Assembly (NCBI GenBank): GCA_017465145.1
Contig: JAFTWU010000016.1
Location: 1 to 64,000, forward strand
DNA length: 64,000 nucleotides
Reading direction: 5' to 3'
From: Clostridia bacterium
GTDB taxonomy: Bacteria; Bacillota; Clostridia; Christensenellales; Borkfalkiaceae
Each line of letters starts with the position of its first letter. Position 1 is the first letter of the stretch. Below, piece after piece: positions 1-64,000 of the stretch. The position numbers and the translations under genes are program-made. The notes beneath the pieces are model-generated. The model worked only from the letters and a program-made list of their open reading frames with translations, had not been told where the DNA came from and did not search any database.

Positions 1-561
1 ATAAAGATTAACCCCAAGAAGAAAGTACGGATTGAGGGTAGGAGACCAACTGATGACTTTCATTTGGGCTATACCGATGCAGACTTGGCGAATGAGCAAG
101 TTTTTAGCTACAAGTATAAAAAAATAAAGAATCTTCTTGAAAACTCTAATGTCATAGTAGTTGGGCATTCTGTTGATAGTGATAGTAGATTTCTTCAAAA
201 TGCATGCCGAGACAGTAAACTACGCTATATAAGATTCAAAGCTCTTGATATACAGAAGATATTTAAGGTTTTGAATAAAACTTCACAGGATAGTTCCTTG
301 AAAAATATAGGAATAGAGCTTGGTGTAGATTTTAAGGAAGAGAGTCATACAGGATTATCTGGGGCGTTTTTAACTATGGAATGCTTTAAAGCCTTGCACA
401 ACAAAATCGGTTTTGACCCTGTAACAATGCTGGACGATGATAAATATGCTGTAAAAAGCGTAACTCAAAAAAAGAATAAAAAAGAAAGAAAAGCTCGTTT
501 TAACTACACAATAGGAGAGCTTATGTTCAATAATTATGAAGATTCAATGAGTGAAGCTTAG
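1..561 (+). CDS. DEDD-type 3'-5' exonuclease-fold protein, 5' truncated
   Basis: The reading frame is open from base 1, so the N-terminus lies outside the window; 186 residues are visible. The stretch VVGHSVDSDSRFL matches the ExoII region of RNase-H-like DnaQ/DEDDh exonucleases (GH..xxD..FL). The later SHTGLSGAF aligns with the ExoIII motif HxAxxDA. In ExoIII the acidic residue five positions after the His is Gly here, so one metal ligand appears to be lost. The C-terminus is a Lys-rich tail. Base use is more AT-rich than in the genes from 1.5 kb on, with frequent ata and agt codons, which may indicate acquired DNA. The substrate is unknown. The fold is fairly sure; enzymatic activity is doubtful. 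Confidence 0.6.
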   Translation: MKINPKKKVRIEGRRPTDDFHLGYTDADLANEQVFSYKYKKIKNLLENSNVIVVGHSVDSDSRFLQNACRDSKLRYIRFKALDIQKIFKVLNKTSQDSSLKNIGIELGVDFKEESHTGLSGAFLTMECFKALHNKIGFDPVTMLDDDKYAVKSVTQKKNKKERKARFNYTIGELMFNNYEDSMSEA

Positions 562-647
562 ATGTTTAGATAATAATATTTAAATAAAACAAACTTTTAT
601 AATAAATAATTTATGGACTTGTCAAAAACGACTAAAAAAGCTAAAAG

Positions 648-685
648 TAAAGGATGGCAAAATTTTTGCCATCCTTTATTAGTAT
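648..685. terminator. Bidirectional intrinsic terminator between exonuclease and tetR
   Basis: A perfect 15-bp inverted repeat (648-662 with 64-78 of the same hundred, centred on 663) is followed by a T-rich stretch and preceded by A-rich sequence. It can end both the rightward exonuclease transcript and the leftward tetR transcript. Confidence 0.85.
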
Positions 686-736
686 TTTTAATAAACTCAA
701 CATTTAGAGAAGTTGTTCGATATTTTTTATTTATAA

Positions 737-1339
737 TTAATTTTGAAATAGGGAAATAAGCGTTTTATAAACCATATCGCGCATAACTAAATAGTCAATA
801 TAGTCGTGCTTATCAAAAACGTATTCGTGCGAAAAGGTTTGAATAACGTTCATTGCAAAGTGGATTTTTTCGTTTGCGTTTTCAATGTGTACGCCAAGGT
901 TATCAAGCACTTTTGCTATCTTTAAGGTAATGTCGTCTTCAAGGGCGATAAAGGTTGAATTAACAACTTCGTCCGTGCTGGCTAAGGCGTGCAACGCTTC
1001 GTGAATTTTGCGGTTTTTCTTGTGTGTTGCAATAACTTTATCGGTAACTTTTGGAATAATATCGGCAAAATCAACGGGCGCTTTTAACTTTTCAAAAAAA
1101 GATAAAATAGGGGCAAAAACCTTGCTTATATAAATTTCTAAAACACAAATTAAAATGTCGCGCTTGTCTTGGAAATAGCCGTAAACTATCCCCGTAGAAA
1201 CGCCCGCGCGCTTTGCAATTTCCGCAGTATTAGTGCCGTAATAACCCACTTCGCTAAACAGTTCATAGCCCGCTTCGATTATACGGTTTTTCTTTTCAAT
1301 TGACCTTTCTTGCCTTGGTTGGCGAACTTCGTTTTTCAT
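737..1339 (-). CDS. TetR/AcrR family transcriptional regulator
   Basis: 200 residues. The N-terminal HTH is typical of TetR: RQERSIEKKNRIIEAGYELF, then the recognition region TAEIAKRAGVSTGIVYGYF at about residues 35-53. The remainder is a helical ligand-binding domain with no recognisable ligand signature. The ATG at 1339 is chosen rather than the longer frame opening at 1420 because a strong promoter (TTGATT-N17-TATAAT, 1349-1377) ends only 9 bases before it. The predicted mRNA then starts about 3 bases before the ATG, so the gene looks leaderless. It is divergent from feoAB, and two related palindromes flank the feo promoter. I infer, without proof, that it regulates feoAB. Confidence 0.9.
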   Translation of the reverse strand: MKNEVRQPRQERSIEKKNRIIEAGYELFSEVGYYGTNTAEIAKRAGVSTGIVYGYFQDKRDILICVLEIYISKVFAPILSFFEKLKAPVDFADIIPKVTDKVIATHKKNRKIHEALHALASTDEVVNSTFIALEDDITLKIAKVLDNLGVHIENANEKIHFAMNVIQTFSHEYVFDKHDYIDYLVMRDMVYKTLISLFQN

Positions 1340-1348
1340 AGTAAATTC

Positions 1349-1377
1349 ATTATATAATATCGCGCTAAAAAAATCAA
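1349..1377 (-). promoter_or_regulatory. Sigma-A promoter of tetR
   Basis: On the minus strand, TTGATT (1377-1372), a 17-base spacer and TATAAT (1354-1349). The expected start point is about base 1342, 3 bases before the tetR ATG, and no Shine-Dalgarno sequence is possible. Confidence 0.8.
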
Positions 1378-1402
1378 GCCAAACGAAAAAAATTTTAAAA
1401 AA

Positions 1403-1422
1403 ATGTGAAAAAGGTTTCATAT
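1403..1422. promoter_or_regulatory. Palindromic operator candidate 1 (tetR-feoA)
   Basis: ATGTGAAA-N4-TTTCATAT, a 20-bp near-perfect palindrome just upstream of the feoA -35 box. It has the same form as the site at 1465-1484. The size fits a TetR-family operator, and it does not resemble a Fur or DtxR box. Confidence 0.6.
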
Positions 1423-1426
1423 TTAG

Positions 1427-1455
1427 TTGACAAGTGAAAATATAAATGATAGTAT
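1427..1455 (+). promoter_or_regulatory. Sigma-A promoter of feoAB
   Basis: TTGACA (1427-1432), 17-base spacer, TAGTAT (1450-1455). It lies between the two palindromes, so repressor bound at both sites would bracket RNA polymerase. Confidence 0.8.
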
Positions 1456-1464
1456 ATAGGGGAA

Positions 1465-1484
1465 ATATGAATAAAATTTCACAT
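1465..1484. promoter_or_regulatory. Palindromic operator candidate 2 (feoA leader)
   Basis: ATATGAAT-N4-TTTCACAT, a 20-bp imperfect palindrome just after the feoA transcription start. Together with 1403-1422 it gives a consensus ATRTGAAW-N4-TTTCAYAT. The centres are 62 bp apart, close to six helical turns. Confidence 0.6.
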
Positions 1485-1521
1485 ATTTTAACTTAAAATC
1501 TTTTTGCATGCAGGAGATAAG

Positions 1522-1752
1522 ATGAAAAAATTAAGTGAGTTTGCGATTGGTGAAACGGGCAAAGTGGTAACGATAAGTGCTGAAACGAAAATTAGACGCA
1601 GACTTTTGGATATGGGCGTTACACCCGGCGTAGAAATTTATTTACGCAAAAAAGCACCCCTTGGCGACCCTATTGAAATTACCATTAGGGGATACGAATT
1701 AACCCTTCGTAAAACTGAAGCAGACTGCATTGAAATGGAGGCAACAAAATAG
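1522..1752 (+). CDS. feoA: FeoA family protein, ferrous iron transport accessory
   Basis: 76 residues with the FeoA SH3-like fold: MKKLSEFAIGETGKVV, then RRRLLDMGVTPGVEI and the closing beta strands ending near YELTLRKTEADCIEM. FeoA is a small cytosolic partner of the FeoB iron permease. The ATG at 1522 follows an AGGAG ribosome site at 1512-1516; an upstream in-frame TTG at 1504 has no such site. It is the first gene of a three-gene operon and its stop codon directly abuts the feoB ATG, so translation is probably coupled. Confidence 0.95.
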   Translation: MKKLSEFAIGETGKVVTISAETKIRRRLLDMGVTPGVEIYLRKKAPLGDPIEITIRGYELTLRKTEADCIEMEATK

Positions 1753-4095
1753 ATGAAAAGGTTTGCACTAGCAGGCAACCCTAATAGCGGTAAAACAACG
1801 TTATTTAATATATTAACCGGTTCAACCGCCCACGTTGGCAACTGGCCGGGGGTTACCGTAGACAAAAGGGAAGGGACTTATAAGAAACTTGATGAACCCG
1901 TATCTATCGTAGATTTACCGGGCATCTATTCATTATCTCCTTATACCCCAGAAGAAGTTGTTTCCAGGAACTATATTTTAGATGAAAAACCAGACTGCGT
2001 TATAAATATAGTCGATTCTACTAACCTAGAACGTAACCTATACTTAACCACGCAAGTTTTAGAAATGGACGTTCCCGTAGTTATCGCGCTTAATATGATA
2101 GATATGCTTGAAAAACAAGGCGATAAGATTAACGCGGAAGAGTTGGAAAAACGCCTTGGCGTACCCGTAGTGGAAATTTCCGCACTTAAGGGCACGGGCG
2201 TAGACGAAGTTATGCAAAGGGCTTATAAAGCTTGCGAAAGCGCTAGAAAGGGCACTACCGTTTTAGAAAACTGTGAACTTTTCCACCTTATTCGCGACGT
2301 AAGAATAGCACTTCAAGGTCAAAAGATAGATAACCCCTTATTCCACGCAATCAAACTTGTGGAAAACGACGAAATAGAAGTTAAAATGCACCCTGAGACA
2401 ATCGGTATGGTAGAAGAGTTTAAGAAAACCTTCACTAACGACCTATTCGGCACCGATTTTGAATGTTTGGTTGCAGATGCAAGATATAAATATATATCGG
2501 ATAACTATTCGCCACTACTTAACAAAAAGCAAAAGGGCATAAAGCACTCTCATTCAGATAAAATCGACAAAGTTTTAACGAATAAATGGGCGGGTATTCC
2601 CATATTCTTGGTAATACTTTTTGCAATGTTCCACCTAACGTTTGGGGAAGACTTTTTATACCTTGGTACAATCTTTAATTTACCCGAACTTAATATGGCA
2701 GAAGGCATTGGCAGAGATTTAGTCGCCTGTTTTTACGACGGTGCAATATTCTCTCCGGGCGTAGTTCTATTTAATTTAATGGACCTTTTAACGTCAACAA
2801 TTTTCGGTGCTATAACCGGTCTTATTGAAAGTTGGGGTGCATCCGCAGCCGTTTCAGGCTTAATCGGTAGCGTGTTTGACGGTATCGGCGGTGTGCTCAG
2901 TTTCGTTCCCCAAGTAGTGTTCTTGCTTTTGTTACTTGCAATTTTAGAAGATACGGGGTATATGGCGCGCGTTGCCTTTATTTTAGATAGAATCTTTAGA
3001 AGATTCGGTGTTTCGGGCAGAGCGTTTATCCCTATGGTAATGGGATTTGGTTGTTCAGTACCCGCAATCGTAAATACTAGAACGCTTGCTGATGAACGTG
3101 AACGTACCTTGACTATCCGTTCAATTCCTTTCTTCACTTGCGGTGCAAAACTACCCATCTTGCTTGCCGTTTCAGGTGCTATCGTTACGGCGTTTGGCAT
3201 AGGAAATGCGGATATTATAACGTACTCTATGTACGTAATAGGCGTGCTTGTTGCAGCGGTTACTATAATTTTAATGCGCTCTACGACACAACGCGGTGAA
3301 GTTGCTCCCTTTATTATGGAACTTCCCGAATATCGTTTACCACGTCTTAAAAGTTTAGCCGTTCTTTTATGGGATAAGGCAAAACACTATATTCAAAAGG
3401 TTTTCACGGTAATACTAGCGTCAAGTATTTTGGTTTGGTTCTTATCTAACTTCGGTTGGGATTGGAAAATTTGCGAAATCGACCAGTCGATTTTAGCGTC
3501 TATCGGTAAGTTTATTCAACCTATATTTACGCCACTTGGCTTTGGCAGTCAACTTGGCAGTTTCGGTTGGGTATTTGCCGTAGCGGCAATACTTGGTCTT
3601 ATCGCAAAAGAAAACGTTCTTGCGGCTTTCTTAACTATCGCATCAGTTCTTATGGGTATGGTTGCTAGTGGCGACTTAACTTGGGTTAACCCCGAAGTAT
3701 TATCACCAGAAGTTTTAGCCGAACTTGAAACGCTTATTGCAAGTGGCGAATTTAGTGAAAACGGTTACGAAGTTATCGCTATGATAGCCGCAACGGGTAT
3801 CGATTGGCCGGGGTTAATATCCTTTATAGTGTTCAATATGACGACTATCCCGTGCTTTGCTGCGGTTGCTGCTGCTAGGGGCGAACTTGGTAAGGGCAAA
3901 AAGACCACTTTAACTATACTTTTCTGGCTTGCAACGTCTTTTGTGGTAAGTGCTATAACTTACGTAATTTGCACGATGATAGCAACTTGGTCGCTTTGGT
4001 CAATAATCGTAAGCGCGGTAATAGTAGTTCTTGCGGTTGCAAGCGTGTTTATAATTCGCGCATATAATAAAAAACATCCTATTAAATCTAATTAA
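1753..4095 (+). CDS. feoB: Ferrous iron transport protein B
   Basis: 780 residues, the usual FeoB length. The N-terminal G domain has G1 GNPNSGKT (residues 8-15), the switch region VGNWPGVTVD, G3 DLPG (54-57) and G4 NMID (114-117). A helical linker leads to the membrane domain with two Gate-type repeats, including the region GFGCSVPAI and the later AKENVLAAFL. FeoB imports Fe2+ across the cytoplasmic membrane, typical of anaerobes. It lies between feoA, which it abuts, and a small Cys-rich protein. Transcription is expected from 1427-1455 under possible TetR control. Confidence 0.98.
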   Translation: MKRFALAGNPNSGKTTLFNILTGSTAHVGNWPGVTVDKREGTYKKLDEPVSIVDLPGIYSLSPYTPEEVVSRNYILDEKPDCVINIVDSTNLERNLYLTTQVLEMDVPVVIALNMIDMLEKQGDKINAEELEKRLGVPVVEISALKGTGVDEVMQRAYKACESARKGTTVLENCELFHLIRDVRIALQGQKIDNPLFHAIKLVENDEIEVKMHPETIGMVEEFKKTFTNDLFGTDFECLVADARYKYISDNYSPLLNKKQKGIKHSHSDKIDKVLTNKWAGIPIFLVILFAMFHLTFGEDFLYLGTIFNLPELNMAEGIGRDLVACFYDGAIFSPGVVLFNLMDLLTSTIFGAITGLIESWGASAAVSGLIGSVFDGIGGVLSFVPQVVFLLLLLAILEDTGYMARVAFILDRIFRRFGVSGRAFIPMVMGFGCSVPAIVNTRTLADERERTLTIRSIPFFTCGAKLPILLAVSGAIVTAFGIGNADIITYSMYVIGVLVAAVTIILMRSTTQRGEVAPFIMELPEYRLPRLKSLAVLLWDKAKHYIQKVFTVILASSILVWFLSNFGWDWKICEIDQSILASIGKFIQPIFTPLGFGSQLGSFGWVFAVAAILGLIAKENVLAAFLTIASVLMGMVASGDLTWVNPEVLSPEVLAELETLIASGEFSENGYEVIAMIAATGIDWPGLISFIVFNMTTIPCFAAVAAARGELGKGKKTTLTILFWLATSFVVSAITYVICTMIATWSLWSIIVSAVIVVLAVASVFIIRAYNKKHPIKSN

Positions 4096-4106
4096 AGGAA
4101 AATCTT

Positions 4107-4301
4107 ATGTTAAATCTTTTACTTTCAGGCAACGTTAATATTATAAATATCATAATTCCCGTTGCCGCAGTTCTAATCGTTGTAGCCGTAGCTCTTTTTT
4201 CAATAATAAATAAAAAGAAAGGCAAAAGCGGTTGTGGTTGCGGGTGCGACTGCTCAAAATGTAGCGGTTGCGCTAGCAGTAACGAAAAAGAAGAAAAGTA
4301 A
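4107..4301 (+). CDS. FeoB-associated Cys-rich membrane protein
   Basis: 64 residues: one N-terminal membrane helix (about residues 8-31, IINIIIPVAAVLIVVAVALF), a basic KKKGK boundary, then a short tail with seven Cys (CGCGCDCSKCSGC). This architecture belongs to the small proteins that follow feoB in many Firmicutes and are thought to bind or hand over metal. It starts 11 bases after feoB with AGGAAA as ribosome site and ends the operon before a strong terminator. Confidence 0.9.
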   Translation: MLNLLLSGNVNIINIIIPVAAVLIVVAVALFSIINKKKGKSGCGCGCDCSKCSGCASSNEKEEK

Positions 4302-4314
4302 AATTTATTAAATT

Positions 4315-4343
4315 TGCGCTCTAAAAACTAGGGCGCATTTTTT
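4315..4343 (+). terminator. Intrinsic terminator of the feo operon
   Basis: A 9-bp stem (4315-4323 with 4329-4337) with loop AAAAC is followed by six T. Confidence 0.9.
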
Positions 4344-4351
4344 CTAAATCG

Positions 4352-4380
4352 TTGAAGATTTATTTTTATTGTGGTACAAT
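4352..4380 (+). promoter_or_regulatory. Sigma-A promoter of copA
   Basis: TTGAAG (4352-4357), 17-base spacer, TACAAT (4375-4380), 25 bases before the ATG. No CopY-like operator (TACANNTGTA) is visible. Confidence 0.75.
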
Positions 4381-4405
4381 ATTATAAGTAGATAAGGAAA
4401 TAACT

Positions 4406-6775
4406 ATGGTAAAAAAATATTCGGTTGGTGGAATGTCGTGCTCTAATTGTGCACTTGGCATTGAAAAGGTTGTAAGTTTATTAAACGGCGTGCATAAAGT
4501 AAGCGTTGCGCTTATGGAAAAAAGCATGACCGTTGATTTCGACAACGAAAAAATATCTGAAAACGATATTATTTTAGCCGTTAAAAAGATAGGCTATACC
4601 GTTACTGAATATAAACAGCAAACGGAAAAATCAAAAAAGAATTTAGATGCTGAAAGGCTTAGAAAACGCTTTTTATTATCTATCGTTTTTATGTTACCGC
4701 TTATGTGGTTTTCAATGGGTAAGATGATTTCTCTTCCCGTGCCAAACGACACTATTTCGCTATCAATTCAACTTGTGCTAGCCAGTATAGTTATGGTAAT
4801 TAACCGCTCGTTTTTTATTAACGGAACGCGCGCGGTATTTCGCGGTATGGCAAATATGGATACGCTGGTATCTCTTGGTTCTATTTCGGCGTTTATCTTT
4901 AGCGTTGTAACTTATATCGTAACGTTAACTAACGGGACAACCGCCCACGTCTTTTTCGAAGCGTCCGCAATGGTATTAACCCTTGTAACGCTAGGTAAAT
5001 GGCTAGAAGAACTTTCTAAAAAGCGCACGGGTAAAGAAGTAGAACGACTTGCGTCTTTAATGCCTGATACCGCAACGATAATAGAAAACGGTGTGGAAAA
5101 GGTGGTAAATCTTTCTAGTATAAAGGTTGGCGACCTTGTGGTGTTTAAGGCGGGCGATTACGTTTGTGTTGACGGCGTTATCACTTACGGCGAAGGCGGT
5201 CTAGATAAATCTGCTTTGACGGGCGAAAGTATGCCCGTTGAAGTGTTTACGGGCGACAACGTTATATCGGGCAGTATCGTGCGCACGGGCTATATTCAAG
5301 TTAAAGCGGAGAAGGTGGGTGAAGATACCGTCTTTTCGGGTATTGTAAAAATAGTAAAAGAAGCGGGCTCTAGTAAAGCCCCCGTCCAAAAATTTGCCGA
5401 TAAGGTTGCAGGGGTATTCGTACCCGTAGTTACGGCTATTGCGCTAGTTACCTTCGTGCTTTGGTGGGCGCTTGGCGGTGAACTTTACAAGGCGTTTAAC
5501 TTTGCAATAAGCGTTCTTGTCGTATCTTGTCCTTGTGCGCTAGGTCTTGCAACGCCCGTTGCGGTTATGGCGGCTACGGGAAAGGGCGCGTCTATGGGCG
5601 TTTTATATAAAGACGCAACCGCTTTGCAAAACGCAAGCAGGGTAAACTGTATTTTGCTTGATAAAACGGCAACTCTAACCGAAGGTAAACCAAGCGTAGT
5701 AAATTATAAAAATCTTTCTTACCGCGCAGATAGTGAAATATTTAGTATCGTAAGCGCGCTAGAGGGTCTATCTAACCACCCGCTAGCAAAACCTTTAATA
5801 GATTATTGCGGAACTTCTAACGCTAAAGTGGAAAACTTTTCATCGGTAACGGGCAAGGGGATAAGTGGCACGATAGACGGCGTAACTTATACTCTTGGCA
5901 GAATAGAAAATTTAGATGAAATCCCTAAAGAATTTGACGGTAACACGGTAGTAGCCCTTTCAAACGGCTATTCAAATATGGCTATTTTTGGACTTTTTGA
6001 CCTTTTGAAAAAAGACGCCGTTGCAACAATTAGCGCGCTTAATAAAAAAGGTATAAAAACGGTAATGATAACGGGTGATAATGAAGCCGTTGCAAAGAAA
6101 ATTTGCATGCAAGCGGGCATTGCGGAATATCGCGCCAACGTTATGCCAGAAGATAAGCAATCGGCAGTTTTAGATTATAAAAAACAAGGCTATTTCGTTG
6201 CTATGGCAGGGGACGGAATTAACGATAGCCCCGCCTTAAAAGAAGCGGATATCGGTATAGCGATGGGTAGCGGAACGGATATTGCAATAGAGAGTGCCGA
6301 TATCGTTTTAACGGGTGAAAGTTTTTCTACGCTATCTCACGTTCTAGGCGTTAGCAAAAAGGCTGTAAAGGTAATTAAAGGCAATCTTTTCTGGGCGTTT
6401 ATCTATAACGTTTTGGCAATTCCTATCGCGGCGGGGGCGCTATCTTTCATAAACGTTATCTTCACACCCACACTTGCATCGCTGTGTATGTCTATAAGTT
6501 CACTATTCGTGGTAACTAACGCTTTGACTATAAGAACGTATAAAGGCAAGCAAAATTTAGCCGATAGCGAAAAAATTATCGTTAATATTAAAGGTATGAT
6601 GTGCAACCATTGTAAAGGCAAGGTAGAGAGTGCTTTGCTTTCGCTTATGGGGGTAGAAAATGTTGAAGTTAACCTTAAAAAAGGCACGGCAATAATTTCG
6701 GGCAACACAACGGATACTGCAATAAACACAGCCGTTGAAAACGCCGGCTTTACGGTAACGAAAATTAAAAGATAA
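4406..6775 (+). CDS. copA: Copper-type P1B ATPase with N- and C-terminal metal-binding domains
   Basis: 789 residues. N-terminal heavy-metal-associated (HMA) domain with GGMSCSNC (C12, C15); actuator motif LTGESMPVE; metal-site helix SCPCALG (C375-P-C377); phosphorylation motif at D419; the SNHPLA region; and the hinge GDGINDSPAL. CPC and HMA CxxC motifs point to Cu(+) export. There are two oddities. The normally invariant DKTGT reads DKTAT (codon gca at 5669-5671). A second HMA domain with GMMCNHC (C733, C736) is fused at the C-terminus, like a built-in CopZ chaperone. It is monocistronic between its own promoter and terminator. Cu specificity is inferred from motifs. Confidence 0.93.
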   Translation: MVKKYSVGGMSCSNCALGIEKVVSLLNGVHKVSVALMEKSMTVDFDNEKISENDIILAVKKIGYTVTEYKQQTEKSKKNLDAERLRKRFLLSIVFMLPLMWFSMGKMISLPVPNDTISLSIQLVLASIVMVINRSFFINGTRAVFRGMANMDTLVSLGSISAFIFSVVTYIVTLTNGTTAHVFFEASAMVLTLVTLGKWLEELSKKRTGKEVERLASLMPDTATIIENGVEKVVNLSSIKVGDLVVFKAGDYVCVDGVITYGEGGLDKSALTGESMPVEVFTGDNVISGSIVRTGYIQVKAEKVGEDTVFSGIVKIVKEAGSSKAPVQKFADKVAGVFVPVVTAIALVTFVLWWALGGELYKAFNFAISVLVVSCPCALGLATPVAVMAATGKGASMGVLYKDATALQNASRVNCILLDKTATLTEGKPSVVNYKNLSYRADSEIFSIVSALEGLSNHPLAKPLIDYCGTSNAKVENFSSVTGKGISGTIDGVTYTLGRIENLDEIPKEFDGNTVVALSNGYSNMAIFGLFDLLKKDAVATISALNKKGIKTVMITGDNEAVAKKICMQAGIAEYRANVMPEDKQSAVLDYKKQGYFVAMAGDGINDSPALKEADIGIAMGSGTDIAIESADIVLTGESFSTLSHVLGVSKKAVKVIKGNLFWAFIYNVLAIPIAAGALSFINVIFTPTLASLCMSISSLFVVTNALTIRTYKGKQNLADSEKIIVNIKGMMCNHCKGKVESALLSLMGVENVEVNLKKGTAIISGNTTDTAINTAVENAGFTVTKIKR

Positions 6776-6793
6776 ATTAGTATAAAAGTAAAA

Positions 6794-6824
6794 ACCTTTG
6801 GCAAAATAATGCTAAAGGTTTTTT
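6794..6824 (+). terminator. Intrinsic terminator of copA
   Basis: A 9-bp stem (6794-6802 with 6811-6819) with an 8-base loop is followed by a T run. Confidence 0.85.
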
Positions 6825-6854
6825 AGTTTAATCACAAAAAGTTGTTATTATAAC

Positions 6855-6883
6855 TTGAAAAAAAACACAACATATAGTAAAAT
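6855..6883 (+). promoter_or_regulatory. Sigma-A promoter of parE-parC
   Basis: TTGAAA (6855-6860), 17-base spacer, TAAAAT (6878-6883). The parE ATG is 36 bases further on, behind AGGAGAG. Confidence 0.75.
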
Positions 6884-6919
6884 ATAAAAGATAATGCAAA
6901 TTACCATCAGGAGAGAAAG

Positions 6920-8869
6920 ATGGCAAAAAGCAGTTATAAAGCAGAAGACATAAAAATTCTTGAAGGGTTAGACGCGGTAAGAACGCGCCCCGGTATGTAT
7001 ATCGGCACGACTAGTGTAAAAGGCTTACACCATATCCTTTGGGAAATAGTTGATAACGCCATAGACGAAGCGGCAAACGGCTTTGCAAATAGAATAGAAA
7101 TTAAATTGTATAAAGACGGTAGCGCGTCAGTTGAAGATAACGGCAGGGGTATTCCCACCGATATACACTCAAAGGCGGGCGTATCTGGTGTTCAAGTCGT
7201 ATTTACACAACTCCACGCGGGCGGTAAATTCGGCAACGATAACTATAATTACTCTGGCGGTTTGCACGGCGTAGGTGCATCTGTTACCAACGCTTTGTCA
7301 GAATGGCTTAAAGTTCAAGTTTATAAAAACACCGTTTACGAAATGGAATTCCACTCTTACTTTGATAAAGAAAGCGGTAAGGTGAAATCAGGTATTCCTA
7401 AAGCACCCCTTAAAGACACGAAAATTAAGACAAAAAAACGCGGTACTTTCGTTCAGTTCTTACCCGATAAACGCGTGTTTGAAACGACCGAATTTTCCGT
7501 TGAAACCATCCTTAAACGCTTAAAAGAACTTGCCTTTTTGAATAAGGGTTTAGAAATTGATTTTTACGACGAAAAAACCGACTTTCACCGCGTATATAAA
7601 TACGACGGCGGTCTAGTAGACTTTGTTAAATACTTAAACGAAGGCAAGTCCACTCTATATAATCAACCCCTTTATGCTATCGCAGAAAAAGACGGCATAC
7701 TAGTTGAATTTGCAATTCAACATACCGATGCTTACGTAGACAGTTTATATTCTTACGTAAACAATATTCCTACGGGCGAAGGCGGTATGCACGAAACGGG
7801 TTTCCGCTCTGGTTTAACCCGCGTTCTAAACGATTACGCGCGTTCACGCAATATTTTAAAAGATAAAGACGATAACTTGCTTGGCGACGACTTCCGCGAA
7901 GGCTTAACGGCAATTATTTCCGTTAAAATGCAAAACGTTCAGTTTGAAGGTCAAACAAAAACTAAACTTGGCAACCCCGAAGCACGCCCTGCTGTTGAAA
8001 ACGTAACCGTCAACGAAATATCCGCCCTTATGAAAGATAAAAAACTTCTTAAGGTGTTTGATACCGTTATCGAAAAGGCACTTTCCGCTGCAAAAACCCG
8101 CCTTGCCGCTAAAAAGGCAAAGGAAATTGCAAGGGCGTCAAAGAGTATAGAAGCGCAAAACCTTGTTGGTAAACTTGCATCTTGTTCTGGCAGAAAACCC
8201 GAACTTAACGAATTGTTTATAGTAGAAGGTGATTCAGCAGGCGGTAGTGCAAAACAAGCGCGCGTGCGTCAATATCAAGCAATATTGCCACTCCGCGGTA
8301 AACCGTTAAACGTAGAAAAGAAAAAGATTGACCAAATTCTTCAAAACGAAGAAATTCGTACTATCATTAGTGCGCTTGGCACGGGTATCGGCTCTGAATT
8401 CGATTTGGAAAGCCTTAAGTTCCATAAAGTTATCATTTTATCCGATGCAGACCAAGACGGTGCGCACATCAGGGCAATACTTTTAACCTTCTTCTTTAGG
8501 TATATGAGAGAACTTGTCAACGCAGGCCACGTTTATATCGGTATGCCACCCCTTTACAAAGCGACGAAAAATAAGGTTGATAAATACCTTTTTAACGATA
8601 AAGAACTGCAAGAATATGTTAAACAAGTTGGAAAGTGTGATGTTCAACGCTATAAAGGTCTTGGCGAAATGGATGCAAGTCAACTTTGGGAAACCACTAT
8701 GAACCCAGAAAGCCGTTCACTTATGCGCGTAACCATTGAAGACGCTGCCGAAGCCGATAAACTTATCACCGTGCTTATGGGCGATGAAGTAGGCGAAAGA
8801 AAGAAATATATTTTTGAACACGCCGACTTTAATAAAGAAGATAAATTTGCAAAAATGAAACGCTCTTAA
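6920..8869 (+). CDS. parE: DNA topoisomerase IV subunit B (GyrB/ParE family)
   Basis: 649 residues. The N-terminal GHKL ATPase carries VDNAIDEA, VEDNGRGIP and GGLHGVGASVTNAL. The transducer domain follows, then the Toprim domain with FIVEGDSAGG, LSDADQDGAHI and the C-terminal YKGLGEM. The protein powers ParC-mediated decatenation of daughter chromosomes. The length and the pairing with a ParC-like A subunit 27 bases downstream favour topoisomerase IV over gyrase. The start at 6920 has a good AGGAGA site. Confidence 0.92.
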   Translation: MAKSSYKAEDIKILEGLDAVRTRPGMYIGTTSVKGLHHILWEIVDNAIDEAANGFANRIEIKLYKDGSASVEDNGRGIPTDIHSKAGVSGVQVVFTQLHAGGKFGNDNYNYSGGLHGVGASVTNALSEWLKVQVYKNTVYEMEFHSYFDKESGKVKSGIPKAPLKDTKIKTKKRGTFVQFLPDKRVFETTEFSVETILKRLKELAFLNKGLEIDFYDEKTDFHRVYKYDGGLVDFVKYLNEGKSTLYNQPLYAIAEKDGILVEFAIQHTDAYVDSLYSYVNNIPTGEGGMHETGFRSGLTRVLNDYARSRNILKDKDDNLLGDDFREGLTAIISVKMQNVQFEGQTKTKLGNPEARPAVENVTVNEISALMKDKKLLKVFDTVIEKALSAAKTRLAAKKAKEIARASKSIEAQNLVGKLASCSGRKPELNELFIVEGDSAGGSAKQARVRQYQAILPLRGKPLNVEKKKIDQILQNEEIRTIISALGTGIGSEFDLESLKFHKVIILSDADQDGAHIRAILLTFFFRYMRELVNAGHVYIGMPPLYKATKNKVDKYLFNDKELQEYVKQVGKCDVQRYKGLGEMDASQLWETTMNPESRSLMRVTIEDAAEADKLITVLMGDEVGERKKYIFEHADFNKEDKFAKMKRS

Positions 8870-8896
8870 TAGTTCACGATACAAGGAAAAATAGAA

Positions 8897-11317
8897 ATGG
8901 AAAACGAAAAAGGTTTGATATTTTCTTCGCTAGACGAAGTGTTAAAAAATTCAATGATACCCTATGCGGAAAGCGTTATTTTAGATAGAGCGCTACCCCG
9001 TGTAGAAGACGGCTTAAAGCCCGTTCAACGCCGTATATTATACGCTATGTACGAAATGGGTTTAACCCCCGATAAACCACATAGAAAGTGCGCTAAAATC
9101 GTTGGTGATTGCCTTGGTAAATATCACCCCCACGGCGACAGTTCTGTTTATGGTGCGCTAGTTCATATGGCGCAAGATTTTAATATGCGCATGCCACTAG
9201 TTAACGGGCACGGTAACTTTGGTACTGTTGACGGCGACTCTGCCGCAGCGTATAGGTATACCGAAGCCAAACTTGAACCCTTGGCACTTGAACTTTTGAA
9301 AGATATCGAAAAGAATACGGTAGATTTTAACCTTAACTTTGACGATACCACCGAAGAGCCCGTAACACTCCCCGGTAGATATCCTAACTTGCTAGTTAAC
9401 GGTGCAACGGGTATTGCAGTAGGTCTTGCAACTAATATTCCGCCACATAACCTTTCAGAAGTTATAAACGGCACAATCGCATACATTGATAACCCCAAAA
9501 TATCCTTAAAGGATATGATGAAATATATTCCCGCACCAGACTTCCCAACGGGTGGTTATATCATTGCTGGCCCCGAACTAGAAGAAGCCTATAAAACGGG
9601 TAAGGGCAAAATTAAAATTAAAGCACGCGTAAACGTTGAAAAAGAATCGGGCGGTAAGGAAAATTTGATTATAAGCGAATTACCTTATCAAGTGAATAAA
9701 GCCGAACTCTTAAAGAAAATTGCAGACCTTCGCGAAGATAAAAAAGATATCCTAGGTGGTATTGCAGACGTCGTTGACGAATCTGACAGAAACGGTATGC
9801 GCGCAGTAATTAAACTAAGAAAAGATACCGATTCTAAGGCAATTTTGGCATATCTATTTAAAAATACCGCGCTAGAAACTTCTTTTGGTATCAATATCGT
9901 TGCTATTGCTAACGGTAAGCCTTGCCAACTAGGACTGCTTGACATTATCAGTTATTACGTTAACTATCAACGCGAAGTCGTTTTGCGCCGTTCTAAATAC
10001 GAACTTGAACAAGCAAAAGCACGCGCGCATATTTTAGAAGGTTTAATTATCGCCGTTAAAAATATTGATGAAGTAATTAAAATTATCAAATCAAGCGAAA
10101 ATACTGCAGATGCCCGTGCAAAACTTCGCGCCCGTTTTGATTTAAGCGAAGCACAGGCTAACGCTATATTAGATTTGCGCTTAGCACGCTTAACAAAACT
10201 TGAAATTACCAAATTACAAGAAGAATTAGCAGAATTAAAGAAACTTATTGCCGAGCTTACCGCAATCGTTGGTAGCAAGGCAAAGCAAATGGAAGTCGTT
10301 AAGAAAGAACTTCTTGCCATTAAGAAAAAATACGGTGAAGACCGCCGTAGCAATTTAATCAACGGTGGCGAAGCGGTAGATTACGCTAAAGTTGAAAAAG
10401 AACTAAGACAAATTGACGATTTCGTTATAGCGTTTACCGAAGGTAAAGCCTTCAAGAAAATGACGGAAAAGAACTTTAAGGCAAGCGACAAGTCGGTTAA
10501 AGACAACGCCCGCCCAGAAGACTTTATTAACGTTATCGTTAAGGCTAGAAGCGACCAAACGTTATACGCATTTACCAACCTTGGTAACGCTTGTAAAATC
10601 AACGTTGAAAGTGCGCCCGAATGCCGTTTCCGTGATAAAGGTTGCAAATTCTCTGACGTTGCGCCCGAAGTTGCAAGAAACGAATATCCCGTTGCTTTCT
10701 TTGCCGTTGACGAAGATAAAGTTCCCGATGGATACCTATTATTCTATACGAAAGACGGGCTTATCAAAAAGACGGAATGGAAAGAAAGCATATTGCTTAA
10801 AACCTATTATCAAGCAATTAAACTTAAAGACGACGATAGACTTATCGGCGTAGAACAAGACGACCCCGCATCAACTATTGCATTTATTACCGAAGAAGGT
10901 TTAGTTCTTAACGCGCTTAAAGACGATATCCCTGTTCAAGGCAGGGTAGCAGGTGGCGTTAAGGGTATAAATCTTAACAAGGGCGACTCTATTAAGATGG
11001 TTAAACAGGTGAAAGAAGATGGCGAATTCGTTATAGTTTCGGATACGGGCTTCTATAAACGCGTTAAAGCTTGCGAAATAGAACCTATGGCACGCTATCG
11101 CAAGGGCGTTAAGATATGCGAACTTGGTGGCATAAACAAAATTGCTTTTGCCGATTATATAACCGAATCGGTTCGCCTTGCCGTTATAGATACCTTTACT
11201 ATCGCATTTACCGTGGATACTAGCGAACTACCCGTAGAAAACAGAACAACGAAAGGCAAAACGCTAAAGAACGAAAACAAAAAGCGTTTCCCCGAAAAGG
11301 TATTTAGAATTTATTAA
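8897..11317 (+). CDS. parC: DNA topoisomerase IV subunit A
   Basis: 806 residues. Breakage-reunion domain with [52 protein letters not shown] (catalytic Tyr121) and [15 protein letters not shown] long coiled-coil region follows (about residues 420-480), then a C-terminal beta-pinwheel without the GyrA-box signature, which supports ParC rather than GyrA. In the quinolone-binding region S82 (E. coli GyrA S83) is kept, but the D87 position is Gly86. It is co-transcribed with parE. No clear terminator follows; the next transcription unit has its own promoter at 11408. Confidence 0.92.
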
Positions 11318-11407
11318 AACGTAATGAGAAAACCACTGTGATAGTCCTGGAGATTTTTATTAAATTATTTATAAAACTCGACTTTTCTTTTGTCTACGAA
11401 AAACTAC

Positions 11408-11436
11408 TTGATAAATTTTTTTGTTTATGATATACT
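11408..11436 (+). promoter_or_regulatory. Sigma-A promoter of the structured RNA
   Basis: TTGATA (11408-11413), 17-base spacer, TATACT (11431-11436). The start point is predicted at about 11443, the first base of a 15-bp inverted repeat. The preceding 11318-11407 shows nothing recognisable. Confidence 0.75.
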
Positions 11437-11442
11437 AATTAT

Positions 11443-11646
11443 GCCAAACCAACTGAATAAATTAGGCAAGGACTATTTTTATCCTTTTTGGATAATTATA
11501 TTCTTTTTGCGTTATGTCCATAATGAATTTGATAAAAATGCAAATTCCTACTGGATATAGCGTAGATTTGTTCTTGCTTTTCAGTTGGTTTGGCGACTAT
11601 CGGAGTTTGCGTTTTTTGTGCGTTTACTTCGGTAGGCGCACTTTTT
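11443..11646 (+). ncRNA. Structured RNA of unknown family (6S-like rod or lipoprotein leader)
   Basis: The first transcribed 15 bases (11443-11457) are the exact reverse complement of 11580-11594, closing a domain of about 152 nt. Inside, 11466-11472 pairs with 11571-11577, 11473-11476 plus 11481-11484 pair with 11553-11560, and 11506-11510 pairs with 11540-11544. This gives one long rod with internal loops. A UUCG-capped terminator follows. The region has a promoter and terminator of its own and no ORF with a ribosome site (only an unsupported 39-codon frame from 11441). A bubbled rod recalls 6S RNA, but I cannot show the 6S consensus. It may instead be an attenuator for the lipoprotein that starts 28 bases after the terminator. 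Confidence 0.55.
11618..11646 (+). terminator. UUCG-capped intrinsic terminator
   Basis: A 10-bp stem (11618-11627 with 11632-11641) with TTCG tetraloop is followed by TTTTTATTT. It lies before the lipoprotein ATG at 11674, so lipoprotein mRNA requires read-through or a promoter I cannot see. Confidence 0.9.
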
Positions 11647-11673
11647 ATTTATATTAAAAAAGGAGAGTTCTTT

Positions 11674-12915
11674 ATGAGAACGAAGTTCCTAAAAATTTTA
11701 ATTATCTTTTTGTCAGTATCTGCATTTGTCTTTACGCTTACTGCTTGTAGCGAAAAAGAGCCACCACACAATCATCAGTATACAAAATTAAAACACAATG
11801 AAACACAACATTGGTATGAGTGTTCTTGCGGAGCTTATGAAACAAAAGAAAACCATAAAGGTGGAACGGCAACTGAAACAAGCTTAGCCGTGTGTTCGGT
11901 TTGCAATGAGGAATATGGAGAATTAAAAGAAACTGAAGGGTTACAATTTACTTTAATAAATAACAACACAGAATACGAAGTTTCGGGTTGTAATGTCAGT
12001 TCAACTAAAGTAGATGTTCCAACAATTTATAAAGGTAAGCACGTAACAAGTATAGGCGCTTATGCGTTCTCTGGTTGCACGTCCTTGACCAGCATAGACA
12101 TACCAAATAGCGTAACAAGTATAGATGCTTATGCGTTTTCTGAGTGTTCTTCATTAACAAGTATAGTAATATCAAATAGCGTAAAAAGTATAGGGGCTGA
12201 GGTTTTCTATAATTGTGAGTCATTGACAAATCTAAATTATACAGGCACAATAGATGAGTGGACGCAAATAGAGTTTAGTAGTTTTAATTCAAATCCACTA
12301 AAGTTTGCCAAACACTTATATATTAAAGGGGAATTGGTAAAGCAGGTAAATATAACTACTGTAACTAAAATAAATGACTATGCGTTCTATAATTGTTCTT
12401 CTTTAACAAGTGTTGTAATTGGCGATAGCGTAAAAAGTATAGGTACTGTTGCGTTTTCAAATTGTTCTTCATTAACAAGCGTAAAATTAGGAAAAAATCT
12501 AACAAGTATAGGCGTTCATGCGTTTTCTAACTGCCTTTCATTAACAAGTATAATCGTAGATGAAAATAATGGTAACTATAAATCAATAGATTGCAATTTG
12601 TATAGTAAGGATGGAAGGACCTTAATAAAATATGCAGTAGGTAACACACAAACATCGTTTGCAATCCCAAATGGCGTAACAAGTATAGGTGATTCGGCGT
12701 TCTCATATTGCACGTCATTAACCAGCATAGAAATCCCAAACGATGTAACATACATAGGTGATTATGCGTTCCTTCACTGCACTTCATTAACAAGTATTAT
12801 ATACCACGGGAATGTGGAGCAATGGTATGATATTAGTAAAGGTTATTGGTGGGACGTTTTAACAGGTGAATATAAACTTACATATAACTTAGCAGGCGAA
12901 GAAACGATAAGATAA
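11674..12915 (+). CDS. BspA-like leucine-rich-repeat lipoprotein
   Basis: 413 residues. A lipoprotein signal peptide with lipobox LTAC is at the N-terminus. A small Cys/His-rich segment follows (HNHQYTKLKH, WYECSCGAY, CSVCNEEYG), perhaps a zinc-ribbon-like fold. The rest holds about eight BspA/Treponema-type repeats of the form TSIGAYAFSGCTSLTSI.IP.SV (LRR_5), interrupted by a stretch at about 195-225. Such proteins are surface-exposed and often bind host or matrix molecules. The ATG at 11674 is chosen for its AAAGGAG site; a TTG 28 codons upstream is unsupported. The gene is AT-rich with codon use unlike parC, suggesting transfer or expansion. Its function is not known. Confidence 0.88.
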   Translation: MRTKFLKILIIFLSVSAFVFTLTACSEKEPPHNHQYTKLKHNETQHWYECSCGAYETKENHKGGTATETSLAVCSVCNEEYGELKETEGLQFTLINNNTEYEVSGCNVSSTKVDVPTIYKGKHVTSIGAYAFSGCTSLTSIDIPNSVTSIDAYAFSECSSLTSIVISNSVKSIGAEVFYNCESLTNLNYTGTIDEWTQIEFSSFNSNPLKFAKHLYIKGELVKQVNITTVTKINDYAFYNCSSLTSVVIGDSVKSIGTVAFSNCSSLTSVKLGKNLTSIGVHAFSNCLSLTSIIVDENNGNYKSIDCNLYSKDGRTLIKYAVGNTQTSFAIPNGVTSIGDSAFSYCTSLTSIEIPNDVTYIGDYAFLHCTSLTSIIYHGNVEQWYDISKGYWWDVLTGEYKLTYNLAGEETIR

Positions 12916-12943
12916 TTTAAGCAAGAAACATTATTTTACAAAA

Positions 12944-12975
12944 AATGACCGATACATCCTTTTGTATCGGTCATT
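12944..12975. terminator. Terminator shared by LRR lipoprotein and araC
   Basis: A 13-bp perfect stem (12944-12956 with 12963-12975). The T run is best on the minus strand, after araC; the plus-strand side is weaker. Confidence 0.8.
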
Positions 12976-13034
12976 AAGTATTTAAAATAAAATAATTTAC
13001 GTATTTCAATTATGTGATGCTAAACGTTAGTATT

Positions 13035-13796
13035 TTATTTATTCTCATACTGTTTTTTATGGCGGTAATAGGTTTGAATACTATTAAATCCCGCTTCAAA
13101 AATACGGTCGTTAAGGCTTTTATTTGGTCTAGTTTTTTTAAGTTTTTCCACCTGTTCCACGCGCAAGTTGTTAATATAGGTGGGCACGCTCATTTCAATA
13201 TATTTGTGGAACACGCGTGATAGGTGCTCTGGCGTATAGCCAAGCTCGTTTGCAATAGTGGTAAGGGAAATATCCGCGGTAAAGTTTTCGTAAATATAGG
13301 TTAAAATTTTGCGGATAGTAACGTCTTCATTTTTAGACTTTTCATCTTCATATTCAAGTTTTTCGCTAATTAACGTAAGCAAAAGATTTACCCCCGCAAC
13401 GTTAACCAAAGAACTGCCGTTATCATTTAAATATTCGTCCACGATATTTAACAATTTTTCGCAAAGGGCTTTATCGTAAATAACGGGGTTTTTAATGCAT
13501 TTACCTTTAACGTTTTTAACGGGGGAAAGATACCTTGTTGGAATAATTAAAACACAGTCGTTTTCACCTTCGCTAAGTTTAACGTTGTAACTGTGAATAT
13601 CGTAACTGTCAAAAACGCAAATTGCACCGTCTTTAACGTCGTAATCGGTATCGTTTCTTGTAACCGTATAATGCCCACGCCCAACTATAAAAATTTCCAT
13701 ATTATTATGGAAGTGCGGGGCGTAAACGTGCGAAACGTTGCGATAAACCCTTATGTTTTGCGATTCTTCTTGAAATTTTTCGTAATAAGCCTTCAT
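13035..13796 (-). CDS. AraC family transcriptional regulator
   Basis: 253 residues. The N-terminal cupin domain includes VYAPHFHNNMEIFIVGRGHY and GAICVFDSYDIHSY, typical of sugar-sensing AraC proteins. The C-terminal double HTH includes DISLTTIANELGYTPEHLSRVFHKY and the closing FNSIQTYYRHKKQY. The start is fixed by the promoter: TATAAT occupies 13803-13808, so the upstream GTG at 13802 would lie at the edge of the -10 box and the transcript should begin at the ATG at 13796 itself, making it leaderless. It is divergent from a GH3 glycosidase, its probable target. Confidence 0.92.
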   Translation of the reverse strand: MKAYYEKFQEESQNIRVYRNVSHVYAPHFHNNMEIFIVGRGHYTVTRNDTDYDVKDGAICVFDSYDIHSYNVKLSEGENDCVLIIPTRYLSPVKNVKGKCIKNPVIYDKALCEKLLNIVDEYLNDNGSSLVNVAGVNLLLTLISEKLEYEDEKSKNEDVTIRKILTYIYENFTADISLTTIANELGYTPEHLSRVFHKYIEMSVPTYINNLRVEQVEKLKKTRPNKSLNDRIFEAGFNSIQTYYRHKKQYENK

Positions 13797-13802
13797 AAAC
13801 AC

Positions 13803-13830
13803 ATTATATCATAAATTGAAAGATTAACAA
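13803..13830 (-). promoter_or_regulatory. Sigma-A promoter of araC, leaderless start
   Basis: On the minus strand, TTGTTA (13830-13825), a 16-base spacer and TATAAT (13808-13803), then six bases and the ATG. Confidence 0.7.
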
Positions 13831-13954
13831 CCCTTTTTTGTTGCAAATTTTACCCTAAATGTTAAAAAATGAGAATTTTGTATTCAAAAATGATATTTAC
13901 TTTAGCGTTGAAAAAATATATGATATAAAAAAGAATAAAAGGCGGAAAGTTTTA

Positions 13955-15913
13955 ATGAAATACGATATTAAAAATCTTACTTTGCAAGAAAAAATTCGTA
14001 TGCTTAACGGCGTTGGCGCGTGGCGTATTTATAATGCTAACGGAAAGGTTAAAGAAGTGTTTATGTCAGACGGACCAAACGGAGTCCATCGCCGTGATGA
14101 TATAACTAAAGCAAGCGGTCCTGCAACTGCCGTTCCAAATATGGTAACGGTTGCGAATACTTGGAACAGAGAACTTGCCTATTTAGACGGCGAAACTATC
14201 GCACAAGACTGTATTGAATACAATATTGATATATTACTTGCCCCAGGTGTAAATATAAAGCGCACCCCCTTATGTGGCAGAAACTTTGAATACGTTTCAG
14301 AAGACCCTTATCTAGCGGGTGAACTTGCGGCACAGTTCGTTAACGGCGTGCAAAGTCAAGGCATAGGCACAAGCCTAAAGCATTTTTGCGCTAATAACCG
14401 TGAAGAACAACGTTGCTTTCAATCAAGCGAAGTTGATGAACGCACCCTTTACGAAATTTATATGAAACCCTTTGAAACGGTAGTTAAAAAGGCAAATCCT
14501 TGGACGGTAATGTGCAGTTATAATCCCGTAAACGGCGTTTATACTAGCGAAAATAAAAAACTATTAAAGGGCGTTTTACGTGATAAGTTTGGTTTTGACG
14601 GACTTATTATGTCAGATTGGGGCGCAGTTCACAGTTGCTATAAGGCAGCAAAAGCCACCCTTGATTTAGAAATGCCATATAATAAAACGTCCGTTGCGGA
14701 AATGACGGAAGCGTATGAAAAAGGCTTAATTTCCGAAGAAGAAATAGACGCGTGCATAATTAACATCTTAAAACTTATCGAAAAGACCGAATGCGACAAA
14801 AAGGTTAAATACGATAAAAAAACTCGCCACGAAAACGCCGTTGAAATTGCAAACGAAGGTATCGTTTTGCTTAAAAACGACAACGTTTTACCCTTAAAAG
14901 ACGGAAATATTTTAATGGCTTATCCCGACGAGCCCGCTCCACTTGGCGGTGGCGGTAGTGCAGAAGTTAAAACGGATTTCGTTCAAACAAATTTAGCACA
15001 ACTTGTTAAAGACGCGTTACCAAACGCCAACGTAACTTCTTATAACAGATGGAGTAAGCGCGGTTTACTTGTAGAAGCTTATGATGCAGACACCATCGTT
15101 TACCGTGTAAACGCTAGTGCAGAAGCGGAAAACGTTGACAGAACGACTTTGCGCTTGCCATATACCCAAGAAGAAATTATCTTAGCACTTGCTAAAACCA
15201 ACAAAAAGGTTATAGTTGTAATTTACGGTGGCTCTGCAGTAGACGTAAGTCCTTGGGCAGATAAGGTTAGCGGTATATTATTCTGCGGTTTCTGTGGCGA
15301 AGCGTCTAACGAAGCACTTGCCGATATTTTATGCGGAAAAGTTTGTCCAAGTGGAAAACTTAGCGAAACTTTCCCCGTTAGCGTAGAAGATACCCCAAGC
15401 GGTTTAACGCGCGGTAACACCTTTACCGAATGGTATAAAGAAGGCATTTTTGTTGGCTATCGCTATTTTGACGAATATAATATTCCCGTAATGTACCCGT
15501 TTGGCTACGGTTTATCTTACGCTAAGTTTGAATATTCTAACCTAGAAATTGAAAAGATAAGCGAAACCGATTATAAAGTTTCTTACGATATCACCAACGT
15601 TTCTAACGTAGACGGCAAGGAAATTTCTCAGGTTTACGTAAAAGACGTGTTTGCAATGGTATCGCGCCCACAAAAAGAACTTAAGGGCTTTTCTAAAGAT
15701 TTAATTAAGGCGGGCGAAACCAAAAGGGTTAGCGTTATGCTAAACAGCGAATCGTTTGCATACTATAACGTTTCATACGACAAGTGGTTTGTAGAAAACG
15801 GCGCGTTTGAAATTATGGTCGGCGCATCTTCACAAGATATTAAACTAGTTGGTAAAATTAATATTAACTTGCCCGAAGAAACCCAACAATCCACCGACAC
15901 ACGCGATTGGTAA
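13955..15913 (+). CDS. Glycoside hydrolase family 3 (beta-glucosidase-like)
   Basis: 652 residues, no signal peptide, so probably cytoplasmic. The N-terminal TIM barrel carries MSDGPNGVH, GRNFEYVSEDPYLAGELAAQ, the KHF motif and the nucleophile region MSDWGAVH (D221). The second domain includes GSAVDVSPWADKV, and the C-terminal fibronectin-III-like domain starts near PFGYGLSYAKF. GH3 enzymes release terminal beta-linked sugars; the exact substrate cannot be read. The ATG at 13955 is preceded by an AAAGGCGG site, unlike the first ATG 32 codons upstream. The divergent AraC regulator implies sugar-inducible expression. Confidence 0.92.
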   Translation: MKYDIKNLTLQEKIRMLNGVGAWRIYNANGKVKEVFMSDGPNGVHRRDDITKASGPATAVPNMVTVANTWNRELAYLDGETIAQDCIEYNIDILLAPGVNIKRTPLCGRNFEYVSEDPYLAGELAAQFVNGVQSQGIGTSLKHFCANNREEQRCFQSSEVDERTLYEIYMKPFETVVKKANPWTVMCSYNPVNGVYTSENKKLLKGVLRDKFGFDGLIMSDWGAVHSCYKAAKATLDLEMPYNKTSVAEMTEAYEKGLISEEEIDACIINILKLIEKTECDKKVKYDKKTRHENAVEIANEGIVLLKNDNVLPLKDGNILMAYPDEPAPLGGGGSAEVKTDFVQTNLAQLVKDALPNANVTSYNRWSKRGLLVEAYDADTIVYRVNASAEAENVDRTTLRLPYTQEEIILALAKTNKKVIVVIYGGSAVDVSPWADKVSGILFCGFCGEASNEALADILCGKVCPSGKLSETFPVSVEDTPSGLTRGNTFTEWYKEGIFVGYRYFDEYNIPVMYPFGYGLSYAKFEYSNLEIEKISETDYKVSYDITNVSNVDGKEISQVYVKDVFAMVSRPQKELKGFSKDLIKAGETKRVSVMLNSESFAYYNVSYDKWFVENGAFEIMVGASSQDIKLVGKININLPEETQQSTDTRDW

Positions 15914-15945
15914 GAATTAATTTACTAAAAGCCATAAATAAAACA

Positions 15946-15974
15946 AAAAAGGTCATCAAATTGATGACCTTTTT
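15946..15974. terminator. Bidirectional terminator between GH3 and ychF
   Basis: A perfect inverted repeat of GGTCATC flanked by A6 on the left and T5 on the right serves both converging genes. Confidence 0.85.
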
Positions 15975-15996
15975 CTATATCTAAAGTTTTAATCAA

Positions 15997-17094
15997 TTAA
16001 ACGTTAAATCTAAATAAAACAACGTCGCCGTCTTTAATAACGTATTCTTTACCTTCACTTCTAACTTTGCCTTTTTCTTTTGCAGCGTTAAAAGAACCAA
16101 GTTCAACCAAAATATCATAGTCAACTATTTCCGCACGGATAAAGCCCTTTTCAAAGTCGGTATGAATTTTGCCTGCCGCTTGCGGTGCTTTAGTGCCTTC
16201 TTCAATGGTCCAAGCGCGAACTTCTTTTTCGCCGGCGGTTAAATAACTGATTAAGCCAAGCAACTTATAAGATTTTTTGATAAGACGGTCAAGCCCACTT
16301 TCCGTTAAACCGTATTCTGCAAGGAAAATTTCTTGTTCGTCTTCTTCAAGTTCAGAAATTTCTTCTTCAGTTTTAGCGCAAATAACCATACTTTCGGCGT
16401 TTTCAGTCTTGGAAAATTCAATAACCTTTTGCGCAAGGGGTAAATCTTTTTCATCTTTGCCCATATCTTTTTCGCCGATATTAGCGGTATAGATAACGGG
16501 CTTATCTGTAATTAAAAACAAAGTTTTTAAATAGTCTTTTTCTTCGTCGGTGCAGGGAAGAGTACGCGCGGGCTTAAATGCTGATAGATGGTCGTGTAAT
16601 CTTTGTAAAAATTCCGCTTCTATCTTATATTTTTTGTCGCCCGTTTTGGTCATATTGATTGCGCGGTCAAGTTTTTTCTTAACGGCTTCAATATCGGCAA
16701 AAATAAGTTCTAAATTAATAGTTTCAATATCGCGTAAAGGGTCGATATCCGCGTCAACGTGCGTAACGTTTTCATCTTCAAAACATCTTACAACGTGAAC
16801 GATAGCATCCGTTTCGCGAATATTTGCCAAAAATTTGTTGCCTAAACCTTCGCCCTTGCTTGCGCCTTTAACAAGACCTGCAATATCAACGAATTCCACA
16901 ACTGCAGGGGTAATTTTTTTAGTGTTGTAAAGTTTACCTAAAACGTTAAGTCTATTATCAGGTACTGCAACGATACCAACGTTTGGTTCAATGGTGCAAA
17001 AGGGATAATTCGCACATTCCGCGCCCGCTTTAGTAATAGCGTTAAAAAGGGTAGATTTGCCAACGTTGGGTAGTCCAACTACGCCTAATTTCAT
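15997..17094 (-). CDS. ychF: Redox-regulated ATPase/GTPase YchF (OLA1 family)
   Basis: 365 residues, the normal length. G1 GLPNVGKST is near the N-terminus, followed by [10 protein letters not shown]3 [10 protein letters not shown] and the NxxE-type specificity motif NIGE in place of NKxD, which makes YchF prefer ATP. The C-terminal TGS domain includes [19 protein letters not shown]. YchF is a conserved ribosome-associated P-loop protein. The ATG at 17094 has a CGGAGAA site; the extension to 17115 does not. Confidence 0.96.
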
Positions 17095-17137
17095 TTTAAT
17101 TCTCCGTAAAAACAAGTTTTAGTAAAATATCGGTTTA

Positions 17138-17166
17138 ATTATAAAGCAAAACGGGCAAAAAAACAA
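17138..17166 (-). promoter_or_regulatory. Sigma-A promoter of ychF
   Basis: On the minus strand, TTGTTT (17166-17161), a 17-base spacer and TATAAT (17143-17138). Confidence 0.75.
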
Positions 17167-17175
17167 GTTTTTGGT

Positions 17176-17204
17176 TTGCCTTTTGTAAAAAAATGTGTTA
17201 AACT
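17176..17204 (+). promoter_or_regulatory. Sigma-A promoter of argS
   Basis: TTGCCT (17176-17181), 17-base spacer, TAAACT (17199-17204), back-to-back with the ychF promoter. No T-box element is seen in the 22-base leader. Confidence 0.65.
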
Positions 17205-17225
17205 TAAAAAAGTGAGATAAAAGTT

Positions 17226-18908
17226 ATGGATTACAAAAGTTATATTGCAACAAAACTTAATATTAACGGCGTTTCTCAAGAAGAAATTGCTAGCTTTATA
17301 GAAGTTCCCCCAACGGCAGATATGGGCGACTATGCTTTGCCGTGTTTTAAACTAGCAAAAATTATGCGTATGCCCCCCGTAAAAATCGCCCAAGATTTAG
17401 CCACGGCTTTTTCTTGCGACGAATATATAAGCGAATGTCAAGCAGTAAACGGCTATCTTAATTTTAAGGTTAACCGCACGGGTTTTGCAGACGCGCTATT
17501 AAATAAGATTTTGACCGAAGGGGATAGGTTTGGCGCTGATACTATCGGCAACGGCAAAACTATTTGTATAGACTATTCTTCAGTTAATATTGCAAAGCAA
17601 TTCCACATAGGGCATTTATCTACCACGGTTATCGGTAGTGCCCTTTGTAAAATTTTCCGTTTTTTAGGCTATAAAGTAGTTGGTATTAACCACCTTGGCG
17701 ATTACGGTACTCAATTTGGTAAACTTATCGTTGCTTTTAAAAAATGGTCTTCTCTTGAAGAAGTAAAAGAAAAAGGCTTAAAAGAACTTTCCCGCATTTA
17801 CGTTAAATTCCACGACGAAGCAGAAAAGAATCCCGCTTTAGACGACGAAGCAAGGGCATACTTTAAAAAGATTGAAGATGGGGACAAAGAAAGTAACGAA
17901 CTTTTTGAACTTTTCAAAGCTATCACTATGAAAGAAGTTGAAAAGATTTATAAGTTACTTAACGTTACCTTTGATTCTTACGCGGGCGAAAGTTTTTATA
18001 ACGATAAAATGCAACCTATCGTTGACGAACTTAACGAAAAAAATCTTATCAAACTTTCAGACGGCGCGTCTATCGTTGATTTAGAAGAATATAATATGCC
18101 ACCTTGCTTAATATTAAAGTCAGACGGCTCTACCTTATACGCTACCCGTGATATCGCGGCGGCTGTTTATCGTAAAAATACCTACGATTTTGATAAATGC
18201 TTATACGTAGTTGCATACCAACAAAATTTACACTTTAAGCAATTCTTTAAGGTGCTAGAACTTATGGGCAAGCCTTGGGCAAAAGATATGGTACACGTTG
18301 CTTACGGTATGGTATCTTTAGAAAGCGGGTCAATGAGCACGCGTAAAGGTCAAGTAGTATTACTTGAAGACGTTATTGACAAGACTATAGAAAAGGCGTA
18401 TAAAGTTATTGAAGAAAAGAACCCCGCACTTCCCGATAAAGAAAATATCGCAAGGGCGGTTGGTACGGGCGCAGTAATTTTCGGTGCGCTTTGTAACAAT
18501 AAAATTAAAGATATCGTGTTCAGTTACGATAGGGTTTTATCTTTTGAAGGGGAAACCTGTCCTTACGTTCAATATACCGTTGCGCGTTGTAACAGTATTT
18601 TATCTAAACTTGGAAACCCAAGTTCATATTCTAGCGTTCAAATGTGTGATAGCGAATACGCGGTTATTTCTGAACTTGGTAAATTCCCAGAAATAGTTAA
18701 ATCGGCGGCGGAAAAATACGAACCGTCATTTGTAACTAGATACGCTATAGATTTAGCAACGGCTTTCAATAAATTTTATATCGACTGCAAAATTGCAAGC
18801 GCTAGTGAAGACGCTAAAAACTTCCGTTTAGCAATAACTAAGGCGGTTAAAACAACGCTTACAAACGCGTTGACCTTGCTTGGTATTGAAACGGTTGAAC
18901 AAATGTAA
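17226..18908 (+). CDS. argS: Arginyl-tRNA synthetase
   Basis: 560 residues, class I aminoacyl-tRNA synthetase. It has an N-terminal tRNA-recognition domain, the HIGH motif in AKQFHIGHLSTTVIG, the degenerate KMSKS region MSTRKGQVV typical of ArgRS, and a C-terminal DALR anticodon-binding domain (YVQYTVARCNSILSKL onward). It charges tRNA-Arg. It is followed after one base by a HAD phosphatase, forming a two-gene unit. Confidence 0.97.
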   Translation: MDYKSYIATKLNINGVSQEEIASFIEVPPTADMGDYALPCFKLAKIMRMPPVKIAQDLATAFSCDEYISECQAVNGYLNFKVNRTGFADALLNKILTEGDRFGADTIGNGKTICIDYSSVNIAKQFHIGHLSTTVIGSALCKIFRFLGYKVVGINHLGDYGTQFGKLIVAFKKWSSLEEVKEKGLKELSRIYVKFHDEAEKNPALDDEARAYFKKIEDGDKESNELFELFKAITMKEVEKIYKLLNVTFDSYAGESFYNDKMQPIVDELNEKNLIKLSDGASIVDLEEYNMPPCLILKSDGSTLYATRDIAAAVYRKNTYDFDKCLYVVAYQQNLHFKQFFKVLELMGKPWAKDMVHVAYGMVSLESGSMSTRKGQVVLLEDVIDKTIEKAYKVIEEKNPALPDKENIARAVGTGAVIFGALCNNKIKDIVFSYDRVLSFEGETCPYVQYTVARCNSILSKLGNPSSYSSVQMCDSEYAVISELGKFPEIVKSAAEKYEPSFVTRYAIDLATAFNKFYIDCKIASASEDAKNFRLAITKAVKTTLTNALTLLGIETVEQM

Positions 18909-18909
18909 T

Positions 18910-19590
18910 ATGGCACAAGAAACATTAGCTAAAAATACCGAAAATAAAGCGGTTATATTTGACTTAGACGGCACGCTTTTAGATACCGTACCCGATATTT
19001 GCTCTTACGTTAACACCGCGCTAACTCACTTTGGTTATCCCACGGTTACTATTGCAGACGTTACACGTTTTATTGGCAACGGTGCGCGCAATCTTATTAT
19101 AAGAAGTCTTGGCGGGGATAAGCCTGATAGTGTTGTAGATGAAGTTTTGGCGTTTTATAACGGCGTTTATAATAACGGTGAAAATAAATTAACGGTCGTT
19201 TTCGATGGGATAATGCCCGTTTTAGAAGAACTTAAAAAACAAGGCTATAAACTTGTTATAATGACTAATAAACCACAGCGCAATACCGACGGACTTTACA
19301 AAAGATTTTTCGAAAAAATCGGTTTTGACGCGGTTATAGGTCAAAGCGATAAGGTTAAATGTAAGCCAGATAAAACTGCAACGGTAAACGTTTTAAATAG
19401 TCTTAACGTTTTGCCGTCTAACACCTATTTTATAGGCGACGGGGAAACGGACGTAATCACCGCAAAAAACGTTGGTTGTAAGGGTATAGCGGTACTTTGG
19501 GGTTATCGCACGAAAGAACAACTTGAAAGCGCCGGCGCAACGGTTTTTGCAAGTAATCCACAAGAACTTTTTTCACTTCTTTCTTTATAA
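18910..19590 (+). CDS. HAD family hydrolase, phosphoglycolate phosphatase-like
   Basis: 226 residues. Motif I DLDGTLLDT (nucleophile and acid Asp), cap domain of the Gph/PGP type, motif II MTNKP, motif III Lys in CKPDK and motif IV IGDGETDV. The substrate is uncertain; 2-phosphoglycolate, pyrophosphate and nucleotides are common for this subgroup. The ATG at 18910 sits one base after the argS stop, so translation is likely coupled. An 18-bp direct repeat covers the last codons and recurs just downstream (19602-19619). Confidence 0.9.
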   Translation: MAQETLAKNTENKAVIFDLDGTLLDTVPDICSYVNTALTHFGYPTVTIADVTRFIGNGARNLIIRSLGGDKPDSVVDEVLAFYNGVYNNGENKLTVVFDGIMPVLEELKKQGYKLVIMTNKPQRNTDGLYKRFFEKIGFDAVIGQSDKVKCKPDKTATVNVLNSLNVLPSNTYFIGDGETDVITAKNVGCKGIAVLWGYRTKEQLESAGATVFASNPQELFSLLSL

Positions 19591-19619
19591 TATTAATTAA
19601 ATTTCTTTATAATATTAAT
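19580..19619 (+). repeat. 18-bp direct repeat spanning the HAD gene stop codon
   Basis: TTTCTTTATAATATTAAT occurs at 19580-19597 and again at 19602-19619, a 22-base period. It looks like a recent slipped-strand duplication. Confidence 0.85.
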
Positions 19620-19625
19620 CAAAGC

Positions 19626-19659
19626 GTTTATGCTCTTTAGCTATTAAAAGGGCATAAAC
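19626..19659 (+). terminator. Intrinsic terminator of argS-HAD
   Basis: A 13-bp stem (19626-19638 with 19647-19659) with an 8-base loop. The downstream T stretch is interrupted. The remaining 19660-19815 is AT-rich, with one small hairpin (TGGCA/TGCCA, near 19735) and no clear promoter. Confidence 0.75.
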
Positions 19660-19815
19660 TTTCAAAATATTTCTATTTTTTCGCCTTTATAGGCAAATTT
19701 TTCCTTTGATTTTTTATACAATTTATATGTGGCAATTTTAATGCCAAGTTAAAGGGATTATTCTATTTATTTTCAACTCAGTACAAAATTGTAATTAAAT
19801 AATAGGGGTATAATT

Positions 19816-21024
19816 TTGAACAATTATAACGTAATCGTAATCGGTGGCGGTGCTTCCGGTTTGCTGTGCGCTATTGAACTTTTAAACGGCGCAAACGCCC
19901 TTTTAGGTAAAGACGTTCTTATTTTAGAAGGCAACGATAGGGTGGCAAAAAAACTAGTGGCAACGGGCAACGGTCAAGGTAACCTAACCAACGCTGTTTT
20001 ATCTCAAGAAAATTATTTTGGCGATAGTAATTTTATCCGCACTTTTTTAGCACAGGAAAAAGAAATTGACCTTAAATCTTATCTATATTCTTTGGGAATT
20101 CCACTTTGCGAAGGTGTAGAGGGAAAAATGTATCCCATATCAAAACAAGCTAACGCCGTGTGTGATATTTTACGCTTTACGCTTTCGCAAAAAGATTGCA
20201 ATATTTTAACGGGTAAAAAGGTAACGGAAGTTAAAAAAAGCTCAAGTGGTTTTACCGTTTGCTGTGGTGATGAAAAATTTATTGCTAGTAACGTAGTTAT
20301 TGCAACGGGCGGTAGCGCGGGCGGTCATTTCGGCACGGACGGAAGTTCATATGCTCTGTGTGAAAAACTTGGGCATACTAAAACCAAACTATACCCGTCT
20401 TTAGTGCAAATAAAAACCGAACTACCACTTATCCGCGGACTAAAAGGGCTTAAGGAAGTTGCAAGGGTAACGGCATTTGACGGCGATAAAAAATTAAAAA
20501 GTGCCGTGGGTGACCTGTTGTTTACCGAATACGGTATATCTGGCAACGCCGTGTTTAAGGTTTCTGGTCTGCTAGCACAAGCAAAAAATCCATCGGTTAA
20601 AATAGAATTTTTACCGTCTTTAGATGAAATTCAACTTGAAACCATTTTATTAAACCGCGAAAATAATCAATGTTTTTATGGCGATAACGCTTATCTAGGG
20701 TTGCTTAGTAAACGCGTTGGTCAAGCCGTTTATAAAACGATTGATAAGCAAAAAATTACAGCAAGAGATTTATGTTTTGCCGTTAAAAACTTTAGGTTAA
20801 AGGTTACGGGAACACTTGGTTTTAACAACGCGCAAGTAACTAAAGGCGGTATTCGTACAAACGAAATAAACGAAAAAACTTACGAAAGTAAACTAGTTAA
20901 TTCGTTATATTTAACGGGTGAATTGCTAGATATAGACGGCGACTGCGGTGGGTATAACTTAACCTTTGCTTTCGTGTCTGGTATAGTAAGTGCTAAAAGT
21001 ATTAAAAGTAAAATTAAGGGGTAA
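19816..21024 (+). CDS. BaiN/HI0933-like NAD(P)/FAD-dependent oxidoreductase
   Basis: 402 residues. The N-terminal Rossmann motif VIGGGASGLLCAIEL binds FAD. ATGNGQGNLTNA and a C-terminal GELLDIDGDCGGYNLTFAFVSG are characteristic of the HI0933/YhiN (BaiN) flavoprotein family. Physiological substrates are mostly unknown, although one clostridial relative acts in bile-acid reduction. The start is a TTG at 19816 with an AGGGG ribosome site 6-8 bases upstream; no in-frame ATG precedes the Rossmann strand. It lies three bases upstream of rho and is probably co-transcribed with it. Confidence 0.92.
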   Translation: MNNYNVIVIGGGASGLLCAIELLNGANALLGKDVLILEGNDRVAKKLVATGNGQGNLTNAVLSQENYFGDSNFIRTFLAQEKEIDLKSYLYSLGIPLCEGVEGKMYPISKQANAVCDILRFTLSQKDCNILTGKKVTEVKKSSSGFTVCCGDEKFIASNVVIATGGSAGGHFGTDGSSYALCEKLGHTKTKLYPSLVQIKTELPLIRGLKGLKEVARVTAFDGDKKLKSAVGDLLFTEYGISGNAVFKVSGLLAQAKNPSVKIEFLPSLDEIQLETILLNRENNQCFYGDNAYLGLLSKRVGQAVYKTIDKQKITARDLCFAVKNFRLKVTGTLGFNNAQVTKGGIRTNEINEKTYESKLVNSLYLTGELLDIDGDCGGYNLTFAFVSGIVSAKSIKSKIKG

Positions 21025-21027
21025 TTT

Positions 21028-22494
21028 ATGAAATTAAAAAAGTTAACCGAACAAATATTAAGTGAACAAAGTTTTTTAGTTTTAAGAGAAATAGGCAGGG
21101 TAATAGGCGTAAAAGCTCCCGCATCAAAGCGTAAAGAACAATTAATTAAGGAAATTATAGCTATTCAGTCGGGCGAAATGCAACCTACAACTCCGTCAGG
21201 CAAGGGTGCACCCACCAAAACGGCGGTGGATATCTCTAATTTTTTGGAAGATGAAAATCCCGCGCCCACAGAAACGCCTAATGAAAATATAGAAAACGTT
21301 AATCCAAACGAATTTAAGCCTTACCCCGATAACGATAATCAATATCTAACCTTGCACGATAGAGTGCAAGAAGGGGAAATTTACGTTGAAGGTATTTTAG
21401 AAGTTAACCCTAAAGGTTACGGATTTTTGCGCGTTAACAACTGCGATTGCACCCCCGCGGACGTTTTCGTATCTAACGTCGATATTAAAAAGTATAATTT
21501 GCGCCGTGGCGATAAGGTTAGCGCTATCGCTAAAGAAGTTAGAGAAAACGATTTGCCCGCACTTCAAAAGGTGGAATTTATCAACGACTTTGAACCAAAC
21601 GTTTATAAGTCGCGCTCTTATTACGAAACGTTAATTCCTTGCTATCCTAATAAAAGACTTAACCTAGAAGTTGCGGAAAACAAAGATACTTCAATGCGCA
21701 TTATAGACCTTTTTGCACCCGTTGGTATGGGACAAAGGGGTTTAATCGTTGCACCGCCAAAAACGGGTAAAACAACCCTTATTAAAAAGATGGCAAAAGC
21801 CATTGAACAAAACCACCCTAAAGTTCATTTAATAGTTTTATTAATTGATGAACGCCCAGAAGAAGTTACCGACATTAAAGCTTGCGTAAAAAGTGAAGTT
21901 TACTATTCAACTTTTGACCAAAGCGCAGAACACCACGTTCGCATTGCCGAACTTATTTTAGATAGGGCAAAACGCCTTGTAGAATCAAAGCAAGACGTGG
22001 TAATTTTAATGGACTCTATAACAAGGCTTGCACGCGCTTATAACAACGTAGTAGAGCCTTCTGGTAGAACGCTATCGGGCGGTATCGACCCCACCGCACT
22101 ATACGGACCTAAAAAGTTTTTCGGTGCAGCAAGAAAGGTTGACTGTGGCGGAAGTTTAACTATTTTATCAACGGCACTAGTTGATACGGGTAGCCGTATG
22201 GACGACATTATTTACGAAGAATTTAAGGGCACGGGCAATATGGAAATTTTCCTATCGCGTGAACTTAGTGAAAAGCGCATTTTCCCTGCAATAGACCTTT
22301 ACAAATCGGGCACGCGCCACGATGAACTTTTGCTTTCTGAAAAGGAACTAGACGCAGTTTATAAACTTCGCAGATTGCTTGCGGAAAACAAAGATTCTAC
22401 CACCGCGCTTATCGATATGATAAATAAAACGGAAAATAACGAAGAATTCGTTGCAAAATTAGACTCTTGGTTAAAAATTTACGGTAATAAATAA
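21028..22494 (+). CDS. rho: Transcription termination factor Rho
   Basis: 488 residues. The N-terminal Rho_N helical domain (about 1-48) is followed by a poorly conserved acidic linker of about 60 residues, the cold-shock-type RNA-binding domain (GYGFLRVN), and the RecA-like motor with Walker A PPKTGKTT, Walker B VILMDSITRLARAYN and the Q/R-loop region. Rho is a hexameric RNA helicase that ends untranslated transcripts. The last base of its TAA is the first base of the following methyltransferase ATG. Confidence 0.97.
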   Translation: MKLKKLTEQILSEQSFLVLREIGRVIGVKAPASKRKEQLIKEIIAIQSGEMQPTTPSGKGAPTKTAVDISNFLEDENPAPTETPNENIENVNPNEFKPYPDNDNQYLTLHDRVQEGEIYVEGILEVNPKGYGFLRVNNCDCTPADVFVSNVDIKKYNLRRGDKVSAIAKEVRENDLPALQKVEFINDFEPNVYKSRSYYETLIPCYPNKRLNLEVAENKDTSMRIIDLFAPVGMGQRGLIVAPPKTGKTTLIKKMAKAIEQNHPKVHLIVLLIDERPEEVTDIKACVKSEVYYSTFDQSAEHHVRIAELILDRAKRLVESKQDVVILMDSITRLARAYNNVVEPSGRTLSGGIDPTALYGPKKFFGAARKVDCGGSLTILSTALVDTGSRMDDIIYEEFKGTGNMEIFLSRELSEKRIFPAIDLYKSGTRHDELLLSEKELDAVYKLRRLLAENKDSTTALIDMINKTENNEEFVAKLDSWLKIYGNK

Positions 22495-23435
22495 TGAAGT
22501 CAAAAAGAAATAAAACGATAGATTTTCCGCTAGAAGAAGCGCAAAAATATATTGAAAATTGCCTAACTGAAAAAGATAGTTCAAGCCCCGTTAACAAAAC
22601 GCTTTTGGGCGACCTTTTTAAGTGTATAAATAAGGTAGAAGACGGCTCTGTTGACTTGCTTATCGTAGACCCGCCCTATAATCTTAATAAAAATTTTCAC
22701 GGCAACGCATTTAAGGAAAGTGACGGCGAAGTTTACGCAGAATATACTGAAAAGTGGATTAAAGCCGTATTGCCTAAGCTTAAAAAAACTGCAAGCATAT
22801 ACGTTTGTTGTGATTGGAAAAGTTCGCTAGTAATCGGTGCGGTATTACAAAAATATTTTATTTTGCGCAACCGCATAACTTGGCAACGCGAAAAGGGTAG
22901 GGGCGCGAAATCTAATTGGAAAAACGGGTTAGAAGACGTGTTTTTTGCCACCGTTAGCGAAGAGTATACATTTAACTTAAACGCGGTAAAAGTGCGCAAA
23001 AAGGTGCTTGCACCATATAAAGAAAACGGCGTGCCTAAAGATTGGGAAAAAACTGATAACGGTAACTATCGAAACACTTGCCCATCAAACTTTTGGGATG
23101 ATATTGCAATACCTTATTGGTCAATGCCTGAAAACACAGCACATCCCACGCAAAAACCCGAAAAACTTATTGCAAAGCTAATTTTAGCAAGTTCTAACGC
23201 GGGCGACCTTGTTTTAGACCCATTTGCAGGTAGTGGAACAACGGGTGTAGTTGCAAAAAAACTTGGCAGAAATTATATTGATATAGAACAAAATCCCCTT
23301 TATTGCGGTTGGGCGGAATACCGTTTGCAAAACTGCAACCAAGGCGATAGAATTCAAGGCTATGAAGACGGCATTTTTTGGGAACGAAACACCCCGCCAA
23401 GTAAACCAAAAATGAAGAAAGGTAAAAAGGTTTAA
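22494..23435 (+). CDS. Orphan beta-class DNA methyltransferase (N6-adenine or N4-cytosine)
   Basis: 313 residues. Catalytic motif IV DPPYNLNKNF comes near residue 60, before the AdoMet motif I LDPFAGSGTTG near residue 240. This is the order of beta-class amino-methyltransferases such as CcrM and MboII. HPTQKPEKLI lies just before motif I, and a variable target-recognition region lies between. No restriction gene is adjacent, so this is an orphan, potentially epigenetic or housekeeping, enzyme. The ATG overlaps the rho stop codon (taATG), so the two are co-translated. The target site cannot be read from sequence. Confidence 0.9.
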   Translation: MKSKRNKTIDFPLEEAQKYIENCLTEKDSSSPVNKTLLGDLFKCINKVEDGSVDLLIVDPPYNLNKNFHGNAFKESDGEVYAEYTEKWIKAVLPKLKKTASIYVCCDWKSSLVIGAVLQKYFILRNRITWQREKGRGAKSNWKNGLEDVFFATVSEEYTFNLNAVKVRKKVLAPYKENGVPKDWEKTDNGNYRNTCPSNFWDDIAIPYWSMPENTAHPTQKPEKLIAKLILASSNAGDLVLDPFAGSGTTGVVAKKLGRNYIDIEQNPLYCGWAEYRLQNCNQGDRIQGYEDGIFWERNTPPSKPKMKKGKKV

Positions 23436-23472
23436 TACAAACTAAAATCTAAAATAAGTAAAAACATAAATT

Positions 23473-23505
23473 AAACCCACGCATTGATTTTACGTGGGTT
23501 TTGTG
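23473..23505 (+). terminator. Intrinsic terminator after the methyltransferase
   Basis: A 9-bp stem (23473-23481 with 23493-23501), 11-base loop, short T run. Confidence 0.75.
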
Positions 23506-23593
23506 TTATATTATAGTTAAGGTAAAACTAACCTAAAATTATTATAAAAAAACGTATGCGATTAACAAGTTTCGTTAGGGGGCAAAAAATAAT

Positions 23594-24670
23594 ATGGAAA
23601 ACAAAAGATATTACGATATAGCCGTTGTTGGCGCAGGCCCTTCAGGTGCTATTTTAGTTAAAGAAATTATTAAAAGTCGCCCCGATTTAAAAATAGTTTT
23701 AATCGACGGTCAAACGGAAGAGTTGTCAAAACCTTGTGGTGGTCTTTTATCACCGTCAGCGCAAAAAGTTATTGCAAGGCTTAATATGGTTTTACCTAAA
23801 AGCGTTTTAGTAGACCCCCAAATTTTTGCCGTACAAACCATGGATATAGATCAAAATATCACACGTCTCTATCAAAGATGTTATTTAAATATGGATAGAT
23901 ACGCCTTTGATAAATGGTTGCTCTCTTTCGCAACTCAAAATGCAACGATTATTAACGGTAGATGTACTAAAATTGAAAAAGAAGGGGACTCATATAATCT
24001 TAACGTCGTTACCGCCACGGAAAAAATTAAACTAAGTGCAAACTTTATCGTTGGGGCAGACGGCGGAAGTTCTATAGTAAGACGCACCTTTTTTAAGGGT
24101 ATGAAAGTTCAATACGTTTCTATTCAACAATGGTACGAAGATAAAGGACAAAACGTGCCAAACTATTCGTGCATATTCGATGCCAAAACTAGCGACAGTT
24201 GTTCGTGGACGATACGTAAAGATAAATATTTAATTTACGGTGGTGCTTTCGATAAAAAAGGCTGTCGTGAAGCGTTTGAAAACCAAAAAGCAAGGCTAGA
24301 AAACTTCTTAGGCAACCCATTTGGCAAACCCGTTAAAACGGAAGCGTGCCTTGTTTCAAGCCCAAGAAAAATAAAAGATTTTTGCACGGGAAAAGAGAAG
24401 GTGTTTTTAGTTGGCGAAGCTGCTGGATTTATTAGCGCAAGTTCTTTTGAAGGGTTTAGTAGCGCGTTGCTTAGCGGTAAGGCTCTTGCAGATGCATTTA
24501 TCAAAGGCAAAACCTATCAACAAATACAAAAAGAGTATAGTAAAAACACCCGTTCTTTAAGGCATAGACTTCGTAAAAGAGCAGTAAAACGCGCCCTTTT
24601 GTGTAATCCCTTTATTAGAAAAATCGTAATGAAAAGCGGTATTCAAAGCATAAGCCTTTATAACAATTAA
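23594..24670 (+). CDS. FAD-dependent oxidoreductase, geranylgeranyl-reductase type
   Basis: 358 residues. The Rossmann FAD motif is VVGAGPSGAILVKEI. PCGGLLSPSAQ matches the Cys-Gly-Gly region of the geranylgeranyl reductase family, and the second FAD motif is VGADGGSSIVRR. A late GEAAGFISASSFEGFSSALLSG closes the FAD domain, and the tail is basic. Relatives reduce isoprenoid double bonds or act as monooxygenases; the substrate here is unknown. It stands alone between a terminator and spoIIE, which converges on it. No clear promoter was assigned. Confidence 0.88.
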   Translation: MENKRYYDIAVVGAGPSGAILVKEIIKSRPDLKIVLIDGQTEELSKPCGGLLSPSAQKVIARLNMVLPKSVLVDPQIFAVQTMDIDQNITRLYQRCYLNMDRYAFDKWLLSFATQNATIINGRCTKIEKEGDSYNLNVVTATEKIKLSANFIVGADGGSSIVRRTFFKGMKVQYVSIQQWYEDKGQNVPNYSCIFDAKTSDSCSWTIRKDKYLIYGGAFDKKGCREAFENQKARLENFLGNPFGKPVKTEACLVSSPRKIKDFCTGKEKVFLVGEAAGFISASSFEGFSSALLSGKALADAFIKGKTYQQIQKEYSKNTRSLRHRLRKRAVKRALLCNPFIRKIVMKSGIQSISLYNN

Positions 24671-24698
24671 GTAGCAAACTTTTAATAATTACAAAACT

Positions 24699-24730
24699 AA
24701 AAGAACCCATTTCTTCGGGTTCTTTTTTTA
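24699..24730. terminator. Bidirectional terminator between flavoprotein and spoIIE
   Basis: A 10-bp stem (24699-24708 with 24717-24726) flanked by A and T runs on both sides. Confidence 0.85.
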
Positions 24731-24771
24731 TGTTTTTATTTGTTAAGTTTAATATTTTCTACGTGTTTTTA

Positions 24772-27051
24772 TTAAGCCACGCGCTTAAACACTCTAACCG
24801 CAAGTGCGGTCATATCGTCGTTGCGCGCGCCACCGCTTAAAGATAGTGCCTTTTTCAAAATATCGTCAGCAAGTGTTTGCGGGTTTTTAGCGGGCACAGT
24901 TCTTAAATAATCTATAATATCGCCAGAACTTCCAAAAGCATCTGAAATTCCGTCGGTAACTAGCAACACCATATCTCCGTCTTCTAATTTAGTCGTGCAA
25001 ACGGCGGGTTTAAGTTCATCTAAAATGCCAAGGGGCAAAGAGTTTCCTTCGACTATTTTTATGCCGTTTTCGTTAATGATAAAGCCGTAAGGCGCACCGT
25101 ATTTAATAAAATCGGCAGAACAATCTTTAAGGTCGATAACTCCTATATCTAGGGCGGTAAAACTATCTTCGGTGTTTACGGCAAGCAACTTGTTAACCGT
25201 GTTTAATATAAGAGTGCTAGAAAGCCCCGCCTTATAAAAACTTTCTATTAAGGATAAAGAAGTTGATGCAACCGTTTCCGCTTTAACGCCACTACCCATA
25301 CCGTCGGATAGGGCAACTAGCAATTTATCGTTGCCAATTTTAGTAACTGAGTGAGTATCCCCACTAATTTGAGAACCGTCTTTTTTCACTTTAGCAAGCC
25401 CAAATACTGCGCTATAATCTAGCGCTTGTTTCAAATGAATATAAAATTTATCCTGACTAATTGTAACTCTTTCACTAATAGTCATAGGGAAAGATAGGGT
25501 AGAACTTATAGTTCTTTCTAAAAGTTCTAGCGGAAGTTCTTTTGCCGTTAAAATTATTCCCACCGATAAACTTTCGTTTTCACCGTAGATTAAAAGTTCG
25601 CTTACGGGGAAACCCTTTTTTAATAGATTTTCACTAACAATACGCTCTAATCTGCTGTGGTATTTAAGTAGCGCGCCCGATTCTAACGCTAAGGAACGCA
25701 AAACTTCGGCAATGCCACTTGCTTCATCAGCAATCAACTGCCTGCCCACCGATAAGTTTTTGTTTTGCATTAAATAATTGCGGTATTCAGCAAGCAGTTT
25801 ATTAAGTCCGTATATTATTTCATTTGGGTGTATGCAAATTTCACCAAGTTCTTTTGGCAAATCAATTAAACTTAACTTTCCCTTTGCAAAACCAATATCT
25901 ATCATTTTATTAATGCCAACCGCCACACTCTCTTGTTTTAGTTTGCATTTTTCTTTGTTGTTACAGTTATGGCACGCGGAATTTTTAACGTTTTTTTCCA
26001 TAATAATTTTGGCTTTATCTTCCGTTAAAGTATTTTTTTTGAAAGCGTTAAACGCGCTTGCCATTTCAGTAAAAACCCCGGATAAATCGTAAAGTTTATT
26101 TGCAAGCATAACGCGGTTTCTGTTAATCGATTGACGGGATAGTTGCTTTTCGCGGAAGGTATAAAGTTTTTCTTTTAACCTTTTTATAGGCTTTGTAGGT
26201 ATCAAACAAAAAATCACAACACCGCAAAAAATAGGTAGTGCGGTAATTAAACTATATCCACCGTATATGCCGAAAACTAGTTCTAAAACAAAGTCTAAAA
26301 CGGCTATCGCTAAGGCGGAAACGTAGCGCGATAAGGGCATAAGACACTCTGCACAAATACCCCACGCCAAAAATATTGCAATATAGTTTATATCCCCGTA
26401 ATATAGGGCAAGGCTTATTCCAAGCGTTGCGGAAATTAGCGTTGTAATACCCGTGCGAAACAGGTAACAGCAAAGCAAAAGAATAAGCACCGAAACCCCT
26501 TTCCAAACTTCAGGTAGAATAAGATTACAAACGCCAAGTCCAAAAGCAACTACCGATATCGCAACAGCAGAATATTCTTCTTTTCCAAGTTTAATTTTAA
26601 GTCCCTTTTCACTTATAGTCTTTCCCGCAACGAAAAGTACAAGAGATAAAATAATAACCGTTACTGAAAGGAAAATTCGCTTTAAAAACGGCGTGTTTAT
26701 AGTGGTGTTTCCAAGCGCAACGTAACCGATAATTGTGGCAAAAGCAAACAAAATAAGTTCGTATTTTGGCTTAATCTTAAATCGTTTATAAATTAAAAAG
26801 GTTATAACGTTAACCCCAGCACCTATCCCCGCGGACGCTAAAAGTCCAAAAGAGCCCGTAACTAAAAAAGACGCCATAAATAAAATTGTGGTAATTATAG
26901 GCGATGCTCCAAGCCCTAAAGATGCAACTAGCGGGGCAAAGGAATAGGGATAAACTTCCCCTTCTAAATTATTAAAAACGGCAAAAACGAAGAATAAAAA
27001 GATATATCTTAAAACGCTTAAATAATCGTAATTTTTTCTTTTTAAAAGCAT
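24772..27051 (-). CDS. spoIIE: Stage II sporulation protein E, PP2C phosphatase
   Basis: 759 residues. The N-terminal third has about ten membrane helices. The central region includes a four-Cys cluster (CHNCNNKEKC). The C-terminal PP2C/SpoIIE phosphatase domain carries VALSDGMGSGVKAETVAS and LLVTDGISDAFG. In Bacillus SpoIIE dephosphorylates SpoIIAA at the asymmetric septum and thereby activates sigma-F in the forespore. Its presence is direct evidence for endospore capacity. The start at 27051 has a GGGGGC-type site. An upstream TATAAT (minus strand, 27087-27082) has no -35 at 17 bp, as is usual for Spo0A-dependent spoIIE promoters. Confidence 0.96.
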   Translation of the reverse strand: MLLKRKNYDYLSVLRYIFLFFVFAVFNNLEGEVYPYSFAPLVASLGLGASPIITTILFMASFLVTGSFGLLASAGIGAGVNVITFLIYKRFKIKPKYELILFAFATIIGYVALGNTTINTPFLKRIFLSVTVIILSLVLFVAGKTISEKGLKIKLGKEEYSAVAISVVAFGLGVCNLILPEVWKGVSVLILLLCCYLFRTGITTLISATLGISLALYYGDINYIAIFLAWGICAECLMPLSRYVSALAIAVLDFVLELVFGIYGGYSLITALPIFCGVVIFCLIPTKPIKRLKEKLYTFREKQLSRQSINRNRVMLANKLYDLSGVFTEMASAFNAFKKNTLTEDKAKIIMEKNVKNSACHNCNNKEKCKLKQESVAVGINKMIDIGFAKGKLSLIDLPKELGEICIHPNEIIYGLNKLLAEYRNYLMQNKNLSVGRQLIADEASGIAEVLRSLALESGALLKYHSRLERIVSENLLKKGFPVSELLIYGENESLSVGIILTAKELPLELLERTISSTLSFPMTISERVTISQDKFYIHLKQALDYSAVFGLAKVKKDGSQISGDTHSVTKIGNDKLLVALSDGMGSGVKAETVASTSLSLIESFYKAGLSSTLILNTVNKLLAVNTEDSFTALDIGVIDLKDCSADFIKYGAPYGFIINENGIKIVEGNSLPLGILDELKPAVCTTKLEDGDMVLLVTDGISDAFGSSGDIIDYLRTVPAKNPQTLADDILKKALSLSGGARNDDMTALAVRVFKRVA

Positions 27052-27198
27052 AAAATACGCCCCCGAAAGTTTATTAAAACGATTATATCTATAGCATAGC
27101 CAATTGTTTTGTACAAATTTGTAATAAAATAAATTAAATTGGTGTATATTACGTAATTTTACTTATATACTTTATAATTAAAACTTTTGTTAAACCCT

Positions 27199-27227
27199 TT
27201 GATTTTTTATCGCATATATAGTAAAAT
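27199..27227 (+). promoter_or_regulatory. Sigma-A promoter of ddh
   Basis: TTGATT (27199-27204), 17-base spacer, TAAAAT (27222-27227), 29 bases before the ddh ATG. Confidence 0.75.
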
Positions 27228-27256
27228 AATATCTAAGAAAGCATAGGCGGTGAATT

Positions 27257-28231
27257 ATGATAAAAGTTGGTATTGTTGGATACGGTAATTTAGGTAGGGG
27301 CGTTTGTATCGCCGTTGATAAAGCACCCGATTTAGAGTGTGTTGGCGTTTTTACCCGCAGAAATCCCGAAACGGTAAAACCCGTAACTAACGTTAAGGTG
27401 TATAAAGTAGAAGATCTTGAAAAATTCAAAGGTCAAATAGACGTATTGTTGCTTTGCGGTGGCTCTGCAACCGATTTGCCTAGCACAACTGCTGAATACC
27501 TTAAAGATTTCAACACCGTTGACTCTTTTGATACCCACGCTAAAATTCCCGAATATAAAGAAAAACTTGAAAAAGTTGCATTAGAAAACGGCACGCTTGG
27601 TGCTATCAGTATCGGTTGGGACCCCGGTCTATTTTCCATCGCGCGTATGCTTTTTGGTGCGGTATTGCCCGATGGAAACGACTATACTTTTTGGGGCAAG
27701 GGCGTTTCGCAAGGTCATAGCGACGCTATAAGGCGCATTGAAGGTGTTAAAAACGCTATTCAATATACCATACCTAAAGATGATGCCGTTAACGCAGTTC
27801 GTAATGGCTTAAATCCTACCTTAACAGCAAGGGATAAACACTTAAGAGAATGTTTCGTCGTTGCTTTAGACGGTGCGGATAAAGAAAAAATTGAAAATGA
27901 AATTAAATCTATGCCCAACTATTTTGCCGATTATGACACGATAGTTCACTTTATAAGTGAAGAAGAATTAAAGAAAAATCATAGCGCACTTGCTCACGGC
28001 GGATTTGTAATCAGGTCTGGTAATATGAGTGAAGATAACGGCGCTATCTTAGAACTTGGCTTAAAACTTGGCTCTAACCCAGAATTTACGGGTAGCGTTT
28101 TAACCGCATACGCAAGGGCTGTTGCAAAACTTAGTAAAGAAGGTAAAAAAGGTATTGTTACCGTGTTTGACGTGCCCTTAAAATATTTATCACCCAAATC
28201 ACCTGAAGAACTTATTAAAGGGCTATTATAA
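27257..28231 (+). CDS. ddh: meso-Diaminopimelate dehydrogenase
   Basis: 324 residues. The NADPH Rossmann motif is VGIVGYGNLGRG. The family signature regions SIGWDPGLFSIAR and YTFWGKGVSQGHSDAIRRIEG are present. The enzyme makes meso-diaminopimelate from tetrahydrodipicolinate, NADPH and ammonia in one step, supplying lysine and the peptidoglycan cross-link residue. This marks the dehydrogenase variant of the pathway. A GGCGG ribosome site precedes the ATG. The next gene starts 22 bases later, so both may share the ddh promoter. Confidence 0.95.
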   Translation: MIKVGIVGYGNLGRGVCIAVDKAPDLECVGVFTRRNPETVKPVTNVKVYKVEDLEKFKGQIDVLLLCGGSATDLPSTTAEYLKDFNTVDSFDTHAKIPEYKEKLEKVALENGTLGAISIGWDPGLFSIARMLFGAVLPDGNDYTFWGKGVSQGHSDAIRRIEGVKNAIQYTIPKDDAVNAVRNGLNPTLTARDKHLRECFVVALDGADKEKIENEIKSMPNYFADYDTIVHFISEEELKKNHSALAHGGFVIRSGNMSEDNGAILELGLKLGSNPEFTGSVLTAYARAVAKLSKEGKKGIVTVFDVPLKYLSPKSPEELIKGLL

Positions 28232-28253
28232 TTTTATTTTAGGGTGAAAATAG

Positions 28254-29372
28254 ATGGCGAAAAGAAGTTACAATAAAAAAGTGGCAAAGCAAACGGCTAA
28301 AGCGATAAGGCGCGCACCTAAATGGGTGGTCGTTCTTGCTATTATATTAGTTATTGCAATTGCAGGCGGTTACTTTGTTTACGATAGATATTTTAAGAAA
28401 AAACAAGATGCCGTTGGCGAACTATCCTTTCACTTTTTAATGCTTGGAAACGGCAGTTCGGGTGATAGTATTTATATTAAAGCGGGCGAAAACGATATTT
28501 TAATCGACGCGGGCTCTACTAAGGCATCTGCTCAAACTATCATTGAATACGTTGACGAGTACGTTGAAGATAATAAACTAGAATACGTTATAGCAACCCA
28601 CCAAGATGAAGACCATATTGCAGGTTTTATAGGGCTTTCTAATAAAGAAGGTATTTTCGATCATTATAAAGTTGATACCATAATAGATTTTCCTAAGTAT
28701 AATCCAAAGCAAAACAGTACGGAAATAACGGCACTCTTGCAAGAGTATTTTGACGTTCGTCAACAAGAAATAAACGATGGCGCAACTTGGTATACCGCAC
28801 TACAATGTTATAATGAAGAAAATGGTGCAAAGCGCGTTTACAACCTTGCCGAAAGCGTAAACATGGAAATTCTATACAACTATTATTACGACCACGCTCA
28901 CGGCGACCAAAACAACTATTCGGTATGTGTTCAGTTCACTCACGGTGAAGAAAAATTCTTGTTTACGGGCGACCTTGAAGAAGCGGGGGAAAGTAAACTT
29001 GTAGAATATAATTCACTTTCTAAAGTTCAGTTGTTTAAGGCGGGACATCACGGTTCGGCAACGTCTTCAAACACCGTTCTTTTAGACGTTATAGACCCTG
29101 AAATTTGCGTTGTTTCTTGTGCGATAGGCGATAAACACGACTTTCCAAGGCAAGAATTTATAAATAGAATTTTTGCCTACACCTTAAACGTATACGTTAC
29201 CACTATGGCTAACGATGAATATACTAACGGCGCGGATTTTATTGCTATGAACGGAAATATCGTTGTTACGTCTTCTGCTGAAAACGGAATAACCGTAAGT
29301 TGTTCTAACAATAGCACCTTGCTTAAAGATACGCTTTGGTTTAGTGAAAACCGTGTAATGCCAACCGTATAA
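28254..29372 (+). CDS. Membrane-anchored ComEC-like metallo-beta-lactamase-fold hydrolase
   Basis: 372 residues. A basic N-terminus of about 24 residues and one membrane helix (about 25-43) precede a metallo-beta-lactamase domain with THQDEDHIAG (HxDxDH metal motif), FTGDLEEAGE and KAGHHGSATS. The domain resembles the hydrolase part of ComEC/Rec2 and related late-competence proteins. The positive N-terminus predicts the domain lies outside the membrane. The substrate may be nucleic acid or another phosphodiester; this is inferred from the family. A perfect 12-bp direct repeat (AACGGCAAACGC at 29372-29383 and 29396-29407) follows the gene. Confidence 0.85.
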   Translation: MAKRSYNKKVAKQTAKAIRRAPKWVVVLAIILVIAIAGGYFVYDRYFKKKQDAVGELSFHFLMLGNGSSGDSIYIKAGENDILIDAGSTKASAQTIIEYVDEYVEDNKLEYVIATHQDEDHIAGFIGLSNKEGIFDHYKVDTIIDFPKYNPKQNSTEITALLQEYFDVRQQEINDGATWYTALQCYNEENGAKRVYNLAESVNMEILYNYYYDHAHGDQNNYSVCVQFTHGEEKFLFTGDLEEAGESKLVEYNSLSKVQLFKAGHHGSATSSNTVLLDVIDPEICVVSCAIGDKHDFPRQEFINRIFAYTLNVYVTTMANDEYTNGADFIAMNGNIVVTSSAENGITVSCSNNSTLLKDTLWFSENRVMPTV

Positions 29373-29453
29373 ACGGCAAACGCGTATTGAACGCGAACGG
29401 CAAACGCTTAATAGCCACTTTCCATACGAAAAATAACAAAAAAATAAAAGTAT

Positions 29454-29504
29454 AAATCTCTTCGTTTTACGGATAATAAGTTTGCTTATAAAACGAGGAG
29501 ATTT
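29454..29504 (+). promoter_or_regulatory. Hairpin sequestering the spoVT ribosome-binding site
   Basis: Bases 29454-29469 pair with 29489-29504 over 16 bp with a single G-U pair and a 19-base loop. The right arm contains the whole GAGGAG Shine-Dalgarno (29495-29500), and a T run joins the stem to the spoVT ATG at 29508. The structure could block translation or act as a terminator overlapping the ribosome site. Confidence 0.75.
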
Positions 29505-29507
29505 TTT

Positions 29508-30053
29508 ATGCAAGAAATTGGCATTGTAAGAAGAATAGACGAACTTGGCAGGGTAGTAATCCCCAAAGAAATTAGAAAAACACTTAGAATTCGCGAAGGT
29601 GACCCACTTGAAATATACACTAATAAAGAAGAACTTGTCTTTCGTAAATATTCGCCCATAGCAACGCTTAGCGATTCTCTTAAAACGGTTGCAGACGCGC
29701 TAGAAGAAATGTTAGGTAAACCGTGTTATATCACCGATACCGATAGTGTTTTATACTCATCGGGCGGTAAGACTAGGGCGTGCGTTGGGAAAAAACTGAG
29801 CCAAGAAGCCCAGCAAACAATCATTGATAGAAAAAGCGTAATCGCGTGCAAAATGAAAGGGACTAGCCCTATAAAACTTTGTTCGTGTGAAGAATTTAAC
29901 GTGGAAAATCAAATTTTCGTGCCGATAATTTCCGCGGGGGACTGTTACGGTGCGGTAGTCGTTTGCGATAAAGATAAAAACGCTTGTTTTACTTCTTACG
30001 ATGAAAAACTTGTTCAAATGGGCGCGATTTTTTTAGCAAAACACTTTGAATGA
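29508..30053 (+). CDS. spoVT: Stage V sporulation protein T (AbrB-type regulator)
   Basis: 181 residues, close to B. subtilis SpoVT (178). The N-terminal AbrB swapped-hairpin DNA-binding domain is GIVRRIDELGRVVIPKEIRKT-like (residues 4-24). A linker and a C-terminal GAF-like domain (about 55-178) follow. In Bacillus SpoVT tunes sigma-G genes in the forespore. The start codon is certain, but its GAGGAG site lies inside a 16-bp hairpin (29454-29504), implying post-transcriptional control. No promoter of its own is convincing. Confidence 0.93.
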   Translation: MQEIGIVRRIDELGRVVIPKEIRKTLRIREGDPLEIYTNKEELVFRKYSPIATLSDSLKTVADALEEMLGKPCYITDTDSVLYSSGGKTRACVGKKLSQEAQQTIIDRKSVIACKMKGTSPIKLCSCEEFNVENQIFVPIISAGDCYGAVVVCDKDKNACFTSYDEKLVQMGAIFLAKHFE

Positions 30054-30133
30054 GTCGGGTAGTCTAAAGAATAAACAAGACAAATAATAAAAGGTGCAAA
30101 TATGTAAATATTATCATAAGCGCACCTATACAT

Positions 30134-31519
30134 ATGCGCAAAAGAAGTAAACTTTGGTCGGGCTCAATAGTGCTTGCAATGGGCACGTTTATAGCAAAAA
30201 TTTTGGGTATGTTTTATCGCATACCATTAACTAATATGCTAGGGTGTTATGGGCTTGGAATATATCAAATGATATTCCCCGTATATACCGTGCTACTAGA
30301 TTTTTCAGGTGCGGGTGTGCCTAGCGCGTTGTCAAGGTTAATTTCCGCTTTTTCTAAAGAAGAAAGATATATAAAAGCGGGGGAATATTTACGCGCAAGT
30401 ATACGCCTTTTGGTAATTCTAGGCTTACTTGGAACGTTAGTTATGGCGTTCGCATCAAAAGGTTTTGCTATAGCGCAAGGGGATACTAACGCCACGCTAG
30501 GTTACGTTTTTTTGTCGCCCGCGGTAGTATTAGTATGTTTAATTTCTTGCTTGCGCGGTTACTTTCAAGGACAAATGAATATGGTGCCAACGGCAATATC
30601 ACAAGTGGTAGAACAAGTGGTAAAACTTGCCTTTGGTTTACTTTTCGTTTACCTTCTTTTGCCAGACGTAAAAAAGGCGGTGGCGGGCGCAGCTTTTGCC
30701 ATTACCGTTTCAGAATTTTCCGCTCTTATCCAACTTTTTATAACGTATAAACTTGACAAGAAAAAACGCGCTAACTTTTTAGCAAAAGAAAACGCTATTA
30801 CGGAAAGAAAAGAGATAACGCCTTTTAATCTATTAGCAAAAAACATAGTAAAAAACACCGTTCCTATAACGCTTACGGGTGTTTTAATACCTATCGCGCA
30901 CGTTATTGATAGTTTGCTTGTGGTAAACCTAATTTCAGTTTATAGGGCAGACGCTACCGTGCTTTTTGGTATATCTAGCGGTGTAGTTTGTACAATAATC
31001 AATTTACCCGTTGCATTATGCTACGGCGTTGCTACAACTAGTATTCCCGAGGTGTCTTCACTAAAAAGTAACCAAGCGCAAAACGAAACGGCAAAAAAAG
31101 CCGTTTTAATTACTATAGCCGTATCTTTTGCATTTACTATAGCAACATTTTTCGGTGCAGAACTTATTATAAAAATTCTATTCCGTAATCTATCGGTGCA
31201 AGAAAAACAAACGGCAATATCATTACTAAAATTAACTTCCCCAACAATATTATTACTATCTATCGTGCAAACGACAAACGGTATATTAATAGGTAAAGGC
31301 AGGTTATACTTGCCCGTGTTCACTCTTGGCGGGGGCATAGTGCTTAAAACGATTATATCTTTTTTAACGCTGTCTAATCCGTCTATAAACATTTATGGTA
31401 GCGCAATTGCGCTAATTGCTTGCTATTTTGCCGTCGGTTTGGTAAACTTAATATTGATATTTACCTTAAAGGCGAAAGATGGAAATAAAAAGATTAACCG
31501 TGGGCAATGCCACGCTTGA
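30134..31519 (+). CDS. spoVB: SpoVB-like polysaccharide transporter (MOP/MATE flippase fold)
   Basis: 461 residues with about 12-14 membrane helices. The N-terminus SGSIVLAMGTFIAKILGMFYRIPL matches SpoVB and related PST-type flippases that move lipid-linked cell-wall or cortex precursors. The alignment supports the ATG at 30134, but no Shine-Dalgarno precedes it. Instead a good AAAGG site leads to an ATG-TAA start-stop pair at 30102-30107, and a 6-bp stem (30092-30097 with 30122-30127) encloses it. Its last 41 bases overlap dus in another frame. Confidence 0.88.
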   Translation: MRKRSKLWSGSIVLAMGTFIAKILGMFYRIPLTNMLGCYGLGIYQMIFPVYTVLLDFSGAGVPSALSRLISAFSKEERYIKAGEYLRASIRLLVILGLLGTLVMAFASKGFAIAQGDTNATLGYVFLSPAVVLVCLISCLRGYFQGQMNMVPTAISQVVEQVVKLAFGLLFVYLLLPDVKKAVAGAAFAITVSEFSALIQLFITYKLDKKKRANFLAKENAITERKEITPFNLLAKNIVKNTVPITLTGVLIPIAHVIDSLLVVNLISVYRADATVLFGISSGVVCTIINLPVALCYGVATTSIPEVSSLKSNQAQNETAKKAVLITIAVSFAFTIATFFGAELIIKILFRNLSVQEKQTAISLLKLTSPTILLLSIVQTTNGILIGKGRLYLPVFTLGGGIVLKTIISFLTLSNPSINIYGSAIALIACYFAVGLVNLILIFTLKAKDGNKKINRGQCHA

Positions 31520-32429
31520 TAGCAACATATTTTTAGCACCTATTGCGGGGTATACCGATTATGCCTTCCGCAAGGCTACCTATACCTTCGGCTACGGCTT
31601 AAGTTTTACCGAACTTGTCAGCGCCAAAGGTCTTTTTTTTGGCGGTAACAACTCTGCCGAACTATTAAAAGCAGACGACTATGAAAGAACTTCCGCTCAA
31701 CTTTTTGGGGCAGACCCTTTCTATATGCGCACGGCTTGTGAAAGCGACTATCTAAAGCCCTATAAATTCGTTGATATAAATATGGGGTGTCCCGTGCCAA
31801 AGGTATACAAAAACGGCGAAGGTAGTGCTTTGCTTAACGATATAAAGAAAGCCGAACTCATTATTAAAGAATGTGTAAAAAGCGGTAAAATCATAACGGT
31901 TAAAATCCGTAAGGGGCTAAAAGCGGGCGACGATATCGCAACTGATTTTGCTAAAATGGCGGAAAACGCGGGGGCAAGTTTAATTACTATCCACGCCCGC
32001 GTTCGTGAAGATTACTATTCGGGCGACCCCGATTACGATTGTATAAAACGCGCAAAACAATCGGTAAAAATTCCCGTAATTGCAAACGGCGGGATTTTTA
32101 CGGTAGAAGACGCCGATAAAATGATAAACGAAACGGGTGCTGACGGAGTTATGCTTGCCCGTGGCGCAATATCAAATCCCTTTTTAGTTTGTGAACTTCT
32201 TAAAAAAGACAACCCCACCGATATTAAGTCGTTTATAATAAATCACTTTAATTTAATGATAGAAAGCCTTGGCACAAATCGTGCCGTAGCGGAATTTAGA
32301 AAATTCGTTCCATATTATTTTAAGGGCAAAGACAACGCTAAAGCGGTAAAACTTGCTGTCAATAGTGCTAGCGAGCCTATCCAAGTTTTAACAGCCCTAA
32401 ACGAATATTTTTCCTGTGAAAATTTTTAA
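31479..32429 (+). CDS. dus: tRNA-dihydrouridine synthase
   Basis: 316 residues. The FMN-binding TIM barrel starts IFLAPIAGYTDYAFR. The active-site loop DINMGCPVPKVYKNGEGSALL contains the catalytic Cys; later regions are ITIHARVRED and IPVIANGGI..EDA. The enzyme reduces specific uridines of tRNA to dihydrouridine using NADPH and FMN. It begins inside the end of spoVB (41-base overlap) with an AAAGGCG site, so the two are translationally linked. The C-terminal helical domain is short. Confidence 0.95.
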   Translation: MEIKRLTVGNATLDSNIFLAPIAGYTDYAFRKATYTFGYGLSFTELVSAKGLFFGGNNSAELLKADDYERTSAQLFGADPFYMRTACESDYLKPYKFVDINMGCPVPKVYKNGEGSALLNDIKKAELIIKECVKSGKIITVKIRKGLKAGDDIATDFAKMAENAGASLITIHARVREDYYSGDPDYDCIKRAKQSVKIPVIANGGIFTVEDADKMINETGADGVMLARGAISNPFLVCELLKKDNPTDIKSFIINHFNLMIESLGTNRAVAEFRKFVPYYFKGKDNAKAVKLAVNSASEPIQVLTALNEYFSCENF

Positions 32430-32457
32430 TTTGCGCTATAAAATAACGGCAAAAACT

Positions 32458-32487
32458 TTAACAAAAAGCCCCCTTAATTAATACAAT
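32458..32487 (+). promoter_or_regulatory. Sigma-A promoter of the nitrilase-like gene
   Basis: TTAACA (32458-32463), 18-base spacer, TACAAT (32482-32487). Confidence 0.6.
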
Positions 32488-32513
32488 GAAATGTATATAA
32501 AAAGGGGTACTAA

Positions 32514-33194
32514 ATGAAAATCTGTTACGTAACTACTTCATCACTTAACGGCGTTTGGCACGAAAGACTTGCAGAAGTTAGCGGGCACGATTTAATCGTA
32601 TTCGGCTTTAACGGTCTTGGGCTTGTAAGTTATAAAAAAGAACTAGACGGCGAAACGGAATATTTCCAAGACGTAGCAAAACTATCAAAACAGTTAAATT
32701 GCACAATAATTTGCGGTTGCGATACAGATACTTACGGTCTTTTTCGCCACTCTTCCGTGATAGCGGATAGGGGAAAGATTTTGGGTGTAACCGATATGGC
32801 GCACGCGATAGACGATAGCGAATTCGTTGCGGGCGGAACTTTTCGCGTTTACGATACTAGCGCAGGTAAAATAGGAATAATCGTTGCAGAAGATTTGTAT
32901 TTTCCCGAAAGTGCAAGGGTGCTTGCTCTTTGCGATGCCGATATAATAATTTCCGTATTTAAAAAAATTGACGGCAATATGCCTATAGTTATGCTCCGTG
33001 CAGGCGCGTTTTGTAACGGCGTAGCTATGGGGCTTTGCGCTAAAAGTTATTGTGCCGTTGCCGATATCCGCGGAAACGTTACTAAGGCAAGCAGTAGCGA
33101 TATAGTAAGCACGGAAATTAAAATTGAAAAAGATTACCATTTAATAAGTTCGCGTAGGCGTGGGCTATATCGCGATTTTAACGCGGGGTATTAA
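32514..33194 (+). CDS. Nitrilase-superfamily protein lacking the catalytic triad
   Basis: 226 residues with the alpha-beta-beta-alpha layout of carbon-nitrogen hydrolases: DLIVF near residue 30, FRHSSVIADRGKILG, GKIGIIVAEDLYFPESARVLAL, and a C-terminal CAKSYCAVADIRGNV. Each catalytic position is replaced. Glu of FPE is Phe32, Lys of YRKxHL is Met95, and Cys of ICYD is Ala125. It is therefore probably a pseudoenzyme with a binding or regulatory role, or a very divergent family. An AAAGGGG site precedes the ATG. It lies between two tRNA-modification genes (dus, trmL). Confidence 0.75.
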   Translation: MKICYVTTSSLNGVWHERLAEVSGHDLIVFGFNGLGLVSYKKELDGETEYFQDVAKLSKQLNCTIICGCDTDTYGLFRHSSVIADRGKILGVTDMAHAIDDSEFVAGGTFRVYDTSAGKIGIIVAEDLYFPESARVLALCDADIIISVFKKIDGNMPIVMLRAGAFCNGVAMGLCAKSYCAVADIRGNVTKASSSDIVSTEIKIEKDYHLISSRRRGLYRDFNAGY

Positions 33195-33252
33195 AGAAAT
33201 TATAACGCTATTATGCTAACGAATAAATTTTATAAAAGAAAAGGAGCGAAAT

Positions 33253-33744
33253 ATGACCTTAAATATAGTTTTAGTAGAGCCTGAAATTCCACAAAACGCC
33301 GGCAATATTGCCCGTACTTGTGCCGTAACGGGTGCAAAACTTCACTTAGTTAGACCACTTGGTTTTGAAGTAAGTGATAAATATTTAAAGCGCGCTGGCT
33401 TAGACTATTGGCAATATTTGGACATAGCATATTACGATAGTATAGGTGAGGTTATGGACAAGTTCTATAACGGCAATAATTTTTGGTTTTTCTCAACTAA
33501 GTCAAAACATATTCACTCAGACGTAAGTTATAAAGACGGCGATTTTTTGGTTTTCGGTAAAGAAACGAAAGGATTGCCTGAAGATTTGCTCAAAGAACAT
33601 TATGACGAATGCGTAAGAATACCTATGATGGGTGAACTTCGTTCACTTAATTTATCTAATTCCGTTTGTGTTGGCGTTTACGAAGCGTTACGACAAAACG
33701 GGTTCCCCGGTTTTAATACCGAAGGACATTTGCGTACTAAATAA
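33253..33744 (+). CDS. trmL: tRNA (cytidine(34)-2'-O)-methyltransferase
   Basis: 163 residues, a minimal SPOUT methyltransferase. Motif 1 EPEIPQNAGNIARTCA and the C-terminal knot motif RIPMMGELRSLNLSNSVCVG-like region bind AdoMet. TrmL methylates the wobble ribose of tRNA-Leu isoacceptors. An AAGGAGCG site sits directly upstream. It is followed by a modest terminator and the nptA promoter. Confidence 0.95.
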   Translation: MTLNIVLVEPEIPQNAGNIARTCAVTGAKLHLVRPLGFEVSDKYLKRAGLDYWQYLDIAYYDSIGEVMDKFYNGNNFWFFSTKSKHIHSDVSYKDGDFLVFGKETKGLPEDLLKEHYDECVRIPMMGELRSLNLSNSVCVGVYEALRQNGFPGFNTEGHLRTK

Positions 33745-33756
33745 TTTTTTATCTTC

Positions 33757-33790
33757 AAACGTGCAAAACATTTGACTGTCTTGCGCGTTT
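33757..33790 (+). terminator. Weak intrinsic terminator after trmL
   Basis: A 10-bp stem (33757-33766 with 33781-33790) with a 14-base loop and only a mixed T/A tail. It overlaps the nptA promoter. Confidence 0.5.
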
Positions 33791-33801
33791 TATTGTATTA
33801 T
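33772..33801 (+). promoter_or_regulatory. Sigma-A promoter of nptA
   Basis: TTGACT (33772-33777), 18-base spacer, TATTAT (33796-33801). No Pho box was recognised. Confidence 0.65.
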
Positions 33802-33849
33802 TTTAGTGTAAAAACGACAATATACCACAAAAAATCAAAGAGGTTTTAA

Positions 33850-35523
33850 ATGGTCTGGAATATTTTCTTTATGTTTGGTGGCGTTGCCGCAATGATGCTC
33901 GGTATGAAAATAATGGGCAGTGGCTTAGAAAAGTTTGCCGGTGGCAAAATGAAAACCCTACTTGGCAAGGCAACAAGCAACCGTTTCGCAGGTGTTGGCG
34001 TAGGTATTGCCGTAACTAGTATTATTCAAAGTTCAACGGCAACAACCGTTATGCTAGTCGGGTTTGTTAATATCGGCTTGTTAACGTTAACTCAAGCAAC
34101 CTCCGTTATTATGGGTGCAAACATTGGTACTACTATTACCGCACACATCGTATCACTCTCTGGGGTAGGCGAAATAGATATCGGCGCTATCGCCGCAATG
34201 ATAGGCTGTATCGGTATGCTTACCGCAATGCTAGTAAAAAATGAAAAAATTGCAACGATAGGTAATATTATTGCAGGTTTAGGCGTTTTGTTCGTAGGCT
34301 TAGAATTTATTTCTACTTACGCTAAAAAGGTAATGTTTTTACCTGACGCTACGGGTGCTTTAACTATTCCTCAACACTTTGTACAAGCAATATTCCAAAA
34401 CCAAAATATTTTCCCCTTACTTTTAGTTTTAATAGGTATCGTTATTACCGCGTTAGTACATAGTTCATCAACTATCACTAGCTTAATGGTAGTTTTGGCA
34501 AGTATAGGCGTTCTTCCTTTCAAAAACGCCTTGTTCCTAGCACTTGGCTCAAATATCGGTACGTGTATCACTTCAATAATGTCTTCTGCGGGTACTTCAA
34601 CAAATGCAAAACGCACGGCAGTAGTTCACTTGGCGTTTAACTTATTCGGTTGTTTGATAACGATAGCTCCTATCTGGATTTGGTCGCAACAAATCACTAA
34701 CTTCTTTGCAAGCATAAGTAACGACGTAGGTCAACAAATAGCAATATTCCATACCATGTTCAACGTTATAACGACTATTATATTGTTACCCTTTGCTAAC
34801 CTTATTGTTAAACTTGTATGCAAAATTATTCCTGACAAAAAAGTTCAAGTTGAAGAAAAATATAAGTTCCAATTTATCGACGAACGCTTACTTGAAACCC
34901 CGCCTATTGCAGCGTCTAACACAAAGAAAGAAATCATGCGCATGGCAGAACTTGCTAAAGAAAACATGAACCTTTCTATCGAAATGTTATTAAATACTAA
35001 CGTTGACCGTAGCGAAAAAATACGCGATAATGAAGACGTTATTAATCACTTAAATAAAAATATCACCGCTTTCTTAACCAAACTTACAAGTAAAGATTTG
35101 TCTAAAGAAAACGATAAAAAAATCGGTTCGTACTATCACGTTGTTTCAGACGTAGAACGCGTTGGCGACTATGCTGAAAATATTATGGAATACGCTTTCC
35201 GTTTGCGTGATGAACAAATGGCAATATCAGATAACGCTAAAGAAGAACTTTTACAAGTTACTTCGCTTCTTAACGACCTTTACCAAAAAGTTGTTATCGC
35301 GTTTGACGAAAGAGATACTTCACTTCTTCCCGAAGTTGCCGTTATCGAAGAAAAGATTGACGACTTAAGCAAAGAGCTAGAACTTCGCCATATCGAAAGG
35401 GTAAAGCAAGGCGCGTGCACCGCACAAACGGGCTCTATCTATTTGCAAACGGTATCTAATCTTGAAAGGGTTGGCGACCATATCACTAACATCGCTTTCA
35501 GTATTAAACAATACGCAGCGTAA
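33850..35523 (+). CDS. Na/Pi cotransporter family protein with PhoU-like tail
   Basis: 557 residues. Two inverted Na_Pi_cotrans repeats carry the QSST signatures (SIIQSSTATTVML and VHSSSTITSLMVVL, each followed by GxNIGT) within about eight membrane helices. A cytosolic C-terminal PhoU-like helical domain follows (about residues 350-557) with YHVVSDVERVGDYAEN and NLERVGDHITNIA. These transporters import phosphate with sodium. An AGAGG site precedes the ATG. It is monocistronic. Confidence 0.93.
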   Translation: MVWNIFFMFGGVAAMMLGMKIMGSGLEKFAGGKMKTLLGKATSNRFAGVGVGIAVTSIIQSSTATTVMLVGFVNIGLLTLTQATSVIMGANIGTTITAHIVSLSGVGEIDIGAIAAMIGCIGMLTAMLVKNEKIATIGNIIAGLGVLFVGLEFISTYAKKVMFLPDATGALTIPQHFVQAIFQNQNIFPLLLVLIGIVITALVHSSSTITSLMVVLASIGVLPFKNALFLALGSNIGTCITSIMSSAGTSTNAKRTAVVHLAFNLFGCLITIAPIWIWSQQITNFFASISNDVGQQIAIFHTMFNVITTIILLPFANLIVKLVCKIIPDKKVQVEEKYKFQFIDERLLETPPIAASNTKKEIMRMAELAKENMNLSIEMLLNTNVDRSEKIRDNEDVINHLNKNITAFLTKLTSKDLSKENDKKIGSYYHVVSDVERVGDYAENIMEYAFRLRDEQMAISDNAKEELLQVTSLLNDLYQKVVIAFDERDTSLLPEVAVIEEKIDDLSKELELRHIERVKQGACTAQTGSIYLQTVSNLERVGDHITNIAFSIKQYAA

Positions 35524-35595
35524 AACCTTAAAATATCCTATTTTGTATAGTATTATGCGAAAATAGTATATAAAACCTAATAATTATTAATTATT

Positions 35596-35627
35596 ATCCG
35601 CCGTAAATCAATTGACAAACGGCGGAT
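35596..35627 (+). terminator. Hairpin at the end of nptA, overlapping the pgk promoter
   Basis: A 9-bp stem (35596-35604 with 35619-35627) and a 14-base loop that contains the pgk -35 box. The following sequence is T-rich but broken by A. It could be a terminator or, at DNA level, an operator. Confidence 0.5.
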
Positions 35628-35640
35628 TTATTTATATAAT
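35612..35640 (+). promoter_or_regulatory. Consensus sigma-A promoter of pgk-tpiA
   Basis: TTGACA (35612-35617), 17-base spacer, TATAAT (35635-35640), a perfect consensus. A CCGCCGT/ACGGCGG inverted repeat straddles the -35 box. Confidence 0.85.
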
Positions 35641-35702
35641 TTAACTTGTTTGGAAAAAATAGTTAATTCAGCGTTATTTTGCTGATTTACGGAGGTTGTT
35701 TT

Positions 35703-37010
35703 ATGAATAAAAAATCTATTAAAGACGTATGCGTGAAAGGTAAAAGATGTCTTGTTAGGGTTGACTTTAACGTTCCTATGAAAGACGGCGTTATTACCGA
35801 TGAAACACGTATCAACGGCGCTCTTCCCACTATCAAATATTTAATTGATAACGGTGCAAAGGTTATTCTTTGCTCTCACATGGGTAAGCCCCACAATATC
35901 TTAACCGAAGGTTTTGGTTTAACTAAAAAGGAAAAGAAGGCTGTAGAAGCTCTTCCTGCTGAAGAACAAGCAGCTGCTAAGGCAGAATACCTTAAAAAAG
36001 CATTAAACGACAAAAAGAAATTCACCTTAAAGCCCGTTGCTATCCGCCTTGCTGAAAAATTAGGTCAACCCGTTGCTTTTGCTGAAGATTTGGTTGGTGA
36101 AAGTGCAGATGCAGTTGTTAGCGCACTTAAAGACGGTGAAGTTTGCTTATTAGAAAACACTCGTTTCATGGCAGGCGAAGAAAAACGTGACGAAGCACTT
36201 TGCAAAAAACTTGCATCTTACTGCGACATCTACGTTAACGACGCTTTTGGTACTGCACACCGTTCACACGCAACTACCGCAGCTATCGCTGAATACGGCT
36301 TTGTAGATACCGCCGTTTGTGGTTTCTTAATTGAAAAAGAATTGTCAGTTATGGCAGACGCTTTAGAAAATCCCGTACATCCTTTCGTTGCTATCCTTGG
36401 CGGTGCAAAGGTTGCCGATAAACTTAAAGTTATTTCTAACCTTTTAGAAAAATGCGATACTTTAATTATCGGTGGCGGTATGGCGTTTACCTTCCTTAAA
36501 GCAAAAGGCTTTGAAGTTGGCGCATCACTAGTTGATAACGAACAAATCGACTATTGCAAAGATATGATGAAAAAGGCAGAAGATTTAGGCAAGAAACTTA
36601 TTCTTCCCGTTGATTGCGTATGCGCAAAATCTTTCCCCAATCCTATCGATGCTGAAATTGAAACCATCGTTTGTGGCGAAAATATCCCCGCTGACTATAT
36701 GGGCTTAGATATCGGTGCTAAATCTGCTGAAACGTTTGCGAACGAAGTTAAGAGTGCTAAGACGGTTATTTGGAACGGTCCTATGGGCGTATTTGAAAAC
36801 CCCACTCTTGCAAAGGGTACTATTGCTGTTGCTAAAGCACTTGCTGACACCGAAGGTACTACTATTATCGGTGGTGGCGACTCTGCGGCTGCAGTTACTC
36901 AACTTGGCTTTGCTGATAAAATGAGCCATATTTCAACCGGTGGTGGTGCGTCTTTGGAACTTTTCGAAGGTAAAAAACTTCCCGGTATCGAATGCCTAAA
37001 CAACAAGTAA
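35703..37010 (+). CDS. pgk: Phosphoglycerate kinase
   Basis: 435 residues against roughly 390-415 for the family. Substrate residues [18 protein letters not shown] and LLENTRF; nucleotide site [18 protein letters not shown] and NGPMGVFE; C-terminal GGGDSAAAV and STGGGASLE. Pgk makes ATP from 1,3-bisphosphoglycerate. A charged, Lys/Ala-rich insertion of about 30 residues lies after CSHMGKP (about residues 62-95). The ATG at 35703 has an ACGGAGG site; the upstream frame extension does not. tpiA follows after 72 bases. Confidence 0.96.
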
Positions 37011-37082
37011 TTAACTAAAGGAAAAACCGTCGGCAAGCGTAGACAATAAATTTTTATCGCCGACGTTTATAAGGAGAATATA

Positions 37083-37835
37083 ATGAGAAAACCCATCATT
37101 GCAGGCAACTGGAAAATGAACAAAACTGCTGCAGAAGCAGAAGCACTTATCAACGAACTTAAACCACTCGTTGCTAAATCTAAACCCGAAGTTGTAATTT
37201 GCGTTCCCTATACTGATTTATGGATTGCAAAGCAAGCAATTGCAGGTAGCAAAATTAAACTTGGCGCTGAAAACGTAGCGTGGGCAGACAGCGGTGCTTT
37301 CACCGGTGAAATTTCTGCTGACATGCTTAAGGAAATCGGCGTAGAATACGTTATTATCGGTCATAGCGAACGTCGTCAATACTTTGGCGAAACTGACGCT
37401 AGCGTTAACGCAAGATTAATTCAAGCGTTAAAGAAAGGCTTAAAACCCATCGTTTGCGTAGGTGAAACCTTAGAAGAACGCGAAAAGAACAGAACTAAGA
37501 GAGTATTAAAGAAACAAATCTTAGAAGGCTTTAAGGATATCACCGCAGAAGATTTTGCATCTATCGTTATCGCATACGAACCCGTATGGGCTATCGGTAC
37601 GGGCAAAACCGCTACTGCAGAAGACGCTAACAAAACTATCGGTTATATCCGTAGCCTTGTTAAAAAGACTTGGGGTGCAGAAGTTGCAAAGGCTCTCCGT
37701 ATTCAATACGGTGGCAGTATGAAACCTTCTAACGCTAAAGAACTTATGGCAATGCGCAATATCGACGGTGGTTTAATTGGTGGCGCTGCATTAAAGGCAA
37801 CTGACTTTGCAGGTATCGTTAACTACAAAGGTTAA
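37083..37835 (+). CDS. tpiA: Triosephosphate isomerase
   Basis: 250 residues. Active-site Lys is in GNWKMN, His in YVIIGHSERR, and the catalytic Glu in AYEPVWAIGTGKTA; the phosphate loop is GGAALKATDF. It interconverts dihydroxyacetone phosphate and glyceraldehyde 3-phosphate. An AAGGAG site precedes it. A 7-bp hairpin (37028-37034 with 37069-37075) lies in the pgk-tpiA gap and may adjust relative expression. Confidence 0.97.
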   Translation: MRKPIIAGNWKMNKTAAEAEALINELKPLVAKSKPEVVICVPYTDLWIAKQAIAGSKIKLGAENVAWADSGAFTGEISADMLKEIGVEYVIIGHSERRQYFGETDASVNARLIQALKKGLKPIVCVGETLEEREKNRTKRVLKKQILEGFKDITAEDFASIVIAYEPVWAIGTGKTATAEDANKTIGYIRSLVKKTWGAEVAKALRIQYGGSMKPSNAKELMAMRNIDGGLIGGAALKATDFAGIVNYKG

Positions 37836-37863
37836 TATTTAGTTTTAAGTTAAAACAAATTAA

Positions 37864-37890
37864 AAGCAAACCAAACCGGTTTGCTTTTTT
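37864..37890 (+). terminator. Intrinsic terminator of pgk-tpiA
   Basis: A 9-bp stem (37864-37872 with 37878-37886) with a 5-base loop and a T run. Confidence 0.9.
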
Positions 37891-37908
37891 CTTTTTAATC
37901 GCTCTATA

Positions 37909-37937
37909 TTGACAGCAGGGTATAATAGGTGTAAAAT
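37909..37937 (+). promoter_or_regulatory. Sigma-A promoter of the secreted hypothetical protein
   Basis: TTGACA (37909-37914), 17-base spacer, TAAAAT (37932-37937), 19 bases before the ATG. Confidence 0.75.
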
Positions 37938-37956
37938 TAAAAAAAAAGGTGATTAT

Positions 37957-38418
37957 ATGAAACGATTTTTAAAACTTATGGCAATTAGTTTAGTAAGTAT
38001 ACTTTGTATGACTTTTGTTGGCTCTATTTTAAGTGGTAGTGCAAACGCATCAACTACTAAAACAGGTCCTATACCTAATGGGCTTTATTTATATAATCAT
38101 TCTGAATTAAATGGCGAAGTAATAGTTTATGATTTTATTATGGAAGGGTCCTTGATTGATGCAGATTTAACTTTTGATTTTAGTGGATATGAAATTAAGG
38201 GCTCAAAAGCGTTTAAATGTAGTGACTTTGGCGTTTCATATAAAGCAAATATTGTAGAGAAAGATGGTAAAATATATTTTGAAGGCTATAAATGGGTAGA
38301 TATGTTTAACGTTATTTCCTGTTCTCCAGAAAAGCGAGGCAATGAACGGATATACGAAGTTGAATATAATGAAACGGAAAAGAAAATTATTACAAAGCTT
38401 GTATCATACGGTGATTAA
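37957..38418 (+). CDS. Secreted protein of unknown function
   Basis: 153 residues. A clear signal peptide (about 1-31, basic MKRFLK then a hydrophobic core, ending ANA) indicates export. The mature part is rich in beta-prone segments with alternating aromatic and charged residues and shows no motif I recognise. The ATG at 37957 has an AAAGGTG site; an upstream TTG frame is unsupported. It has its own promoter and terminator and sits between glycolytic genes. It is AT-rich like the LRR lipoprotein, so it may be an insertion into the pgk-tpiA-gpmI cluster. Confidence 0.75.
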   Translation: MKRFLKLMAISLVSILCMTFVGSILSGSANASTTKTGPIPNGLYLYNHSELNGEVIVYDFIMEGSLIDADLTFDFSGYEIKGSKAFKCSDFGVSYKANIVEKDGKIYFEGYKWVDMFNVISCSPEKRGNERIYEVEYNETEKKIITKLVSYGD

Positions 38419-38430
38419 AACTAAAAATAA

Positions 38431-38460
38431 AGAGAGTGTCAAAAGACACTTTCTTTTTTT
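38431..38460 (+). terminator. Intrinsic terminator of the secreted protein gene
   Basis: A 10-bp stem (38431-38440 with 38445-38454), AAAA loop, T run. Confidence 0.9.
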
Positions 38461-38504
38461 ATACAAAAAGGTTTATTTATTATTTTATCGACGGGCTTTA
38501 ACGC

Positions 38505-38533
38505 TTGCTTAAAAAAATAAAATAGTATATAAT
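38505..38533 (+). promoter_or_regulatory. Sigma-A promoter of gpmI
   Basis: TTGCTT (38505-38510), 17-base spacer, TATAAT (38528-38533). Confidence 0.75.
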
Positions 38534-38574
38534 TGTTAAGTAAATATAGTTAAAACTTTCAAGGAAGTGTAAAT

Positions 38575-40116
38575 ATGAGTAAAAAACCAAGTTGCATTAT
38601 AATTATGGACGGCTACGGCATCAATACCGAAACTAAAGGCAACGCCATATATTCAGCAGAAAGCACCAACGTAGAAAGACTTATGCAAGACTATCCCGCA
38701 ACCCTAATCGGTGCAAGTGGTAACGACGTAGGTCTACCCGAAGGGCAAATGGGCAACTCTGAAGTTGGCCACTTAAATATGGGCGCAGGTAGAATAGTTT
38801 ACCAAGAATTAACTAGAATTACCAAGTCTATTAAAGACGGCGACTTTTTTACTAACGAAGAATTTTTATCAGCAATTAAATCTGCAAAAGAAAACGGCAA
38901 AAAACTTCACCTTTACGGACTTTTATCCGACGGTGGCGTTCACAGTCATATAACCCACCTTTACGCACTTATTAAACTTGCAAAAATGCAAGGTTTAGAC
39001 GACGTTTTCGTTCATTGTTTTATGGACGGTAGAGACGTTTCTCCAACTTCTGGTGCAGACTTTATTTTGGCACTTGAAAACCAAATGAAAGAAATAGGTT
39101 TTGGTACTATCGCGTCAGTTGGCGGTAGATATTACGTTATGGACCGTGATAATCGTTGGGAACGCGTTCAAAAGGCTTACGATATGATGACTAAAGGCGA
39201 CGGCGAAAAGATTGAAAACGTTCGCGAATACGTTCTTAAGTCTTATGAAAACGGCGTAACGGACGAATTTATCGTTCCCGCACACGTTTATAAAGACGGC
39301 AAGGCAGTTGGCTTAATTGAAGAAGGCGATAGCATTATTTTCTTTAACTTCCGTCCCGACCGTGCACGCCAAATTACCCGTGCAATAAGCGAACCTAACT
39401 TTGACGGTTTCGTTCGTTCAACCGGCTTTTTAGCACCAAACTACGTTTGCTTTACTAGATACGACGCGTCTTTCACAAACGTTAAAATTGCATTTAAGCC
39501 CCAAGTTTTAACCAACACCTTGGGTGAATATATCGCAAGCAAAGGCTTAAATCAATTACGTATTGCAGAAACGGAAAAATACGCGCACGTAACTTTCTTC
39601 TTTAACGGCGGTGTAGAAAAACCCAACGAAAATGAAGATAGAGAACTTATTGCATCTCCAAAAGTTGCAACCTACGACTTGCAACCTGAAATGAGCGCAT
39701 ACGAAGTTACCGATAAAGTTATCGAAAAACTTGACGAAGGTAAATACGACGTAGTTATCTTAAACTTTGCTAACTGCGATATGGTAGGGCATACGGGCGT
39801 GTTTGACGCTGCAGTAAAAGCCGTTAAAACGGTTGACGCTTGCGTTGGTAGAGTAGTTAACAAAATCTTAGAACTTGACGGCTGTGCTATTTTAACGGCA
39901 GACCATGGCAACGCTGACAAAATGCTAGAAAAAGACGGCTCTCCATTTACCGCACACACCACTAACCAAGTTCCTTTCGTAGTAATAGGCAACGCGTTTA
40001 AGCACGCTACACTTAAAGAAGGCGGTATTCTTGCAGACGTAGCACCCACCTTACTTGATATGATGGGTTTAGAAAAACCTGCTGAAATGACGGGTAATTC
40101 TTTATTAAATAAGTAA
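38575..40116 (+). CDS. gpmI: 2,3-bisphosphoglycerate-independent phosphoglycerate mutase
   Basis: 513 residues, the normal length. IIIMDGYG binds Mn at the N-terminus. GNSEVGHLNMGAGR contains the phosphoserine nucleophile S62. FNFRPDRARQ, FANCDMVGHTG and LTADHGNADKM complete the alkaline-phosphatase-type metal site. The enzyme converts 3- to 2-phosphoglycerate and is pH- and Mn-sensitive, as expected in spore formers. AAGGAAG ribosome site. Confidence 0.97.
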   Translation: MSKKPSCIIIMDGYGINTETKGNAIYSAESTNVERLMQDYPATLIGASGNDVGLPEGQMGNSEVGHLNMGAGRIVYQELTRITKSIKDGDFFTNEEFLSAIKSAKENGKKLHLYGLLSDGGVHSHITHLYALIKLAKMQGLDDVFVHCFMDGRDVSPTSGADFILALENQMKEIGFGTIASVGGRYYVMDRDNRWERVQKAYDMMTKGDGEKIENVREYVLKSYENGVTDEFIVPAHVYKDGKAVGLIEEGDSIIFFNFRPDRARQITRAISEPNFDGFVRSTGFLAPNYVCFTRYDASFTNVKIAFKPQVLTNTLGEYIASKGLNQLRIAETEKYAHVTFFFNGGVEKPNENEDRELIASPKVATYDLQPEMSAYEVTDKVIEKLDEGKYDVVILNFANCDMVGHTGVFDAAVKAVKTVDACVGRVVNKILELDGCAILTADHGNADKMLEKDGSPFTAHTTNQVPFVVIGNAFKHATLKEGGILADVAPTLLDMMGLEKPAEMTGNSLLNK

Positions 40117-40134
40117 AAATATATCTAAAAACAG

Positions 40135-40163
40135 TTGAAAAAAACTGTTTGTTATGTTACAAT
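40135..40163 (+). promoter_or_regulatory. Sigma-A promoter of secG
   Basis: TTGAAA (40135-40140), 17-base spacer, TACAAT (40158-40163). An 8-bp hairpin over the -35 region may also end gpmI transcription. Confidence 0.7.
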
Positions 40164-40216
40164 ACTTATAATTTTGTGAATTAATTAGTGCAATTTGCAC
40201 TTTTAAGGAGTTTTTT

Positions 40217-40525
40217 ATGAACATGGCAGACATGCTTATGCTCGTTCAGGGCACTACTTTTAATAATATTTGGCACGGTGGTGTTAAATTTGCACTTCTT
40301 GGTGTTATGGCGCTTTGCGCATTATTCATCATTATCGTTGTATTATTCCAACCCGGCAACACTTCGGGCATCGGTGCACTTTCCGGCCAACAAGATACTT
40401 TTTTAGAAAAGAACAAAAGCAAAACTTTTGAACACAAAATGAAAAAGATTACCGTTATCAGCGGTATTATCTTGGTTGTTTTGTGCATCGTGTTTGCAGT
40501 TATCGCAGCAATTTTCCCTGCGTAA
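40217..40525 (+). CDS. secG: Preprotein translocase subunit SecG
   Basis: 102 residues. Two membrane helices (about 23-45 and 75-98) flank the conserved cytosolic loop QPGNTSGIGALSGQQDTFLEKNKSK, which resembles the GlxG-rich loop of SecG. It supports SecYEG protein export. A long N-terminal segment of about 20 residues precedes helix 1. AAGGAG site with a small hairpin just before it. It is followed by a strong terminator before rnr. Confidence 0.92.
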   Translation: MNMADMLMLVQGTTFNNIWHGGVKFALLGVMALCALFIIIVVLFQPGNTSGIGALSGQQDTFLEKNKSKTFEHKMKKITVISGIILVVLCIVFAVIAAIFPA

Positions 40526-40541
40526 TTAAAATGCAATTTGC

Positions 40542-40572
40542 AAGCGGTTCTTTTTTGAAGAACCGCTTTTAT
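40542..40572 (+). terminator. Intrinsic terminator of secG
   Basis: An 11-bp stem (40542-40552 with 40558-40568), T run after it. Confidence 0.9.
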
Positions 40573-40616
40573 TTTTCTACTTATTAATTTTAACTTTTAA
40601 GGCGATAATTTATTAA

Positions 40617-42539
40617 ATGAAAAGAAAAGTTTTACAAGGCACCATACAAGGTAACGAACGCGGTTACGGTTTTTTAATTCTAGACGATGGTGGCGAAGAT
40701 TATTTTATATCTCATAGCGATTTGCGTGGCGCAATACACGGCGACACCGTTTTGGCGGAAGAAACCCGCGGGGACGGAAAGCGCACTACTGCGCGCGTAT
40801 TAAAGGTGTTATCTCACGGAATTACTAACGTTGCGGGCACCTACTTTTCGTGTAGAAACGGCGGTTTCGTTACCCCGGACGACAAAAAATATTTTTGCGA
40901 TATATTTATACCTTTTGGCAAGGGCTTGCGCGCAAAATCAGGCGATAAAGTGGCATGTAAAATTTTATCCTATCCTAAAAAACAAAACCCTGAAGGCATT
41001 ATTACGGAAATTTTCGGCAGACAATATAATATGCGCGCCGAATTAAAAGCGTTATATTATTCATTTAATTTGCCCGAAAAATTCCCCGATAAAGTTATAA
41101 AAGAAGCCTTAAGACTAGAACAAAACGTTGACGTAGATACCATTAAAAATCGTGCGGATTTCCGCAACCTAACAACGTTTACCATTGATGGTGAAGATGC
41201 TCGCGACTTTGACGATGCGGTTTCCATTGAACAAACTAAAAACGGTGGATATCTTTTAGGCGTGCATATTGCCGACGTTACCAACTACGTAAAAGCGGGC
41301 TCTCAAATAGATAGAGAAGCTTTTAAGCGTGCAACAAGCGTATATTTCCCCGAAAAAGTAGTTCCTATGCTACCTGAAGAATTGTGTAACGGCATTTGTT
41401 CACTAAAGGAAGGGGAAGATAGATTTACGCTATCTTGTATGATAACCCTTGATAAAAAAGGTAAAGTTATAAAATCATACGTAACCCCGTCTATCATAAA
41501 AAGTCGCGCAAGACTTACCTATACGGCAGTTCAAAAGATGCTAGACGGCGATAACGAACTTATAGAAAAGTATTCACAAGGAAAATACGAAGGGGTGGCA
41601 ACCGACCTATTAAAAATGGGTGAACTTGCTAAACTTTTAATAAAGCGCAGAGAAGAAAAAGGTAGCGTTGATTTAGACGTTAAAGAAAGCGCAATCACCG
41701 TTGACAAAAAGGGCAACGTTATAGTTAAACCTATGGCGCGAGATATGGCACATAGGTTAATAGAAGAGTTTATGGTGCTTGCAAACGTGTGCGTTGCAAC
41801 AACCTATTTTAACGAAGAGATACCCTTTATTTATCGTGTTCACGGCAAGCCCGATGAAGAAAAAAGGCTAAATTTTTACCATTTCTTAAAGGGGCTTAAT
41901 ATCGACACCGATTTTGACCGCGAAGTAACCCCAAGAACATACCAAAAAATATTAAAAGACGCTGAAAACACCCCCGCGTTTACCGTTATAAATAGGGTAA
42001 TGTTACGTTCTATGCAAAAGGCTAAATATACCCCAGACGACATAGGGCATTTTGGTCTTGGCGAAGAACATTATTGCCACTTTACTTCACCCATAAGGCG
42101 TTATCCCGACCTTGTAATTCATAGAATTATTAAAGACTTTTTAGAAAACGGCAAAAAGGGGCTAGAAGACGTATACGGGGCGTTTGTTTCAAGTGCAAGC
42201 GCGCATTCTTCTGAAATGGAAAAGAACTCCGCCGAAGCAGAGCGCACGGTAGACGATTATTATAAGGTGCTATATATCAGTAACTATTTAGGCGAACAAT
42301 TCGAAGGGGTTATAAGTGGCGTTATGCCGTTTGGCATATTCGTTGAACTTGAAAACGGTGTAGAAGGTCTAGTTAAAACGGAAACTATAGCAAGAAGTAA
42401 GCCGTTATTTGATGAAAGAAAATATTCGTTAACTTTTGGCAAAACTACCTATCGTTTAGGGCAAAAAGTAAAAATTAGGGTGGAAAACGTAGACTACGGC
42501 ACAAGACGGGCGGAATTCAGCCTTGTTTTAGACAAATAA
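40617..42539 (+). CDS. rnr: Ribonuclease R (RNB/S1 domain exoribonuclease)
   Basis: 640 residues, shorter than the usual 700-800 because the N-terminal HTH domain is missing. It begins directly with cold-shock domains (GYGFLILDDGGEDYFIS). The RNB catalytic domain contains TIDGEDARDFDDAVS and HFTSPIRRYPDLVIHR, and an S1 domain (GVISGVMPFGIFVELENGVEG) ends the protein. It degrades structured RNA 3'-5' and works with SmpB-tmRNA on stalled messages, matching its position just before smpB. A 20-base duplication of its 3' end, including the stop codon, follows. Confidence 0.94.
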   Translation: MKRKVLQGTIQGNERGYGFLILDDGGEDYFISHSDLRGAIHGDTVLAEETRGDGKRTTARVLKVLSHGITNVAGTYFSCRNGGFVTPDDKKYFCDIFIPFGKGLRAKSGDKVACKILSYPKKQNPEGIITEIFGRQYNMRAELKALYYSFNLPEKFPDKVIKEALRLEQNVDVDTIKNRADFRNLTTFTIDGEDARDFDDAVSIEQTKNGGYLLGVHIADVTNYVKAGSQIDREAFKRATSVYFPEKVVPMLPEELCNGICSLKEGEDRFTLSCMITLDKKGKVIKSYVTPSIIKSRARLTYTAVQKMLDGDNELIEKYSQGKYEGVATDLLKMGELAKLLIKRREEKGSVDLDVKESAITVDKKGNVIVKPMARDMAHRLIEEFMVLANVCVATTYFNEEIPFIYRVHGKPDEEKRLNFYHFLKGLNIDTDFDREVTPRTYQKILKDAENTPAFTVINRVMLRSMQKAKYTPDDIGHFGLGEEHYCHFTSPIRRYPDLVIHRIIKDFLENGKKGLEDVYGAFVSSASAHSSEMEKNSAEAERTVDDYYKVLYISNYLGEQFEGVISGVMPFGIFVELENGVEGLVKTETIARSKPLFDERKYSLTFGKTTYRLGQKVKIRVENVDYGTRRAEFSLVLDK

Positions 42540-42573
42540 ACTATAATTTTGGTCTTGTTTTAGATAAATAAAC
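42522..42573 (+). repeat. Direct repeat of the rnr 3' end
   Basis: A 20-base unit at 42522-42541 recurs at 42554-42573 with one mismatch. Both copies encode LVLDK-stop in their respective frames. Confidence 0.85.
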
Positions 42574-42576
42574 CCC

Positions 42577-42605
42577 TTGCAACAATTAATAAAATATAGT
42601 ATAAT
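42577..42605 (+). promoter_or_regulatory. Sigma-A promoter of smpB-metY-metA
   Basis: TTGCAA (42577-42582), 17-base spacer, TATAAT (42600-42605). Confidence 0.8.
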
Positions 42606-42640
42606 ATAATTTAAGGAATTTTAAGCCGAAAAGGATTTTT

Positions 42641-43096
42641 ATGGAAGAAAAAATCATTTGCTTAAACCGTTCTGCTAGCCACGAATATTTTATTTTAGAA
42701 AGGCTAGAAGCAGGCATCGTTTTAGAAGGTGCGGAAGTTAAATCTATCCGTTCTGGTAATTGCCAGCTTAAAGACAGTTTTTGCGTTATAGAACAGGGTG
42801 AACTGTTTATAAAAAATATGCATATTGCCGTTTACGATAAGTCAGGGGCGTTCAATACCCGCGATTCACGTAGAAGTAGAAAACTTTTAATCCACAAAAA
42901 AGAAATGGCAAAACTTTATTCAAAAGTTACGCAAAAAGGGTTAACGCTAATACCTCTTAAAATGTATTTTAAGCAAGCGTTAATAAAGGTTGAACTTGGG
43001 CTTTGTCAAGGTAAACACACCTACGACAAAAAGCGCTCTCAAATGGAAAAAGACTTAATGCGCGAAAAAGAACGCGTTATAAAAAACTATAAGTAA
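42641..43096 (+). CDS. smpB: SsrA-binding protein SmpB
   Basis: 151 residues. LNRSASHEYFILERLEAGIVLEGAEVKSIR and the conserved NTRDSRRSRKLLIHKKE region form the OB-fold that binds tmRNA; the C-terminal basic tail enters the mRNA channel. SmpB delivers alanyl-tmRNA to stalled ribosomes. The tmRNA gene lies 2.36 kb downstream. metY begins 37 bases after the stop with no terminator between. Confidence 0.97.
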   Translation: MEEKIICLNRSASHEYFILERLEAGIVLEGAEVKSIRSGNCQLKDSFCVIEQGELFIKNMHIAVYDKSGAFNTRDSRRSRKLLIHKKEMAKLYSKVTQKGLTLIPLKMYFKQALIKVELGLCQGKHTYDKKRSQMEKDLMREKERVIKNYK

Positions 43097-43133
43097 AATT
43101 AGGTAAAATTCTTACTGTTAAAGGAGAAAATAT

Positions 43134-44417
43134 ATGGCAAAAAAGAGAATTGAAACAATTTGTGTTCAAGGCGGTTACACCCCCAAGAACGGTGAACCAA
43201 GACAAATACCCATTATCCAAAGCACTACGTTTAAATACGATACTAGTGAAGACATGGGCAAACTTTTCGATTTAGAAGCCAGCGGTTATTTTTACACTAG
43301 ACTTCAAAACCCCACCAACGATTTCGTTGCAGCACGCCTTACCGAACTAGAAGGCGGTACTGCAGGTATGTTAACTTCGTCTGGTCAGGCAGCTAACTTC
43401 TTTTCAATTTTTAACATAGCGCAAAACGGTGACCACGTTGTTGCAAGTTCTGCAATCTACGGCGGTACGTTCAACTTATTCAACGTTACTATGAGAAAGA
43501 TGGGTATCGACTTTACCTTCGTTTCACCAGATAGTACTGAAGAAGAACTTGACAAAGCGTTTAAGCCCAACACTAAAGCGTTGTTTGGCGAAACTATCGC
43601 TAACCCTGCTTGTTCAGTTTTAGATATAGAACTCTTTGCAAAAGTTGCGCATAAACACGGCGTTCCGCTTATTATCGACAACACTTTTGCAACACCCGTT
43701 CATTGCAGACCTATCGAATGGGGTGCAGATATCGTAACGCACTCAACTACTAAATACATAGACGGCCACGGCTCTGCAGTTGGCGGTGCTATTATTGATA
43801 GCGGTAAATTCGATTGGACTAAATATGCAGATAAATACCCCGGATTAACTACCCCAGACGATAGTTATCACGGCGTTACTTATACCGAAAAATTCGGTCT
43901 TGCAGGCGCGTTTATCACTAAGGCAACTGCACAACTTATGCGCGACTTCGGTTCTATTCAAGCACCCCAAAATGCATACTATGCTAACCTTGGTTTAGAA
44001 AGTTTGCACGTAAGAATGGCACGCCACGCTGAAAACGGTCAAAAAGTTGCAGAATTTTTGAATAGTCACGAAAAAATCGCTTGGGTAAGATATTGTGGCT
44101 TGCCTAACGATAAATATTACGAACTTGGCAAAAAGTACTTGCCAAACGGCTCTTGCGGTGTTTTAAGTTTTGCTGTGAAAGGGGATAGAAAAGACGCTGA
44201 AAAACTTATGAAGAGTTTAAAAGTTGCCGCTATCGAAACACACGTTGCAGATGCGCGCACTTGTTGTTTACACCCCGCTAACGCAACTCACCGTCAATTA
44301 ACTGACGAACAATTAGAGGCTGCAGGTATTCCCGCAACCCTTATAAGATATTCTTGCGGTTTAGAAAACGCCCAAGACTTAATTGACGATTTAGCACAAG
44401 CGCTAGACCAAATTTAA
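43134..44417 (+). CDS. metY: O-acetylhomoserine sulfhydrylase (Cys/Met metabolism PLP enzyme)
   Basis: 427 residues, the length of the MetY class. PLP-dependent fold with TSSGQAANF, NPACSVLDIE, IIDNTFATP and THSTTKYIDGHGSAVGG (Schiff-base Lys in TTK). A long insertion typical of OAH sulfhydrylases lies at about 225-260. It converts O-acetylhomoserine and sulfide to homocysteine. metA, directly downstream, makes the substrate. No SAM riboswitch or T-box is visible in the 37-base gap upstream. Confidence 0.93.
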   Translation: MAKKRIETICVQGGYTPKNGEPRQIPIIQSTTFKYDTSEDMGKLFDLEASGYFYTRLQNPTNDFVAARLTELEGGTAGMLTSSGQAANFFSIFNIAQNGDHVVASSAIYGGTFNLFNVTMRKMGIDFTFVSPDSTEEELDKAFKPNTKALFGETIANPACSVLDIELFAKVAHKHGVPLIIDNTFATPVHCRPIEWGADIVTHSTTKYIDGHGSAVGGAIIDSGKFDWTKYADKYPGLTTPDDSYHGVTYTEKFGLAGAFITKATAQLMRDFGSIQAPQNAYYANLGLESLHVRMARHAENGQKVAEFLNSHEKIAWVRYCGLPNDKYYELGKKYLPNGSCGVLSFAVKGDRKDAEKLMKSLKVAAIETHVADARTCCLHPANATHRQLTDEQLEAAGIPATLIRYSCGLENAQDLIDDLAQALDQI

Positions 44418-44453
44418 GTTAAAAAAATAATTTTACAAAAGGAGGATAGATAA

Positions 44454-45365
44454 ATGCCTATTATCGTACCAAAAGATATTCCCGCAACAAAAACTTTACA
44501 AGCGGAAAATATTATCGTTATGAACGATAAACGCGCAATGAGTCAGGATATACGTCCGCTAGAAATTGCCATAATTAACCTTATGCCCACAAAAATAGTA
44601 ACGGAAACCCAACTAATGCGCCTTTTGTCAAATTCTCCGTTACAAGTAAATATAACCCTTATAAGCACAGAAAGTTACGTTGGTAAAAACACCCCCGTAG
44701 AACATTTGCAACGTTTTTATAAAACCTTTGCGGAAATTAAAAACAAAAAGTTCGACGGTATGATTATCACGGGCGCACCCGTAGAAGATATTGACTTTGC
44801 CGACGTTAAATATTGGAACGAACTTAAAGAAATTTTTGAGTTTGCACGCAAAAACGTTACTAGTACTATGTTTATTTGTTGGGGTGCTCAAGCAGGGCTA
44901 TACTATTACTACGGCATAGAAAAACATCCGTTGCCACAAAAACTATTCGGTATATACAAGCACAAAAAACTTGTTAAATACGATAGACTATTAAAGGGCA
45001 CGGACGACAGATTCTTTATGCCACACTCACGCCACACCACAATTAGTGAAGAAGATATTAAAAACTGTAAAGACTTAGTGTTGCTTGCATCATCAAAACA
45101 AGCGGGCGCGGCTATAATTCGTTCAAAAGATAATAAGTTTATATTCATAACGGGGCACCCCGAATACGATAGGGACACCTTAGAACTAGAATATAAACGC
45201 GATTTAGCAAAAGGTTTACCTATTGCTCCGCCTGAAAATTATTACGTAGACGGTAAGGAAAACGCTATTAATATGTGTTGGGTTTCAACGGCAAACCTAA
45301 TTTATATGAATTGGCTTAACCACTACGTATACCAGTTAACACCTTACGAAATAGAAGAAATTTAA
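44454..45365 (+). CDS. metA: Homoserine O-acetyltransferase, MetA family
   Basis: 303 residues. Cys nucleophile in FICWGAQAGLYY, catalytic His/Glu in TGHPEYD. Residue 111, which discriminates acetyl- from succinyl-CoA in this family, is Glu here (GAPVEDIDF), as in the acetyl-using Bacillus enzymes; E. coli has Gly. This agrees with the adjacent MetY. GGAGG ribosome site; 36-base gap after metY. Confidence 0.94.
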   Translation: MPIIVPKDIPATKTLQAENIIVMNDKRAMSQDIRPLEIAIINLMPTKIVTETQLMRLLSNSPLQVNITLISTESYVGKNTPVEHLQRFYKTFAEIKNKKFDGMIITGAPVEDIDFADVKYWNELKEIFEFARKNVTSTMFICWGAQAGLYYYYGIEKHPLPQKLFGIYKHKKLVKYDRLLKGTDDRFFMPHSRHTTISEEDIKNCKDLVLLASSKQAGAAIIRSKDNKFIFITGHPEYDRDTLELEYKRDLAKGLPIAPPENYYVDGKENAINMCWVSTANLIYMNWLNHYVYQLTPYEIEEI

Positions 45366-45424
45366 TTTTTCTAGCGTATACAGGCGCATATCGTATATAG
45401 ACGTACATATTTAAACAATAAAAA

Positions 45425-45446
45425 TTGCACCAAATTTTTGGTGCAA
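45425..45446 (+). other. Hairpin directly before tmRNA
   Basis: A 10-bp stem (45425-45434 with 45437-45446) with a T/A-rich apex and no T tail. It may be a processing signal at the mature tmRNA 5' end or a weak terminator of metA. No convincing ssrA promoter was found between metA and tmRNA. Confidence 0.4.
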
Positions 45447-45451
45447 CTTAT

Positions 45452-45805
45452 GGGGGCGTTTCAGTTTCGATTGGGCGCTGTGCGATAAGATATAAGCATA
45501 CCGAAGTCCCACCTTCGTTAAAATGGGATTAAATTTTAAATGCTAACAATCAAGAATTAGCATACGCTGCTTAATTTAAGCGTACGCTCTACTCACTTTT
45601 TCCCGTCGGGGTGGGCTAGAGTGTCAGTTAAGGCGGGGTACGGTTTTATCGTATGACTGTGGCGATAAAACGGAATTTAACAGTATAGGCATAGGTAAAG
45701 GTCGCCAACGACCGTATCTATACTGAAATTTAATCGTTGGATAAGTATGTAGAAGGTTTTATTAATCCGTTCAAGACCGGAGTGCAACTCTCCGCGTCTC
45801 CACCA
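45452..45805 (+). ncRNA. ssrA: Transfer-messenger RNA (tmRNA)
   Basis: 354 nt. The 5' end GGGGGCG pairs with CGTCTCC before the encoded ACCA 3' end, giving the tRNA-like acceptor stem. GTTTCAGTTTCGATT and GGAGTGCAACTCTCC form the D- and T-arm regions. The tag frame begins GCT at 45542 and encodes ANNQELAYAA followed by TAA at 45572-45574. It rescues stalled ribosomes and tags products for proteolysis. A terminator follows at once. Confidence 0.97.
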
Positions 45806-45811
45806 AAAACT

Positions 45812-45843
45812 AAAAGGGCGTATTTAACGCCCTTTTATTTTTT
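45812..45843 (+). terminator. Intrinsic terminator of ssrA
   Basis: A 10-bp stem (45812-45821 with 45827-45836), then ATTTTTT. The next stretch, 45844-45950, shows no gene. Confidence 0.9.
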
Positions 45844-45950
45844 GCATATAGTACGAATACAAGGAGAGTTGCTGGGGGAGAAAATAAACCGTTCTAAAAC
45901 GCGGTAAAAAGTCGGTAAAGGTTTTGTTTAAGTATAAAACCCCATAACGC

Positions 45951-45979
45951 TTGATTTTTTATTATTTATTATCTATAAT
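45951..45979 (+). promoter_or_regulatory. Sigma-A promoter of chrA pair, near-leaderless
   Basis: TTGATT (45951-45956), 17-base spacer, TATAAT (45974-45979). Only 8 bases separate the -10 box from the ATG at 45988. Confidence 0.7.
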
Positions 45980-45987
45980 ATAAAGGT

Positions 45988-46608
45988 ATGGAAAAATTTA
46001 AAAAAGTTCTTAAATTATTCTTAATAATGTTCAAAATCGGTTTGTTCACTTTTGGTGGCGGTTATGCAATGATAGCCGTTTTAGAGCGTGAATTCGTTGA
46101 AAGACAAAAGTGGCTTGCTGATGAAGAATTCTTAAACATCGCAGGTATTGCAGAATCAACCCCAGGTCCTATAGCGATAAATAGCGCAACTTATATCGGC
46201 TATAAAATTGCAGGCTTTTTCGGTTCGCTTTTTGCAACGCTTGGCGTAGTTTTGCCGTCTTTTATTATAATTTTTGCCATATCTTTCGTGTTCGATTGGT
46301 TTAGTTCTTTAGAATACGTTACCTATGCTTTCCGCGGTATTCAAGCGTGCGTTGCCTTCTTAATTTTTAGTGCGGGGCTAAAGATGTTTTCTAAACTAAA
46401 GAAAAACCCGTTCAACCTTATTCTATACCTAATAACGCTTATAAGTTTTACCTTGCTTGCACTATTCGGCAGTCAATTTTCCGCCGTGTTCTACGTTTTA
46501 ATCGGTGGGGGGATAGGCGTTATCGTATACCTTATCGGTCTACTTGTTGCGCGCAAAAAGAAGAAAAACACCCCTAAAGACAACGCGGGCGAAGGGGGTA
46601 ACGAATAA
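45988..46608 (+). CDS. Chromate transporter, short ChrA subunit 1
   Basis: 206 residues, one chromate-transport domain: FKIGLFTFGGGYAMIAVLEREFVE, IAESTPGPIAINSATYIGYK, then five or so membrane helices and a charged tail. Short ChrA proteins are encoded as pairs whose products together equal the long two-domain transporter. The natural substrate in anaerobes may be another anion such as sulfate. The ATG at 45988 lies 8 bases after TATAAT, so the transcript has almost no leader. The stop overlaps the next ATG by one base. Confidence 0.92.
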   Translation: MEKFKKVLKLFLIMFKIGLFTFGGGYAMIAVLEREFVERQKWLADEEFLNIAGIAESTPGPIAINSATYIGYKIAGFFGSLFATLGVVLPSFIIIFAISFVFDWFSSLEYVTYAFRGIQACVAFLIFSAGLKMFSKLKKNPFNLILYLITLISFTLLALFGSQFSAVFYVLIGGGIGVIVYLIGLLVARKKKKNTPKDNAGEGGNE

Positions 46609-47228
46609 TGTTAATTTTACTAGAACTACTTCTTACCTTCCTTAAAGTTGGAGCAACGTCTTTTGGCGGTGGTTACGGGATGATACCTCTTCTCAGCGAA
46701 GAAGTTATTATTCACGGCTGGATGACGGCAGAAGAATTTAGAGCTTTCCTTGCCGTTGCAGAGTCAACTCCCGGTCCTATCGCTATAAATATGGCAACCT
46801 TTATCGGTTCTCAAGTTGGGGCAAATCTTTTCCCTAACGCCGTGGCACTAGGCAGATTTTTAGGCGCGTTTATAGCAACGTTTGGTGTTGTTTTACCCGC
46901 TTTCGTAATAATTTTAATAATCGTTGCTGTCGTTAATAAACTTATGGAATACGCTGGTGTAAAAGCCTTTTTGTCGGGTATACGCCCCGTCGTAATAGGT
47001 CTTATAACGGCAACGGGCATAACTATGCTTTTAGAAGTTATGCTCGGCATTAAAACGCTATACGGAACGGTTGCATTTGATTGGAAAGCGCTAGTAATTT
47101 TCTTGTCAATGGGTGCAATTTACTATCCTGTAAAACTTGTTAAAAAGAAAACCGTATCGCCAATTTTGTTAATTGCGGTTTCCGCCGTTTTAGGAATACT
47201 GTTATACTCACCGCTATTGCCAATTTAA
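46608..47228 (+). CDS. Chromate transporter, short ChrA subunit 2
   Basis: 206 residues, paralogous to the upstream gene: LKVGATSFGGGYGMIPLLSEEVI and VAESTPGPIAINMATFIGSQVG, followed by membrane helices. It starts on the last base of the first chrA stop codon (taATG), giving coupled synthesis of the two halves. The partner halves should insert with opposite topology. No terminator is clear before the sigma promoter. Confidence 0.92.
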   Translation: MLILLELLLTFLKVGATSFGGGYGMIPLLSEEVIIHGWMTAEEFRAFLAVAESTPGPIAINMATFIGSQVGANLFPNAVALGRFLGAFIATFGVVLPAFVIILIIVAVVNKLMEYAGVKAFLSGIRPVVIGLITATGITMLLEVMLGIKTLYGTVAFDWKALVIFLSMGAIYYPVKLVKKKTVSPILLIAVSAVLGILLYSPLLPI

Positions 47229-47267
47229 TTAAGAATAAAAATAAAAAGCTTGAAAAAATTAATTTTT

Positions 47268-47300
47268 ACCAATAAAGCAGGTCTTTCATTTGTAATATAA
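47268..47300 (+). promoter_or_regulatory. Putative ECF-sigma autoregulated promoter (site A)
   Basis: ACCAATAAA (47268-47276), 13 bases, TTGTAATATAA (47290-47300), then CTGAAA. The same two blocks with the same spacing occur at 49108-49140. It lies 43 bases before the sigma gene, behind an A/T tract. An 11-bp inverted repeat CAGGTCTTTCA/TGAAAGGCCTG overlaps the site. Confidence 0.7.
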
Positions 47301-47342
47301 CTGAAAGGCCTGTTGATTTTATGTTTAACTATTAAGGAAGAG

Positions 47343-47855
47343 ATGAAACTTGACTCATTTATTGAACAATTTAAGATAAACGATTATCGCCGATTCGACG
47401 AATTTTACGCGCTAACTTCTAAGAACGTGTATTTCACCGCGCTTGGCATTTTAAAAGATAAAGCCCTAGCGGAAGATATTATGCAAGAAACTTTCGTTTC
47501 GTTTTTAGAAAACGTGGAAAATATCCGCCCGAACGAAAACGTTAACGCCTATTTAAGCGTTATAGCGCGCAACAAAAGTATAAATTTATACAATAAAAAC
47601 AAGCGCGTGGAATACGGCGAAGATAACCTTATTAAAGTTAAAGTTGACGGCAACTTTGATAGCGGTGGGGTAGAAGAAATATTAAACCTTTTACCAAACG
47701 CCGACGATAGAGAAATTATAACTTATCACGTAGTTTTGGGTTATAAATTTAACGAAATTGCAAAGATATTAAATAAACCCCTTGGTACTGTGCTTTGGAA
47801 GTACAACAGAGCAATGAAACTTTTACAAACCAGGGTAGGAGATTTGTATGAATAA
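47343..47855 (+). CDS. ECF-type (sigma-70 family) RNA polymerase sigma factor
   Basis: 170 residues. Region 2 includes YFTALGILKDKALAEDIMQETFVSFLENV, and region 4 ends with LGYKFNEIAKILNKPLGTVLWKYNRAMKLL. There is no region 1 or 3, as in ECF sigmas. The ATG at 47343 has an AAGGAAG site; the longer TTG frame does not. The gene overlaps the next one by 8 bases, the usual sigma/anti-sigma arrangement. The promoter at 47268-47300 repeats ahead of a lipoprotein at 49172, so it probably reads both. Confidence 0.9.
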   Translation: MKLDSFIEQFKINDYRRFDEFYALTSKNVYFTALGILKDKALAEDIMQETFVSFLENVENIRPNENVNAYLSVIARNKSINLYNKNKRVEYGEDNLIKVKVDGNFDSGGVEEILNLLPNADDREIITYHVVLGYKFNEIAKILNKPLGTVLWKYNRAMKLLQTRVGDLYE

Positions 47856-48963
47856 AAAACAAATTAAAAACCTTTTACAACAAAAAGCGGAAAAAACGCA
47901 AGTAAAAGATTGTACTAACGAAATTTTATCAAAAACTCATCATACCGCAGTACACGGCGACGTTGCCGTGCAAAATAGCGGTGGTGCGGGTGCAATAGCG
48001 CTAAAGCGTAAGCCTTGGCTATATATGGTGTGCGTGGCGTTAGTTCTTGCAATTACCGTTGCGGTTATCCCTTGGAGCACGATTTTTGGTAAAACCCCGT
48101 CTGGATTAGCGGTTGGCGAAACCGAACAAGTAATGTCCAAAGAAATGATTGCCCTAGGTAACCTTATAACTACTACAGCAGACAGTCAGGCGCGCTTTTT
48201 CAGTAACGATGGCGAAGACGGTGAAGGTGGTGGTGGCGGAAACGGTGGCGAAAATCCAAATCCCCCAGCGCCAATAGGTAACGGATTTTTAACGGGTAGA
48301 GACGATTTGGTTAAAGAAATTAACCACTATTTATTAACGGGCAACGCCCTTGTTGAACAAGATAATATCCAACTACAACTTGTTGAAAATACCGATGAAA
48401 ATTATTTAGAGTATAAATATAAACTTACCGCAAGTTATAAAGACGGCAAAGAATACGGCATAAGTTACGTTGCTTATTATAACACTGTAGAAGAAAGTGA
48501 AGAAGAAGTTGAAATTGCAGGTATTATCATTATTGATGAAACTCCCTATCAATTTGAATGTGAAAAAGAAACCGATGGGGAAGAAGTAGAACTAGAATTA
48601 AAACTTATCACGGGTGAAAATTCTTATATAATCGCATCAAACGAAATAGATACCGAAGAAACGGAATTTACAATTACTTTTTATGCGTTTGATATCGCGC
48701 TAAACGGCGCAACTATCGAAGTGGAAACGGATGGTGAAGATAAAAAGGTTACCATAACCGTAGAAGATTATATTTTTAGCGTAAGCAGAACATATAAGTT
48801 CTTTTTTAGAGATGAAGTTATTGACTGTGAATACGGTTTTGAACTTCCAGGTTTTGAAAACGAAAATAGATTTTCTATTCACGTTCATAAGGATAAATAC
48901 ACCTATTTGTTTGGCGATAGCCACTCAATAGACCACGACAAAATCCCCGGTAGAAGAAAATAA
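47848..48963 (+). CDS. Single-pass membrane protein, probable anti-sigma factor with extracytoplasmic sensor domain
   Basis: 371 residues. The cytosolic N-terminus (about 1-53) is followed by one membrane helix (about 54-75, WLYMVCVALVLAITVAVIPW), a Gly/Glu/Asn-rich linker and a beta-rich extracytoplasmic domain (about 150-340). No canonical zinc-binding HxxxCxxC motif is present, although the N-terminus contains one Cys and two adjacent His. The domain around EIAGIIIIDETPYQFECEKETDGEE aligns with the lipoprotein downstream. It overlaps the sigma gene by 8 bases with an AGGAG site. The anti-sigma role is inferred from context and topology. Confidence 0.72.
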   Translation: MNKKQIKNLLQQKAEKTQVKDCTNEILSKTHHTAVHGDVAVQNSGGAGAIALKRKPWLYMVCVALVLAITVAVIPWSTIFGKTPSGLAVGETEQVMSKEMIALGNLITTTADSQARFFSNDGEDGEGGGGGNGGENPNPPAPIGNGFLTGRDDLVKEINHYLLTGNALVEQDNIQLQLVENTDENYLEYKYKLTASYKDGKEYGISYVAYYNTVEESEEEVEIAGIIIIDETPYQFECEKETDGEEVELELKLITGENSYIIASNEIDTEETEFTITFYAFDIALNGATIEVETDGEDKKVTITVEDYIFSVSRTYKFFFRDEVIDCEYGFELPGFENENRFSIHVHKDKYTYLFGDSHSIDHDKIPGRRK

Positions 48964-49053
48964 ATTTTATTAAACAGGCAATTAAAAAATTCGTTTAGTA
49001 TTATGCTAGATTAATTTATTATTGCCTTGCCTAATACCAAATCTTAACGTATA

Positions 49054-49089
49054 AAAATATCCCCACAAAAGGTTGGGGATATTTTTTTT
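49054..49089 (+). terminator. Intrinsic terminator of the sigma operon
   Basis: An 11-bp stem (49054-49064 with 49075-49085) with a long T run. It separates the sigma operon from the lipoprotein. Confidence 0.92.
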
Positions 49090-49107
49090 GAAAAAAATTT
49101 TAAAATT

Positions 49108-49140
49108 ACCAATAAAACGCTTTTTTGGTTTGTAATATAA
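49108..49140 (+). promoter_or_regulatory. Putative ECF-sigma promoter of the lipoprotein (site B)
   Basis: ACCAATAAA (49108-49116), 13 bases, TTGTAATATAA (49130-49140), then GTGAAA. It matches site A in both blocks and spacing while the 13-base spacer is unrelated. Confidence 0.72.
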
Positions 49141-49171
49141 GTGAAAACAAAAATAAATAGGGAGAAAAACT

Positions 49172-50044
49172 ATGAAAAACAATCTACTTAAAAAATTAAC
49201 GGCAATAATTCTCTCACTTGTTTTAGTGATAGGCATTGGCGTGATGGTTTCCGCTTGTAAGCCTAAAGACGACGGCAACGATATTTCTTTTGAAAGTGCA
49301 ACCGACTATTCGGTAATGGGCGGTATAGGGCTATTAAATGACGGTGGCGCAACCACTCAATCGGTAAAGACTTATGCGACTAGTTATAGTGGCGGAAACA
49401 CTTTAAGTGAAGTTCAAAAGAACGGCATACTTAAAAACCTTGCTTTCGCACAAAATATGGTTAATCAAGACGTTGTGAAAAGCCCCGTAACCGAATCTGA
49501 TAGAGAAGGTTATTCTTTAACTTACACGATAACGGCAGACGGTTTATCTGGTAGTGGTCAAGTATACGTTTTCCATTATAATGAAAATACCACTTTAGAC
49601 GGCGACGTGTTGCTTGAAGGCGTTGTTATCTTCAACGGCGCTGAATATCAAATTATAGGCGAAAAAGAAGTAGACGGCAACGAACAAGAATTCACTTTCA
49701 CTATTAAACTAAACGAATTGGCAAAAGTTGTTGTAGAACACGAAACGGAACTTAACGACAACGAATTCTCTTATGCAATCTACGCTGGTAGCGTTAAGAT
49801 TTACGAATCTTCTTTCGAATATGAAGTTAACGACCTTGGTAACGTAAAGGTTAACTTTGAATTAGAAGTTGGCGAATTTGAAATAGAATACGACTTTGAA
49901 TTCGTTAACGTAGAAGGCGAAGACCTTATTAAGGTTGATATTAACGGCTCTATTCTAAACGTAACTGTATATATTCGCGTTACTGAAGTTGAAGGCGAAC
50001 TAAACTTTGAATTCGTAAGCTTAGACGGCGGTTTGGTAGCATAA
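49172..50044 (+). CDS. Lipoprotein paralogous to the anti-sigma sensor domain
   Basis: 290 residues. Signal peptide with lipobox VSAC (Cys at about residue 29). The mature protein is acidic and beta-rich. The stretch LLEGVVIFNGAEYQIIGEKE and the following DGNEQEFTFTIKL align with the extracytoplasmic domain of the preceding anti-sigma protein (about 120 residues alignable by eye). GGGAG ribosome site. It has its own copy of the sigma promoter and a strong terminator. It is possibly a ligand-binding decoy, a feedback partner or the stress effector of this circuit. I recognise no named family. Confidence 0.75.
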   Translation: MKNNLLKKLTAIILSLVLVIGIGVMVSACKPKDDGNDISFESATDYSVMGGIGLLNDGGATTQSVKTYATSYSGGNTLSEVQKNGILKNLAFAQNMVNQDVVKSPVTESDREGYSLTYTITADGLSGSGQVYVFHYNENTTLDGDVLLEGVVIFNGAEYQIIGEKEVDGNEQEFTFTIKLNELAKVVVEHETELNDNEFSYAIYAGSVKIYESSFEYEVNDLGNVKVNFELEVGEFEIEYDFEFVNVEGEDLIKVDINGSILNVTVYIRVTEVEGELNFEFVSLDGGLVA

Positions 50045-50133
50045 ACTATCGCTAAACATAATACGCGCAGTATATTGCGCAAGTAAAATTAATCACAGAT
50101 GAGTCAACTCATGTAATCATATCCTTTCATCTG

Positions 50134-50163
50134 AAAAAGTCACCAAATTCTTGGTGGCTTTTT
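50134..50163 (+). terminator. Intrinsic terminator of the lipoprotein
   Basis: A 13-bp stem (50134-50146 with 50151-50163) with loop ATTC and T run. A 7-bp stem (CAGATGA/TCATCTG) lies just upstream. Confidence 0.9.
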
Positions 50164-50242
50164 CATTTTGTCGAAGTATGGCAGTTTAAAAATTAAAAAT
50201 AACGCAATATATAAAACCTTTTTAATTTTTTTAGTTTATAAT

Positions 50243-50271
50243 TTGCCTTGTTTAAATTTTTGTGTTATTAT
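50243..50271 (+). promoter_or_regulatory. Sigma-A promoter of tRNA-Gly
   Basis: TTGCCT (50243-50248), 17-base spacer, TATTAT (50266-50271), about 65 bases before the tRNA. Confidence 0.65.
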
Positions 50272-50337
50272 TAATAGGCGAAAGGGTAAAGGTTAACAAA
50301 AAAAGGCTTTCGTTTAGTGTCTAAATCTAAATTTTAT

Positions 50338-50411
50338 GCAGGTGTAGTTCATCGGTAGAATGAGAGCTTCCCAAGCTTTAGAGGTGGGTTCGATTCCCAT
50401 CACCTGCTCCA
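50338..50411 (+). tRNA. tRNA-Gly (anticodon CCC)
   Basis: 74 nt with encoded CCA. Acceptor GCAGGTG/CACCTGC, D stem GTTC/GAAT, anticodon stem AGAGC/GCTTT with loop TTCCCAA (anticodon CCC, codon GGG), T arm GTGGG-TTCGATT-CCCAT. Confidence 0.97.
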
Positions 50412-50421
50412 CAAACAAAAA

Positions 50422-50450
50422 CACCCGTTTTTATGGGTGCTTTTCTCTTT
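50422..50450 (+). terminator. Terminator of tRNA-Gly
   Basis: A short 5-bp stem (50422-50426 with 50435-50439) followed by a T/C-rich tail. Modest strength. Confidence 0.55.
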
Positions 50451-50511
50451 TATGTGCGAATATTTTGTAAATTATTTTTTGTAAATTTATATATTTATCA
50501 ACTTGTCTTTA

Positions 50512-50540
50512 TTGACAATAAAGTATAAAAGTTTTATAAT
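50512..50540 (+). promoter_or_regulatory. Consensus sigma-A promoter of the esterase gene
   Basis: TTGACA (50512-50517), 17-base spacer, TATAAT (50535-50540). Confidence 0.85.
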
Positions 50541-50591
50541 AAGATTAAAATTAAAGTTAGAATAAAAAATGGATTTAGGGGGATGTTAAAA

Positions 50592-51566
50592 ATGGCAAAA
50601 AAAAGAACAGAATATCCTATCAATCCCGATTTTAAGGTAATTTCTAACGTTAATCCACCCTTAAATAAACTTACCTTACCTTTGTTTGTTAGTTCAACTA
50701 GAATGCTTTATAACAACGAAAAAACTACCGATAAAGTTAAGGTAGAAAAGGTAAAAATTCCCGCGCGCGACGGTGTTAATTTGCAAACGATTATTTATAC
50801 ACCAAAGGGCTTGCCCGAAAAGAACGCGCCTTGCCTTATAAATTATCACGGCGGTGGGTTTGTTCTTCCCGCAATGCCATACCATTATTCGATAGCAAAA
50901 GAATATGCAATTCAAGCAAAGTGCAAGGTTATATTCGTAGACTATCGTTTAGCGCCCAAATATCCTTTTCCGTATGCCGTTAACGACTGTTTCGACACTT
51001 ACAAATGGGTTTTAGACCATGCAGAACAACTTGGTATTGATACCGATAGAATCGCTTTAGGTGGAGATAGTGCGGGTGGAAATCTTTCCACGGTAACGTG
51101 CATTGTGGCGCACGATAACGGCTTAAAAATGCCACGCGGACAAATGTTAATCTATCCGTATATCAGCGTAGACCCACAGTTTGAATCTATGCAAAAGTAT
51201 AACGATACGCCTATGTGCAATACGTACGACGTGAATAAGTATGCAGAGTATTACGTGCCGTATACTTCGGTTGAAAGACGCGATTACGTTTCTCCGATGG
51301 AGGCTAGTTGCTTAGATAAAATGCCAGACTGTTATATGGAAACGGCGGAATTCGACTGCTTGCACGACGGGGCTTTGCTTTATGCCAGAAAGTTAAAGGC
51401 TTGTAACGTTCACGTTTACCTTAACGAAACTAAGGGGACGGTTCACGCTTACGATATCGTTTTAGGTAGTAAATACGTAAAAGAAGTTATTAAAAAGAGA
51501 AGTGAATTCTTAAGATGCTTATTTTACGATAAACAACCCGCTCATTTGCAAGTTTACGAAATGTAA
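50592..51566 (+). CDS. Alpha/beta hydrolase (HSL/GDXG esterase family)
   Basis: 324 residues. The oxyanion-hole motif HGGGF and nucleophile elbow GDSAGGN place it in the hormone-sensitive-lipase-like esterases (Abhydrolase_3). Catalytic Asp is likely in AEFDCLHDGA and His in GTVHAYD. No signal peptide, so cytosolic. The substrate is probably a short acyl or acetyl ester; specificity cannot be read. The ATG at 50592 is placed about 10 bases after GGGGG; an ATG at 50583 is too close to that site. It stands alone. Confidence 0.9.
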   Translation: MAKKRTEYPINPDFKVISNVNPPLNKLTLPLFVSSTRMLYNNEKTTDKVKVEKVKIPARDGVNLQTIIYTPKGLPEKNAPCLINYHGGGFVLPAMPYHYSIAKEYAIQAKCKVIFVDYRLAPKYPFPYAVNDCFDTYKWVLDHAEQLGIDTDRIALGGDSAGGNLSTVTCIVAHDNGLKMPRGQMLIYPYISVDPQFESMQKYNDTPMCNTYDVNKYAEYYVPYTSVERRDYVSPMEASCLDKMPDCYMETAEFDCLHDGALLYARKLKACNVHVYLNETKGTVHAYDIVLGSKYVKEVIKKRSEFLRCLFYDKQPAHLQVYEM

Positions 51567-51666
51567 TTAAAAGCAAATGAAGGTGCTATTTTTTGCACGA
51601 AATTAAAAAGTATTACACGGCGAAAAAGCCGAAAAATAAAAACGTAAAATTTTTAGGAGAATTATT

Positions 51667-51864
51667 ATGGATAAAAAAATTACCGCAAACACCACTATTT
51701 TTGAAGCAATTCAATTAAACCCCAAGGCTGGCGAAATTCTTATGTCACACGGCATGCATTGCTTAGGTTGTGCTTTGGCTCACGGCGAAACCGTTGGCGA
51801 AGCTGCTGAAGTTCACGGTGCAGACTTAGAACAAATGCTAGAAGAACTTAACGACGTAGAATAA
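51667..51864 (+). CDS. DUF1858 domain protein
   Basis: 65 residues. The whole protein is one DUF1858 domain, with TIFEAIQLNPKAGEILMSHGMHCLGCALAHGETVGEAA containing a CxxC pair. Such domains are found alone or fused to hybrid-cluster and ScdA-like proteins in anaerobes and may be involved in redox or metal sulfide chemistry. TTAGGAG ribosome site. Terminator downstream. Confidence 0.88.
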   Translation: MDKKITANTTIFEAIQLNPKAGEILMSHGMHCLGCALAHGETVGEAAEVHGADLEQMLEELNDVE

Positions 51865-51935
51865 TTAAAAATTAACGCAAAAAGATTAAATTTTGCTAAG
51901 GTTTTAATTTACGAAAAGAAGTCAATACTAAAATA

Positions 51936-51970
51936 ACAGGGCAGATTAAAATTTTCTGTCCTGTATTTTA
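51936..51970 (+). terminator. Intrinsic terminator of the DUF1858 gene
   Basis: A 10-bp stem (51936-51945 with 51955-51964), then ATTTTAT. Confidence 0.8.
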
Positions 51971-52000
51971 TATTTTAATATAAAAATATTCAAAAATGCA

Positions 52001-52029
52001 TTGACTAAAAACGGTCAATGATATATAAT
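52001..52029 (+). promoter_or_regulatory. Sigma-A promoter of the secD operon
   Basis: TTGACT (52001-52006), 17-base spacer, TATAAT (52024-52029). A TTGAC/GTCAA inverted repeat lies in the -35/spacer region. Confidence 0.8.
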
Positions 52030-52086
52030 ACTTTAGGTATATTTTAATTATAAGTGTAAATGTACGAAAATTTTTCGGAGGCAGAA

Positions 52087-53418
52087 ATGAGTAAAAGAAA
52101 GTCAATAATCTTTTTATCGATTATAAGCCTATTAATGGCGTTTTTACTCGTAATGACGTTTATTCGTTTCCCGGTAGGAACAAATAAACAATATTCTTTC
52201 TTTAAGGGTATTGGACAAGGTTACGATTTTGGCGGTGGCACGGCGTATGAAGTTGAACTTTTAGATTCAAGCGACCGCATTGAAGACATTGACGAAGTTT
52301 TAGAAACTTTAAAGTACAGACTAGACGCGCTAGGTTATACTAACAGTTCGGTAAAAGCAATTAAAAGCAACGATCCCGCTGTTAAAGACTATCGTGTAAG
52401 AATTGAAGCGCGTGGTGCTAATAACGAATACGGCAAACAAAACGTTGATATCTTAACTAGTGATATTCAAACGGTTTTAGCATACGGCGAATTAAAGTTT
52501 TACGGCGGTACTGAAGAAGACCCGTCAGAAGAAATCTTCGTTGGTATTGAAAACCCCGTTAGTAAGGTTGAATATAAAGGCGCTCAAACGGACGGTGCAG
52601 ATGCTTACTATCCCGTAACCATCACTTTCTCTAAACAAGCGTACGACGAACTTATCACAAACATTAGAAGTGGCGACTACTATCTAAAAGTTATGATAGG
52701 CGATACCGAACTTCCACTCTTTGGCGAAGCTCTTTTAGAATCTTATTTTGCTGGCAGGGCAATTTCCGTTTATCCCACTACTGAAACGTTTGCAAAACAA
52801 ATCGTTCTTCAAATCGAATCAGGTGGTTTACCTTGCGAATTCAACGTTCAAGATATGAAAAAATATCAAATCGAATCTGCTTTCGGTAACGATATTCCTT
52901 TAATTGCTTGCATAATCGTTGGCGCGTTCTTATTGCTTAGCATCGCAGTTCTCTGCGTTAAATTCAAGGGTTTTGGTATTGCTGCATCACTTTCTTTAAT
53001 CGACTTTATGCTTATTGAAATGTGGATGTTAGTTGCTATCCCCGGCATAAAAGTTTCTATCGCAAGCGTGCTTGGTATTTTAGTTGCAACTATTATTGCA
53101 ATAGACGGCGCAATTTTAACGGGCAAACGTATCCAAGAAGAATTTGCACGTGGCAAGACCGTTAAGGCATCAGTTAACGTTGGCTTTAAGCGTGCGTTAG
53201 TGCCCATCATCAGCGGTTGCTTAATCGCAGGCGTAGTTGCTCTTTGCTTATTTGCATTGACTACCGCACAAGTTCAAGCGTTTGCAATTACTCTTGGTAT
53301 CGGTGCCGTTGCCGCTGCAATTTGCGGTTTATTATTCACAAGAATGTTCACGGTATTATTATTACCTTTGGCAAAAAATAAGGAAACCTTCCTTAATCTT
53401 AAAAGGGAGGATAATTAA
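52087..53418 (+). CDS. secD: Protein translocase subunit SecD
   Basis: 443 residues. One N-terminal membrane helix, GQGYDFGGGTAYEVEL in place of the usual GLDLxGG motif, a periplasm-type P1 domain, then five helices of the RND fold with LRALVPI-type positions read as FKRALVPIISGCL. SecDF uses the proton or sodium gradient to aid export by SecYEG. The ATG at 52087 has a CGGAGG site; the earlier ATG at 52060 has none. secF follows after 2 bases. Confidence 0.92.
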   Translation: MSKRKSIIFLSIISLLMAFLLVMTFIRFPVGTNKQYSFFKGIGQGYDFGGGTAYEVELLDSSDRIEDIDEVLETLKYRLDALGYTNSSVKAIKSNDPAVKDYRVRIEARGANNEYGKQNVDILTSDIQTVLAYGELKFYGGTEEDPSEEIFVGIENPVSKVEYKGAQTDGADAYYPVTITFSKQAYDELITNIRSGDYYLKVMIGDTELPLFGEALLESYFAGRAISVYPTTETFAKQIVLQIESGGLPCEFNVQDMKKYQIESAFGNDIPLIACIIVGAFLLLSIAVLCVKFKGFGIAASLSLIDFMLIEMWMLVAIPGIKVSIASVLGILVATIIAIDGAILTGKRIQEEFARGKTVKASVNVGFKRALVPIISGCLIAGVVALCLFALTTAQVQAFAITLGIGAVAAAICGLLFTRMFTVLLLPLAKNKETFLNLKREDN

Positions 53419-53420
53419 TT

Positions 53421-54314
53421 ATGAAATGTTCAATCGCTAAAAAACTTAAGGTTTTATTGATAGCAGCACTTGTTATTCTTATCGCAGGTTTTACCGTTTT
53501 AGGTATTTGTGGTTTCAACAACACGGCAGATTTTAATAAGAGTTATGAAATTAGCCTTTCTATAACGCAAAACCACGATGGCTCTGGCGAATATGCTAAA
53601 GGCGTTGTAGAATCTTACCTTGATGATAAAGGTCAAAATTACAATGGTTACGACGTTCAAGTTAGTGAAAACGGCAAGGTTTACATTTATAAGTTTGACA
53701 AGCTTGAAAACGTTGATGAAACCGAACTCAACACTTTAGTTAACAATCAACTAGACAACAAATACGGTGCAGGCGTATATATTGCAACCGTTCACGTTGA
53801 CGAAGTTATTCCCGCACTCTTAAAACAAGTTGGTTGGATTGCTTTGGCACTTGGCATTTCAGCAGTAGTAGTATTTATTTACTTGCTTATCGTTGAAAAA
53901 CTTGCAGCAGCTCTTTCAACTTTAATTTCTTCAGTTGGGGCAGGCGTATTCTTCGTTGCACTTATGGCTATTACTAGAATTCCTGCACAACCTTTTATCG
54001 TTGCAGGTATGGCTACGGCGGCAGTTCTTGCAGGCGTTCTTTCTGCAGGTACGGTTAATAGATGCAAAGAAGAAATAAGACTTAACGAAAAAATCACTAA
54101 AGCGGAACTTACCGCAAAGGTTGTTAAAGATAGTTTCTTAAGGCACGTTTTAATTTGTGGTTTAATCGCTATCGTTTCAATCGCTCTTATTATCGTTGGT
54201 CCTGCATACTTAAGATGGCTTGGCCTACAACTTCTTTTAGCGGGCGTCGTATCTACGGTTATTGCTTACGTTTGCACACCCGTAACTTACTCCTTAATTA
54301 AAAAATTAAAATAA
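53421..54314 (+). CDS. secF: Protein translocase subunit SecF
   Basis: 297 residues. N-terminal membrane helix, a small extracytoplasmic domain, and five further helices with STLISSVGAGVFFVALMAITRIP and INGVLSAGTVNRCKEEIR-like regions corresponding to the SecF core. It is shorter and more diverged than E. coli SecF. GGGAGG ribosome site at the end of secD. Together with SecD it forms the split SecDF. Confidence 0.85.
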   Translation: MKCSIAKKLKVLLIAALVILIAGFTVLGICGFNNTADFNKSYEISLSITQNHDGSGEYAKGVVESYLDDKGQNYNGYDVQVSENGKVYIYKFDKLENVDETELNTLVNNQLDNKYGAGVYIATVHVDEVIPALLKQVGWIALALGISAVVVFIYLLIVEKLAAALSTLISSVGAGVFFVALMAITRIPAQPFIVAGMATAAVLAGVLSAGTVNRCKEEIRLNEKITKAELTAKVVKDSFLRHVLICGLIAIVSIALIIVGPAYLRWLGLQLLLAGVVSTVIAYVCTPVTYSLIKKLK

Positions 54315-54357
54315 TTAACTACTAACGAATTCGTCGGTAGTAAACAAAATGCTTATT

Positions 54358-54385
54358 ACAAGGCGGAAATTATTTTCCGCCTTGT
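54358..54385 (+). other. Stable hairpin between secF and recJ
   Basis: A 12-bp perfect stem (54358-54369 with 54374-54385), TTAT loop, not followed by a T run. It may be a processing or Rho-independent attenuation element ahead of recJ. Confidence 0.6.
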
Positions 54386-54404
54386 TGACTATTCGGGGGT
54401 TACC

Positions 54405-56720
54405 TTGATTATACAATACGGTAAACAACTATCTCAAAACGATAGAGATATAATTAAAAAAATTGCAGATGAATGCAGTATTATGTTTGATACTGCACGT
54501 CTTTTGTTTTACCGTAATATTGATACCGTTGAAAAGGCAAAACGCTTTTTAAATTCTGGTAAAAAGTACTTTAATAATCCACTTTTACTAGACGGTATGC
54601 AAGATGCCGTTAATAGATTACATACCGCAAAAAATCAAGGCGAAAAGGTGCTTATTTACGGCGATTACGATGCGGACGGCGTATGTGCTACAACCGTTTT
54701 ATATAAGTGCTTAAAAGATTTTGGTATATCGGCCTATACTTTCGTTCCCGAAAGAGAACTTGGCTACGGCATTAATACAGAAGTAGTTCAAAAGTTCGTA
54801 AAAGAAGATAACGTAAGTTTAATTATAACCGTTGACTGTGGTATTTCCGATAAGGAAAAAATTGACGATATAAAAGCACTTAACATCGACGTTATAGTAA
54901 CCGACCACCACGAACCCCCTGAAATATTACCCGATTGCATAAAAATCGACCCTAAAATAAAGGGGCAGGCGTATCCATTTACAGAACTATGTGGCGCGGG
55001 TGTTGCCTATAAACTAGGCTTTGCCTTGATAGGTGAAAGGGCAAACGATTATCTTGACTACGTTGCTCTTGCAACCGTTGCCGATAGTATGGATTTAATT
55101 GACGAAAATAGAGATATCGTCGTTGAAGGTTTAAATATCTTCAATTCAGATAAAATTCGCCCCGTGTTTGCAACTATGCTTTCTGATAACGAAAAGGAAG
55201 TTACGGCACAAAGTTTGGCGTTTGCTATTGCGCCGCGTATCAATGCGGGGGGTAGAATGGGTGACGTTAATAGTGCTTTGCAACTTCTTTTAACCGACGA
55301 CCAAAACAAGATTTTCGATTTGGTTTCAAAGTTAAACTCTTATAATCTTGGTCGCCAAGTTGAATGTGAACGCATTTTTACCGAGGCAAAAGAACAAATT
55401 CGCGCAAGTGGATTAGAAAACGACAGCGTAATTTTGGTTAAAAACGAAAGTTGGAAAGGCGGTTTCGTTGGTATCGTTGCCGCAAAACTCGTTGAATATT
55501 ACAGTAGGCCGGTAATAGTTTTTCATTTGCACGACGGCTTTTATAAGGGCTCTGCTAGAAGCGTAGAAGGTATTAATATACATCAAGCAATCACGTCTTG
55601 TGCAGACATTTTGATAGCGTTTGGCGGGCACTCTCAAGCGGCGGGCGTTTCAGTAAGCCAAGAAAATTTTGAAGAATTAAGAAGGCGTTTATGCGCTTAC
55701 GTAGATAGCGTGGGGGCGGAAATCGGTCAAGCTGTATGTAATGCAGAATGGCAGGTAAATTGTCCCATAGACGTAAGTTTTGCACGCGAAATCAATCTTT
55801 TAGAGCCGTTTGGTACGGGCAATCGCCGTCCCGCATTTACTTGTGTGGTAAACGGGGTTGGTAGTTCACCGCTAAAGCCGGGCTCTCCGCATTGTTTAGT
55901 TAACAGTGATGCGGGCGAAATGCTTTATTTTAACTTTGGGCAAGACGTAGAATATCTTAACTTGCCGATAGATACCACCATTGTTTTTGAGTGGAATCTA
56001 TCTAGATTCCGCGGAAAAGATTCTTTGAAGGGTTTTGTTAAAAAATTAATTGCTAATTTTGATGATTTTAACTCTCTTAAAAGTTACGCTTTCCGCAACG
56101 AATTAACTAGTATGCGCACGGGTGCATCTTTAGAAACGTCAAGCGATAAAAATTTAGTTAACGGCGCAAATATTACATATCTAAATCATCAGCAAATTAC
56201 TATTGAAAACGGCGTTAGAACTCTTTACGTTTTAACCGATAGCGACAATATAAAATTCTATGATATTCCAAACGAAATGCCAAGATTTTACGGCACGGTT
56301 ACAAGCGTAAGTTTTGCAAATTGTATCGTTGTTGCACCCCTATCAATCCCCGCGGGGTATAATAAAATCGTTTACCTAGATAAACCTTATTTTGTGCGCG
56401 ATTTTAACGGCGAAATCGTTATTTGTAGCGACCTTATAGGCTATCAAGCGCTAGATAGCGTAAACGTTGAAAGAGAAAAGATGGCGGAAATTTTTAACTA
56501 TCTTTGCGCGGTTACCAATAAAGAATTTAGCGGTTCAGTAGAGTTTTATAATTCTAAAAATCCGCCGTTTGATAAATCCGCGTTTATTTTTGCTACCGAA
56601 GTATTTTTAGAACTAGGATTTTTCTATATAGAATACGGCGTGTTAAAAAGAAATAGCGCGATAACAAATCCATTGACAAACTCAAAGGTTTATAGTACAA
56701 TTTCTTTAATAAAAGGCTAG
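54405..56720 (+). CDS. recJ: Single-stranded-DNA-specific exonuclease RecJ
   Basis: 771 residues. DHH motifs YGDYDADGVCAT, ITVDCGIS, VTDHHEPP and VALATVADSMDL coordinate Mn. The DHHA1 region FGGHSQAAGVS follows. A C-terminal extension of about 200 residues is typical of Firmicutes RecJ. It degrades 5' single strands in repair. The start is TTG at 54405 with a CGGGGG site; no ATG fits. It lies 16 bases before rel. Confidence 0.94.
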   Translation: MIIQYGKQLSQNDRDIIKKIADECSIMFDTARLLFYRNIDTVEKAKRFLNSGKKYFNNPLLLDGMQDAVNRLHTAKNQGEKVLIYGDYDADGVCATTVLYKCLKDFGISAYTFVPERELGYGINTEVVQKFVKEDNVSLIITVDCGISDKEKIDDIKALNIDVIVTDHHEPPEILPDCIKIDPKIKGQAYPFTELCGAGVAYKLGFALIGERANDYLDYVALATVADSMDLIDENRDIVVEGLNIFNSDKIRPVFATMLSDNEKEVTAQSLAFAIAPRINAGGRMGDVNSALQLLLTDDQNKIFDLVSKLNSYNLGRQVECERIFTEAKEQIRASGLENDSVILVKNESWKGGFVGIVAAKLVEYYSRPVIVFHLHDGFYKGSARSVEGINIHQAITSCADILIAFGGHSQAAGVSVSQENFEELRRRLCAYVDSVGAEIGQAVCNAEWQVNCPIDVSFAREINLLEPFGTGNRRPAFTCVVNGVGSSPLKPGSPHCLVNSDAGEMLYFNFGQDVEYLNLPIDTTIVFEWNLSRFRGKDSLKGFVKKLIANFDDFNSLKSYAFRNELTSMRTGASLETSSDKNLVNGANITYLNHQQITIENGVRTLYVLTDSDNIKFYDIPNEMPRFYGTVTSVSFANCIVVAPLSIPAGYNKIVYLDKPYFVRDFNGEIVICSDLIGYQALDSVNVEREKMAEIFNYLCAVTNKEFSGSVEFYNSKNPPFDKSAFIFATEVFLELGFFYIEYGVLKRNSAITNPLTNSKVYSTISLIKG

Positions 56721-56736
56721 TATATTTAAGGTTTTT

Positions 56737-58869
56737 ATGTTTGAAATTATTGAACAATTAGAAACTAAATATAAAGGCAAAGATTTAGAGTTATGCCTAA
56801 AGGCATACGACTTTGCTAAAGAAGCACACGTTAACCAAAAACGTGCATCGGGTGAAGACTATTTTATTCACCCTTGTACCGTTGCGAAAATTTTGGTTAG
56901 TCTTGGGCTAGACGCTGCGACTATTGCCGCGGCCTTTTTGCATGACGTTATAGAAGATACACCCGTTTCAGAAGGGGATATAAAGAAAGAATTCGGTGAA
57001 GAAGTTTTAGAACTTGTCGTTGGCGTTACCAAACTTGATAAAATTGAATTCCACTCTCAAGAAGAAGAACAAGCGGAAAACTTCCGTAAACTTTTCGTTG
57101 CTATGGCAAAGGATATCAGGGTTATCATTATTAAACTTGCCGATAGACTTCACAATATGCGCTCTCTTAACTTCTTGTCTAAAGAACGTCAACTTCGCAT
57201 GGCGCGTGAAACCCTTGAAATTTACGCACCCTTAGCAGGTAGACTTGGCATTTCACAAGTTAAATGCGAACTAGAAGACCTTTGCTTAAAATACGTTGAA
57301 CCGGAATTTTACGAGTATTTAGTTCAAAATATTGACGAAAGATTAAAAGAAACCGAAACCATGGTAGAACAGGTCATCGGTGAAATTCGCACGCTATTAA
57401 AAGAATCTAATATTTCTGCCGAAGTTTTTGGCAGAAGAAAACACTTATATTCTATCTATCGCAAGATGAAAGAACGTGGCAAAACCTTTGACCAAATTTA
57501 CGATTTCGTTGCGATAAGAATTATAGTTGACAGCATTGACCAATGCTATGAAATTTTGGGTAAAATTCACCATATTTGGAAACCCGTTCCAGGGCGTATT
57601 AAAGACTATATTGCAACGCCAAAGCCAAATATGTACCGTTCACTTCACACTACCGTAATGACCAACTACGGCAGAGTATTTGAAATTCAAATTAGAACTT
57701 TTGAAATGAACCACGCTGCCGAATACGGTATCGCAGCGCATTGGAAATATAAAGAAAAGAACGACGGTGGCGACCTTGATACCAGACTTTCTTGGATAAG
57801 GGAAGTTATGGAATGGCAAGGCGGGTTAAAAGATAGCCGTGAATTCTTAAACTCCTTAAAGGGCGACCTTTATAATTCAGAAGTTTTGGTATTTACACCT
57901 AAAGGCGACGTTATAAGTCTTGTTAAAGGCGCAACCCCCCTAGACTTTGCATATAATATACACTCAGAAGTCGGCAACCGTACGGTAGGCGCTAAAGTAA
58001 ACTCTAAAATGGTGCCATTAAACACCGAACTTCAAGTCGGTGACGTTGTTGAGATTTTAACGTCGCAAAACTCTAAAGGTCCGTCTTGGGATTGGTTGAA
58101 AATTGTAAAGAGTTCTAGCACGCGCGTAAAAATTAGACAGTTTTTTAAGCGTGAAATGAAAGAAGAAAACGCCCGCACGGGTAAGTCTATGCTTGAAAAT
58201 GAAATTAAGCGTAGGGGATATACTGTTTCCGACCTATTAAACGACGAATCTTTCCTTGTTCTATCGCAAAAAATGGCGTTTAGCAATATGGAAGAAATGT
58301 ACGCGTCAATAGGTTACGGCGCAGTATCGGTTAACCAAGTTATAATGAAGTTAATCGATTATTTCCGCAAAAATCAACCCACAGAAGAAATTACCAAATT
58401 CGTTAACGTTACCAAGCGCCAAAACGGTGGTGTTATCGTTAAGGGTATGTCAAATATTTTGGTGCGCTTTGCGGGTTGTTGCAATCCCGTTCCCGGTGAT
58501 GAAGTTATAGGTTTCGTTTCGCGTGGACGCGGTGTTGCTATCCATAGGGCAGACTGTCCTAATATAAAGGTAGCCGAAAAAGAAAGGCTTATAGAAGCGT
58601 CTTGGGCGGATAGAAATTCTGCCGTTTACAACGCGGAAATAAGGGTTATCGGCAGTTCTCAAATGGAAATTTTAACAATCGTTGCCGCCGCGGTCGCGCA
58701 ACTTAAATTAGATATAGTTTCAACAAACGGTAGAACGGATTCACGTTCGGGCAGAGTAACTGTTAACTTTAATATCCGTTTAAACGGTAGAAACGAACTT
58801 GATACTTTAATCAATAAACTTAAACAAGAATCTAAAATTATTGACGTATTTAGGACGGCAAATAGATGA
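56737..58869 (+). CDS. rel: Bifunctional (p)ppGpp synthetase/hydrolase Rel
   Basis: 710 residues. HD hydrolase domain with FLHDVIEDTP and KLADRLHNMR; synthetase domain with YDFVAIRIIV and KPNMYRSLHTTV; TGS domain with VFTPKGDVISLVKGATPLDFAY; zinc-finger/RIS region FAGCCNPVPGD; and a C-terminal ACT domain. Both catalytic halves look intact. It runs the stringent response. The stop overlaps the next start (ATGA). Confidence 0.97.
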   Translation: MFEIIEQLETKYKGKDLELCLKAYDFAKEAHVNQKRASGEDYFIHPCTVAKILVSLGLDAATIAAAFLHDVIEDTPVSEGDIKKEFGEEVLELVVGVTKLDKIEFHSQEEEQAENFRKLFVAMAKDIRVIIIKLADRLHNMRSLNFLSKERQLRMARETLEIYAPLAGRLGISQVKCELEDLCLKYVEPEFYEYLVQNIDERLKETETMVEQVIGEIRTLLKESNISAEVFGRRKHLYSIYRKMKERGKTFDQIYDFVAIRIIVDSIDQCYEILGKIHHIWKPVPGRIKDYIATPKPNMYRSLHTTVMTNYGRVFEIQIRTFEMNHAAEYGIAAHWKYKEKNDGGDLDTRLSWIREVMEWQGGLKDSREFLNSLKGDLYNSEVLVFTPKGDVISLVKGATPLDFAYNIHSEVGNRTVGAKVNSKMVPLNTELQVGDVVEILTSQNSKGPSWDWLKIVKSSSTRVKIRQFFKREMKEENARTGKSMLENEIKRRGYTVSDLLNDESFLVLSQKMAFSNMEEMYASIGYGAVSVNQVIMKLIDYFRKNQPTEEITKFVNVTKRQNGGVIVKGMSNILVRFAGCCNPVPGDEVIGFVSRGRGVAIHRADCPNIKVAEKERLIEASWADRNSAVYNAEIRVIGSSQMEILTIVAAAVAQLKLDIVSTNGRTDSRSGRVTVNFNIRLNGRNELDTLINKLKQESKIIDVFRTANR

Positions 58870-59483
58870 CGTTGTATCACGTAATTAACGGTTTGCTACG
58901 CGTTAACACCTATTATCTTGTTAACGAGCAAACGGGCGGTGCAGTTTTAATCGACTGTGGCGAAAACTTAAACACAATTAGAAAAACGGAAAAAGAGTGC
59001 GGCTTTAAAGTTAAGGCCGTACTTTTAACGCACGCACACTTTGACCATAGCGGTTGCGCAAAAGATTTACAAGAACAAGGCGCAAAAATCTATATCAGCA
59101 AGATAGACGCACCTAAACTTTCTAACGAAGATAATTTAGGCAGTCATTTCGGCAGAAAAAACCGCGATTGCGTGCCCGACTATACCTTTCAAGATGGCGA
59201 TGAATTAATTGTAGAAGGCTTTAAGTTAAAGGTTATTGCAACTCCAGGTCATACCGACGGCTCAGTATGTTTTATAATGGATAATATCATATTTTCGGGC
59301 GACACCTTGTTTAAGGAAAGCGTTGGTAGAACTGACTTTCCCACAGGTGATAGCGACCAACTTGTAAAGTCTGTGTTAAAACTTTTGCATTTAGAAGGAG
59401 ACTATAACGTTTACCCGGGGCACGAAGAATTTACCACCCTATCGCACGAGCGTAAATTCAATATGTTTGTGGAGTTTGAATAG
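58866..59483 (+). CDS. Metallo-beta-lactamase-fold hydrolase (glyoxalase II-like)
   Basis: 205 residues. THAHFDHSGCA (HxHxDH), ATPGHTDGSVCF, FSGDTLFKESVGRTDFPTGD and the final YPGHEEFTTL give a complete binuclear metal site of the YcbL/hydroxyacylglutathione-hydrolase-like group. The substrate is likely a thioester. It overlaps rel by 4 bases and abuts hemZ; relatives hold the same place in many Firmicutes. Confidence 0.92.
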   Translation: MTLYHVINGLLRVNTYYLVNEQTGGAVLIDCGENLNTIRKTEKECGFKVKAVLLTHAHFDHSGCAKDLQEQGAKIYISKIDAPKLSNEDNLGSHFGRKNRDCVPDYTFQDGDELIVEGFKLKVIATPGHTDGSVCFIMDNIIFSGDTLFKESVGRTDFPTGDSDQLVKSVLKLLHLEGDYNVYPGHEEFTTLSHERKFNMFVEFE

Positions 59484-60857
59484 ATGATTGATACCGATTT
59501 AACCTTTTGCCAAAGCGAACTCATTGAAGTTATAAACTTGTTTGGCAAAGACGCTGAAAACCTTAATATTCGCCACCGCACAACAGAAAAAGAAGGTAAA
59601 TTAGTCAACACGGTTACCGTTAGCGGACGCGTTTACGCCTACGGCAATTTAGTAAAGGCGTTTAAGGACGAAATCGAAAGGAAACGCCTAGTGAAACGCT
59701 ATGCTAAACTTTCCGTTTATAAAGCCCTTTCTACCCACTTAAATAAGCAAGCACCTTGGGGCGCGTTAACGGGCATTAGGCCAACGAAACTTGCCTATCA
59801 ACAAATAGAAGAAACAGGCGAATTTGAAGACTTTTTTACTTCTACAATGAAAGTTAGCGCGGAAAAAACCCTTCTCACCAAAGACGTTTTAGATGCACAA
59901 AAAGGTATATACGTTAAAGACGACGATAACTGTGATTTTTTCGTATTTATTCCATTTTGTCCGTCAAGATGCAAATATTGTTCATTTATTAGCGCAGATA
60001 TAAACGTTGCAAAAAAATACGTTGACGATTACGTAGATGCTCTTATAGAAGAAATTAATTATAGTGCTAAATACGTTAAAAATTTGCGCAGTATTTATAT
60101 CGGTGGCGGTACACCCGTTTGCTTACCCGACGATAAACTAGAAAGAGTTTTGTGCGCGTTAGATAAAATCAATACGGGCGTTGAGTTCACCGTTGAAGCG
60201 GGTAGACCAGACGCTATAACAGAAAGCAACCTTAAAATTCTTAAAAAACACGGGGTAACTAGAATTTGTCTTAACCCCCAAACCTTCCAAGATAAAACGC
60301 TTGTAAGTTTAGGTAGGTCACACACCGCGCAAGATATTTTAGATAAATACGAACTTTGCGCTAAAGATTTTTCCGTTAATATGGACTTGATTGCGGGCTT
60401 AGAAGGGGAAACCTTTGAAGATTTTAAGGATACGCTTGATAAAACTATTTCACTAAACCCCGATAATATCACCGTTCATACCTTGTCCGTTAAACGCGGT
60501 TCTACGCTTGCGGAAAAGGTTTCGCGCCTAGACGATGGGCAAACGGAAAAAATGGTGGAATATTCTTATAAAGTACTTAAAGAAAAGGGTTACGTGCCGT
60601 ACTACCTATATAGGCAAAAATATATGTCGGCAAACCTTGAAAACGTTGGTTATACAAAGCCTAATAAAGCGTGCGTTTACAACGTAGACGTTATGGAAGA
60701 AATAGCGCAAAATATCGCTTGCGGTTCTAACGCTATAAGTAAAAAAGTTATAGACGGGGGTAGGGTTATTCACAGAGAAGCATCCCCCAAAGATATCCCA
60801 ACTTATTTAAATAAGTTACCGCAAATTTTACAAAGTAAAGACAAATTATTTGAATAA
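59484..60857 (+). CDS. hemZ: Coproporphyrinogen dehydrogenase HemZ-like radical SAM protein
   Basis: 457 residues. An N-terminal region of about 150 residues precedes the radical SAM core with FIPFCPSRCKYCSF (CxxxCxxC) and IYIGGGTP. NMDLIAGLEGET and the HemN-type C-terminal part follow. HemZ was described as an oxygen-independent coproporphyrinogen oxidase homologue, but no other haem gene is here, so the true reaction may differ. It starts right after the MBL stop with GGAG. Confidence 0.9.
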   Translation: MIDTDLTFCQSELIEVINLFGKDAENLNIRHRTTEKEGKLVNTVTVSGRVYAYGNLVKAFKDEIERKRLVKRYAKLSVYKALSTHLNKQAPWGALTGIRPTKLAYQQIEETGEFEDFFTSTMKVSAEKTLLTKDVLDAQKGIYVKDDDNCDFFVFIPFCPSRCKYCSFISADINVAKKYVDDYVDALIEEINYSAKYVKNLRSIYIGGGTPVCLPDDKLERVLCALDKINTGVEFTVEAGRPDAITESNLKILKKHGVTRICLNPQTFQDKTLVSLGRSHTAQDILDKYELCAKDFSVNMDLIAGLEGETFEDFKDTLDKTISLNPDNITVHTLSVKRGSTLAEKVSRLDDGQTEKMVEYSYKVLKEKGYVPYYLYRQKYMSANLENVGYTKPNKACVYNVDVMEEIAQNIACGSNAISKKVIDGGRVIHREASPKDIPTYLNKLPQILQSKDKLFE

Positions 60858-60923
60858 AAGCAAATTCAATAGGCAAAACCCCGCTAAATTAGGTAAAAAT
60901 AGGTAAAAAAGGGGTTAAAATAG

Positions 60924-60952
60924 TTTACAAACGGATAAATTATTGTTATAAT
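60924..60952 (+). promoter_or_regulatory. Sigma-A promoter of rpsO
   Basis: TTTACA (60924-60929), 17-base spacer, TATAAT (60947-60952). A GGGG/CCCC hairpin upstream may end hemZ transcription. Confidence 0.75.
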
Positions 60953-60958
60953 TAAAAG

Positions 60959-61050
60959 GCTTAAATACTTATTGCAAGGTTTTGTGGATTCTCCCCCCAA
61001 TGCTTTGTTATAAGCGGACTAATCCATAAAGTATAGGAGGTAAAATTAAA
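60959..61050 (+). promoter_or_regulatory. Structured leader of rpsO, possible S15 autoregulatory element
   Basis: The leader of about 92 nt can pair 60985-60990 with 61021-61026. TCTCC in its C-rich loop can also pair with the GGAGG ribosome site. Autoregulatory S15 leaders are known for rpsO; assignment here is inference. Confidence 0.4.
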
Positions 61051-61314
61051 ATGGATAAAGCAAAGAAAGCAGAAATTATTGCAAAATTCGGCACTCACGA
61101 AGGCGACACAGGTTCAGCAGAAGTTCAAATTGCACTTTTAACTGAAAGAATCAATCACTTAAACCAACACCTTGTTGCTAACAAACACGATAACCACTCT
61201 CGTCGTGGTCTTCTTAAGATGGTAGGCGCACGCCGTTCACTCTTAAAGTACTTACAAGAAGTTGATATCGAAAGATATAGAAAGGTTATCGCAGCATTAG
61301 ATTTAAGAAAGTAA
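61051..61314 (+). CDS. rpsO: 30S ribosomal protein S15
   Basis: 87 residues. [26 protein letters not shown], then [22 protein letters not shown], the 16S rRNA-binding signature. AGGAGG site. It precedes pnp, the classical rpsO-pnp order, with a terminator between. Confidence 0.98.
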
Positions 61315-61321
61315 AAATATG

Positions 61322-61350
61322 GGGCGGCATTTTTTGTCGCCCAATTTTTT
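61322..61350 (+). terminator. Intrinsic terminator of rpsO
   Basis: A 7-bp GC-rich stem (61322-61328 with 61336-61342), then AATTTTTT. A second GC-rich hairpin near 61412-61434 lies in the pnp leader. Confidence 0.8.
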
Positions 61351-61475
61351 GTTAAAACGGCAAAAAATTTCTTAAATTACCCCGATTTTGTAAAAATTCA
61401 ATTGTAACTTGTGCGCGGGCGTAGGTTGCGCCCCGTTTCAAAAATATTAGAGTTTGGAAAATAGGAGAAAAGAAA

Positions 61476-63572
61476 ATGACAAAAACTTACAGAGAATTCA
61501 AAACTACCATTGGTGGCAAAGAACTTATCGTTGAAACCGGCAAATATGCTGAACAAACCAACGGTTCTTGTATCGTTCGTTGTGGTGAAACTGCAGTTAT
61601 GGTTAACGTAACAATGGCAGAAAAACCCCGCGATGGTATGGATTACTTCCCCTTAGGCGTAGATTTTGAAGAAAAGATGTACGCTATCGGTCAAATCCCC
61701 GGTGGCTTTAAGAAAAGAGAAGGTAGAGCGTCTGACAAGGCTATTTTAACCAGCCGTCTTATTGACAGACCTATCCGTCCTTTATTCCCTAAGGGTTTAT
61801 TTAACGACGTAATCGTTATCGCAACCGCATTATCAGTTGAACCCGATATTCAACCTGAACCCCTTGCAATGCTTGGTAGTTCAATTGCAATCAGCATTTC
61901 AGACATTCCTTTTGCTGGTCCTACCGGTAGCGTTGTTGTTGGCATGGTAGATGGCGAATATATTATCAACCCCGACTGTGCTCAACGTGAAAAGAGTGTT
62001 TTAACCTTAAACCTTGCAGGTACTAAAGATGCAATCATGATGGTTGAAGCAGGCTCTAAAGAAATTAGCGACGACGAAATGGTTGGCGCAATTCTATTCG
62101 GTCACGAAGAAATTAAACGTCTTTGCGCTTTCCAAGAAGAAATCGTTAAAGAAATCGGCAAACCCAAGAAGGAAATGGAACTCTATCACGTTCCCGAAGA
62201 AATCGACAACGCTGTTAGAGAATTTGCAAGCGAAATGCTTGATAAAGCACTTGATACTTTTGACCGTGCTGAGCGTCAAAACGGCCAAGATGCTGTTGAA
62301 AAAGCAACTTTAGAACACTTTGCTGAAATCTTCCCCGACAAAGTTAGGGAAATCAAAGATAGCCTTTACTATTTAACCAAAGAAAAGGTTAGAGCAAAAA
62401 TCACCAACACCGGTATCCGTCCCGACGGTAGAAAACTTACCGAAGTACGTCCTATTTGGTGTGAAGCAGGCGTTCTTCCTAGAGTTCACGGTTCAGGCGT
62501 ATTTACCCGTGGTCAAACCCAAGTTATGTCAACCTGTACTTTAGGTATGCTTTCAGAAGTTCAAAAACTTGAAGGTTTAGATGGTGAATCATGTAAACGT
62601 TATATGCACCAATACAACATGCCCGGTTACGCTTCAGGCGAAGCAAAACCCTTAAGAAGCCCAGGCAGACGTGAAATCGGTCACGGCGCTTTAGCAGAAC
62701 GTGCATTAGAACCCGTTATTCCTAGTGAAGAAGAATTCCCCTATGCAATAAGAATCGTTTCTGAAGTATTAAGCTCTAACGGTTCTACTTCTCAAGGTAG
62801 CGTATGTGGTTCAACCCTTGCTCTTATGGATGCAGGCGTTCCCATTAAAGCTCCCGTTGCAGGTATTGCTATGGGTCTTATCAAAGATACCGAATCAGGC
62901 AAAGTTTCTATTCTTACCGATATTCAAGGTTTAGAAGACTTCCTTGGCGATATGGACTTTAAGGTTGCAGGTACTGAAAAGGGTATCACCGCAATTCAAA
63001 TGGACATTAAGATTAAGGGTATCGACGAAAACATTTTAAGACAAGCAATCGCTCAAGCAAACGTTGGTAGACAACACATTTTATCAAAGATGCTTGAAGT
63101 TATCGATGCTCCCCGTGCTGAAATGTCTAAGTATGCACCCAGAATTATTTCTTTCAATATTCACCCCGACAAGATTAGAGAAGTTATCGGCTCTGGCGGT
63201 AAGGTTATCAACAAGATTATTGAAGAAACGGGCGTTAAGATTGACATCACCGACGACGGAAGAGTTAATATTGCTAGTGTTGGCGACCCCGCTCAAGGCG
63301 AACGCGCTAAGGCAATTATCTTATCTATTGCAAAAGACCCCGAAGTTGGCGATATGTTCATCAGCGAAGTTGTTAGAATTCTTCCCAAGGTTGGCGCTTT
63401 CTGTGAATTAGCACCCGGTAAAGACGGTTTAATCCACATCTCTAAGATGAGCGATAGAAGAATTGAAACCGTTGAAGAAGTTCTTCATATCGGCGACAAG
63501 GTAAAAGTTGAAATAATTAAGATTGGTGAAAAGGGTATCGACCTTAAACTTCTTGAAATTATTAAAGACTAA
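61476..63572 (+). CDS. pnp: Polyribonucleotide nucleotidyltransferase (PNPase)
   Basis: 698 residues. Two RNase PH domains (first with FFPLxVD-type KMYAIGQIPGGFKKREGR, second with RPDGRKLTEVRPI, SNGSTSQGSVCG and IQMDIKIKG), KH domain (IGSGGKVINKI) and C-terminal S1 domain (GAFCELAPGKDGLIHISKM). It degrades RNA 3'-5' with phosphate. AGGAG site. A GC-rich hairpin in the leader could be an autoregulation site, as known for pnp in other bacteria. Confidence 0.98.
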   Translation: MTKTYREFKTTIGGKELIVETGKYAEQTNGSCIVRCGETAVMVNVTMAEKPRDGMDYFPLGVDFEEKMYAIGQIPGGFKKREGRASDKAILTSRLIDRPIRPLFPKGLFNDVIVIATALSVEPDIQPEPLAMLGSSIAISISDIPFAGPTGSVVVGMVDGEYIINPDCAQREKSVLTLNLAGTKDAIMMVEAGSKEISDDEMVGAILFGHEEIKRLCAFQEEIVKEIGKPKKEMELYHVPEEIDNAVREFASEMLDKALDTFDRAERQNGQDAVEKATLEHFAEIFPDKVREIKDSLYYLTKEKVRAKITNTGIRPDGRKLTEVRPIWCEAGVLPRVHGSGVFTRGQTQVMSTCTLGMLSEVQKLEGLDGESCKRYMHQYNMPGYASGEAKPLRSPGRREIGHGALAERALEPVIPSEEEFPYAIRIVSEVLSSNGSTSQGSVCGSTLALMDAGVPIKAPVAGIAMGLIKDTESGKVSILTDIQGLEDFLGDMDFKVAGTEKGITAIQMDIKIKGIDENILRQAIAQANVGRQHILSKMLEVIDAPRAEMSKYAPRIISFNIHPDKIREVIGSGGKVINKIIEETGVKIDITDDGRVNIASVGDPAQGERAKAIILSIAKDPEVGDMFISEVVRILPKVGAFCELAPGKDGLIHISKMSDRRIETVEEVLHIGDKVKVEIIKIGEKGIDLKLLEIIKD

Positions 63573-63592
63573 TTGCTTTTAACACTAATGAT

Positions 63593-63625
63593 AATATGCG
63601 GAAAGTTGCTTTCCGCATATTTTTT
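63593..63625 (+). terminator. Intrinsic terminator of pnp
   Basis: A 13-bp stem (63593-63605 with 63609-63621) with TTG loop and T run. Confidence 0.92.
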
Positions 63626-63686
63626 CATCTATAAAGCGAATTTATAAATAAAGGTTTTCATAAAATCGTATAGAGGTGCGTATTTT

Positions 63687-64000
63687 ATGAAAAAATTAGA
63701 AAAAAAGATAACTATTTTATCTAACATAGCGCTTTTTTGCGCCTTTATTTTCGTCTTTTCGGTGTGCTTTATACCTACAAAAACTTCTGCCGTTTTAGGT
63801 GGCAACGGCACGGTAACGGCAATATATAACGGAAATAGGAAAAACCCTAACGTTTCTTTAATGTTTAACGTATATGAAAACACTAAAGTAGTTGAAGATA
63901 TTTTAGTCGTGTTGAAGGAAAACAACGTAAAAGCAACTTTTTTCGTTGGCGGTTGTTGGGCGGACGATAACGGTGACACACTAAATAAAATAATTGCAGA
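63687..64000 (+). CDS. ylxY: Polysaccharide deacetylase-fold protein (YlxY/PdaB-like), 3' truncated
   Basis: The first 104 codons are visible; the gene runs off the window. A signal or anchor helix (about residues 8-35) is followed by the start of a NodB fold: NVSLMFNVYENTKVVEDILVVL then NVKATFFVGGCW. The usual TFDDG metal motif is replaced by MFNVY, as in YlxY/PdaB-type proteins that carry N-V at this place. The position directly after pnp matches ylxY in Bacillus. Role probably in sporulation-linked wall modification; deacetylase activity is doubtful. AGAGG site at 63672-63676. Confidence 0.82.
   Translation, partial: MKKLEKKITILSNIALFCAFIFVFSVCFIPTKTSAVLGGNGTVTAIYNGNRKNPNVSLMFNVYENTKVVEDILVVLKENNVKATFFVGGCWADDNGDTLNKIIA

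Follow-up and report, generated by a model that had tools for sequence, protein, structure and literature searches.

Organisation of the locus

The stretch of DNA analysed in this work (the window, 64,000 nucleotides) contains a three gene circuit composed of an ECF sigma factor, a candidate membrane anti-sigma factor and a lipoprotein. The host of this circuit is a gut bacterium. The features of the locus are the following.

47269..47300, + strand: ECF-type promoter CCAATAAA-N12-TTTGTAATATAA for the sigma operon (exact pattern present twice in the genome; motif of this type found de novo in relatives)
47343..47855, + strand: gene for an ECF sigma factor of 170 amino acids (Pfam Sigma70_r2, 1.2e-11; Sigma70_r4_2, 2.9e-06)
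47848..48963, + strand: gene for a candidate one-helix membrane anti-sigma factor of 371 amino acids (overlap with the sigma gene, hydrophobicity, N-terminal motif of the family)
48349..48801, + strand: lipoprotein-like segment of the ectodomain, anti-sigma residues 168-318 (BLASTP E 4e-10, shuffle control)
49053..49086, + strand: intrinsic terminator between the anti-sigma and lipoprotein genes (single pattern match in the window; fold z -4.1)
49109..49140, + strand: ECF-type promoter of the lipoprotein gene (boxes and spacing identical to those of the sigma promoter)
49172..50044, + strand: gene for a lipoprotein of 290 amino acids, whose mature part is a sensor-type domain (lipobox cysteine at residue 29)
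49457..49903, + strand: ectodomain-like segment of the lipoprotein, residues 96-244 (BLASTP E 4e-10)
50132..50165, + strand: terminator 3' of the lipoprotein gene (terminator scan)

The sigma protein consists of regions 2 and 4 only in Pfam, as is typical of ECF sigma factors, and it matches the ECF superfamily model over the model cut-off (2.7e-16). Its gene overlaps by 8 bp that of the candidate anti-sigma factor, the sequence of which first becomes strongly hydrophobic at residue 56. The predicted topology is that of a membrane anti-sigma factor with a single helix, i.e. a cytosolic N-terminus of residues 1-55, hydrophobic sequence from residue 56 and an ectodomain from about residue 80 to 371. 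The N-terminal motif is conserved across 22 aligned relatives. The lipoprotein carries a signal peptide and the lipobox VSAC at residues 26-29, the cysteine of which is invariant in the lipoprotein alignments (n=4 and n=22). The hairpin between the two genes has a folding energy of -16.2 kcal/mol (z -4.1) and was omitted by the consensus terminator scan. With the gene overlap and this hairpin, the layout described in a first-pass annotation of the same DNA, a sigma gene overlapping that of a one-helix membrane protein and followed by a terminator and a lipoprotein gene, is confirmed. Neither the anti-sigma factor nor the lipoprotein of the window has a Pfam match over cut-off or any NCBIfam match.

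Homology between ectodomain and lipoprotein

The ectodomain and the mature lipoprotein align by BLASTP over 152 residues with 27% identity (E 4e-10), which is more than the alignment of about 120 residues noticed at first. The residues E, D, Y and V are visibly abundant in both proteins, and a mere common glutamate- and strand-rich composition might be held responsible for the likeness; this is practically excluded by the shuffle control, since none of 2000 full and none of 2000 local shuffles (12-residue) reached the Smith-Waterman score of the real pair, which is 152 as compared to shuffle maxima of 85 and 100, respectively. Comparison of the family profiles of anti-sigma factor and lipoprotein, the check proposed at the outset, was equally significant (E 9e-69 over 280 columns). 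By sequence, the extracytoplasmic parts of the two proteins are homologous, and the original claim that the lipoprotein copies the sensor thus holds in BLASTP, profile-profile and shuffle analyses alike. Among 50 such pairs that of the window is the least alike (28%).

A search of 22 anti-sigma factors and 22 lipoproteins against Pfam at E <= 0.01 gave no family matching more than one member, the best match being to an unrelated DUF (E 7e-4); the NCBIfam scan of relatives covered the anti-sigma factors. Against solved structures no convincing match was obtained with the anti-sigma profile (best E 0.13) or the lipoprotein profile (best E 0.0098). A lipoprotein profile from another alignment had its best match in histone H2B (E 0.0076); as this is not the chain that came first with the other lipoprotein profile, we read both matches as chance. 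A single-query scan of the genome contigs recovered no relatives.

A promoter shared by the sigma operon and the lipoprotein gene

The exact promoter pattern is present in two copies in the 1.51 Mb of the window's own genome, while the reversed pattern used as control is absent. When 44 genomes of the genus were searched with no mismatches allowed, two copies were found in the own genome (G000), two in G002 and none in the others; these two are also the only genomes of the 44 in which a single-sequence search detected a match to the window anti-sigma factor. In relatives, an EM motif search performed separately on the regions upstream of sigma genes (n=70) and of lipoprotein genes (n=69) yielded the same promoter motif. 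Considering the 61 loci in which sigma and lipoprotein genes are separate units, the motif is present in 57 sigma and 58 lipoprotein upstream regions, versus 3 out of 3898 control windows. In held-out families, only 9 of 17 lipoprotein and 7 of 15 sigma upstream regions scored better than all 20 of their own shuffles.

A strict search of 40 genomes gave 41 matches in 31 genomes, no match in the other nine, and none for the reversed pattern. Forty of the 41 matches are at the circuit (37 assigned by script, 3 checked separately), which points to a dedicated regulon, and the sole site outside the circuit heads a serpin lipoprotein. Where two mismatches were allowed within the genus, a match in G009 precedes an RsgI_M lipoprotein gene; a match in G008, which precedes a gene read as serC, was set aside. 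At one locus (L079) the promoter is absent, yet the genome has a circuit-type sigma factor on a different contig. Since the two transcription units have this promoter in common, the lipoprotein probably belongs to the output of the sigma regulon. Co-regulation had been proposed previously without a motif, and the identical promoter at both genes now provides one.

Conservation and domain exchange in relatives

All three genes are present at 69 of the 84 loci examined in relatives, in three orders, so that the three gene unit, whose conservation the first-pass annotation had put forward for checking, is conserved. At one locus (L262, genome G513) a sigma and an anti-sigma gene are found with no lipoprotein gene within the 8.9 kb examined. 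Conversely, three genomes which are 89-94% complete (G036, G143 and G144) keep the lipoprotein, and in these no circuit-type sigma factor was found and the promoter is absent. That the lipoprotein is retained in these genomes favours the view that it is itself an effector. A search of the surroundings found no conserved neighbours which could name the function, the largest shared family occurring in 10 of 67 triads.

The same design recurs in relatives with an unrelated sensor domain, RsgI_M (PF23750), at all 21 paired loci looked at, where the RsgI_M anti-sigma factor likewise adjoins an RsgI_M lipoprotein. In addition there are mixed pairs, in which the protein adjacent to the sigma factor is of the RsgI_M type and the lipoprotein carries the other domain. 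This is the case in five of the 69 triads (L069, L078, L102, L113 and L122) and also at L136, L240, L242, L256, L260 and L261, which indicates that the domains of sensor and lipoprotein need not match. Sensor and lipoprotein domains recombine or exchange within one clade. In one assembly (G298) the anti-sigma and lipoprotein genes are 99.5% identical over 878 bp of DNA, and L120 represents a recent copy between sensor and lipoprotein. The recurrence with RsgI_M and the domain exchange are both observations beyond the first-pass annotation. The repeated rebuilding of the design in relatives and the recombination of the domains both suggest that sensor and copy act on one common target.

Comparison with known systems

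A literature search for a sensor-copy design identified LbpA of Clostridioides difficile as precedent (PMC9044953). LbpA is described as an ortholog of RsiV lacking the sigma-binding domain, which is encoded in the csfV operon, is membrane-bound, binds lysozyme, the inducer of the system, and confers low-level lysozyme resistance; pdaV is a further gene of the operon, and sigma-V also has partial control of dlt (PMC9044953). The circuit in the window resembles CsfV/RsiV/LbpA in having an ECF sigma factor, a putative sensing membrane anti-sigma factor and a sensor relative which is bound to the membrane and lacks the sigma-binding domain. The trait shared with RsiV/LbpA, a sensor relative devoid of the sigma-binding part and under the same sigma factor, is recognised in the window by architecture and promoter. 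The window proteins have no recognisable sequence relation to this system (no Pfam match over cut-off), and the RsiV-type lysozyme-binding domain is absent from both in Pfam and NCBIfam. A further difference from the csfV operon is that the copy in the window is preceded by a separate promoter, of the type found at the sigma operon, with only two exact sites in the own genome. The earlier view that no family with this design had been described was therefore wrong given LbpA in the sigma-V operon of C. difficile (PMC9044953); of that interpretation the probable regulon output with its shared promoter, the homology to the sensor and the conserved triad stand, the novelty of the design does not.

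With the RsgI-type anti-sigma factors the window protein shares a single helix and an outer sensor. No match to the RsgI_M central domain with its INP motif was found in the window proteins by Pfam, and the own genome has no PF23750 match at E <= 1e-5. In the SigI/RsgI biomass sensors of Clostridium thermocellum the sensor domains of anti-sigma factors also reappear in regulon products, the shared parts being carbohydrate-binding or enzyme modules, whereas the output in the window is essentially the sensor domain alone.

Proposed function of the circuit

The reading we prefer, to which we give about even chances, is a self-contained ECF circuit in which the lipoprotein binds and neutralises what the sensor detects, feedback being a by-product. 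The membrane protein would hold the sigma factor and expose the sensor domain on the outside; upon contact of the sensor with its stimulus the anti-sigma factor would be destroyed and the sigma factor freed. From the sequence evidence, the freed sigma factor is predicted to transcribe the sigma operon as well as the lipoprotein gene via one promoter type, and the product of the latter is a homologue of the sensor domain anchored in the membrane. This lipoprotein may bind, and so neutralise, the envelope target or attacker which the sensor also binds, by which the cell would be protected and the signal turned off. Such a role would be the one ascribed to C. difficile LbpA beside RsiV (PMC9044953). 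Weighing against this reading are the mixed pairs, the missing lipoprotein gene at L262, the missing promoter at L079, the nine of 40 genomes with no strict promoter match, the results in held-out families and the low likeness of the window pair.

Three alternatives were weighed. The best of them, still rather unlikely, is that the lipoprotein contacts the anti-sigma ectodomain, shields it against the first protease and so closes the circuit, the shared domain being a pairing surface and not a ligand site. The exchange of domains within one clade would be expected in this case, and the presence of the three genes together at 69 of 84 loci agrees with it; however, lipoproteins persist in genomes with no detected circuit-type sigma factor, and the mixed pairs would require heterotypic contact. 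The same persistence, in genomes which are 89-94% complete, speaks against a pure feedback decoy, soaking up the inducing ligand with no protective function of its own, which we consider improbable although lipoprotein and sigma operon make up nearly all genes under the promoter. Just as improbable is a sensor serving as stand-in substrate, which would report on export, folding or damage of a lipoprotein with another envelope function. A sensor derived from the lipoprotein is compatible with the recent copy in L120, and the existence of orphan lipoproteins fits as well, but this explanation alone accounts neither for the same layout with RsgI_M nor for the mixed pairs.

Beyond the neutralising role preferred here, we tentatively propose, with less assurance than for the single circuit, that a "sensor plus echo" is a general ECF design, in which the circuit is dedicated to making a copy of its sensor that is anchored at the cell surface. 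Within a single bacterial order it would have arisen with two or more sensor domains which are unrelated to each other; recurrent exchange or conversion between the anti-sigma ectodomain and the lipoprotein would keep the two matched, and the unit would act as a small receptor and neutraliser against a specific attacker. The attacker may be a protease, as a serpin lipoprotein is encoded behind the sole strict promoter site outside the circuit.

In many ECF circuits the regulon is long and the signal difficult to identify. In the present case little beyond the sensor copy seems to belong to the regulon, so the signal is probably the ligand of a domain which is easily made, and the question of the ligand is thereby reduced to a pull-down experiment. 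If the two unrelated sensor domains found here and a third in C. difficile share the layout, this would amount to a general coupling of sensing and neutralisation, and if the layout is general it would offer readers of genomes a rule by which orphan lipoproteins can be assigned to their sensors.

Organisation of the locus

The circuit consists of an ECF sigma gene, a gene for a candidate membrane anti-sigma and a lipoprotein gene, arranged in the window as follows.

47343-47855, + strand: ECF sigma gene
47848-48963, + strand: one-helix membrane protein gene, overlapping the sigma gene by 8 bp
49053-49086, + strand: terminator hairpin between the membrane protein and lipoprotein genes
49172-50044, + strand: lipoprotein gene
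50132-50165, + strand: the lipoprotein gene's own terminator

The first-pass annotation had claimed that the outer part of the membrane protein (the ectodomain, a proposed sensor) and the mature lipoprotein are homologous, and this was borne out. The two window proteins align at 27% over 152 residues (BLASTP, E 4e-10). Their Smith-Waterman score is 152, and the highest score was 85 among 2000 full and 100 among 2000 local shuffles. When a profile of 22 anti-sigmas was compared with one of 22 lipoproteins, the probability was 100% (E 9e-69, 280 columns). Neither protein matches a Pfam family above its cut-off, nor an NCBIfam entry up to E 1.

Conservation of the unit

The lipoprotein-type domain, searched with a profile built from four lipoproteins, is present in 132 of the 398 genomes of the bacterial family. 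We collected 84 loci, namely the window, three found by the genus search and 80 among the best matches of this profile, the last picked by the lipoprotein profile with sigma presence not being a criterion. Sigma, anti-sigma and lipoprotein genes occur together in 69 of these 84 loci, in the order sigma, anti-sigma, lipoprotein (33 loci), with the lipoprotein gene divergent (28) or with the lipoprotein gene first (8). The other 15 comprise twelve lipoproteins alone, two sigma and anti-sigma pairs alone and one locus (L136) where sigma and anti-sigma form one open frame; some of them lie at the end of a contig, and one genome (G058) supplies both L139 and L140 as two halves. Among the matches listed for an anti-sigma profile, the full-length protein is found by our count in at least 88 of the 398 genomes, at least 86 of which have one or more further matches in that list. 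Named members include Candidatus Scatosoma, Coproplasma, Borkfalkia, Protoclostridium, Heteroclostridium and Ornithoclostridium; the NCBI taxonomy places Borkfalkia in the Christensenellales and Scatosoma in Clostridia incertae sedis. In a sample of the order, 63 of 297 genomes and 33 of 125 genera have a match to the lipoprotein profile, and 14 of 17 loci with the window-type domain from its other families (L247-L262, L266) carry the complete triad, the remaining ones being lipoprotein only (L258, L259) or sigma and anti-sigma only (L262). The gene content of these loci supports a conserved sigma/anti-sigma/lipoprotein unit.

A promoter pair for the circuit

Both transcription units of the window are preceded by CCAATAAA-N12-TTTGTAATATAA, with identical boxes and spacing, at 47269 and 49109. 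The 1.51 Mb genome has exactly two copies of this pattern and none of the reversed one. A shorter form with up to three mismatches gave 13 matches in the same genome, both exact ones counted; reversed, it gave 15, which makes weaker sites indistinguishable from chance. Across the genus (44 genomes), a slightly altered form without mismatches is found only in the window genome and in G002, with two copies each, and a single-sequence search with the window anti-sigma matched only the same two. In G002 (L026) the lipoprotein gene lies 2.6 kb off, beyond genes which we named AraC-type and MATE-type from their sequence, and the promoter is still there. The same locus encodes another one-helix protein that resembles an anti-sigma and has a similar N-terminus (L026:961-1617); it ends 3.2 kb ahead of the circuit. 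About 1.3 kb ahead of this protein there is a weak sigma match (G002:C4:2199-2702), and a single open frame separates the two.

An EM motif search of 70 sigma upstreams and a separate one of 69 lipoprotein upstreams arrived at one and the same bipartite motif, CCAACAAA followed by a TTGTTATATA-like box. A regular expression written after this result matched 57 of 61 sigma upstreams and 58 of 61 lipoprotein upstreams in the first two layouts; of 3898 other windows of 260 bases it matched three. Where the lipoprotein gene comes first, the motif precedes the sigma gene in none of eight loci and the lipoprotein gene in five of seven, as expected if a single operon begins at the lipoprotein gene. 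A held-out test used loci from other families of the order, the letters allowed by the score having been widened after an earlier round of the motif analysis. Here ten of 17 lipoprotein upstreams scored 15 or more and nine exceeded all 20 of their own shuffles, the misses being L251, L254, both of L256, L258, L259, L260 and L261; seven of 15 sigma upstreams exceeded their own shuffles. An ECF-type promoter common to the sigma operon and the lipoprotein gene is supported at the level of sequence.

A strict form of the promoter matched 41 sites, spread over 31 of the 40 genomes given; its reversed form matched no site. By script 37 of these 41 lie at the circuit (30 at the lipoprotein, 7 at the sigma gene), and three more precede the start of a sigma gene (G055, G062) or a lipoprotein gene (G066) by 13, 13 and 33 bases. 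The last, the only strict match outside the circuit in the 40 genomes, is on G128:C6, 48 bases before the gene of a lipoprotein-like serpin-domain protein (Pfam 1.8e-46) with a lipobox-like start:

L218:3658-4965, - strand: serpin-domain protein

This site is a possible hint at proteases as the stress. The distribution supports a regulon which would be nearly closed on itself. In one locus (L134; G049:C86:9636-9756) a single lipoprotein gene is preceded by two strict copies in tandem.

Mixed circuits and domain exchange

RsgI_M (Pfam PF23750), the sensor domain of RsgI-type anti-sigmas, is unrelated to the window's domain, and the window proteins have no RsgI_M match. Five of the 69 triads (L069, L078, L102, L113, L122) combine an RsgI_M anti-sigma ectodomain with a sigma, an N-terminal segment and a lipoprotein that are all window-type, and the same holds for L136. 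An RsgI_M protein also stands beside a sigma gene and a window-type lipoprotein in L240, L242, L256, L260 and L261. L242:2266-5234 (G038, of the window's genus) has sigma, RsgI_M protein and window-type lipoprotein in a row, and is thus a mixed circuit; L256:3600-7887 (G472) has one sigma, an RsgI_M anti-sigma and two window-type lipoproteins in a row. In L136 (6533-8050, G129) the single frame of sigma and RsgI_M anti-sigma, 505 aa, lies behind a window-type lipoprotein gene and may represent either a genuine gene fusion or a mistake in the assembly or the frame.

The sigma and N-terminal segments of L120, L092, L070 and L071 are nearest those of the mixed triads L078, L102, L113 and L122, and their ectodomains are window-type and nested among lipoproteins in the ectodomain tree. 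This tree has 128 rows (73 lipoprotein, 55 anti-sigma; those lacking the anchor motif had been left out), and the lipoprotein and anti-sigma labels require 5 changes on it, against 41.5 in shuffles; the window anti-sigma is on a long branch and its placement is unsure. In L120 (5806-8894, G298) the DNA of ectodomain and lipoprotein is 99.5% identical over 878 bp, starting soon after the membrane helix, which may reflect either a recent copy or an assembly artefact, as the genome is a draft and could be mis-assembled. Within the other loci the identity of anti-sigma and lipoprotein is 28-57% (median 39% over 50 pairs, L120 counted), the window pair being the lowest at 28%. Sequence evidence supports both the homology of sensor and output and an exchange of domains between them.

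The same layout with RsgI_M

RsgI_M is present in 135 of the 398 family genomes, often as two matches near each other. G009, of the window's genus, has its genes arranged as lipoprotein, sigma, anti-sigma, with RsgI_M in both lipoprotein and anti-sigma, and a promoter variant with two mismatches precedes the lipoprotein gene. All 21 paired loci, 20 fetched pairs and G009, carry a sigma gene, an adjoining RsgI_M protein without lipobox and an RsgI_M lipoprotein; since they were selected as pairs, this shows the nature of the pairs and not their frequency. The lipoprotein gene is first in 11 and last in 10. Membrane helices were judged by eye from the sequences, and in L238, where the script labelled both proteins lipoproteins, the one adjoining sigma was taken as the membrane protein. 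In L235 and L237 the sigma gene and the lipoprotein gene each have a CCAAYAAA box in front of them; most of the 21 loci showed none. The NPS motif of RsgI_M proteins has a role in self-cleavage. The RsgI_M lipoproteins of L222-L227 and L231-L233 have NPE or NPH where the anti-sigmas have NPS, and self-cleavage may be affected.

Outside the order, in a sample of the class, most matching genomes have a single RsgI_M match, and three close pairs were found (L263, L264, L265). L264 (3104-6276, G930, another order) has the same layout with an anchor replacing the lipobox: three consecutive genes encode a sigma, an anti-sigma with RsgI_M and PepSY, and an anchored protein with the same two domains and no lipobox. 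L265 resembles it and is truncated by the contig end; no such sigma was found at the L263 locus.

Lipoproteins where no circuit sigma was found

A circuit-type sigma was not found in G036, G143 and G144 (89-94% complete) despite their lipoproteins nor, less surely, in G029, G140 and G291 (61-81% complete); such sigma matches as G036 and G291 have are RsgI_M-type or weaker. The promoter is absent before the lipoproteins of all six. It is kept in G055, G058, G062 and G075 (4 of 4), where the sigma is located elsewhere; in G188, also with its sigma elsewhere, the lipoprotein lacks the motif; in L073 (G056) the upstream sequence is too short to judge. As lipoproteins are kept where no circuit sigma was found, they seem useful without the circuit, and this speaks against a role in feedback alone.

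Mechanism and precedent

In the proposed mechanism, proteolysis of the anti-sigma would free the sigma factor, and the sensor and the lipoprotein would have a common ligand. The closest parallel described is C. difficile LbpA/RsiV, and by analogy the window system may work alike, although it is not a member of LbpA/RsiV by sequence. According to PMC9044953, which has Kaus 2020 as its source, LbpA is an RsiV ortholog without the sigma-binding domain, encoded in the csfV operon, which binds lysozyme and gives low-level resistance. What is new here is the uncatalogued domain, what appears to be a dedicated promoter pair, the recurrence of the design with a second sensor domain, and the probable exchange of domains between sensor and lipoprotein.
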